Positions 1 to 35,532 of a DNA stretch of 35,532 nucleotides are shown here, in pieces. A program made the translations under genes and the position numbers. Under the pieces are notes generated by a model. That model was not told the origin of the DNA and made no database searches. It saw only the letters and a list, made by a program, of their open reading frames with translations. The stretch's first letter is position 1; each line of letters starts with the position of its first letter. Origin of the DNA: Algoriphagus sp. GTDB lineage: Bacteria > Bacteroidota > Bacteroidia > Cytophagales > Cyclobacteriaceae. The stretch lies in contig JAURGC010000006.1 in NCBI GenBank assembly GCA_030833985.1, forward strand, positions 1-35,532, written 5' to 3'.

Positions 1-81
1 GCCGGCACGAATACCTATTTGAGCATGAGCAGCAGTAGCAGCAGAAATTAAAAATGCAGCAATAAGAAGTCCTTTTTTCAT
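1..81 (-). CDS. N-terminus of a secreted/outer-membrane protein (truncated at window edge)
   Basis: Reverse strand from the ATG at 81 reads MKKGLLIAAFLISAATAAHAQIGIRAG, a Sec signal peptide with an AHAQ cleavage-like site; continues past base 1. Confidence 0.55.
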   Translation of the reverse strand, partial: MKKGLLIAAFLISAATAAHAQIGIRAG

Positions 82-330
82 AACAGGGGCGATAAATATT
101 TCTTAAAACTAAAACAAGAAATGTAAAAATCTTACAGGAGGCATCTTTTTATTGATGGAATAGGTAGCCTCGGTACTAAAAAGCTCCTAGGACACTTTGC
201 CTTGTTTCATTCATTTGGAAACCGCTACAAAATTTCTCAAATTTCCCTTACAAATTTGAAACCCACAACTACCTGGATTGTCTGAAAAGATTTGATCTAC
301 TGAACTGATTTTTCAGTAAACAAAAACTTG

Positions 331-1647
331 ATGACACCAAAGCGAACCCACCACTCATTCGAAATGATTCGACCACTCTTCCTTTTTGTTTTTGGTCTGA
401 TACTCTTTAGCTGTAGCAGTCAATCCAGTGAACAATCGTTCGATAGTTCTTCTTTGCGTCGCGCCACTATAGAGGAAGTAGAAACCCTGGTGGAAGCCTT
501 TATCCTTGCAGAAGACTCCAGCACAATTCGTATTCCAGAAGGATTCTACGATCTCAAAACCCAACTTATCCTTGACAATAAAAAAAACATTCGTATTCAA
601 GGAGAGGGCATGCATAAAACAGTACTCTCTTTCCGAAATTTAAAATCAGGGGGTGAAGGGGTGAAAATCGTAGGCAATAACATTACCATTGAGGAATTAA
701 GCATCGAAGATGCTCCAGGCGATGGGATCAAAGCCCAACATACAGTTGGGATTACTTTTAGAAAAATTAATGTCACCTGGACGAATGGTGATAAATCCAA
801 AAATGGAACTTACGCCATTTATCCAGTTCAATGCAAGCATGTGCTAATCGACAGTTGCATTGCCTCCCATTCCAAGGATGCAGGAATTTATGTAGGTCAA
901 TCGGAAGACATTGTGGTCAAAAACTCACTCGCCTTTGGAAATGTTGCAGGAATAGAAATCGAAAACTGTGACAGAGCCGAAGTGTATGGGAATACAGCTC
1001 GCGATAATGCAGGAGGAATTTTGGTATTTAACCTACCTGGTCTGCCTAAAAGTGATGGTCGGCAAACCCGTATTTACAACAACGACATCGTAGACAACAA
1101 CCATGAAAATTTTGCGATTCCTTTGGGGGAAGATCCCAATGGAAATACAGTGACCATGATCCCCCCAGGATCAGGGGTGGTATTGTTGGCGGCCAAAGAA
1201 GTGGAAATTTTCAATAATCGAATCTTACGTAACAAAACCTATGGAGTAGCCATCTCCAGCTACCAGGTAACCGGCTTTCCTGCAGAAGCTCCCAACTGGT
1301 CCCCTTATACCTCCGACGTGTATCTCCATGATAATAGCTACGACCGAGGATCGTTTAGCCTTCCGGATCTTAGCCGTGAATTAGGACAATTGGTGAGCCT
1401 ATACAATGCACATGGATGGCTTAAAACCCAAGACATCATATATGACGGTATCTGGGACGAGTCTATTAGCAGCTCCATTGAAAGTAATCCAATGCGGATT
1501 TGCATCCAAGAAGCTGGAATGGAGTCTTTACGCTTTACTCGTTTTTACCTCATGGAAGGCGAGGACAACATCGCCTCTTTCAGTGATTCCAGCCCTTTCC
1601 AACAGTGTGAAAGCACTCCAAAGAATGCTCTTTCGCTATCCCTTTAA
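331..1647 (+). CDS. Parallel beta-helix repeat lipoprotein (TIGR03805-like)
   Basis: ORF 328..1647; lipobox LILFSC; repeated short NNxI/GIxIxN right-handed beta-helix motifs; directly followed by a diheme cytochrome-like gene, as known for this family. Start could also be 364 (MIRPLFLF...). Confidence 0.75.
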   Translation: MTPKRTHHSFEMIRPLFLFVFGLILFSCSSQSSEQSFDSSSLRRATIEEVETLVEAFILAEDSSTIRIPEGFYDLKTQLILDNKKNIRIQGEGMHKTVLSFRNLKSGGEGVKIVGNNITIEELSIEDAPGDGIKAQHTVGITFRKINVTWTNGDKSKNGTYAIYPVQCKHVLIDSCIASHSKDAGIYVGQSEDIVVKNSLAFGNVAGIEIENCDRAEVYGNTARDNAGGILVFNLPGLPKSDGRQTRIYNNDIVDNNHENFAIPLGEDPNGNTVTMIPPGSGVVLLAAKEVEIFNNRILRNKTYGVAISSYQVTGFPAEAPNWSPYTSDVYLHDNSYDRGSFSLPDLSRELGQLVSLYNAHGWLKTQDIIYDGIWDESISSSIESNPMRICIQEAGMESLRFTRFYLMEGEDNIASFSDSSPFQQCESTPKNALSLSL

Positions 1648-1660
1648 AAATAAATCGAGG

Positions 1661-2776
1661 ATGAACGTGTTGATGAAACGATTTGTAGTTTCCATTTTTA
1701 CTATCTTTTTACTCTTGGTTCTGATGTTTTCCTGTGCGCCAGAAGCGAGTAAACAGGAGCTATCTTCCGAAACTCCAATCGAGATCCTCGCTCCTGAAGA
1801 TGCCAATGGGAAATTTCCCTACAAAAGACTTTCCACCTATGACTTTTTTACGGGAGAAATGGCCAAACTCAGTCCCAATTCAAGCCTTCTTCCCTACCAA
1901 CCTGCCTCTTCTTTATTTACAGATTATGCACTAAAAAGCCGTTTTATATCCCTTCCAAAGGATACACAGGCAAACATAGAAGGCGAGGAACTCAATTTTC
2001 CCATGGGAACCATCCTTGTGAAAAATTTTTACTACCCCACAGACTATAGAAAGCCAGAGGGAGAGCGAAGAATTATTGAAACTCGGCTTATGATTCTTGA
2101 AGAAGGAGGATGGGAAGCCTATCCTTACCTCTGGAATGAGTCTCAGACAGATGCAGTCTTGAAAGTAGTGGGGGCAGAAAAGGAAGTTCGCTTCATCAAT
2201 CAGGCTGGGAAAGAACAGGTTATAAACTACCTAGTACCCAACAAAAATCAATGCAAAAGTTGTCACAATAAAAACGAATCCCTAGCCCCTCTAGGCGTAC
2301 AAATTAGGCATCTCAATCATGACATTGCCTACGAAAGTGGAACTGAAAACCAATTGGCGAATTGGTCAAAATTGGGAATTTTGGTCGGCTTTGAGGGAAA
2401 AGCTGCGCATCCCAGTGTAGTCAACTACGAGGACCAAAGTCAAGCTCTAAACGACCGAGCCATGGCCTACTTGGATATCAACTGTTCCCATTGCCATCGT
2501 GCAGAAGGCCCTGCGAGTACATCCGGACTATTTCTTACTTATGGACAGCAAGACCCTTTAAAACTAGGAGTCTATAAAACCCCAGTTGCGGCAGGCAAGG
2601 GCGCTGGATCATACACCTACGATATTGTTCCTGGTGAGGGTGATGCATCCATACTCCTGCATCGCATGAATTCGACCGAGATAGGAGTGGCCATGCCTGA
2701 GTTAGGGCGAACCAGCATTCATGCAGAGGGAGTGGCTCTCATCCGAGAGTGGATCAATCAGATGGATGAAAAATAA
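1661..2776 (+). CDS. Diheme c-type cytochrome-like lipoprotein (SO2930/HNE_0200 family, TIGR03806-like)
   Basis: ORF in track runs 1406..2776, but MNVLMKRFVVSIFTIFLLLVLMFSCAPE at 1661 is a lipoprotein signal; two CxxCH motifs: CKSCH (2252-2266) and CSHCH (2483-2497). Confidence 0.75.
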   Translation: MNVLMKRFVVSIFTIFLLLVLMFSCAPEASKQELSSETPIEILAPEDANGKFPYKRLSTYDFFTGEMAKLSPNSSLLPYQPASSLFTDYALKSRFISLPKDTQANIEGEELNFPMGTILVKNFYYPTDYRKPEGERRIIETRLMILEEGGWEAYPYLWNESQTDAVLKVVGAEKEVRFINQAGKEQVINYLVPNKNQCKSCHNKNESLAPLGVQIRHLNHDIAYESGTENQLANWSKLGILVGFEGKAAHPSVVNYEDQSQALNDRAMAYLDINCSHCHRAEGPASTSGLFLTYGQQDPLKLGVYKTPVAAGKGAGSYTYDIVPGEGDASILLHRMNSTEIGVAMPELGRTSIHAEGVALIREWINQMDEK

Positions 2777-2806
2777 TCCAATTATCTCTAAATATTCTAG
2801 TAGCTT

Positions 2807-2865
2807 CAGGTTTTAAATCCTGTGGATATTCTCCACAGACGGCAGACCGTCGTTCATTTAAACGA
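2807..2865. repeat. Cluster of tandem short palindromes (possible REP-like element)
   Basis: cagg-ttttaaat-cctg (2807-2822), ctgtgga-tattc-tccacag (2820-2838), gacgg-caga-ccgtc (2838-2851) and tcgtt-cattta-aacga (2850-2865) back to back in noncoding DNA. Confidence 0.4.
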
Positions 2866-2897
2866 AATTCAATCCTTAATATTCTTTAGTTACAAGT

Positions 2898-2926
2898 AAA
2901 AAAGGGCAGGTTATTCACCTGCCCTT
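2898..2926 (-). terminator. Rho-independent terminator for sdhCAB
   Basis: Stem gggcaggt/acctgccc around ttattc; on the minus strand it is followed by a T-tract (aaaaaa at 2898-2903 on +). Confidence 0.75.
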
Positions 2927-2949
2927 TCAGTTCCTATAAGTATTAAAAA

Positions 2950-3699
2950 TTAAATATTCTCGCTACTTACTACGGCAGAGAAGTATTCCCGATTCATTCG
3001 GGCAATATTGGTAATGGAAATACCTTTAGGGCATTCTGCCTCACATGCGCCTGTGTTGGTACAAGCACCAAAACCTTCCGCATCCATTTGAGCAACCATT
3101 TTTTCTGCCCTTGCCTTACGCTCTACCTGACCTTGCGGAAGCAGCGCCAATTGGGACACTTTGGCAGAGGTAAAAAGCATAGCAGAAGCATTTTTACAGG
3201 CCGCTACGCAGGCACCACAACCGATGCACTGAGCTGCATCCATGGCTAGATCCGCTATCGTTTTTGGAATTGGAATCTCATTGGCGTCAGGAACACCACC
3301 TGTATTGACAGACACATATCCTCCTGCCTGTATAATTCTGTCAAAGGCAGAACGGTTGACCACCAAGTCTTTGACCACAGGAAATGCCTTTGCTCTCCAT
3401 GGCTCGATGGTGATGGTTTCCCCATCGGAGAACGAACGCATGTGCAATTGGCAGGTAGTGGTCTGCTGTGGACCATGTGGTTTACCATTGATATACAAAG
3501 AGCACATCCCGCAGATTCCCTCGCGGCAATCGTGATCAAAATGGACCGGATCTTCCCCTTTTTCGGTAAGCTGGTCATTCAACACGTCCAACATTTCCAA
3601 AAAGGACATGTCTTTAGACACCTGGTCTGCCGTGTAAGTAGCAAATCCACCCTTATCTGCCGCATTTTTCTGTCTCCAGATCTTTAATGTCAATTTCAT
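2950..3699 (-). CDS. sdhB: Succinate dehydrogenase/fumarate reductase iron-sulfur subunit
   Basis: [21 protein letters not shown] 2Fe-2S motif, [14 protein letters not shown] and CEAECPKGI clusters; adjacent to sdhA and sdhC. Confidence 0.95.
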
Positions 3700-3798
3700 T
3701 TCTCTACGCTAATTTAAGTATCTGTTGAGGGCCTTGGATTTTCTGAAACTATCGGCAAAAAACCCAAAACATCTCAACTTGAAGTGATTTTCAACAAA

Positions 3799-5733
3799 TT
3801 ATTTATAAGAACGCTGCGTTAATTTTACATTTTCAAAGACCAACTCTTCTTTGACCAGCTCTTCGTCTTGCCCTTCACCAAGGTATTTCCATGCAGCTAC
3901 ATAGGCAAAATTCTCATCATCACGTAAGGCTTCCCCATCCGGTGTTTGGTATTCTTCACGGAAGTGGCCTCCACAAGATTCATTTCTGTTCAAAGCATCA
4001 TCTACCATCAATTCACCCAGCTCTAGGAAGTCAGCTACTCGGTTTGCTTTCTCGAGGGTTTGGTTGAGTTCCTCATTGGTACCCATCACTTTTACATTCG
4101 ACCAAAACTCCTTTTTTAAGGCTTGAATCTCTGCCTTGGCTTCCTTCAATCCTATTTCCGTTCGGGCCATACCACACTTATCCCACATGATTTTACCCAA
4201 TCGTTTGTGGAAATAATCCACTGGCTTGGATCCATTAATTTTTAATAGACGCTCAATACCCTGCTTAACTTCTTCCTTTGCTCGAGCAAATTCTGGATGA
4301 TTTTCGTCAACTTTAGTAGGTGCCAACTGTGCCAAGTAGTCACCTACGGTGTACGGTATTACGAAATAACCATCCGCAAGGCCTTGCATCAAGGCAGATG
4401 CCCCCAATCGGTTGGCTCCGTGTTCGGAGAAATTGGCTTCACCCAAGGCATACAAGCCAGGAACGGTAGTCATCAAATTGTAGTCTACCCACAATCCACC
4501 CATGGTGTAATGCACCGCTGGATAGATCATCATAGGATTCTCGTAGGGGTCCTCTCCAGTAATCTGCTTGTACATATCAAAGAGGTTGCCGTATTTCTGC
4601 TCGATAATCTTTCTGGTATCACGCTTGATGGCGTCACGGAAGTCCAAGAATACAGCTTCACCCGTTTCGTTCACTCCACGGCCTTCATCGCATACGTATT
4701 TGGCATTTCGAGAAGCCACGTCACGAGGGACTAGATTGCCGAATGAAGGATACTTACGCTCCAAGAAATAGTCGCGGTCCTCTTCTTTAATATCGTTTGC
4801 TTTGATTTGCCCTTTTCTAAGTTTCTCCGCAATCTCTACGGTAGCAGGCACCCATACGCGTCCGTCGTTTCGAAGTGATTCAGACATCAAAGTCAACTTA
4901 GATTGATGGTCTCCAGATACTGGAATGCAAGTCGGGTGAATTTGAGTAAAGCAAGGGTTGGCGAAAAATGCACCTCGCTTGTGTGCTCTCCAAGCAGCAG
5001 TCACGTTGGACCCCATCGCATTGGTAGACAAGAAAAACACATTACCATATCCGCCAGTACAGAGGAGTACAGCATGTGCTGCATGCGTTTCTACAGCTCC
5101 TGTGATTAAGTTACGCGTTACAATTCCTTTGGCTTGCCCGTCAATAACCACCACGTCCATCATCTCTGTACGTGGAAACAATTTTACTTTGCCATTGGCT
5201 ACCTGACGACTTAAAGCAGAATAGGCCCCTAACAACAATTGCTGCCCTGTTTGACCGCGCGCATAGAAAGTACGGGATACTTGAGCACCTCCGAAAGAAC
5301 GGTTGGCCAAAAGCCCTCCATATTCCCTAGCAAAAGGCACACCTTGAGCTACACATTGATCAATAATTTTGACAGAAACCTCTGCAAGTCGGTATACATT
5401 CCCTTCGCGCGCACGGTAATCTCCCCCTTTGATCGTATCGTAGAAAAGTCTGTAGATTGAATCTCCGTCATTTTGGTAATTTTTTGCCGCATTAATCCCC
5501 CCTTGTGCCGCAATGGAGTGTGCTCTTCTAGGACTATCTTGGAAGCAAAATGCCTTCACATTGTACCCCAATTCTGCAAGGGAAGCTGCAGCAGATGCTC
5601 CTGCAAGGCCTGTGCCTACGACAATCACATCGTATTTACGTTTGTTTGCAGGATTAACCAGCTTGCTTGAAAATTTATGCTTAGTCCATTTTTCTGCTAA
5701 TGGACCAGCAGGTATTTTGGAATCAAGTATCAT
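3799..5733 (-). CDS. sdhA: Succinate dehydrogenase/fumarate reductase flavoprotein subunit
   Basis: [28 protein letters not shown] motif, [64 protein letters not shown]. Confidence 0.96.
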
Positions 5734-5744
5734 AAGGAGACTAT

Positions 5745-6428
5745 TTAGTAGCTAGTGAAATAAATATATAGGGGCATGGATGCGAAAAGTGCTGGCACCA
5801 AAATGCAGTAAATGGCTCCTACTGTTTGGATTGCAGGAGAATATTTTTTGTGGTTGAGGCCCAGGGTTTGGAATGCAGAGGCAAATCCATGAGAAAGGTG
5901 AAACCCTAAAAACACCATGGAAATCACATACAAGGCAACCAACCACAATTGCTTGAATGCTCCATTTACAATTAGAAAGAGGTCTTTGTAATCCTCTCCG
6001 GCATAGGTTACGGTTGGAACCTGTCCCCAATGCATTTGAGCCCAAAAACCTTGGAGGTGAACCACAAGAAAAATAAGTATGATGGTGCCTAAAACGCCCA
6101 TGTTTCTGGAAGACCAAGCACTATTTGTGCTTCCTTTAGACGTAGAGTAATTCACAGGACGAGCAGCTTTGTTTTGCCTAGATAGAAAAATAGAATAAAT
6201 CACGTGTCCTATCACAGAAATGTACGTTAGGTAGGACAAGAGCTTGACTGCAGGATTTGTAGTCATAAACTTGGCATACATGTTAAAGGCTTGGCCTCCA
6301 TCCCCTTTAAATAGAAGTAAATTTCCCGATACATGACCTGTTAAAAACAAAATGAGAAAAAGGCCGGTCAGAGCCATTATCAGTTTCTTTCCTAGGGTGC
6401 TATTCAAGGTTTTGGTAACCCAACTCAT
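5745..6428 (-). CDS. sdhC: Succinate dehydrogenase cytochrome b subunit
   Basis: Multi-TM protein with conserved His residues ([33 protein letters not shown]); first gene of sdhCAB. Confidence 0.92.
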
Positions 6429-6477
6429 AATTTTGTGACGATTAGTTTAAAAGGATTGGTATTTCTGTTCAATTGGC

Positions 6478-6508
6478 CAAATTTACATCTGAGAAGGCTA
6501 GTATCCAA
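6478..6508 (-). promoter_or_regulatory. Bacteroidota-type promoter for sdhCAB
   Basis: Minus strand TTGG, 19 bp, then TAAATTTG (matches -33 TTG / -7 TAnnTTTG), about 50 bp upstream of the sdhC ATG. Confidence 0.5.
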
Positions 6509-6735
6509 TGACTCCAAGAAGAGCTCTCTTATTTTAAATGATTCTAAATAATAAATAAAATTTCTGTTTGAAGACTTGTTTTTACTGTTTTCTAACAGTC
6601 TGTTTAATTTTATTGTTTTAATGTTTAAAGGTTTTTCTCCTAACTTCCATTTACTTCGTATACCCAGATAAATTTTAATTGGAGAGCCCAGTGAATAGCC
6701 GATTGCTGTAGATGTTAATGATTTGATTAGTCACC

Positions 6736-9525
6736 ATGACCGATATGAAGCTTAAAATTTATTTCTTCTTTTTTGTCCTTGCTTTTTTCTTTACCCTTAG
6801 TGGCACTTGGGCTACTCACATCCGAGCGGGAGAAATAATTGCAGAGCGAATTTCTGTACAAACGCTTACCTATAGAATAACCGTTGTTGGCTATACAGAC
6901 ACCCGCTCCTCAGTCGTTTTTGGACCAGGTAAAATCAATTTTGGTGATGGTAGAGAAGAGCAGTTGAATACAAAAAGTGATTTCTCTTTGGTAGAAGATT
7001 TAGGAGACTTAATTGAAAAAAACACTTTTGTCATCACCCATACCTTTCAGGGTCCTGGAAATTACAAGATTCGATTTTTGGAATTCAATCGAAATGATTT
7101 GACCCTAAATATGGATAATTCGGTGGACACCCCTTTTTACGTGGAGACCGAAATTACGATAGACCCTTTTATAGGAGTCAATAATTCCCCTGTGTTGACG
7201 ATTCCTCCTGTAGACAATGGCGCTGTGAATGTACGTTACATTCACAATCCAGGAGCCTATGATCCCGATGGAGATAGCCTTTCTTATCGCCTAGATATTC
7301 CTAAGCAAGGGTTTGAGCGTGTGGTAAACAATTACCGAGATCCCGCTAGCTCAGAATTTAGTAAAAACCAAGAAGACGGTTCTGTCCCGGCCTTTTTGCG
7401 AGTAGATCCTTTTTTTGGAGACTTAGTCTGGGATGCCCCTGGCACGGCTGGACAGTTCAATGTAGCCTTAAGGATCACAGAATGGCGTAAAATCGAAGGG
7501 AAATATGTGGAAATCGGGTATGTGGTTCGTGATATGCAAATTATCATTGAAAACTCCAATAACAAGCGTCCCAAATTGATCCTTCCTCCCGACCTCTGTG
7601 TCATTGCAGGTACAAGGATAGAGGAAATCATTCAGGGAGAAGACCCAGATGGAGACGCAATCAAGATTGAAGTTTTTGGCGAACCCATGGAAATAAATGC
7701 TTCTCCAGCAACCTATAAACCAGCAAATGTTTTTCAGGTTGAGCCGGGTATTGTAAATTTTGATTGGCAAACGGTTTGCAATCATGTCCGAGAAAGAGAA
7801 TACGAGGTGCGTATTCGTATTACCGATCAACCACGCTCTGGACCCAAATTGGTAGATATTCAAACCTGGCGAATTAAGGTCATTGGCCCTCCTCCAATAT
7901 GGGATGCACTTGAACAGGTTCCTGGCCGTTCGGTAGAGTTGAATTGGGAACCCTATGCCTGTGCTAATTCAGCAGAAAAAATGCAGGTTTGGCGTCGAAT
8001 CAATTCCGACCCCTACCTTCCTGATTCTTGTGAAACAGGCATAAGAGCAGGGTATGAGTTGATTGGAAGTACCGATATGGCAACTTTCTCGTTTACAGAT
8101 ATAAATGGCGGAGAAGGTTTAGCACCTGGCAACACTTATTGCTACCGATTGGTAGCCGCTTTCCCTAACCCTAGGCTTGGTGAAAGCATAGTTTCTGAAG
8201 AGATTTGTATCACCATTGATGTGGACGTCCCCTTACTGACCCATGTGAGTATAATGGCAACAGATGAAAAAGAAGGTGAAATATTTGTCAAATGGACACC
8301 TCCATACGACTTAGACACCCTTCAATTTCCAGGGCCATACACCTACGAATTAATTCGAAATGAAGGTTTTACTGGGACTAAAAACCGATTATCACTTGGC
8401 ATTACTTCAGATACTTTATTTACAGATAAAGCACTGAATACCGAAAACCTTGTCTACAATTACAAGGTGATCCTTTTGGATAAGGCTACCAAAATTGATA
8501 CTTCAACATCCGCTTCTTCCGTTCGGCTTGAACCAACCATCATCAACGAAGCCATCGAGCTAAAATGGAACTTTACTGTTCCCTGGAACAACTCCATCTC
8601 ACAATACAAACACGAGGTTTTCAGAAACCGAACGGATGCAGCAGCGGCTGACGAAACCAATTTTGAAAAAATTGCCGAGGTGGATGTGACGCAGGATGGA
8701 TTTCTTTACCTAGACGATGGGCGCTTCAATGGCGTCAGTTTAAAAAAAGACCTGCCTTACTGTTACTATGTGGTTACCAAAGGGGCCTATAACGTAGATG
8801 GACTTGTCTATCCTTTGGAAAATAAATCTCAAATCACTTGTGCAAAGCCAGATGACAACCGGCTTCCCTGTGCCCCCACATTGATTTTTGAAGGCCCAGA
8901 TTGTACCGAATATGTTTCAGAAGAAGACTGTGGTACCATTACCTACCAACATGAGTTAAGCTGGCAACCTGATTTTAGTGGTTCCTGCGACGATGAGTTG
9001 AGCGGTTACCGACTCTACTTTAATTCAGAGGGTGATCCTGAGGGGACATTTACATTAGTGGGCAACTATTCATCCATACAGTTACAAACCACCCTCACCA
9101 ACCTTCCAAATTACAAGGGATGTTATTATTTGACAGCTGTAGATCGCTCAGGAAATGAAAGTCCCAAAAGTAATGTAGTCTGTGTGGATAACTGCCCCAA
9201 CTACCAACTTCCTAATGCATTTACCCCAAATAACGATGGACTGAACGACACCTTTATGGCTTTTGATAATCCTTTTTCAAAATGCCCAAGATTTGTTACC
9301 CAAGTAGAGGTATTTATTGTCAATCGCTGGGGCACCGAAGTATTTCGTTATGCTAGCCAAAACGCAAGTGAAAATGATCCTTTCATTCGTTGGAATGGAA
9401 AAGATAAAGCTGGAAATGAGCTTCCTGCAGGAACCTATTACTACTCTGGAACCGTTTATTTCGATGTGGTAGATTCTACAAAGCAGCAACAAACACTCAA
9501 AGGCACTATTCAGCTGTTGCGTTAA
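6736..9525 (+). CDS. Large secreted protein with C-terminal T9SS type B (gliding motility-associated) sorting domain
   Basis: Signal peptide; PKD/Fn3-like repeats; C-terminus LPNAFTPNNDGLNDTF...VEVFIVNRWGTEVFRY...WNGKDKAGNELPAGTYYYSGTV...GTIQLLR. Confidence 0.9.
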   Translation: MTDMKLKIYFFFFVLAFFFTLSGTWATHIRAGEIIAERISVQTLTYRITVVGYTDTRSSVVFGPGKINFGDGREEQLNTKSDFSLVEDLGDLIEKNTFVITHTFQGPGNYKIRFLEFNRNDLTLNMDNSVDTPFYVETEITIDPFIGVNNSPVLTIPPVDNGAVNVRYIHNPGAYDPDGDSLSYRLDIPKQGFERVVNNYRDPASSEFSKNQEDGSVPAFLRVDPFFGDLVWDAPGTAGQFNVALRITEWRKIEGKYVEIGYVVRDMQIIIENSNNKRPKLILPPDLCVIAGTRIEEIIQGEDPDGDAIKIEVFGEPMEINASPATYKPANVFQVEPGIVNFDWQTVCNHVREREYEVRIRITDQPRSGPKLVDIQTWRIKVIGPPPIWDALEQVPGRSVELNWEPYACANSAEKMQVWRRINSDPYLPDSCETGIRAGYELIGSTDMATFSFTDINGGEGLAPGNTYCYRLVAAFPNPRLGESIVSEEICITIDVDVPLLTHVSIMATDEKEGEIFVKWTPPYDLDTLQFPGPYTYELIRNEGFTGTKNRLSLGITSDTLFTDKALNTENLVYNYKVILLDKATKIDTSTSASSVRLEPTIINEAIELKWNFTVPWNNSISQYKHEVFRNRTDAAAADETNFEKIAEVDVTQDGFLYLDDGRFNGVSLKKDLPYCYYVVTKGAYNVDGLVYPLENKSQITCAKPDDNRLPCAPTLIFEGPDCTEYVSEEDCGTITYQHELSWQPDFSGSCDDELSGYRLYFNSEGDPEGTFTLVGNYSSIQLQTTLTNLPNYKGCYYLTAVDRSGNESPKSNVVCVDNCPNYQLPNAFTPNNDGLNDTFMAFDNPFSKCPRFVTQVEVFIVNRWGTEVFRYASQNASENDPFIRWNGKDKAGNELPAGTYYYSGTVYFDVVDSTKQQQTLKGTIQLLR

Positions 9526-9944
9526 TGGAAAAACCGTCCAGTATCCTGCTATTTGATGGGTATTGTGTCCTCTGTAACGCTACGGTGGATTTTGTTTTGA
9601 AGCAAGATAAAATGCAAAAGATTAGGGTTGGTGCCATGCAAAGCCCAGAAGGGCAACGCGTACTGAACTACTATGGCTTGCCCTCATCTTTTCAAGAATC
9701 GGTCGTGCTTGTCGACAACAGAAAAATTTACCTAGGAAGTACAGCCGCACTTAGACTCGCTAGATTATTGGGAGGAGGCTGGTCGTTGTTTTATCCTTTA
9801 ATTTTTATTCCACAAGGATGGAGAGACCGGATTTACCAGTGGATTGGTACGAATCGATATGCCTGGTTTGGCAAAAATAAAACCTGCAGAATGCCTTCCA
9901 ATACCGAAAAAAATCGATTCTTACGACTAAACCACCCACTTTAA
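9525..9944 (+). CDS. DCC family thiol-disulfide oxidoreductase-like protein (DUF393)
   Basis: ILLFDGYCVLCNATVDFVLKQD (DGxCxxC) motif, LGSTAALRLARLLGG; TAATG overlap with preceding gene. Confidence 0.9.
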   Translation: MEKPSSILLFDGYCVLCNATVDFVLKQDKMQKIRVGAMQSPEGQRVLNYYGLPSSFQESVVLVDNRKIYLGSTAALRLARLLGGGWSLFYPLIFIPQGWRDRIYQWIGTNRYAWFGKNKTCRMPSNTEKNRFLRLNHPL

Positions 9945-10900
9945 ACAGCGTGGATAATCATCCAATAAATGGGCATCCCAAGCGTAATATTAAATGGAAA
10001 GGTGATTGCCAGAGCCATGGGCACATACAATCCCTCGTCGGCTTCTGGATTGGAAAGCTTCATCGCTGCCGGAACGGCAATGTAGGAGGCCGAAGCAGCA
10101 AGAATCGCGAAAATTAGGCGGTCGCCCTCTTCAGGACTTATCCACTGGCTCGCGTAAGCAACCACCACCCCATTCACTAGCGGAACAAGGATTGCAAAAA
10201 GCCAAGAAATGTAACCTGTTTTAAAAAATACTTTCAACTTCCTTCCGCTTGTAATTCCCATATCCAATAAGAAAACAGCCAAAAAACCTTTAAAAATATC
10301 TGTTACAAAGGGCTTGATCCCTTCGGCTTGCTTTTCGTCTGCAATCAAGCCAATCACCAAACTACCTAGAATCAACAATACAGAACCATTAGTAAAGGCG
10401 TGGACCACAACCTGTCGCATTCCTCCTTCGGCCTTTGTAGGAGAAAATTTGCGAAGCAAAATCATCCCTGAAATTATTGCAGGGGCTTCCATCAAGGCCA
10501 TAACCGCCACCATGTACCCTCCAAAATTTGCTCCTTGTGTTTCTAGAAAAGCTGCTGCTGCCACAAAAGTTACTGCTGATATGGATCCATAAGCAGCTGC
10601 GATAGCAGCGGCATTCGGCACCCCAAGTTTTCGTTTCAGGAGAAAAAAAGTGTAAAGAGGAATAGAAGCTGAAAGAAATACCCCAAAAACCAAGGACCAA
10701 AGGATGGTAGAATTAAAAACACTATGCGATAATTCTTGCCCTCCTTTAAATCCAATGGAAATCATCAGGTAAAGGGCTATGAATTTGGCACTTGTGGAAG
10801 GAATTTCTAAATCGCTCTTCAACTTGACTGCTAAAACCCCCAAAACGAAAAAAAGCAGACTTGGATTGGTGAGGTTGTTGATTAGAATCTGAAAATCCAT
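9941..10900 (-). CDS. Sodium-dependent bicarbonate transporter family permease (SbtA-like)
   Basis: About 10 TM segments; GSISAVTFVAA and ASASYIAVPAAMKLSNPEAD motifs typical of the family. Confidence 0.85.
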   Translation of the reverse strand: MDFQILINNLTNPSLLFFVLGVLAVKLKSDLEIPSTSAKFIALYLMISIGFKGGQELSHSVFNSTILWSLVFGVFLSASIPLYTFFLLKRKLGVPNAAAIAAAYGSISAVTFVAAAAFLETQGANFGGYMVAVMALMEAPAIISGMILLRKFSPTKAEGGMRQVVVHAFTNGSVLLILGSLVIGLIADEKQAEGIKPFVTDIFKGFLAVFLLDMGITSGRKLKVFFKTGYISWLFAILVPLVNGVVVAYASQWISPEEGDRLIFAILAASASYIAVPAAMKLSNPEADEGLYVPMALAITFPFNITLGMPIYWMIIHAV

Positions 10901-10986
10901 GGCGCAAATATCCCCCTTCCTAGTTTTGAAAAAAAGTAAAACATAATTTTTTTTTATTCGTTATGCTTTTTAGATTAAATTACCTT

Positions 10987-11913
10987 ATGAATATAACCCT
11001 TCACCAACTCAAAGCTTTTCAAGCTGTTTCTAAGTTTCAAAGCATTACAAAAGCTGCTGAAGCCATGAGTATGACACAGCCAGCAGTTTCCATTCAGCTG
11101 AAAAATTTACAGGAACAATTTGAGGTCCCCCTTACTGAAATCATTGGAAAGCAAATTCACATCACTGAATTTGGACAAGAATTGGTGGATACAGCAGATC
11201 GGATTTTTGGAGAACTTGGACAAATCGAAGAGAAAATGCTAGACCTGAAAGGGCTCCTTGGAGGAAAAATCCGAATTTCTGCAGTTTCAACAGGAAAATA
11301 CATCATTCCCTACTTGATGGCAGATTTCATGAAACTCCACCCCCATGTAGAAATCAGCCTGGAAGTTTCCAATCGATATAATGTCTTGGCTCATTTACAA
11401 GAAAACAGTACTGATTTGGCTTTAGTGTCTTTATGGCCCGAGGAATTGGATTTGGAAAGTATTCAGCTCGCAGAAAATAAATGGTATTTGGCTTGCTCTC
11501 CCGAAAAAAAAGAGACCTATGCTTCAGCCATTCAAGAAGGGAAATGGGGAAAAATACCCTTTTTACTTCGAGAAAAAGGTTCTGGAACCCGTACGATGAT
11601 GGAAAGGTTTTTTCAAGAACGCAATATTCATGTAGAAAGCAATTTAGAACTTGCCACAAACGAAGCGGTCAAGCAGGCAGTCATGGCTGGCTTGGGTGCC
11701 TCTTTACTTTCCAATTTTTCTATGGCACAAGAAATCAAGGAAGGACGAATTTCTCTTTTGGAATTACCGGGTCTTCCGCTAAAAGCAGATTGGAAACTTA
11801 TCTGGCTGAAGCAAAAAAAGCATTCTCCTGCAGTCAAGGCTTTTATCCGATGGCTTTCCGAAAATCGAAAAAAAGTCCTTTCAACTCATTTCCCTACTTT
11901 AGAGAGCTTTTAA
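10987..11913 (+). CDS. LysR family transcriptional regulator (CbbR/CmpR-like)
   Basis: N-terminal HTH LHQLKAFQAVSKFQSITKAAEAMSMTQPAVSIQLKNLQ; substrate-binding domain; divergent from sbtA-like gene. Track start 10963, ATG at 10987 preferred. Confidence 0.9.
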   Translation: MNITLHQLKAFQAVSKFQSITKAAEAMSMTQPAVSIQLKNLQEQFEVPLTEIIGKQIHITEFGQELVDTADRIFGELGQIEEKMLDLKGLLGGKIRISAVSTGKYIIPYLMADFMKLHPHVEISLEVSNRYNVLAHLQENSTDLALVSLWPEELDLESIQLAENKWYLACSPEKKETYASAIQEGKWGKIPFLLREKGSGTRTMMERFFQERNIHVESNLELATNEAVKQAVMAGLGASLLSNFSMAQEIKEGRISLLELPGLPLKADWKLIWLKQKKHSPAVKAFIRWLSENRKKVLSTHFPTLESF

Positions 11914-11975
11914 GGTCCTATCCAATGGCTTCCAAAAAATCCTATATTTGGGACTTGAAAATTTCATCTATACCA

Positions 11976-12851
11976 ATGAAAGCGATTGTATTTCCGGGCC
12001 AAGGAGCCCAATTCCCAGGAATGGGAAAATCCCTTTACGAAGAAAGTCCAGAGGCCAAAGCCTTGTTTGAAAAAGCAAACGAAATCTTAGGGTTCCGAAT
12101 AACCGATATCCTCTTTGAGGGTACAGAAGAGGAACTCAAGCAAACCAAGGTCACGCAACCTGCTATCTTTTTGCACTCGGTCATTCTCGCAAAAACTACT
12201 CCCAACTTCGCTCCTGAAATGGTAGCAGGACATTCCTTAGGAGAATTTTCTGCCCTGGTAGCAAATGGTGTTTTGAGTTTTGAAGATGGGCTAGCACTTG
12301 TATTTCAGCGCGCACTCGCCATGCAAGAAGCCTGTGAGATCAACCCCTCCTCCATGGCAGCAATCCTTGGATTGGATGACCAAGTGGTCGAAGAAATCTG
12401 TGCCGGAATATCGGGAGAAATCGTAGTCGCCGCCAATTACAACTGTCCCGGACAATTGGTGATCTCCGGATCCACCAAGGGGATAGAAATTGCCTGTGAA
12501 TTACTCAAAATAGCTGGAGCCAAAAGAGCCTTGCCACTCCCAGTAGGTGGTGCTTTCCATTCTCCCTTGATGGAGCCTGCCCGGGAGAAACTTCAAAAAG
12601 CAATTGAAGAAACTGAGTTCCATCCTCCAACCTGTCCAATCTATCAAAATGTAAGTACAACAGCTGTTGTTGAGGTAGCTAGTATTAAAGCAAACTTGAT
12701 TGCCCAACTAACTGCCCCTGTAAAATGGACCCAATCTGTGCAACAGATGGTCGCCGATGGAGCTACAGAATTTATAGAATGTGGACCGGGAAAAGTTCTA
12801 CAAGGGCTCGTAAAAAAAATTCACCCCGAAGCAATCGTATCTGGTTTATAG
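11976..12851 (+). CDS. fabD: ACP S-malonyltransferase
   Basis: MKAIVFPGQGAQFPGMGKSLYE, VAGHSLGEFSALVA (GHSLG), GGAFHSPLMEPA, ECGPGKVLQGLVKKI; the ORF-track extension to 11481 overlaps LysR and is rejected. Confidence 0.95.
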   Translation: MKAIVFPGQGAQFPGMGKSLYEESPEAKALFEKANEILGFRITDILFEGTEEELKQTKVTQPAIFLHSVILAKTTPNFAPEMVAGHSLGEFSALVANGVLSFEDGLALVFQRALAMQEACEINPSSMAAILGLDDQVVEEICAGISGEIVVAANYNCPGQLVISGSTKGIEIACELLKIAGAKRALPLPVGGAFHSPLMEPAREKLQKAIEETEFHPPTCPIYQNVSTTAVVEVASIKANLIAQLTAPVKWTQSVQQMVADGATEFIECGPGKVLQGLVKKIHPEAIVSGL

Positions 12852-12856
12852 CCGTC

Positions 12857-12890
12857 AATGCTCACCTAATCGGGTGAGCATTTTTTATTT
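12857..12890 (+). terminator. Rho-independent terminator after fabD
   Basis: aatgctcacc-taatcg-ggtgagcatt 10 bp perfect stem followed by TTTTTATTT. Confidence 0.85.
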
Positions 12891-13379
12891 GGCTTGCTTC
12901 CAAATTGAAATCTGACCTTGATCGGTGCATTCAGCAAGTAGCTCAAGGGTAGTTTTTCCCAAAATTGGATGGATTTTTTTTGGAAGAATTTCAGCCAAAG
13001 GCTGCAGCACAAAACTCCGCTGCGAAAGGAAAGGATGTGGGATGGTTAGGGATGAACTGTTACAAATTTGGTCTCCAAAATAAAGAATATCAATATCAAT
13101 GGTGCGGTCTCCCCAATGCTGCTCCCGAGTTCGTCCCAGCGAAAGCTCAATAGCCTGAGTCAGTTGTAACAATGCTAAAGGCTCTAAACTGGTAGTGATA
13201 AGGAGCACCTGGTTCAAAAAACTCCCATTTTCAGCTACTCCACCCCAGGCTTCTGTTTCATAAACTTGGGAGCTAGAAATAAGAATCACCTCACGAGATA
13301 AAGCCTCCCTCGCTCTAGCCAGATAGCTAAAGCGATCTCCTTTATTCCCTCCGATTCCCAGGACAACTTCTGTTTGCAT
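12885..13379 (-). CDS. folK: 2-amino-4-hydroxy-6-hydroxymethyldihydropteridine diphosphokinase
   Basis: VVLGIGGNKGDR, SSQVYETEAWGG, DRTIDIDILYFGD, IPHPFLSQRSFVLQPLAEI. Confidence 0.95.
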   Translation of the reverse strand: MQTEVVLGIGGNKGDRFSYLARAREALSREVILISSSQVYETEAWGGVAENGSFLNQVLLITTSLEPLALLQLTQAIELSLGRTREQHWGDRTIDIDILYFGDQICNSSSLTIPHPFLSQRSFVLQPLAEILPKKIHPILGKTTLELLAECTDQGQISIWKQAK

Positions 13380-13396
13380 GACTCGCTTGGATATTT

Positions 13397-13429
13397 TTTG
13401 TAAAGCTGTCTCAAATTAGGTTAATTTTA
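13397..13429 (+). promoter_or_regulatory. Candidate promoter of sppA
   Basis: TTTG, 21 bp, then TAATTTTA (one mismatch to TAnnTTTG), 20 bp before the ATG. Confidence 0.3.
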
Positions 13430-13448
13430 CAGTCAAAATTAATCTATT

Positions 13449-15215
13449 ATGAAGTTTCTAGGAAATGTATTGGCAGTCATTGTGGGCCTTTTCGTGTTTA
13501 GCATAGTTGCTTTCTTGCTATTTTTTGGTCTCATTGGAATCGCTGCTTCCTCTTCTGAAAAAGAAGTTAGCCTAGCTGAAAACACCATCCTACACCTAGA
13601 TCTGAATGGTCGGACTTTAGTGGAGCGTACCTCAGAGGAAGATTTGGCATTTGGTTCTTTTTTAAATCCTTTTGGCGGAGAAAATACTGCTGGTTTGGTC
13701 AATCTTAAAAAAGCAATTGCCGAAGCCAAGACCAATGAGAACATCAAAGGAATCTATTTGAATGCGGGACTTTTCGGTGCAGGACAGGCTGGATTGCTAG
13801 AGCTACGCGAAGCCTTACAAGATTTTAAAGAATCCGATAAATTCATTGTAGCCTACGATGAAGCCTATTCAGAAGGGGGCTATTTTTTAGCTTCTATTGC
13901 TGATGAAATATACTTGAACCCTTTGGGGGGCATTGACTTCAACGGCTTCTCATCTGAAGGAATCTTTCTGAAAGGATTTTTTGAAAAGGCAGGGATCAAA
14001 CCAGAAGTTTTTCGTGTTGGTGAATTTAAAAGTGCAGTAGAGCCTTTCATTTTGGACAAAATGAGCCCAGAAAACCGCCTGCAAACTCAGTATTTCTTAG
14101 ACGACATTAACCAACATGCCCTAGCCTTGATTGCAGAAGCTCGTGGAATTCCTACCGATAGCATCCGGGTAATTAACAATCAGATGTTGGTCCGGAAGCC
14201 AATAGATGCCGTTACCTACAAACTTGCCACCGCTCTTAAATACGAGGATGAAGTACACAGTATTCTTAAGGGAAAATTAGGTCTACAGGAGAAGGATCAG
14301 ATTTCTACCATCAATGCAACTGAACTTGGAGGTCTCGCAAAAAGCAAAAATATCACCTCTAAAAATCGAATTGCCGTTATACTTGCTGAGGGGGATATTG
14401 TAGATGGGAATGTAGAAGGTGCAATTAGCTCAGAAAAGTTTGCTAAGGAAATTCGTAAGGCTCGGAAGGATGAAAATATCAAAGCCATTGTCTTGCGTGT
14501 GAATTCACCAGGAGGATCTATCCTTGCTTCGGAAGTCATTTGGAGAGAAATGGGGGAGGCCAAGAAGGCCAAGCCACTCATTGTATCCATGGGAGAAGTT
14601 GCTGCCTCTGGAGGCTATTACATTGCTACACCGGCAGATACTATTGTGGCACAGCCCACTACCATTACGGGCTCTATTGGGATTTTTGGAATCCTATTCA
14701 ATGTGCAAGAGCTCATCAATGATAAGTTAGGAGTGACTACGGATGTGGTCGCTACCGGAGAATTCTCAGATTTAGGAAATATGGCTAGACCTTTGACTGA
14801 GGTGGAGCGTACCATCATCCAATCGAGTGTAGAGGATGGCTATGAGACTTTCATTTCTCGAGTTGCAGAAGGTAGGGGCATGCACCCCGATTCAGTTCGA
14901 AAAGTAGCTTCTGGAAGAGTTTGGACTGGCACACAAGCCAAGGCCAGAGGATTAGTCGATGTATTGGGGGGCTTAGATACGGCCGTGGGTATTGCAGCAG
15001 CGAAGATTAAAGCAGGGGAAGATTTTAGAGTAGTGTATTATCCGGAAAAGAAGCCTTGGTTTGAAGAACTACTGATGAACTTCTCCGATCAAGTACAAGT
15101 TCGCATCCTTCAATCACAACTTGGAGAGCAGTACCCGCTCTACCAAAAAATTCAGAAACTGAAAAACTACCAAGGCGTGCAAGTACGTATGCCCCAAGAA
15201 CTAGTAATCAAATAA
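13449..15215 (+). CDS. sppA: Signal peptide peptidase SppA, 67K type
   Basis: Tandem ClpP-like domains; VLRVNSPGGSILASEVIWREM, MGEVAASGGYYIATPADTIVA (catalytic Ser region), TGSIGIFG. Confidence 0.95.
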   Translation: MKFLGNVLAVIVGLFVFSIVAFLLFFGLIGIAASSSEKEVSLAENTILHLDLNGRTLVERTSEEDLAFGSFLNPFGGENTAGLVNLKKAIAEAKTNENIKGIYLNAGLFGAGQAGLLELREALQDFKESDKFIVAYDEAYSEGGYFLASIADEIYLNPLGGIDFNGFSSEGIFLKGFFEKAGIKPEVFRVGEFKSAVEPFILDKMSPENRLQTQYFLDDINQHALALIAEARGIPTDSIRVINNQMLVRKPIDAVTYKLATALKYEDEVHSILKGKLGLQEKDQISTINATELGGLAKSKNITSKNRIAVILAEGDIVDGNVEGAISSEKFAKEIRKARKDENIKAIVLRVNSPGGSILASEVIWREMGEAKKAKPLIVSMGEVAASGGYYIATPADTIVAQPTTITGSIGIFGILFNVQELINDKLGVTTDVVATGEFSDLGNMARPLTEVERTIIQSSVEDGYETFISRVAEGRGMHPDSVRKVASGRVWTGTQAKARGLVDVLGGLDTAVGIAAAKIKAGEDFRVVYYPEKKPWFEELLMNFSDQVQVRILQSQLGEQYPLYQKIQKLKNYQGVQVRMPQELVIK

Positions 15216-15225
15216 TATTCTAAAC

Positions 15226-15256
15226 AAAAAACTCAGCATTTCTGCTGAGTTTTTTG
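15226..15256 (+). terminator. Rho-independent terminator after sppA
   Basis: aaaactcagca-tttc-tgctgagtttt followed by TTG TTTT. Confidence 0.85.
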
Positions 15257-15405
15257 TTTTCGGATTATCCGCCAACCAAAGAAAAATAAGGTTTAACATT
15301 CATTTTAATGGGCTCTGGTCGCGGGGCAGTCGTCTGTGATCGATTTTCCGAAGGATTTCAAAATCTTAAACAACCGGTAAGATTGCAGCCAATCCTACTT
15401 TGTTT

Positions 15406-16299
15406 TTAAATTTTTTGCAAAAGAATTTTCCATGCCAAATCAACATTGCCGGCTTCTAATTCTTCCTTGGCCCAACGGTGCAGGTGCTCGATCCAGGATT
15501 CTTCATCCAAGCGGAAGCGGCGCCTACTATCCTCCAGGTCTTCTCTGGCAGAAAAAAGAGCAATTTCTTCCGGACTTGGAAGCTGCTTCACATTACCTAA
15601 TCTCCCGAGATTATTCGCACTGAGTACTGGACTGCTCCGAATTTCTTCTGGAATTTGATCTACCCCAATTCCTATGGTAGTCAATGGTTTGGGGATTTGA
15701 AATAAGGAGTCTTCGTTGATTTTGGTATACCAATTGCCTCCCAATCGGGCTACTGGATCTAGCTTGAGTGGGGCTATAGCTCCCGATGAATCGAGGATAT
15801 TTTCATTCAGGTGAATTTGAAGTATTTCACCAATCACCAAATTCCCAGCCCCTCCTTGATCGCCTAAAGGGATCACCTGTTGCACCTTGCATTCAAACGC
15901 TACCGGAGACTCCTTAACGCGTGGCGGAGCCACCAAATGGGAAGGTAAAGCTGTTAATCCTGCTTTCACGAATTCGTTAACACCCTTCGGGTATTCCGTA
16001 CTTGCAAGAGACATCTGTTCAACCAAATCATAGCCTACCACATGGATTACCACTTCAGGTACCTCAAGTATGTTATCTAAGGTATGCTTGGTGGTGTTAT
16101 CACGTACTTTTCGAGAAGGGGAAAAAACAAGGATAGGAGGATTGGCACTAAAGAGATTAAAAAAAGAAAAAGGGCTCAAATTGACATCTCCAGCAGCATT
16201 AATCGTACTTGCAAAAGCAATCGGCCTTGGGCAAATCGCTCCTTGCAAGAGGTTTTGAAGTTCAGCCGTGGATAGGTCTTTGGGATTGATTGTTTTCAT
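15406..16299 (-). CDS. Flavin reductase family / FMN-binding split-barrel protein
   Basis: GAICPRPIAFASTINAAGDVNLSPFSFFNLFSANPPILVFSPS, typical of the flavin reductase-like domain. Confidence 0.85.
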   Translation of the reverse strand: MKTINPKDLSTAELQNLLQGAICPRPIAFASTINAAGDVNLSPFSFFNLFSANPPILVFSPSRKVRDNTTKHTLDNILEVPEVVIHVVGYDLVEQMSLASTEYPKGVNEFVKAGLTALPSHLVAPPRVKESPVAFECKVQQVIPLGDQGGAGNLVIGEILQIHLNENILDSSGAIAPLKLDPVARLGGNWYTKINEDSLFQIPKPLTTIGIGVDQIPEEIRSSPVLSANNLGRLGNVKQLPSPEEIALFSAREDLEDSRRRFRLDEESWIEHLHRWAKEELEAGNVDLAWKILLQKI

Positions 16300-16361
16300 T
16301 TCATGAAATTAATTGGCAATTTTAAGAGATACCCAACAATTCACGAATTAGTTTCCAACTT

Positions 16362-17210
16362 ATGTCTCGTTCACGAACCACAGCGCTATTTTCTTTCCTT
16401 TTGCTTTTCCTGCTTTTTGCTACCTCATTAGCAGCACAAACGCATCGAATTGCCACCTTTAATATTCGATGGGACAACCCAAACGATGTGGGCAACCTCT
16501 GGAAAGATCGTGCGACGCAAGTCATCCAATTGATTCAATTTCATCAAATTGGAATTGTAGGTACCCAAGAGGTATTGGCACATCAGCTGACTGAACTCAG
16601 CAAAGGACTTGGATTTGCTTCTATTGGCGTTGGAAGGGATGATGGTGCGACGAAGGGAGAGTTTTCACCGATCCATTACGATTCTGTTCGCTACAAGCTG
16701 GAAGATTCTGGCACATTTTGGTTGTCACCAAGTCCAGAAGTACCAAGCAAGGGATGGGACGCTGCATTAAATCGCATTTGCAGCTGGGGTAAATTTATCT
16801 CAGCAGAAGGGGAACGATTCTACGTATTCAATGTGCATTATGACCATATTGGTCAGCAAGCCCGAGCCGAAAGCAGCAAATTGGTCCTTTCTAAAATCAA
16901 AGAAATCAACCGAGAAGAGCTTCCGGTGATCTGGATGGGAGATTTCAATGTGGAACCCGAAAATCCTGCTTACCAAGTTATTTTTAACCACGAAAGTTGG
17001 AAAGATGCACGGTTGATCTCCAAACTTCCCTCCTATGGCCCGAGAGGTACCTTTACAGGTTTTGACTGGGATCGAATGCCCGCTGGCATCATCGATCATA
17101 TTTTTGTGCAGGGCGAGATTGAGGTATTGCGCCATGGCATCCTCACAGACAACTACGGCAAAAAATACCCATCAGATCATTTTCCAGTGCTAGTTGAATT
17201 GAAGTTTTAG
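16362..17210 (+). CDS. Endonuclease/exonuclease/phosphatase family protein, secreted
   Basis: Signal peptide; TFNIRWDNPND, GTQEVL, VYHYDHIG-like VNVHYDHIG, WMGDFNVEPENPAY, IDHIFVQG, SDHFPVLVEL. Confidence 0.92.
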   Translation: MSRSRTTALFSFLLLFLLFATSLAAQTHRIATFNIRWDNPNDVGNLWKDRATQVIQLIQFHQIGIVGTQEVLAHQLTELSKGLGFASIGVGRDDGATKGEFSPIHYDSVRYKLEDSGTFWLSPSPEVPSKGWDAALNRICSWGKFISAEGERFYVFNVHYDHIGQQARAESSKLVLSKIKEINREELPVIWMGDFNVEPENPAYQVIFNHESWKDARLISKLPSYGPRGTFTGFDWDRMPAGIIDHIFVQGEIEVLRHGILTDNYGKKYPSDHFPVLVELKF

Positions 17211-17223
17211 TCACCGATCAAAC

Positions 17224-17259
17224 AAAAAACGATGATTCAATATTGAATCATCGTTTTTT
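17224..17259. terminator. Bidirectional terminator between convergent genes
   Basis: 36 bp perfect palindrome aaaaaacgatgattcaatattgaatcatcgtttttt between the + nuclease gene and - pgk. Confidence 0.85.
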
Positions 17260-17276
17260 GTAAATCATTGGGTAGC

Positions 17277-18476
17277 TTATTCTGCCAAAGCAGCCACTCC
17301 TGGAAGTACCTTCCCTTCCATATGCTCGAGCAAGGCTCCTCCTCCAGTAGATACATAGGATACTTGATCTGTATAGCCAAACTTGTTGACTGCAGCAGCA
17401 GAATCTCCTCCACCAATCAGTGAGAAGGCTCCATTGCGTGTGGCTTCTGCTACATACTCCGCGATCGCCTTGGTCCCTTTGTCAAAAGACTCCATCTCAA
17501 ATACGCCCATCGGACCATTCCAAAGAATGGTTTTGGACTCCAAAATCACTTTTCCAAACAATTCTCTAGTCTTTGGCCCGATATCCAGGCCCATCCAGTT
17601 GTCAGGAATCTCTCCTTTATTGACTAATCCCTGGTTAGCGGTATTGGAAAAATCATCTGCAATCACCGTATCTATTGGCAATATCAAATTGACTCCCTTT
17701 GACTTTGCCTTCTCCATCAACTCCAGTACGAAATCGAGTTTGTCTACCTCTAGAAGCGAGGTACCAATCGAGCCCCCTTGTGCCTTGGCAAAGGTGTAGG
17801 ACATACCTCCACCGATGATGAGGTTATCAACCTTTTCGAGCAAACGCTCAATAATTAAAATCTTGTCGGCGATTTTGGCACCCCCCATAATTGCGGTGTA
17901 GGGACGCTCTGGATTGCCTAATACCTTGTCCGCATTGGTTAACTCGGACTCCATCAGATAGCCGGCAACTTTTTGTGAAAAATTAGCGGCAATCACCGCT
18001 GTAGAAGCATGGGCACGGTGGGCCGTTCCAAAAGCATCGTTGACATACACATCTCCGAGTTGCGCTAGCTTGGCAGCAAAGGCTACCTCTCCTTTTTCTT
18101 CTTCCTTATAAAAGCGGAGATTTTCCAGCAACAGCACTTCTCCTGCACCAAGTTGAGCTGCCTTTTGAATGGCCTCTTCCCCAATGCAATCATTTGCAAA
18201 GCTGATCTTTTGACCAAGTGCACTCTCCACCGCTGAAACAATGTGTTTCAAGGAATATTTTTCTTCCGGTCCACCCTTTGGGCGACCCAGGTGAGACATC
18301 AAGATGGCAGATCCTCCATCTTTTAAAATCTTTTTTATGGTAGGTACCGCAGCCTGAATACGTGTGCCGTCAGAAACTTGGAAATGCTCGTCTAGAGGAA
18401 CATTAAAATCAACACGAACTAGTGCTTTTTTGCCTGCGAAACTGAGGCTATCTACATTTTTTACATTCAAGGACAT
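17277..18476 (-). CDS. pgk: Phosphoglycerate kinase
   Basis: [68 protein letters not shown]. Confidence 0.98.
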
Positions 18477-18525
18477 AGGATAAGGAATAATAGGTGAATA
18501 CTAAGATTTAAATTAAAAATCGATT

Positions 18526-18533
18526 CAAATTTA
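18526..18533 (-). promoter_or_regulatory. Candidate -7 element of the pgk promoter
   Basis: Minus strand TAAATTTG (exact TAnnTTTG) about 50 bp upstream of the pgk ATG; no clear -33 TTTG at the expected spacing. Confidence 0.35.
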
Positions 18534-18577
18534 AACCAAATCCAACCAATACGGAAAGATACATTGGAAAAACTCCC

Positions 18578-19549
18578 TCAATGAATGGGCTGTGCAGCTG
18601 CGCGCTTGAGGCGATCATTGATGGCACGACCCAATCCGATTTCAGGCACCAACTCGGCGAGTATCACGGAAGCAGTACTTTCATCCAAGAGTCGCATTCC
18701 CATAAAGAGGCGTTGAGCAGCCTCTTGCAAATCTTGAGTCGCACTAAGGGCCACTTGTCGATCTGAAGGAATAGTGGAAAAATGAGAATTAAAACTAAGT
18801 ACACCCACTTCTTTTCCTTGTTGGATCATTTTAGGGACAAGTTCTACTAAATTCCCCAACAAAAATGGCTTCCTTGGAGCATAATGACTTGCCAATTGAC
18901 CTGGTGCACTGGGGTTACTCGAACTATGTGCCTGAACTGTCACCTGACCCACCACCGCCTCAATCTTAGAAATATCTAATCCCCCCAAACGGTAAATAAC
19001 CACTTGCTCTCCCTCCATCCCCACGATGGTACTTTCTAGTCCTACGGCACAAGCGCCGCCGTCGAGAATGTAGGGGATTTGTGTTCCCAATTGCGCATCC
19101 ACATGCCCCACCTGTGTAGGGCTGATGTAGCCAAAAGGATTGGCACTGGGTGCTGCAAGTGGAAATTCAAGCTGCGCCAAAAGTGCCAAGGTCAGCGGAT
19201 GATTGGGTACCCTCACTGCCACTCGATCCAATCCAGAGGTAACCAGATCGGAAATAATTTCCTTTCGAGGCAACAAGAGCGTTAGGGGTCCTGGCCAAAA
19301 GGCTTGGGCCAACCTCTTGAGTTTTTCTGGAAAAGAAGAAACCAATGGATATATGCGTTCCAAAGAGTCCGCATGTAAGATCAAAGGATCAAAAGTGGGT
19401 CGATTTTTTGTTTCAAAAATAGAACTAACAGCCTTTATATCCAGCGCATTGCCAGCCAATCCATAAACCGTTTCGGTGGGGATAGCTACCAGCTGTCCTT
19501 GGTTTAGGTATGCTGCTGCTCGTTCAATGTTGACACCTACCTCAGCCAT
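18578..19549 (-). CDS. sua5: L-threonylcarbamoyladenylate synthase (Sua5/YrdC family)
   Basis: LVAIPTETVYGLAGNALD, PTFDPLILH, FWPGPLTLLLPRK, PLAAPSANPFGYISPT, and a C-terminal Sua5 domain (SAPGQLASHYAPRKP). Confidence 0.95.
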   Translation of the reverse strand: MAEVGVNIERAAAYLNQGQLVAIPTETVYGLAGNALDIKAVSSIFETKNRPTFDPLILHADSLERIYPLVSSFPEKLKRLAQAFWPGPLTLLLPRKEIISDLVTSGLDRVAVRVPNHPLTLALLAQLEFPLAAPSANPFGYISPTQVGHVDAQLGTQIPYILDGGACAVGLESTIVGMEGEQVVIYRLGGLDISKIEAVVGQVTVQAHSSSNPSAPGQLASHYAPRKPFLLGNLVELVPKMIQQGKEVGVLSFNSHFSTIPSDRQVALSATQDLQEAAQRLFMGMRLLDESTASVILAELVPEIGLGRAINDRLKRAAAQPIH

Positions 19550-20262
19550 TATCTTGCTTCACAAAAGTCCTTGATCCAAGTTTCTGCTTCTTGGTAACCC
19601 AAGGATAGCGCCATATTCAAATCAGCACAGCCTTCATTTTTTTGGCCCAAAGCACTCATGCGCGTGACACCGAGTAAGTAATAGGCTTCCCCATTTTTAG
19701 GATCTAAATTCACTGTAGCCGCAAGAGATTCTATTCCATGAAGGGGATCATTCATTCCTAATTTCGCTTTGGCGAGTCGAAAATGTGCCTCTGCATGGTT
19801 GGGTTCCTTCTGAACTACAGCTTCAAAATCAAGCAGTGCATCCTCGTAGGACTCCATTGTCAGTAAAGTCGTACCTCGATTAAAAAGAATATCCAATTGA
19901 CTTGGATCGAGAGCGGCTGCCAAGTTAAAGTCCGCCAATGCTGCTTTGTAGTTGGTCAGCTCCATGTTGGCATTGCCACGGTTAAACCAAGGTTTGTAGT
20001 TGGTGGAATCTGCGAAAATGGCTTGATCAAAAAGCGGAATTGCTTCTTTAATTCTTCCTTGCTGAAAAAGTGCCACTCCTTTGGCATTCAAAGCGGTGAC
20101 CTGGTTTGGATTTTTTTCTAATACCTGATCAAACTGGGTAACCGCATCTGCCCAAGCTTGAGCATCCATTTTCTTCAAACCCACTTTCATGAGTTCCTCC
20201 TCAGTTGGAGCGCATGCAAAACTACTGAACACGAGAAGGTAAATGATGCAAAACTGTTTCAC
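19549..20262 (-). CDS. Tetratricopeptide repeat lipoprotein
   Basis: Lipobox SSFAC; TPR units ALNAKGVALFQQGRIKEAIPLFDQAI and PWFNRGNANMELTNYKAALADFNLA. Confidence 0.9.
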   Translation of the reverse strand: MKQFCIIYLLVFSSFACAPTEEELMKVGLKKMDAQAWADAVTQFDQVLEKNPNQVTALNAKGVALFQQGRIKEAIPLFDQAIFADSTNYKPWFNRGNANMELTNYKAALADFNLAAALDPSQLDILFNRGTTLLTMESYEDALLDFEAVVQKEPNHAEAHFRLAKAKLGMNDPLHGIESLAATVNLDPKNGEAYYLLGVTRMSALGQKNEGCADLNMALSLGYQEAETWIKDFCEAR

Positions 20263-20297
20263 AGGAATAAATTTTATGCAAAGTTACGAATTTGAGC

Positions 20298-20732
20298 TTA
20301 GGAGGAGGCTAGTTTTTGCCGGAATGGATCTGGGACTGGCACAGGCTTCATGCTTGCCTTGTCTACTGAAACAAGTATACTTTTACAGGTTGCATATACT
20401 TGCTCCTTACCTGCGCTGTCCTTTCCTACAAGCACTTGCTCCAGATCAAAGGAAGAGTTGCCGAGTCGCGAGCACTTCACCAAGGCTTCTACTTGATCTG
20501 TCAAGTGTATGGGGCGAATATAGTCGATCTCGATTCTACCGACTACAGTACCTACATCAAGTACATCCCAGCCAGCTACTTGGTATAGAAAAACAGCCCT
20601 AGCATGCTCAAAATAACTAAAGTAAACTCCATTGTTGACATGGAGGTAGCCATCAATATCGGAAAATCGAAGCTGGATCGGGGTAGTAAATGGAAATTCA
20701 GCACGAAGCTGGGGGATTGCATAACTGCGCAT
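20298..20732 (-). CDS. Acyl-CoA thioesterase (4HBT hotdog fold)
   Basis: IQLRFSDIDGYLHVNNGVYFSYFEHARAVFL. Confidence 0.88.
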   Translation of the reverse strand: MRSYAIPQLRAEFPFTTPIQLRFSDIDGYLHVNNGVYFSYFEHARAVFLYQVAGWDVLDVGTVVGRIEIDYIRPIHLTDQVEALVKCSRLGNSSFDLEQVLVGKDSAGKEQVYATCKSILVSVDKASMKPVPVPDPFRQKLASS

Positions 20733-21283
20733 TAACTTAAAATTTCAGAAGTACTTGTTTTTTCTAGCATTCGTAAGATGGAAGGATTGTAGCCGATCAA
20801 ATCGATCACTGCGTCAAAGGTAACCCAAGCTAAAGAAATGCTCTCGTCGCTTCGCACCAAGGGCTCTTGGAGATCTGCTTCAATGAGGTAACGGACATCA
20901 AAGTGAAAATGCTCTACCACATGAGGCCGTTCCGGAATGATATGCTTGTCCAAATCAAAAATATGGGTATCCACAAATTGCAGGGTGGTGAGTCCACTTT
21001 CTTCTCGGGCTTCCTGCATGGCTACTTCTAGGAGATTTTCATTGCCATCCGCATGACCACCCAACTGCAGCCAACGACCCAATTTACGGTGGAGGGTAAG
21101 TAGTGTATGCGTTCGCTTTTTATTGACAATCCAAGCTGATGCGGTAAAATGACCAGCAATCCGTTCCCTTGAATAGGCCAAAGGGTCCTCTGTTAGGGCC
21201 AGAAAATCGGGCACAAATTGATTTTCCTCTTCGTAAGGGCTACGGTAAGTCTTCAATTGATTTTGTAGTGTAATTCTATTCAT
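20732..21283 (-). CDS. NUDIX hydrolase
   Basis: GGHADGNENLLEVAMQEAREESGL matches the Nudix box (GX5EX7REUXEEXGU); start MNRITLQNQ at 21283 or 21298. Confidence 0.9.
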   Translation of the reverse strand: MNRITLQNQLKTYRSPYEEENQFVPDFLALTEDPLAYSRERIAGHFTASAWIVNKKRTHTLLTLHRKLGRWLQLGGHADGNENLLEVAMQEAREESGLTTLQFVDTHIFDLDKHIIPERPHVVEHFHFDVRYLIEADLQEPLVRSDESISLAWVTFDAVIDLIGYNPSILRMLEKTSTSEILS

Positions 21284-21881
21284 GATGTTGTTTTTCAAAT
21301 AACCGATCCATCAGTTCATCAAAGGGTTTGGCATCGTGATACAATCGGTCAGAATATACAGCAGCAAGCAATTTGAAGTAACTAGGCTGTTGATTAATTC
21401 GGATTTTTTCTAAGGAAATGTTACCATACAATTGACTTATCAATGCTCCTTCTTGTGGGAGTTGAAGCGGAGGCTTGAAATAAAATTTCTCTGTCTCCTT
21501 CACTTGCTCGTTGACCTCTTCCAGCTTCCTATCCAAACTTACTTGTTCGTACCCCAAAGCTATAATCCGTCTACTTAATCCCAAGAAAAGTGAGGAAAAA
21601 GAATTTTCATCGAGAGGGGGACCATAGCTAAGAGCAAAACCATTGGCATAGATGGAGGAAAAAATATGAACTTCTGGTCTTTCGTTAATTGCTGCTCGTT
21701 TGTAATGATAGTTTCGATAAACCAAGTCGTAGAGCAACTTTGAGGCTTCGGAATGATCCCATACTTCCAAGTCTTGAAGATCCTGGTCCTTCAATAAAAA
21801 GTTCTCCTTAACAGACACGGGTTGATGACTCCCACGAGCTGGAAAGATTTTTTTCAATAAATCATCAAAGAAATCAGGCAT
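21276..21881 (-). CDS. Conserved hypothetical protein of unknown function
   Basis: 201 aa ORF overlapping recQ stop and NUDIX start by a few bp (translational coupling); no recognisable domain. Confidence 0.7.
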   Translation of the reverse strand: MPDFFDDLLKKIFPARGSHQPVSVKENFLLKDQDLQDLEVWDHSEASKLLYDLVYRNYHYKRAAINERPEVHIFSSIYANGFALSYGPPLDENSFSSLFLGLSRRIIALGYEQVSLDRKLEEVNEQVKETEKFYFKPPLQLPQEGALISQLYGNISLEKIRINQQPSYFKLLAAVYSDRLYHDAKPFDELMDRLFEKQHHE

Positions 21882-23805
21882 CCAAATTTAGTTTATACTT
21901 CCCCGCTTCGTTGGTTTCCACCTTTCCTTCTTCCACTAGCTGACGGAGGCATTTCAAATGTGGAGCAGAAGCCGGTTTTTGAAGAGTCTCAAAAAGCTCC
22001 TCTTCACTTAACAATCCATTTTGTGCTAAAGTTTGTAAAACTAGCTCCTTAAATTTGGATTCAGCTACCAGAGGTAGGTTGGCTTTTTTTTGTTCCAAAC
22101 AAAAATCACAGGCCCCACAATTTTCATTAGCCGACTCTCCAAAATACATCTGAATAAATTGAGTTCTGCAAATTCGTGTTTGATGGGCATAAGCTACCAT
22201 TTGAGTAGCCTTGTGGAGGGTAAGGTCTCTCCTCAATGCAATCCGCTTGAAATTGAGAGGCAGTGTTGCTGCATCGTGTCTTTCAGTCAAAAAAGTGAGT
22301 TGGGGCCTATCCTTTCGCGGCTCGTAGTCCAAGACCTCCATCTTGGCAAGTTGAGTCAGTGCCTTGGTTAATTCTACCTCCGAAAAACCCGCTGACTTTG
22401 CAAGTTTTGCTTCTTGAATAGTAAAGTATTCTGAAAAAAGATTCCCCCCATAGGTTCTCAGAAGAATTTTTATGAAAGGGTCTAATTTGGCATATTGAAT
22501 TTGAACCTCGTACAAAAGTTGGGGATTGACCAAAAATCGTGCACGTGAGGGTGCAAAAAAACTTTCGTTGAGTGCGATTAGTCCCTCCTCTTCTAGCACC
22601 TTGAGCGCATAAAAGGTGTCCAAAACCGGAAGTTGGTAGGTTGTACAAAAATCAGAGAGTTCAAAATCATGACTCCTAAAGGACTGCGTTCCAATAGCCA
22701 ATTGGAAATAGTTGGCTAGGCATTGGTAGACGCGTCGAAGAAATTCTACAGGGGGATAAACCAAAGCTGCTCGATCCAGCAGCTGTTCAAAATCCTGCTC
22801 ATTGGTCAGAAGTACAGCATAGGCTTTATTCCCATCCCTACCTGCCCTTCCCGCTTCCTGGTAATAATTTTCTAGGTTTTCGGGTAAATCCGAGTGAAGG
22901 ACCACCCGCACATCTGGCTTGTCTATTCCCATTCCAAATGCATTGGTACTGACTATAATTCGTACTTGATTGGTTTTCCAGGACTCTTGCCTAGTAGATC
23001 GATCCAAAGCAGATAAGCCTGCATGGTAGGCTGTAGCAGAAAATCCAAATTGCTGCAATTGCTTTGCAACCTGCTGAGTAGCTTGTCGGGTTCGTACATA
23101 CCAGATAGCAGAACCTGGTATACGCCTTAAGATTTCAAGCCCTTTTTCCAATTTGTTTTCTACCAATCGAATACTGTAGCTGAGGTTCTTTCTGGCAAAG
23201 CTTTGGTGGAATTTTGCTGGCTGTTTTAGCTGAAGTTTCTCGCAAATATCTTGCTCCACTTCAGGCGTGGCAGAGGCGGTCAAGGCCAACACATTTACTT
23301 TCGGATGGTAGGAGCGAATGGTTGCAATCTCCAAATAAGCAGGTCTAAAATCATACCCCCACTGAGAGATGCAATGCGCCTCATCCACGGCAATCAAGTT
23401 GAGGTTCATTTGCTTGAAGCGCTCCACAAAAAGTTCTGTTTTCAAGCGTTCTGGGGAGAGGTACAAAAACTTGACTCCTCCTCGGATACAGTTATCCAAA
23501 ACCGTATCTATTTCTCGAGCACTCATTCCGGCATGCAGAGCCACAGCTTTTACCCCACGGACTTTTAGGTAATCTACCTGATCCTTCATCAGTGCCACGA
23601 GTGGGGAAATGACTAAGCAAATACCTTCTTTAGCCAAACCCGGTACCTGGTAACACAAACTTTTCCCTCCACCAGTGGGCAAAATCGCAAGCGTATCTAT
23701 CCCTAAACTGACCGCTTCTACGACCTGCTTCTGCACAGGACGAAATTCCTTCCATCCAAAAACCTCCTTAAGGAGGGACAACAACCGATCTGTTACTTCT
23801 GCCAT
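21874..23805 (-). CDS. recQ: RecQ family ATP-dependent DNA helicase
   Basis: ILPTGGGKSLCYQVPGL (Walker A), VDEAHCISQWGYDFRP, QEAGRAGRDG, zinc-binding CRTQF...CGACDFC. Confidence 0.95.
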   Translation of the reverse strand: MAEVTDRLLSLLKEVFGWKEFRPVQKQVVEAVSLGIDTLAILPTGGGKSLCYQVPGLAKEGICLVISPLVALMKDQVDYLKVRGVKAVALHAGMSAREIDTVLDNCIRGGVKFLYLSPERLKTELFVERFKQMNLNLIAVDEAHCISQWGYDFRPAYLEIATIRSYHPKVNVLALTASATPEVEQDICEKLQLKQPAKFHQSFARKNLSYSIRLVENKLEKGLEILRRIPGSAIWYVRTRQATQQVAKQLQQFGFSATAYHAGLSALDRSTRQESWKTNQVRIIVSTNAFGMGIDKPDVRVVLHSDLPENLENYYQEAGRAGRDGNKAYAVLLTNEQDFEQLLDRAALVYPPVEFLRRVYQCLANYFQLAIGTQSFRSHDFELSDFCTTYQLPVLDTFYALKVLEEEGLIALNESFFAPSRARFLVNPQLLYEVQIQYAKLDPFIKILLRTYGGNLFSEYFTIQEAKLAKSAGFSEVELTKALTQLAKMEVLDYEPRKDRPQLTFLTERHDAATLPLNFKRIALRRDLTLHKATQMVAYAHQTRICRTQFIQMYFGESANENCGACDFCLEQKKANLPLVAESKFKELVLQTLAQNGLLSEEELFETLQKPASAPHLKCLRQLVEEGKVETNEAGKYKLNLDA

Positions 23806-23897
23806 GAATGGTTGAAATTACTAAAAATCCAAGTTTCCCCACGACAGTCGAATCTTAAATGAATTCAAAGAACAATCAACAAAAAAAATGACCGGAA

Positions 23898-25835
23898 TTA
23901 AAAAACCACCCTAAACCCAGCAAAAGGACGGAGAGCGCGATCTTTTTTGTGGGAATTTGAGGTAGAAGCCTCTCCAAGTAGTTCTTGAAGTTTTGGAGCT
24001 AGCGCTCCCCAAACCAATTGATTTTGGGAAGGGACCACTACTAGGTCAATTCCTGGAAACCAGATAGAATCCTTTTCTACAATTGCCTTCAATGGAATTG
24101 GGATTGAATTTCGTCGACTGGCAAGACGATTAGGCTGTATAGAGAACGAGATTTGGTCCACCGGAAAATTCTGATTCCAAGAGAGGTGGTGTGCTCCAAG
24201 TTTGAGGTCTAAAATCCACTGACCTTCTTTGCTAAACAGATACAATTCTTGGGATGGACGCTGGGTTTCCTCCCAAAAATTTGAGGTAGCCCATAAAAAG
24301 ACAACCAGCATTCCAAGTTTTAAATGCCATTTTCGGTTACCCAACTCCCAATTACCCCAGATCCATAAAAAAACCCAAATCGCCAACATCCCAGCAAAAG
24401 ACAGGTGAATTCCCTGCAACAAGGCAGTAGGTAAGTAGTAAATCCGATAGGTAATTTCGATTTGGAAGAGCAACAAAAAGTCGACGACAGCCCCTAGCAA
24501 CCCCCCTAAAAATGGAATCCAAGCCAGCATAAGAAAGGGTACACCCACGCAAAGGATGAGGTAAGAAAGCGGGACAATCAGCAAGTTGGCAAGTAAAAAA
24601 TACGTGGGGAAGGTATGAAAATAATAAATTGTCAGTGGACTCGTGATTAGTTGGGCTGCTAAGGTAACAGAAGTCATTTGCCAGAAGTAGTCCAAAATTC
24701 GACTGGATGGAGACCAGAATTGGAGAATAAGGGGCTGTAGACTTACTATCCCTGCTACTGCCAGATATGAAAGCTGAAACCCAAGATTCTTGCCTACACC
24801 CGGATCCAAGACCAAAAGCAGCAAAGCCGAAAAAGATAAAGTATTCCAAATGGACGGTTTCCTTTTTCGTATTTGCCCAAGGGTCACTAGAGAAAACATA
24901 ACCACAGCGCGAACCACGGAAGGTGAAAATCCAGATATCAGGGCATAAATCCATAGCAAGCTTAGGACAAGAAGTAGATAACTTCTCCGAAAAGTAGTCC
25001 CCACTTTCTTGAAATAGGTCAAAGGGAGTAGAAGGATGGAGTAAATAATTCCCACATGAAGTCCTGAAACTGCCAGAATATGCTGGGTTCCAGCAACAGC
25101 AAAGGCTTGCTTTACGTCTTTTCCCAGTGATTCTTTTTGTCCTAAAAGTAGTGCCAAAGCTATTTGTATGGATTCAGGCCTAGCCACATAGCGCTCGATG
25201 GCTTTGGCAAAGTAATGGCGAAGATCCGCTAGCACAAATTTGAACTGGAAGGTCTGGGGGCCAGAAATTAAACGGAGCTTTTTGCCTAGAAACTGTCGAA
25301 AATGAATCCCTTTACTAGCGAGGTATTCTTTGTAGGCAAATTCATTCGGAAAGATGGCTGGGGCTAGTTCTTCCGGATTCTCGGGTACCCAAATCAACTG
25401 TCCAGGCACAAGGGAAGTATCCAGCTGGTGATAAATCAAGACCAATGCTCGTTGGGGTCGCCAGCTTTCCCCTTCTTTTACCGCAACCACTGCGAGCAAA
25501 TTTTCCGAAGAATTGGCCTTAGGGATATCGTAGCGCTGTACTTCTGCGAGATAACCCGCTCCTGCTCCCCATGGAATTTCTTCCTTAATCGCATATGAAT
25601 TGGACCTTAGCGCCACAAAAACTCCAAAACACATCACCAATAAATAGGCTAAAAAGGAAGTTGAATACGAAGTGGAAAAGGAAGGTCTAAGTAGGAGAAT
25701 TGCGTATAAAATCCAAAGAATAGAGAGTAACCCAAGAAATATTTTAGGCTGGGCTTCAGGCATAGCGTTAGAAAGCAATATCCCAAGCGCAAAAAAGAAG
25801 AGGTACCTTAAAAAAGGAAAATCAGAAAAGGCCAT
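23898..25835 (-). CDS. comEC: ComEC/Rec2 family competence protein
   Basis: DUF4131-like N-terminus; LLLGQKESLGKDVKQAFAVAGTQHILAVSGLHVGIIY, SGFSPSVVRAVVMFSLV; many TM segments. Confidence 0.9.
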   Translation of the reverse strand: MAFSDFPFLRYLFFFALGILLSNAMPEAQPKIFLGLLSILWILYAILLLRPSFSTSYSTSFLAYLLVMCFGVFVALRSNSYAIKEEIPWGAGAGYLAEVQRYDIPKANSSENLLAVVAVKEGESWRPQRALVLIYHQLDTSLVPGQLIWVPENPEELAPAIFPNEFAYKEYLASKGIHFRQFLGKKLRLISGPQTFQFKFVLADLRHYFAKAIERYVARPESIQIALALLLGQKESLGKDVKQAFAVAGTQHILAVSGLHVGIIYSILLLPLTYFKKVGTTFRRSYLLLVLSLLWIYALISGFSPSVVRAVVMFSLVTLGQIRKRKPSIWNTLSFSALLLLVLDPGVGKNLGFQLSYLAVAGIVSLQPLILQFWSPSSRILDYFWQMTSVTLAAQLITSPLTIYYFHTFPTYFLLANLLIVPLSYLILCVGVPFLMLAWIPFLGGLLGAVVDFLLLFQIEITYRIYYLPTALLQGIHLSFAGMLAIWVFLWIWGNWELGNRKWHLKLGMLVVFLWATSNFWEETQRPSQELYLFSKEGQWILDLKLGAHHLSWNQNFPVDQISFSIQPNRLASRRNSIPIPLKAIVEKDSIWFPGIDLVVVPSQNQLVWGALAPKLQELLGEASTSNSHKKDRALRPFAGFRVVF

Positions 25836-26112
25836 GAGTAAAAAATAAATGACTAAAAAAATGACTTGGGTAATCCGTAATTGTACCAGCGACTCAATTG
25901 AGCGTCAACGAATCTGGATCATCCCTCATAAACGGGAGTCAACAGCTCATCTTCCTGAATTTCGAACTTTATCTCGGCTATTTGCTGGTGATAACGCAAT
26001 AAAAAAATGAAACTAAGTACCAGGTTAAATCTAAACCAAAAGAAAGCAGGGTACTAAAAAATCTACCTCCTTACAAAATTTACTTTACCTGAACTTAAAA
26101 AAAGTACGATTT

Positions 26113-26544
26113 CTAGCTCAATTCCATCTTATAGTGCAAGATCGCACATTCTTCAAATTGATCCCCTACAGTTTGAAACCCAAACTTGGCATACAATGGC
26201 ATGGCATGAATTTGGGCATGAAGGTATTTCTTTTTCCCTTGTGCCTCCGGGTGTTTAGAAATATCCTCAAGTACTGCTGCCACCAATGCTTGACCTACCC
26301 CTTTTCCTCGAGCCGCTTTGAGTACAGCAAAACGCTCCATTTTTACTCCATTTGCTGTAAATCTCCAACGGGCAGTACCTACCGATACCCCTTCAACTTT
26401 TGCTAAAAAATGAACCGAACTATCTTCAAATTCGTCGTATTCTTCAGCTGCATCCACTTCCTGCTCCACCACAAACACCAATTCGCGAATGCCAAAAGCG
26501 GCTTGAAGTCCTTCCTTAGTCGTTATTTTTTCTACCGTTGGCAT
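26113..26544 (-). CDS. GNAT family N-acetyltransferase
   Basis: RFAVLKAARGKGVGQALVAAVLED (acetyl-CoA motif), YAKFGFQTVGDQFEEC. Confidence 0.88.
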   Translation of the reverse strand: MPTVEKITTKEGLQAAFGIRELVFVVEQEVDAAEEYDEFEDSSVHFLAKVEGVSVGTARWRFTANGVKMERFAVLKAARGKGVGQALVAAVLEDISKHPEAQGKKKYLHAQIHAMPLYAKFGFQTVGDQFEECAILHYKMELS

Positions 26545-27505
26545 CTTGTCTTAATTTTTCTTTTTCTTCCTCGCTTTTTTCATAGGCAGCTATAATCGCC
26601 TTGACTAACTTGTGACGAATCACGTCACTTCCACTCAAGCGAACAACGCCAATTCCCTTGACACCATTCAGAACGCGTAGGGATTCGGATAGTCCTGACT
26701 TTTGACGGATCGGCAAATCTACTTGTGTTTGATCACCAGTAATAATCACCTTAGAATTGGGGCCCATACGAGTTAAAAACATCTTTATTTGTTCGGCGGT
26801 GGTATTCTGTGCTTCATCCAAGAGTACAAAGGCATCGTGCAAGGTTCTGCCTCTCATATAAGCAAGCGGAGCAATTTCAATTGCCCGAGTCTCCTGGTAG
26901 TACTTTAATTTTTCCGGGGGAATCATGTCCTGAAGTGCATCGTAAATGGGCCTTAAGTAAGGATCGAGTTTTTCTTGTAAATCCCCTGGAAGAAATCCTA
27001 AATTTTCTCCTGCTTCTACTGCTGGACGGGTGATGATGATGCGCTTTACTTCACGATTTTTAAGGGCACGTACCGCAAGAGCTACCGCTATGTAGGTTTT
27101 TCCTGTTCCAGCGGGTCCCAAAGCAAATACCAAGTCGTTTTTTAGGGCTGCCTCAACGAGCTTTCGCTGGTTGGCTGACTTGGGCTTAATCACCAGTCCT
27201 TTATTTCCAAAAACAATAACTTGATCCTTGTTAGCTTCTTCAAATGGTCCCCCTTCAATCGCCAAAAAATCTTTCACATGCTCTGGACTAAGGTGCCCAA
27301 ATCGCTCAAAATGTTCCAAAAGCATGTTAATTAAATCGTTGATCCGCAAAATTTCAGGCGGGCTTCCTTGAATGCGAATTTCATTTCCTCTAGAAATTAC
27401 TTTACACTGAGGAAACGCTTGTGCAATTTGGCGGATATTTTCATTGGCAGTGCCAAAAAATTCTGCTAAGGGAACATGCTCTAGGGTAATTACTTTTTCG
27501 ACCAA
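26516..27505 (-). CDS. PhoH family protein (PhoH-like ATPase)
   Basis: ALGPAGTGKTYIAVALAVRALKN (Walker A), RPAVEAGENLGFLPGDLQEKLDPYLRPIYDAL, LLDEAQNTT; TTG start VEKVITLEHV. Confidence 0.94.
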   Translation of the reverse strand: MVEKVITLEHVPLAEFFGTANENIRQIAQAFPQCKVISRGNEIRIQGSPPEILRINDLINMLLEHFERFGHLSPEHVKDFLAIEGGPFEEANKDQVIVFGNKGLVIKPKSANQRKLVEAALKNDLVFALGPAGTGKTYIAVALAVRALKNREVKRIIITRPAVEAGENLGFLPGDLQEKLDPYLRPIYDALQDMIPPEKLKYYQETRAIEIAPLAYMRGRTLHDAFVLLDEAQNTTAEQIKMFLTRMGPNSKVIITGDQTQVDLPIRQKSGLSESLRVLNGVKGIGVVRLSGSDVIRHKLVKAIIAAYEKSEEEKEKLRQDANGRKNND

Positions 27506-27553
27506 AGTTTTGTATTGATTAGGTACACCATGAAGGCGAAAGAATAAAATGCC

Positions 27554-27561
27554 TATTTTTG
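27554..27561 (+). promoter_or_regulatory. Candidate -7 promoter element
   Basis: TATTTTTG fits TAnnTTTG exactly; divergent from phoH-like gene; no obvious -33 TTG at canonical spacing. Confidence 0.35.
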
Positions 27562-27609
27562 TTCAATCCCCTACAAACAAAACTACAAAATTTTACTTTA
27601 CTTGCTTCT

Positions 27610-28380
27610 ATGGCCTTGGTGACATTCCTATCTGATTTCGGGGACACTGACTACTACGTACCAGCAGTCAAAGCCAAGATGCTATCCATCAATCCCCAAT
27701 TACAAATTGTGGATATTTCTCATGGAATAGCCTCATTTGATTTGGAGCATGCCGCTTTTCTTTTGCGGGCTACCTTCCGAGAATTCCCAAAAGGAACCGT
27801 TCATTTGGTGGGTATCAATACTACAGGATCGGCAACTGCAGGGTACCTAGGCATCAAGTTGGAAGATCATATTTTTATAGGGCCAAACAATGGGCTTTTC
27901 AGCCTTTTAGCGGACCATGACCCTGGAATCATTGTCCAGTTTGCAGATATCCATTTGAAGGACTCTACCTTTCCTACAAGAGATATTTTAGCCCCTATAG
28001 CCGCAAAGGTGGCTTCAGGTGCAGCCATACATGATTTTGGTGGCCCATCCACCCAATTCAAAAAATTAATGCCAAGACAAGTAAAGGCAACTCGAGAACA
28101 ACTAATTGGGCATGTAGTACGGGTAGATCGCTATGGCAATTTGGTAACGAACATCCGGCGAGAGGTTTTTGAAAAATTAAATCCGGGGAAATTTACAATC
28201 CAATTTGGCAGAGAAAAAATAAGTCAATTGCAAACCGGATACGATCAAGTGGAAGCAGGAGAACCCTATTTATTTTTTAATAGTTTGGACGTTCTAGAAA
28301 TAGGTATCAATCATGGGCATGGAGGCAATCTCTTGGGATTGAAGCGCGACAGTGTGGTCTACATCAATTTTGAACCATGA
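27610..28380 (+). CDS. SAM-dependent chlorinase/fluorinase-like (SAM hydroxide adenosyltransferase, DUF62) family protein
   Basis: MALVTFLSDFGDTDYYVPAVKAKML, KGTVHLVGIN, GPNNGLFSL, STFPTRDILAPIAA. Track start 27559 is a TTG lying inside a TAnnTTTG-like element, so the ATG at 27610 is preferred. Confidence 0.88.
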   Translation: MALVTFLSDFGDTDYYVPAVKAKMLSINPQLQIVDISHGIASFDLEHAAFLLRATFREFPKGTVHLVGINTTGSATAGYLGIKLEDHIFIGPNNGLFSLLADHDPGIIVQFADIHLKDSTFPTRDILAPIAAKVASGAAIHDFGGPSTQFKKLMPRQVKATREQLIGHVVRVDRYGNLVTNIRREVFEKLNPGKFTIQFGREKISQLQTGYDQVEAGEPYLFFNSLDVLEIGINHGHGGNLLGLKRDSVVYINFEP

Positions 28381-28679
28381 GTTTAATTCGAGTGGTCCGT
28401 ATGACTTTTCGTCCAGAAAAAGCTTCTGCTTTTCTGGAGAATTTTGAAAAAAACAAACTATTAATCCGAAATTACCCTGGTTGTCTGCATTTGGAACTCT
28501 GGCAGGACGAGAATCAAAAAAATATTTTTGTCACCTACAGCCATTGGGAAAGCGAAGAAGCCTTGAATCAGTATCGTGATTCACAGCTATTTAAATCGGT
28601 TTGGAGCCATACCAAAACCCTCTTCTCTGAAAAGCCCCAAGCTTGGAGTTCAAAAAAAATACAGGAAGTAGGAGTTTGA
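28377..28679 (+). CDS. Antibiotic biosynthesis monooxygenase (ABM) domain / putative quinol monooxygenase
   Basis: VRMTFRPEKASAFLENFEKNKLLIRNYPGCLHLELWQDENQKNIFVTYSHWESEEALNQYRDSQLF; ATGA overlap with upstream gene. Confidence 0.85.
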   Translation: MSLIRVVRMTFRPEKASAFLENFEKNKLLIRNYPGCLHLELWQDENQKNIFVTYSHWESEEALNQYRDSQLFKSVWSHTKTLFSEKPQAWSSKKIQEVGV

Positions 28680-28747
28680 GTTTGTAGGAAATCATTTTTG
28701 TATTGATATTTGCATCCCCATTCAGTAAGGAATGGGAAAGTGTATTT

Positions 28748-28833
28748 GCCCAGATGGCGGAATTGGTAGACGCGTTGGTCTCAAACACCAATGAGGTTAC
28801 ACTCGTGCCGGTTCGACTCCGGCTCTGGGTACA
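28748..28833 (+). tRNA. tRNA-Leu (anticodon CAA)
   Basis: Acceptor gcccaga/tctgggt, D-arm gcggaattggtagacgc, anticodon arm ttggt-ctCAAac-accaa, long variable arm, T-arm ccggttcgactccgg. Confidence 0.95.
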
Positions 28834-28851
28834 TAGGCACTGCCTAGAGGC

Positions 28852-28889
28852 AAACAGGCTTGCATTACTGCAAGCCTGTTTTATTTTTT
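28852..28889 (+). terminator. Rho-independent terminator after tRNA-Leu
   Basis: aaacaggcttgca-ttac-tgcaagcctgttt 13 bp stem followed by TATTTTTT. Confidence 0.85.
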
Positions 28890-28973
28890 AGGGTTATCTG
28901 CAACTAACTCAATAAAGTTTTACCGTTCCATCAGGTGAACTGTTGCCTGCCTGCAGACTTTGGTCTAGAATAA

Positions 28974-31571
28974 TTACCCATTCCCCCTCAAAATTTCCAT
29001 CGGGGGCTGGTTGATAATCTTTCGTCCATTCAGCCAACCCAAGACAATTGTCAGTACCGTAATGGCCAAGTAAATCACCAATCCCTCCTTCCAGGCCAAA
29101 CTAAAGTTCAACTGAAACACAAATTCTCCTAACAAGAACGTCGCAAAAAAGGAAAGTAAAATCCCAGATAAGGAAGCCAAACTTCCCAAAAAGAAATATT
29201 CTAAGGTATTTATTTGCCGTACTAGGGCTGAACTAGCCCCCAAGGTGCGTAGCAAAATGCTCTCCCGCATACGTTGGTATTTACTTATAATCAAAGAACT
29301 GATCAAAACTAAAATTCCAGTGGCAATGGAGAAAAAGGCCATGAACTGAATTACAAAACTAATCTTGCCCAAAATCTCCTCAAGTGTCTCTACAATCGTA
29401 CCTAGATTGATGATGGAGATATTCGGAAACTCTCGCACCATGTCTGATTGCATCTCTGCAGCCTGCTTGTCAGTGCTGGTCTTGGTGATGATTACGTGAA
29501 ATTTGGGTGCTTCTTCTAAAATTCCTTTTGGAAAAAGTACGATAAAATTAGTAGAAACTTGGTTGAATTTCACTTCCCGAAAACTTCCAATATAGGTTTT
29601 AATCGGGCGCCCTTGCACGTTAAATTCCACCTGATCACCGAGCTTAAATCCATTGCCCGCTGCAAATCCTTTTTCAAAGGAAACAAAAATGCTATCCCCT
29701 CTAACCCCCTTAGGAATTAGGGTTCCATCTGTCAACTGCTCAGAAGCAATTAAAGTGTCTCGATAGGTCACACGGAATTCCCGATTATACAGCCAGCGAC
29801 TGTAGTTCTCTTCTTCTGGCAACTCCTCGTTCGCTTTTTTGGTGATCCCATTGATGGCATTCAACTGCATGGTGACGATGGGAACCTCCTGCAAAATAGG
29901 CATCTTTCGACCAGTAACTTCTTCCTTTACTTTCTCGAGTTGGGCAGTTTGAATATCAAAAAGCAGCATATTGGGTTGATCCTTTTTATCAGCAAACTTG
30001 GCTTCCTGGAGCAATTGATTTTGTAAGAAAAACAACGTGCTGATCATTGCTGTACCTAGACCTATAGTTGCAATTAGAGAAATGGTCTGGTTATTGGGTC
30101 GATACAAATTTGAAAGTGACTGACGCCAAGGGTAACTCAAGGAAAGGGGTAAAAATCTACGCACCCCCCACATCACCGCCGTACCTACTCCCCAGAGTAG
30201 CCCAAAGGCAATCAAAACAAATGCGGTAAAACCTAAAGCCCAAGTGACTTTGGTGAGGAGGTAAAAGCTAAAACCAAAAATAAATAGCAAGATCCCCAAA
30301 AGCACCACCCAACGAGCAGGATCCTTAAGTAAGGTGCTATCGGTAGTTTCGGGACGCAAAGTGGCCATAGGAGACACCTTTCGTACCTTGAGTAAGGGTA
30401 ACAAGGCAAATAACACAGATACCAAGAGGCCAGTCACCATACCAAAGGCTATTGATTTCCATGAAACTCCAACTGTCACCTCCACCGGGAGGAAATCAGC
30501 AAATACCACCGGAAGAACAAACTGCAATAGTGTTCCAAGACCAGAACCAAACAATGCACCAATGAATCCCATACCCACAATTTCAACAAGATAAATCAGC
30601 AGCACATCCAAGGAAGCTACTCCCAAACAGCGAAGCACTGCCACCGATGCTAATTTTTCTTTCACAAATACATTCACCGCAGAAGCCACGCCCACACAAC
30701 CCAGAAGTAGTGCGATAAAGGCTACTAAACTCAAAAAATTAGAAAGGTTACCAAAGGAGCGGCCTGTACTTTGCTTTCGGTCCTCTACCGTATCTGCATC
30801 AATGCGGTCTAGCTCCCACTGCCCTTCGTATGGCTTGATTAATTGAGCGACATCTGTTCCTGGGGAAAATTGCAAATACCGATTGTATTCCACCCGGCTC
30901 CCGTATTGCACCAGCCCAGTTTCTTGCAAGTATTCCAAAGGAATGTACACTGCCGGAGCTACACTAGCTGTTATTCCCGTCTGTCCAGGCACCTTTTGGA
31001 GTTCTCCCACGATCTCAAAATAAAGATTTCCCACCTTGATGGAATCCCCTACTTGCGCATCAAACTGGGCCATAAGCGCTTTCTCTACCAACGCCTTTTT
31101 TCCGCCACTTCTAAAATTTGCCTCGCCCGCATCCGGAAGTGTTTCTAGTTTACCATAAAAAGGAAAGTTCCCTTCTAGGGCACGTACTTGCGTCAACCTG
31201 CTGGCATCCCGCTTGGGGAAGGCAACCATGGAAGCAAAATTGACTTCTGAGGCAGTTTCTAAAGCAAGAGAGTCGAGGCCCAACTCCCCAAGTGGCTTGT
31301 TGTTTTCCAAAACCAAATCTGCTCCGAGAAGCTCCTTGGCCTGGTTGTCAATGTCTTTGACTAGGTTTTCTCCAAAACTGCTGATTGCCACCAAGGCAGC
31401 AATTCCCACGACAATGGAAGAAACGAAAAGAAGCAATCGGGAAAGATTTTTTCTAAAATCTCGCCCTGCCATTTTTAAAATCCAGGCAAAATCAGGCATG
31501 TGCTTCCTCCTGTATTTTTCCACCCTTGATATGAATGATTCGCTGGGTTTTGGCTGCCAATTCCAAGTCAT
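28974..31571 (-). CDS. ABC transporter permease, FtsX-like (YbbP family)
   Basis: 865 aa with two FtsX-like TM regions (FLSLVAFIALLLGCVGVASAVNVFVKEKLASVAVLRCLG; ILVLISSLIISKYQRMRESILLRTLGAS); overlaps partner ATPase. Confidence 0.92.
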   Translation of the reverse strand: MTWNWQPKPSESFISRVEKYRRKHMPDFAWILKMAGRDFRKNLSRLLLFVSSIVVGIAALVAISSFGENLVKDIDNQAKELLGADLVLENNKPLGELGLDSLALETASEVNFASMVAFPKRDASRLTQVRALEGNFPFYGKLETLPDAGEANFRSGGKKALVEKALMAQFDAQVGDSIKVGNLYFEIVGELQKVPGQTGITASVAPAVYIPLEYLQETGLVQYGSRVEYNRYLQFSPGTDVAQLIKPYEGQWELDRIDADTVEDRKQSTGRSFGNLSNFLSLVAFIALLLGCVGVASAVNVFVKEKLASVAVLRCLGVASLDVLLIYLVEIVGMGFIGALFGSGLGTLLQFVLPVVFADFLPVEVTVGVSWKSIAFGMVTGLLVSVLFALLPLLKVRKVSPMATLRPETTDSTLLKDPARWVVLLGILLFIFGFSFYLLTKVTWALGFTAFVLIAFGLLWGVGTAVMWGVRRFLPLSLSYPWRQSLSNLYRPNNQTISLIATIGLGTAMISTLFFLQNQLLQEAKFADKKDQPNMLLFDIQTAQLEKVKEEVTGRKMPILQEVPIVTMQLNAINGITKKANEELPEEENYSRWLYNREFRVTYRDTLIASEQLTDGTLIPKGVRGDSIFVSFEKGFAAGNGFKLGDQVEFNVQGRPIKTYIGSFREVKFNQVSTNFIVLFPKGILEEAPKFHVIITKTSTDKQAAEMQSDMVREFPNISIINLGTIVETLEEILGKISFVIQFMAFFSIATGILVLISSLIISKYQRMRESILLRTLGASSALVRQINTLEYFFLGSLASLSGILLSFFATFLLGEFVFQLNFSLAWKEGLVIYLAITVLTIVLGWLNGRKIINQPPMEILRGNG

Positions 31572-32169
31572 GGGTCACAAGCACCAGTGTTGTTCCTTGC
31601 TCTTTATTCAAATCAAAAATCAAGTTTTCAATCATCTCACCCGTTTCGGTATCCAAATTTCCAGTAGGCTCATCGGCAAAAAGTATTTTAGGCGCATTGG
31701 CAAAGGCTCTAGCAATGGACACCCGCTGCTGTTCCCCACCTGAAAGTTGGGTAGGGTAATGCGTTGCTCGATCCTTCAAACCTACCTTTGCTAGTAATTC
31801 CATTGCTTTTTCCTTTGCATTCGTTCTTTTCTTCAACTCCAAAGGAACCATCACATTCTCCAATGCGGTAAGAGTCGGAAGTAACTGGAAATTTTGAAAT
31901 ATAAATCCTACATCTCGACTACGAATCGCAGCGCGCTGGTCTTCATTCAGCCCTTCCAACGCTTCCCCATTCAGAACTACAGATCCAGTAGAGCTGGAAT
32001 CTAGGCCAGCACACAAACCCAAAAGAGTGGTCTTTCCACTACCGGAAGGCCCAACAATAGCAATGGCTTCTCCTGCCTGAATAGAAAAGGTGACCTGATC
32101 CAAAACAGTAAGCTTTCGACTGCCACTTTGGTAGGTTTTACTGACGTGTTGAAGTGATAAAATTGACAT
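31492..32169 (-). CDS. ABC transporter ATP-binding protein (YbbA/LolD-like)
   Basis: AIVGPSGSGKTTLLGLCAGLD, LSGGEQQRVSIARAFANAPKILFADEPTGNLD. Confidence 0.95.
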   Translation of the reverse strand: MSILSLQHVSKTYQSGSRKLTVLDQVTFSIQAGEAIAIVGPSGSGKTTLLGLCAGLDSSSTGSVVLNGEALEGLNEDQRAAIRSRDVGFIFQNFQLLPTLTALENVMVPLELKKRTNAKEKAMELLAKVGLKDRATHYPTQLSGGEQQRVSIARAFANAPKILFADEPTGNLDTETGEMIENLIFDLNKEQGTTLVLVTHDLELAAKTQRIIHIKGGKIQEEAHA

Positions 32170-32381
32170 CTAGGAGTTAAAGAAGTTGAAGTAGGAAAAC
32201 GCTATTTTTAACTAATTTGTTGGCTTTTCAACAAATAACTTTGGAATTCAAGCAAAGAAAACAAAATTACACCATCCTTGGGTCGAGTGGTCGACAGACA
32301 ATAGCATTTGATCGACCAACAGACGTTAGATCGCTAAAAAACACTGCCTCCCTTGGAGTAGAAAAAATAAACTTAGTCGCT

Positions 32382-33059
32382 ATGAAAATAATAATGAATG
32401 GAATTGCCTTAATTTTCCTTAGTGGAATCATCCCTTTTTTAAGTTCCTGCAACCCAAACCCAGAGAAAAAAAAGACAGAAACTGGAATGCAAGTACTAGA
32501 GGTTGAACCGAAAAAAACAATTCTATTTTTTGGAAATAGCCTCACTGCAGGCTACGGTATTGATCCGGAAGAATCCTTTGCAGGGCGAATCCAAAGTCGA
32601 TTGGATAGCTTAGAAAAAGAGTTTAGAGTGATCAATGGAGGATTGAGCGGGGAGACTACCGCTGGTGGCTTGAGTCGTCTAGACTGGTTTTTGGAAGAAG
32701 AGCCCTACTTATTTATACTTGAATTGGGAGGTAATGACGGCTTGCGGGGTATCCCACTCACCGAAACCAAGAAAAACCTCCTCGCCATCGTTACAAAGGT
32801 ACAAGCAAAATACCCCAACACGAAGGTCATCCTGGCAGGTATGCAGATCCCTCCCAACATGGGTCAAGAGTATACAGAGGAATTTAAAGCCATATATCCA
32901 GCGGTAGCAAGTGAAAAAAACATCGAGCTGATTCCTTTTCTTCTAGAGGGTGTGGCTGGCAATCCGGACTTAAACCTTCCAGATGGAATCCATCCAACCG
33001 CAGAAGGACATCGACTGGTTATGGAAACCTTGTGGCCCTACATTTCAACGGCACTTTGA
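32382..33059 (+). CDS. Arylesterase/lysophospholipase, SGNH hydrolase (TesA-like) lipoprotein
   Basis: ILFFGNSLTAGYGIDPEESFAGRIQSRLD, VINGGLSGETTAGGLSRLDW, LELGGNDGLRG, PDGIHPTAEGH; lipobox SSC. ATG at 32382 preferred over 32217. Confidence 0.92.
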   Translation: MKIIMNGIALIFLSGIIPFLSSCNPNPEKKKTETGMQVLEVEPKKTILFFGNSLTAGYGIDPEESFAGRIQSRLDSLEKEFRVINGGLSGETTAGGLSRLDWFLEEEPYLFILELGGNDGLRGIPLTETKKNLLAIVTKVQAKYPNTKVILAGMQIPPNMGQEYTEEFKAIYPAVASEKNIELIPFLLEGVAGNPDLNLPDGIHPTAEGHRLVMETLWPYISTAL

Positions 33060-33148
33060 TCACCCAGATCATCTAACCGCTTAAAATATATTGACTTTCA
33101 CAGATGCATTGTTTTGTTTAGATTAGCTTATATAAATTCCAATCTTTT

Positions 33149-34891
33149 ATGTCTTTTCAAATCAAAGAAACCCAAGATAGCTACGACGTCATTATTGTTG
33201 GCTCCGGAGCTGGTGGAGGCATGGCCTCCAAAATCCTTTCTGAAGCAGGACTTTCTGTAGCTGTAGTGGAGGCAGGGGGAGATTTTGACCCCGCCAAGGA
33301 AGAGGACCGGACGCAGCTTCGTCCACCTTGGGAATCCCCTAGAAGAGGTGCTGGAACCAAAATACGCCCTTTTGGAGATTTTGATCAAGCCATAGGAGGA
33401 TGGGAGATTGAAGGTGAACCCTACACGCGGAAGGATGGAACTCAATTTGACTGGTTTCGCTCCCGCATGGTGGGTGGCCGAACCAATCACTGGGGTAGAA
33501 TTTCCCTTCGCTTTGGTCCCAATGATTTCAAGCGCGCCAGTATCGATGGCTTGGGGCACGATTGGCCTATCGGCTACGATGACTTAAAGCCCTATTACGA
33601 CAAGGTGGATAAATTGATTGGCGTTTTTGGTTCCAAAGAAGGAATTTATAACGAGCCAGATGGCTTTTTCCTTCCACCTCCGAAGCCCAGATTACACGAG
33701 CTTTTTCTCAAAAGAGGAGCCGATAAAGCGGGAATTCCAATGATTCCAGGAAGACTTTCCATGCTTACCCGTCCCATCAATGCGGAACGGGGAGTGTGTT
33801 TTTTCTGCAATCAATGCAACCGTGCCTGCCAAGCTTACGCTGATTTTTCCTCAGGTACCTGCTTAATACATCCAGCTATGAAAAAAGGGAAGGTGGATTT
33901 ATTCACCTATTCCATGGTTCGTAAGGTCACGACGGATGATACGGGCAAAGCCAATGGCGTATCCTTTGTATCCAAAATAGATCGGAAAGAATACAAATTA
34001 AAGTCAAGAGTAGTGATCCTAGGCGCCTCTGCTTGCGAGTCTGCACGAATCTTAATGAACTCCAAATCCAAGGCACATCCCGATGGTATAGGTGCAGACT
34101 CTGGGGTATTGGGCAGATACCTCCATGATTCCACTGGCGCTAGCCGTATGGGTATTCTCCCTGACCTAATCGACCGAGATCGCTACAACGAGGATGGTGT
34201 AGGGGGCATGCACATGTACACCCCTTGGTGGAAAGACAACAAGCAGCTGGATTTTGCGCGCGGCTACCACATTGAATATTGGGGAGGGATGGGACAGCCC
34301 GCCTACGGAGCTGGTGGCAGCATGGATAGTATGCGGAAGTACCTCAAAGATGAATTTGGCAATCCTAGTCCAAATGGGGGCTATGGAGTAGGACTTAAAA
34401 AAGATATCCGCCGAATTTATGGATCTACCCTTGGGATGTCCGGTCGGGGAGAAAGTATCCCCCAATACAGCAATTACTGCGAAATCGATCCCAACGTGGT
34501 AGATACCTATGGAATCCCCGTACTTCGGTTCCATTACAATTGGACGGACCAAGAAATCAAGCAAGCCAAACACATGCAGGATACCTTTGAAGAAATCTTA
34601 ACCAATGCAGGAGCATTACTTTTGGGCAACAAACCTGGCCCTGAAAGCATGTATGGACTTGCTGCTCCAGGCCGCATCATTCACGAAGTAGGTACAACAC
34701 GGATGGGCAACGATCCCAAATCATCCGTAGTCAATTCCAACTGCCAGTTGCACAGCTGCTCAAACCTTTTTGTAGTGGATGCAGGACCTTTTGTATCTCA
34801 AGCAGATAAAAATCCAACCTGGACCATTCTGGCCTTGTCTTGGAGAACCTCCGATTACATCATCGAACAACTGAAACAAAAAAACATCTAG
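33149..34891 (+). CDS. GMC family oxidoreductase / dehydrogenase large subunit
   Basis: YDVIIVGSGAGGGMASKILSEAGLSVAVVEAG; MVGGRTNHWGRISLRF; C-terminal HEVGTTRMGNDPKSSVVNSNCQLHSCSNLFVVDAGPFVSQADKNPTWTILALSWRTSDYI. Confidence 0.94.
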   Translation: MSFQIKETQDSYDVIIVGSGAGGGMASKILSEAGLSVAVVEAGGDFDPAKEEDRTQLRPPWESPRRGAGTKIRPFGDFDQAIGGWEIEGEPYTRKDGTQFDWFRSRMVGGRTNHWGRISLRFGPNDFKRASIDGLGHDWPIGYDDLKPYYDKVDKLIGVFGSKEGIYNEPDGFFLPPPKPRLHELFLKRGADKAGIPMIPGRLSMLTRPINAERGVCFFCNQCNRACQAYADFSSGTCLIHPAMKKGKVDLFTYSMVRKVTTDDTGKANGVSFVSKIDRKEYKLKSRVVILGASACESARILMNSKSKAHPDGIGADSGVLGRYLHDSTGASRMGILPDLIDRDRYNEDGVGGMHMYTPWWKDNKQLDFARGYHIEYWGGMGQPAYGAGGSMDSMRKYLKDEFGNPSPNGGYGVGLKKDIRRIYGSTLGMSGRGESIPQYSNYCEIDPNVVDTYGIPVLRFHYNWTDQEIKQAKHMQDTFEEILTNAGALLLGNKPGPESMYGLAAPGRIIHEVGTTRMGNDPKSSVVNSNCQLHSCSNLFVVDAGPFVSQADKNPTWTILALSWRTSDYIIEQLKQKNI

Positions 34892-34894
34892 GTC

Positions 34895-35532
34895 ATGAAT
34901 AGAAGAGAAAATTTAAAACTGCTCTTTGCAGGTTCCTTAGGAGCAAGCTTGTTGCTGGGCTGCGAGCCTGAGCAAGTTAAATTGGAAGGGAAAGTGATTG
35001 GTACACCTGGGGGCCGTACAGAGGAGGAGAAAGCACGAGATGCCAAATTACTTGCTGAGCAGTTTTTTACGGAGGAAGAATTGAAAAAACTAAGTACGCT
35101 AGTAGATCTTATTCTACCTGCCGATGACCAATCTCCTGCTGCCACTGCTTTAGGGGTACCTGCTTTTATCGAATTTATGATGAAGGATCAGCCAAACCTA
35201 CAAACACCCATGCGCGGTGGCCTGATGTGGTTAGACTTTGAAGCCCAAGAAGTTTTTGGCAAAGTTTTCAATGACTTGGAGGCTGTTCAAGTACAAGCAA
35301 TAGTCGACCTAGTCGCTTGGCCAGATCAAGCCAGCGAGGATTACCAAGGTGGAGTTCGCTGGTTCAACATGCTACGAAACCTTACTTGTTCCGGATATTT
35401 TTCCACTCAAGAAGGATGGAATTACATGGGCTATCAAGGCAATGTGCCTAACGTCTGGGACGGAGTTCCTGCTGAAGTGCTCTCCAAGCACAGCCTCACA
35501 AATCCTGAAAAATATGCTGGAATATACCTCAA
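34895..35532 (+). CDS. Gluconate 2-dehydrogenase subunit 3 family protein (truncated at window edge)
   Basis: MNRRENLKLLFAGSLGASLLLGCEPEQV (Tat-like RR plus lipobox), FFTEEELKKLSTLVDLILPADDQSPAATALGVPAFIEFMM; open to the window end. Confidence 0.88.
   Translation, partial: MNRRENLKLLFAGSLGASLLLGCEPEQVKLEGKVIGTPGGRTEEEKARDAKLLAEQFFTEEELKKLSTLVDLILPADDQSPAATALGVPAFIEFMMKDQPNLQTPMRGGLMWLDFEAQEVFGKVFNDLEAVQVQAIVDLVAWPDQASEDYQGGVRWFNMLRNLTCSGYFSTQEGWNYMGYQGNVPNVWDGVPAEVLSKHSLTNPEKYAGIYL

Follow-up and report, generated by a model that had tools for sequence, protein, structure and literature searches.

The protein families TIGR03805 (parallel beta-helix proteins, hereafter called A) and TIGR03806 (SO2930/HNE_0200-family diheme cytochromes, hereafter called B) form a pair which has been without a function since the two models were made. 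The descriptions of the database entries contain no function, no P460-like domain and no partner swaps. No paper on the function of the TIGR03805/TIGR03806 pair was found in the open-access literature, which mentions SO2930 only in passing, in agreement with the preliminary description of the locus, and a recent paper on a TonB copper transporter does not involve the pair. Several characterized systems resemble one or other of the two proteins. The cytochrome P460 cofactor, found in hydroxylamine-oxidising enzymes, has a covalent lysine-heme cross-link and a ferrous Soret band at about 460 nm. Members of the di-heme CCP/MauG family (PF03150) combine one reactive heme with one electron-transfer heme. 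Right-handed beta-helices with a conserved polar sheet face occur in AlgE-type mannuronan C5-epimerases and PL6 lyases, in which the catalytic residues are His (AlgE) and Lys and Arg (PL6).

The DNA analysed here (hereafter the window) is a stretch of 35,532 nucleotides from Algoriphagus sp. (GCA_030833985.1, contig JAURGC010000006.1). Its A and B genes do not differ from the TIGR03805 and TIGR03806 families in gene order, adjacency or occasional fusion of the homologues, and the feature is an ordinary member of this catalogued but uncharacterised pair. The features are as follows:

331..1647 (ATG to stop), + strand: gene A, parallel beta-helix (lipo)protein, TIGR03805, 438 amino acids (profile match, model pLDDT 90.4)
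331..411 (approximate), + strand: signal sequence of gene A, putative lipobox ...LILFS-C (sequence)
487..1452, + strand: TIGR03805 beta-helix domain of gene A, amino acids 53-374 (profile match)
721..966, + strand: invariant polar face of A, D131, K134, Y161, Y164, D183, Y187, E209, E211 and N212 (conservation and model register)
1648..1660, + strand: intergenic gap between A and B, 13 nt, consistent with co-transcription
1661..2776 (ATG to stop), + strand: gene B, SO2930-family diheme c-type cytochrome (lipo)protein, TIGR03806, 371 amino acids (model pLDDT 89.0)
1661..1735 (approximate), + strand: signal sequence of gene B, putative lipobox ...VLMFS-C (sequence)
1814..2326, + strand: N-terminal P460/cytochrome c'-beta-like domain of B, amino acids 52-222 (profile comparison with permutation and decoy controls)
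2021..2023, + strand: codon for Lys121, the counterpart in the alignment of Lys70/78/106, which cross-link to heme in cytochromes P460 (invariant in 93/93 sequences; PMC11928373)
2252..2266, + strand: heme 1 attachment site of B, CKSCH, amino acids 198-202 (sequence)
2327..2767, + strand: C-terminal class-I-like cytochrome c domain of B, amino acids 223-369 (AlphaFold2 model)
2483..2497, + strand: heme 2 attachment site of B, CSHCH, amino acids 275-279 (sequence)
2693..2695, + strand: codon for Met345 (in an MPE motif), which is probably the distal heme 2 ligand (conserved in 92/93 sequences)

Both reading frames are intact and on the same strand, and the gene coordinates confirm exactly the distance of 13 nt given in the preliminary description. 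The family assignment made there was borne out by hmmscan: A scored 337.2 bits against TIGR03805 (amino acids 53-374, curated cut-off 141.5) and B 378.9 bits against TIGR03806 (amino acids 55-368, curated cut-off 313.3). The two CxxCH heme sites are indeed in one protein, B (C198-H202 and C275-H279). Purifying selection is strong, with dN/dS values of 0.09 (A) and 0.12 (B) in comparison with the locus L163. The lipobox signals that had been noted in both proteins are plausible, each N-terminus having a hydrophobic stretch which ends in Leu/Met-Phe-Ser-Cys, although Phe at position -2 is unusual and the signals are not constant among orthologues. With a crude pattern, a lipobox was detected in both partners of only approximately 56 % of 73 named orthologous pairs and in neither partner of 11 pairs; the pair is therefore not always lipid-anchored. 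No clear acidic Bacteroidota surface-export signal follows the lipobox, and many orthologues are not lipoproteins, which leaves the surface-bound substrate proposed earlier without backing.

Co-occurrence was assessed in 297 Bacteroidota and 200 Pseudomonadota genomes (n = 497), presence of B being a score above the curated cut-off. A was found in all of the 32 genomes that contained B, and in 37 of the 497 overall. The A gene was directly upstream of B in 28 of the 32 B-positive genomes, and A-B fusions were present in 2 further genomes, the Pseudomonadota G437 and G552, which encode A and B as one protein of approximately 1000 amino acids. Among the Bacteroidota, B was present in 19 genomes and A in 21, with both in 19/19 and the genes contiguous in 15; in G071 they are approximately 10 kb apart on one contig, and in G046, G092 and G187 they are on different contigs. 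Among the Pseudomonadota, B was present in 13 genomes and A in 16, with both in 13/13, contiguous in every case. High-GC Pseudomonadota loci were checked by tblastn, since gene calling in them is unreliable. The pairing of A with B is thus far beyond chance, and the co-occurrence, adjacency and occasional fusion given in the preliminary description, which had itself named rare adjacency as the contrary outcome, all hold in this sample.

Named loci came from Cytophagales, Saprospiraceae, Chitinophagales, Flavobacteriaceae and Kordiimonadaceae, and also from assembled genomes labelled Verrucomicrobia, Neomarinimicrobiota and Rhodothermales. In 76 of 80 named loci A preceded B on the same strand; a gene lies in between in L172 and L203. 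The two were no more than 400 bp apart in 101 of the 117 loci checked. The genome containing the window is a draft of 2.6 Mb, 82 % complete, and the named genomes most closely related to it are from Algoriphagus. Of 36 genomes sampled from the same genus, 33 have B above the cut-off and 1 more has a partial copy; all of those listed with less than 3 Mb retain B.

As judged from profile comparison, the first half of B is remotely homologous to the cytochrome P460/c'-beta fold. A profile of the N-terminal domain, made from 93 sequences including paralogues, was compared with a cytochrome P460 alignment and gave a score of 43.9 (probability 90 %), whereas 200 column permutations gave 11.1 ± 2.0 (maximum 18.4). 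The reversed alignment scored 13.8, and the decoys, 300 real proteins encoded by neighbour genes, scored no more than 28.6. The alignment is secure over approximately 34 columns only (K92-Y125), within which FPMGTILVK, ending at Lys121, pairs with FPEGSILVK of P460. Lys121 aligns with Lys106 of Nitrosomonas sp. AL212 P460 and Lys70 of the N. europaea enzyme, the heme-cross-linking residues of these proteins (PMC11928373). The c'-beta proteins without the cross-link have Met or Phe at this position, and a lysine engineered there is sufficient for cross-linking (PMC11928373). K92, R94, K121, F123, E140, T141 and R142 are invariant in 93/93 B proteins; E140 and R142 may be on the strand that matches the distal-carboxylate strand of P460, in a region where the alignment is insecure.

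The strand order of the modelled N-terminal domain, followed by CxxCH, agrees with the P460/c'-beta fold. A Foldseek search of the PDB with the B model placed P460/c'-beta structures (2je2, 7ead, 9hqt and 7zqz) among the top 26 matches, none of them significant, and the whole model had no match at E < 0.001. Sequence searches of the PDB with full-length B and with the N-terminal domain alone gave no credible relative. The score of B against the Pfam cytochrome P460 family (PF16694) was 13.6 bits (E = 0.09), below the gathering threshold of 27, and membership in cytochrome P460 proper is therefore not claimed. B shares with the P460/c'-beta superfamily (N. europaea P460, M. capsulatus c'-beta) the strand order, the FPxGTxxxK motif, a lysine at the cross-link site, CxxCH after the sheet and the lack of a conserved sixth ligand, but differs in that a hairpin is inserted ahead of CxxCH and a further domain, of cytochrome c type, is present, which gives B two hemes where the known P460/c'-beta proteins have one per chain.

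Apart from the CxxCH histidine, domain 1 contains no Met or His conserved among the 93 sequences, hence none as sixth ligand of heme 1. The absence of a conserved sixth ligand is a hallmark of ligand-binding or catalytic hemes, and heme 1 is probably five-coordinate, with Met345 probably the ligand of heme 2. A Lys121-heme cross-link may be formed in B. The lack of a conserved Met or His in domain 1 disfavours a role as carrier for both hemes, and the term electron carrier, previously applied to B, is probably too modest for a protein with heme 1 in a P460-like domain; B would more probably be a reactive heme protein.

The AlphaFold2 model of A (pLDDT 90.4) is a right-handed parallel beta-helix. 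The closest solved folds were AlgE4/AlgE6 epimerases, RbmB, PL6 lyases and GH28 enzymes, with E = 4.9e-8 for AlgE4 and TM-scores of 0.43-0.55, a level of general beta-helix similarity. TM-scores of about 0.45-0.55 are usual among beta-helices. Conservation was assessed in 64 A sequences partnered by B and 4 partnered by MauG/CCP proteins. Y161, P165, D183, Y187, E209, E211 and N212 are invariant in both sets, as are N226, N251, N256, N260 and F261. K134, W150, Q190 and, mostly, Y164 depend on the partner, K134 being Met in the MauG/CCP-partnered proteins. In the model register K134, Y164, Y187 and E209 would share one sheet face (strands 131-136, 161-166, 184-189 and 206-211). Neither His nor Arg is invariant at any position in the 64 + 4 sequences, and the MauG/CCP-partnered proteins have lost K134, so the usual AlgE and PL6 catalytic sets are absent as such. 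A shares the beta-helix and the conserved polar face with the AlgE/PL6 enzymes, but has approximately 15 % identity to them, a different conserved set and a cytochrome partner. A protein-derived cofactor on A, made from Tyr164/Lys134 by B or MauG, was considered and rejected because K134 and Y164 are not kept in the MauG/CCP-partnered proteins.

A and B were each repeatedly found with redox or cytochrome proteins in the absence of the other. Where B is missing, A is fused to a di-heme CCP_MauG protein (L099), or carries a C-terminal cytochrome c domain and adjoins a CCP_MauG gene (L096, L287 and L224, from Ruegeria pomeroyi). A is thus found with B, with di-heme MauG/CCP or with monoheme cytochrome c, three families of c-type cytochromes that are unrelated to one another. 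The L224 locus, on the R. pomeroyi DSS-3 megaplasmid (SPO_RS20595-20610), encodes a cytochrome c, a CCP/MauG protein, a TPR protein and a beta-helix-cytochrome c protein, and has the look of a sister system, in a model organism that is easy to grow.

Paralogues of B scoring below the cut-off are fused behind PQQ dehydrogenase domains of the soluble glucose/sorbosone dehydrogenase type (GSDH, PF07995) in L083, L098, L272 and L273, with the B-type domain as a C-terminal two-heme module. The fusions in L272 and L273 also have carbohydrate-binding or sugar-related domains, those in L273 including starch-binding CBM26 modules. These B paralogues retain the same conserved residues as B. In the pair of the window A stands in the place of the GSDH domain, but does not have the PQQ fold. 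GSDH/B-type fusions, some with CBM26, F5/8-type C, ThuA or planctomycete-cytochrome (PSCyt/PSD) domains, reach 2157 amino acids. Flavobacteriaceae (L085-L091, L120 and L121) show a second conserved pairing, that of a B paralogue with an adjoining, large and uncharacterised FG-GAP/UnbV_ASPIC protein secreted by the T9SS.

The gene context of the pair is heterogeneous in a Pfam tally of 64 neighbours, and there is no single conserved substrate gene. A TonB-receptor-type gene was within 250 bp on the same strand of 16 of 118 A/B units, compared with 1 of 242 control genes from the same loci (p = 1e-7); the units are from several lineages, and L210 and L274 are from the same genome. In three loci the TonB receptor is beside A, with B located elsewhere. 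One TonB-receptor-like family of 785-808 amino acids has a CarboxypepD_reg domain and a plug-like segment, mostly without a Pfam TonB barrel match above threshold. It adjoins A or AB in unrelated lineages (L105, L107, L109, L112, L113, L169, L175 and L211). On a Novosphingobium plasmid the order is receptor, A, B, receptor, and alcohol and aldehyde dehydrogenases and a PQQ alcohol dehydrogenase are encoded nearby.

In L114 the pair is inside a glycan-utilisation cluster (GH92, GH78, GH2, GH88 and GH95), and the gene directly behind B encodes a 3-keto-disaccharide hydrolase. A GFO_IDH_MocA oxidoreductase is encoded upstream in L179, and L203 contains a DUF1501/PSCyt cluster. Most AB loci have neither an adjoining sugar gene nor a TonB receptor, and a shared sugar operon was rejected as the general context, being seen in L114 and scattered cases only. 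Downstream of AB in L196 (10154-14576) a multiheme-cytochrome gene and then a gene of 1024 amino acids resemble the start of an alternative complex III, and may be an electron outlet for AB. Most Algoriphagus and their relatives, and some Spirosomataceae, have a Crp/Fnr-type (cNMP-binding) gene immediately upstream of A; positions 1-330 of the window do not contain it, as in the close relatives L136, L138 and L163, and A and B are kept. In the window and its close relatives a minus-strand outer-membrane-protein gene stands directly next to A-B. On the other side of the pair, a terminator-like element with a strong 12-bp stem (2900-2928) separates B from the succinate dehydrogenase genes, which converge on it from the minus strand (2950-6428).

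A redox partnership of A and B is likely. To the reading that the two form an exported two-protein redox unit, with electrons exchanged between a substrate on A and B and between B and the respiratory chain, we attach roughly even confidence. The substrate bound by A, most probably a carbohydrate or a similar polyol, would lie along the face of Tyr161, Asp183, Tyr187, Glu209, Glu211 and Asn212, and electrons would pass between the bound substrate, or a product of the A reaction, and the P460-like heme 1 of B. From there they would go to the Met-ligated heme 2 in the His/Met class-I-like cytochrome c domain, then, by way of a periplasmic cytochrome c, into the respiratory chain, and in many lineages an adjacent TonB-dependent receptor would bring the substrate in. 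A would presumably be in physical contact with B. The nearest working parallel is offered by the PQQ-dehydrogenase/B fusion, which may be seen as an organic-substrate oxidase with B as its cytochrome module. To our knowledge there is no precedent for a beta-helix with intrinsic redox activity, and A may just bind or cleave the substrate. The earlier suggestion of redox chemistry together with a carbohydrate-enzyme-like scaffold is supported, in general terms, by the AlgE4/lyase-like fold of A, the cytochrome swaps, the PQQ fusions and the L114 cluster; as to the glycan or carbohydrate nature of the substrate and the direction of electron flow, these we infer.

The main alternative to the two-protein redox unit, though we regard it as rather unlikely, is that B is a peroxidase or an NO- or hydroxylamine-handling enzyme of MauG/CCP or P460/c'-beta character, with heme 1 reacting with H2O2, NO or NH2OH, heme 2 carrying electrons, and A as the protein or substrate that is oxidised, matured or protected by B. 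Di-heme CCP/MauG proteins are alternative partners of A and, like B, have two hemes, in B too probably one reactive and one for electron transfer; the P460/c'-beta-like domain with the invariant lysine at the cross-link site and the invariant Glu/Arg strand near the distal-carboxylate position points the same way. B had, however, no PF03150 (CCP_MauG) match in the Pfam search and no sequence relationship with that family, the residue-conserving PQQ-dehydrogenase fusions suggest that B takes electrons from an organic-substrate oxidase, and no nitrification, denitrification or peroxide-stress genes were seen beside AB. Both the redox unit and the peroxidase or NO/hydroxylamine enzyme predict contact between A and B and a reactive heme 1, and they differ in the direction of electron flow.

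That A is a polysaccharide hydrolase, lyase or epimerase and B a separate carrier for other enzymes, the two being co-regulated without a joint reaction, appears improbable. The top structural matches of A, from the epimerases to GH28, and the conserved acidic cluster with K134 on one sheet would fit such an enzyme, but the matches are at the level ordinary for beta-helices, invariant His and Arg are lacking, K134 is replaced by Met when the partner is MauG/CCP, and A is fused with three cytochrome families. A unit for copper or another metal, with A as NosD-like metal delivery, B as metal reductase and the TonB receptor found beside some loci as metallophore importer, is very unlikely, for although A is, like NosD, a beta-helix and passes the broad Pfam model PF05048 (44.2 bits, gathering threshold 23.6), it reaches only 30.9 bits against the NCBIfam NosD model TIGR04247 (cut-off 300), no NosF/Y/L-like or copper-chaperone gene was recognised among the neighbours scanned, and not one His, Met or Cys is invariant on its conserved face, a finding that speaks against a copper site and led us to reject A as a copper protein.

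The P460/c'-beta assignment of B, the partner-swap pattern and the TonB-receptor context are new, and all are computational. We propose, tentatively and as less probable than not, that B carries a lysine-cross-linked P460-type heme as half of a diheme module that plugs into various exported oxidoreductases, A and the PQQ dehydrogenases among them. The pair is present in approximately 6 % of the sampled Bacteroidota and Pseudomonadota genomes, usually contiguous, and freshwater relatives of the genome containing the window retain it in spite of their small genomes. The partner swaps provide independent handles on the substrate. If the proposal is true, a P460-type cofactor would be widespread in heterotrophic Bacteroidota and Pseudomonadota and A-B would be a new kind of exported oxidoreductase, and a cofactor hitherto tied to enzymes of the nitrogen cycle would belong to general exported oxidation chemistry.
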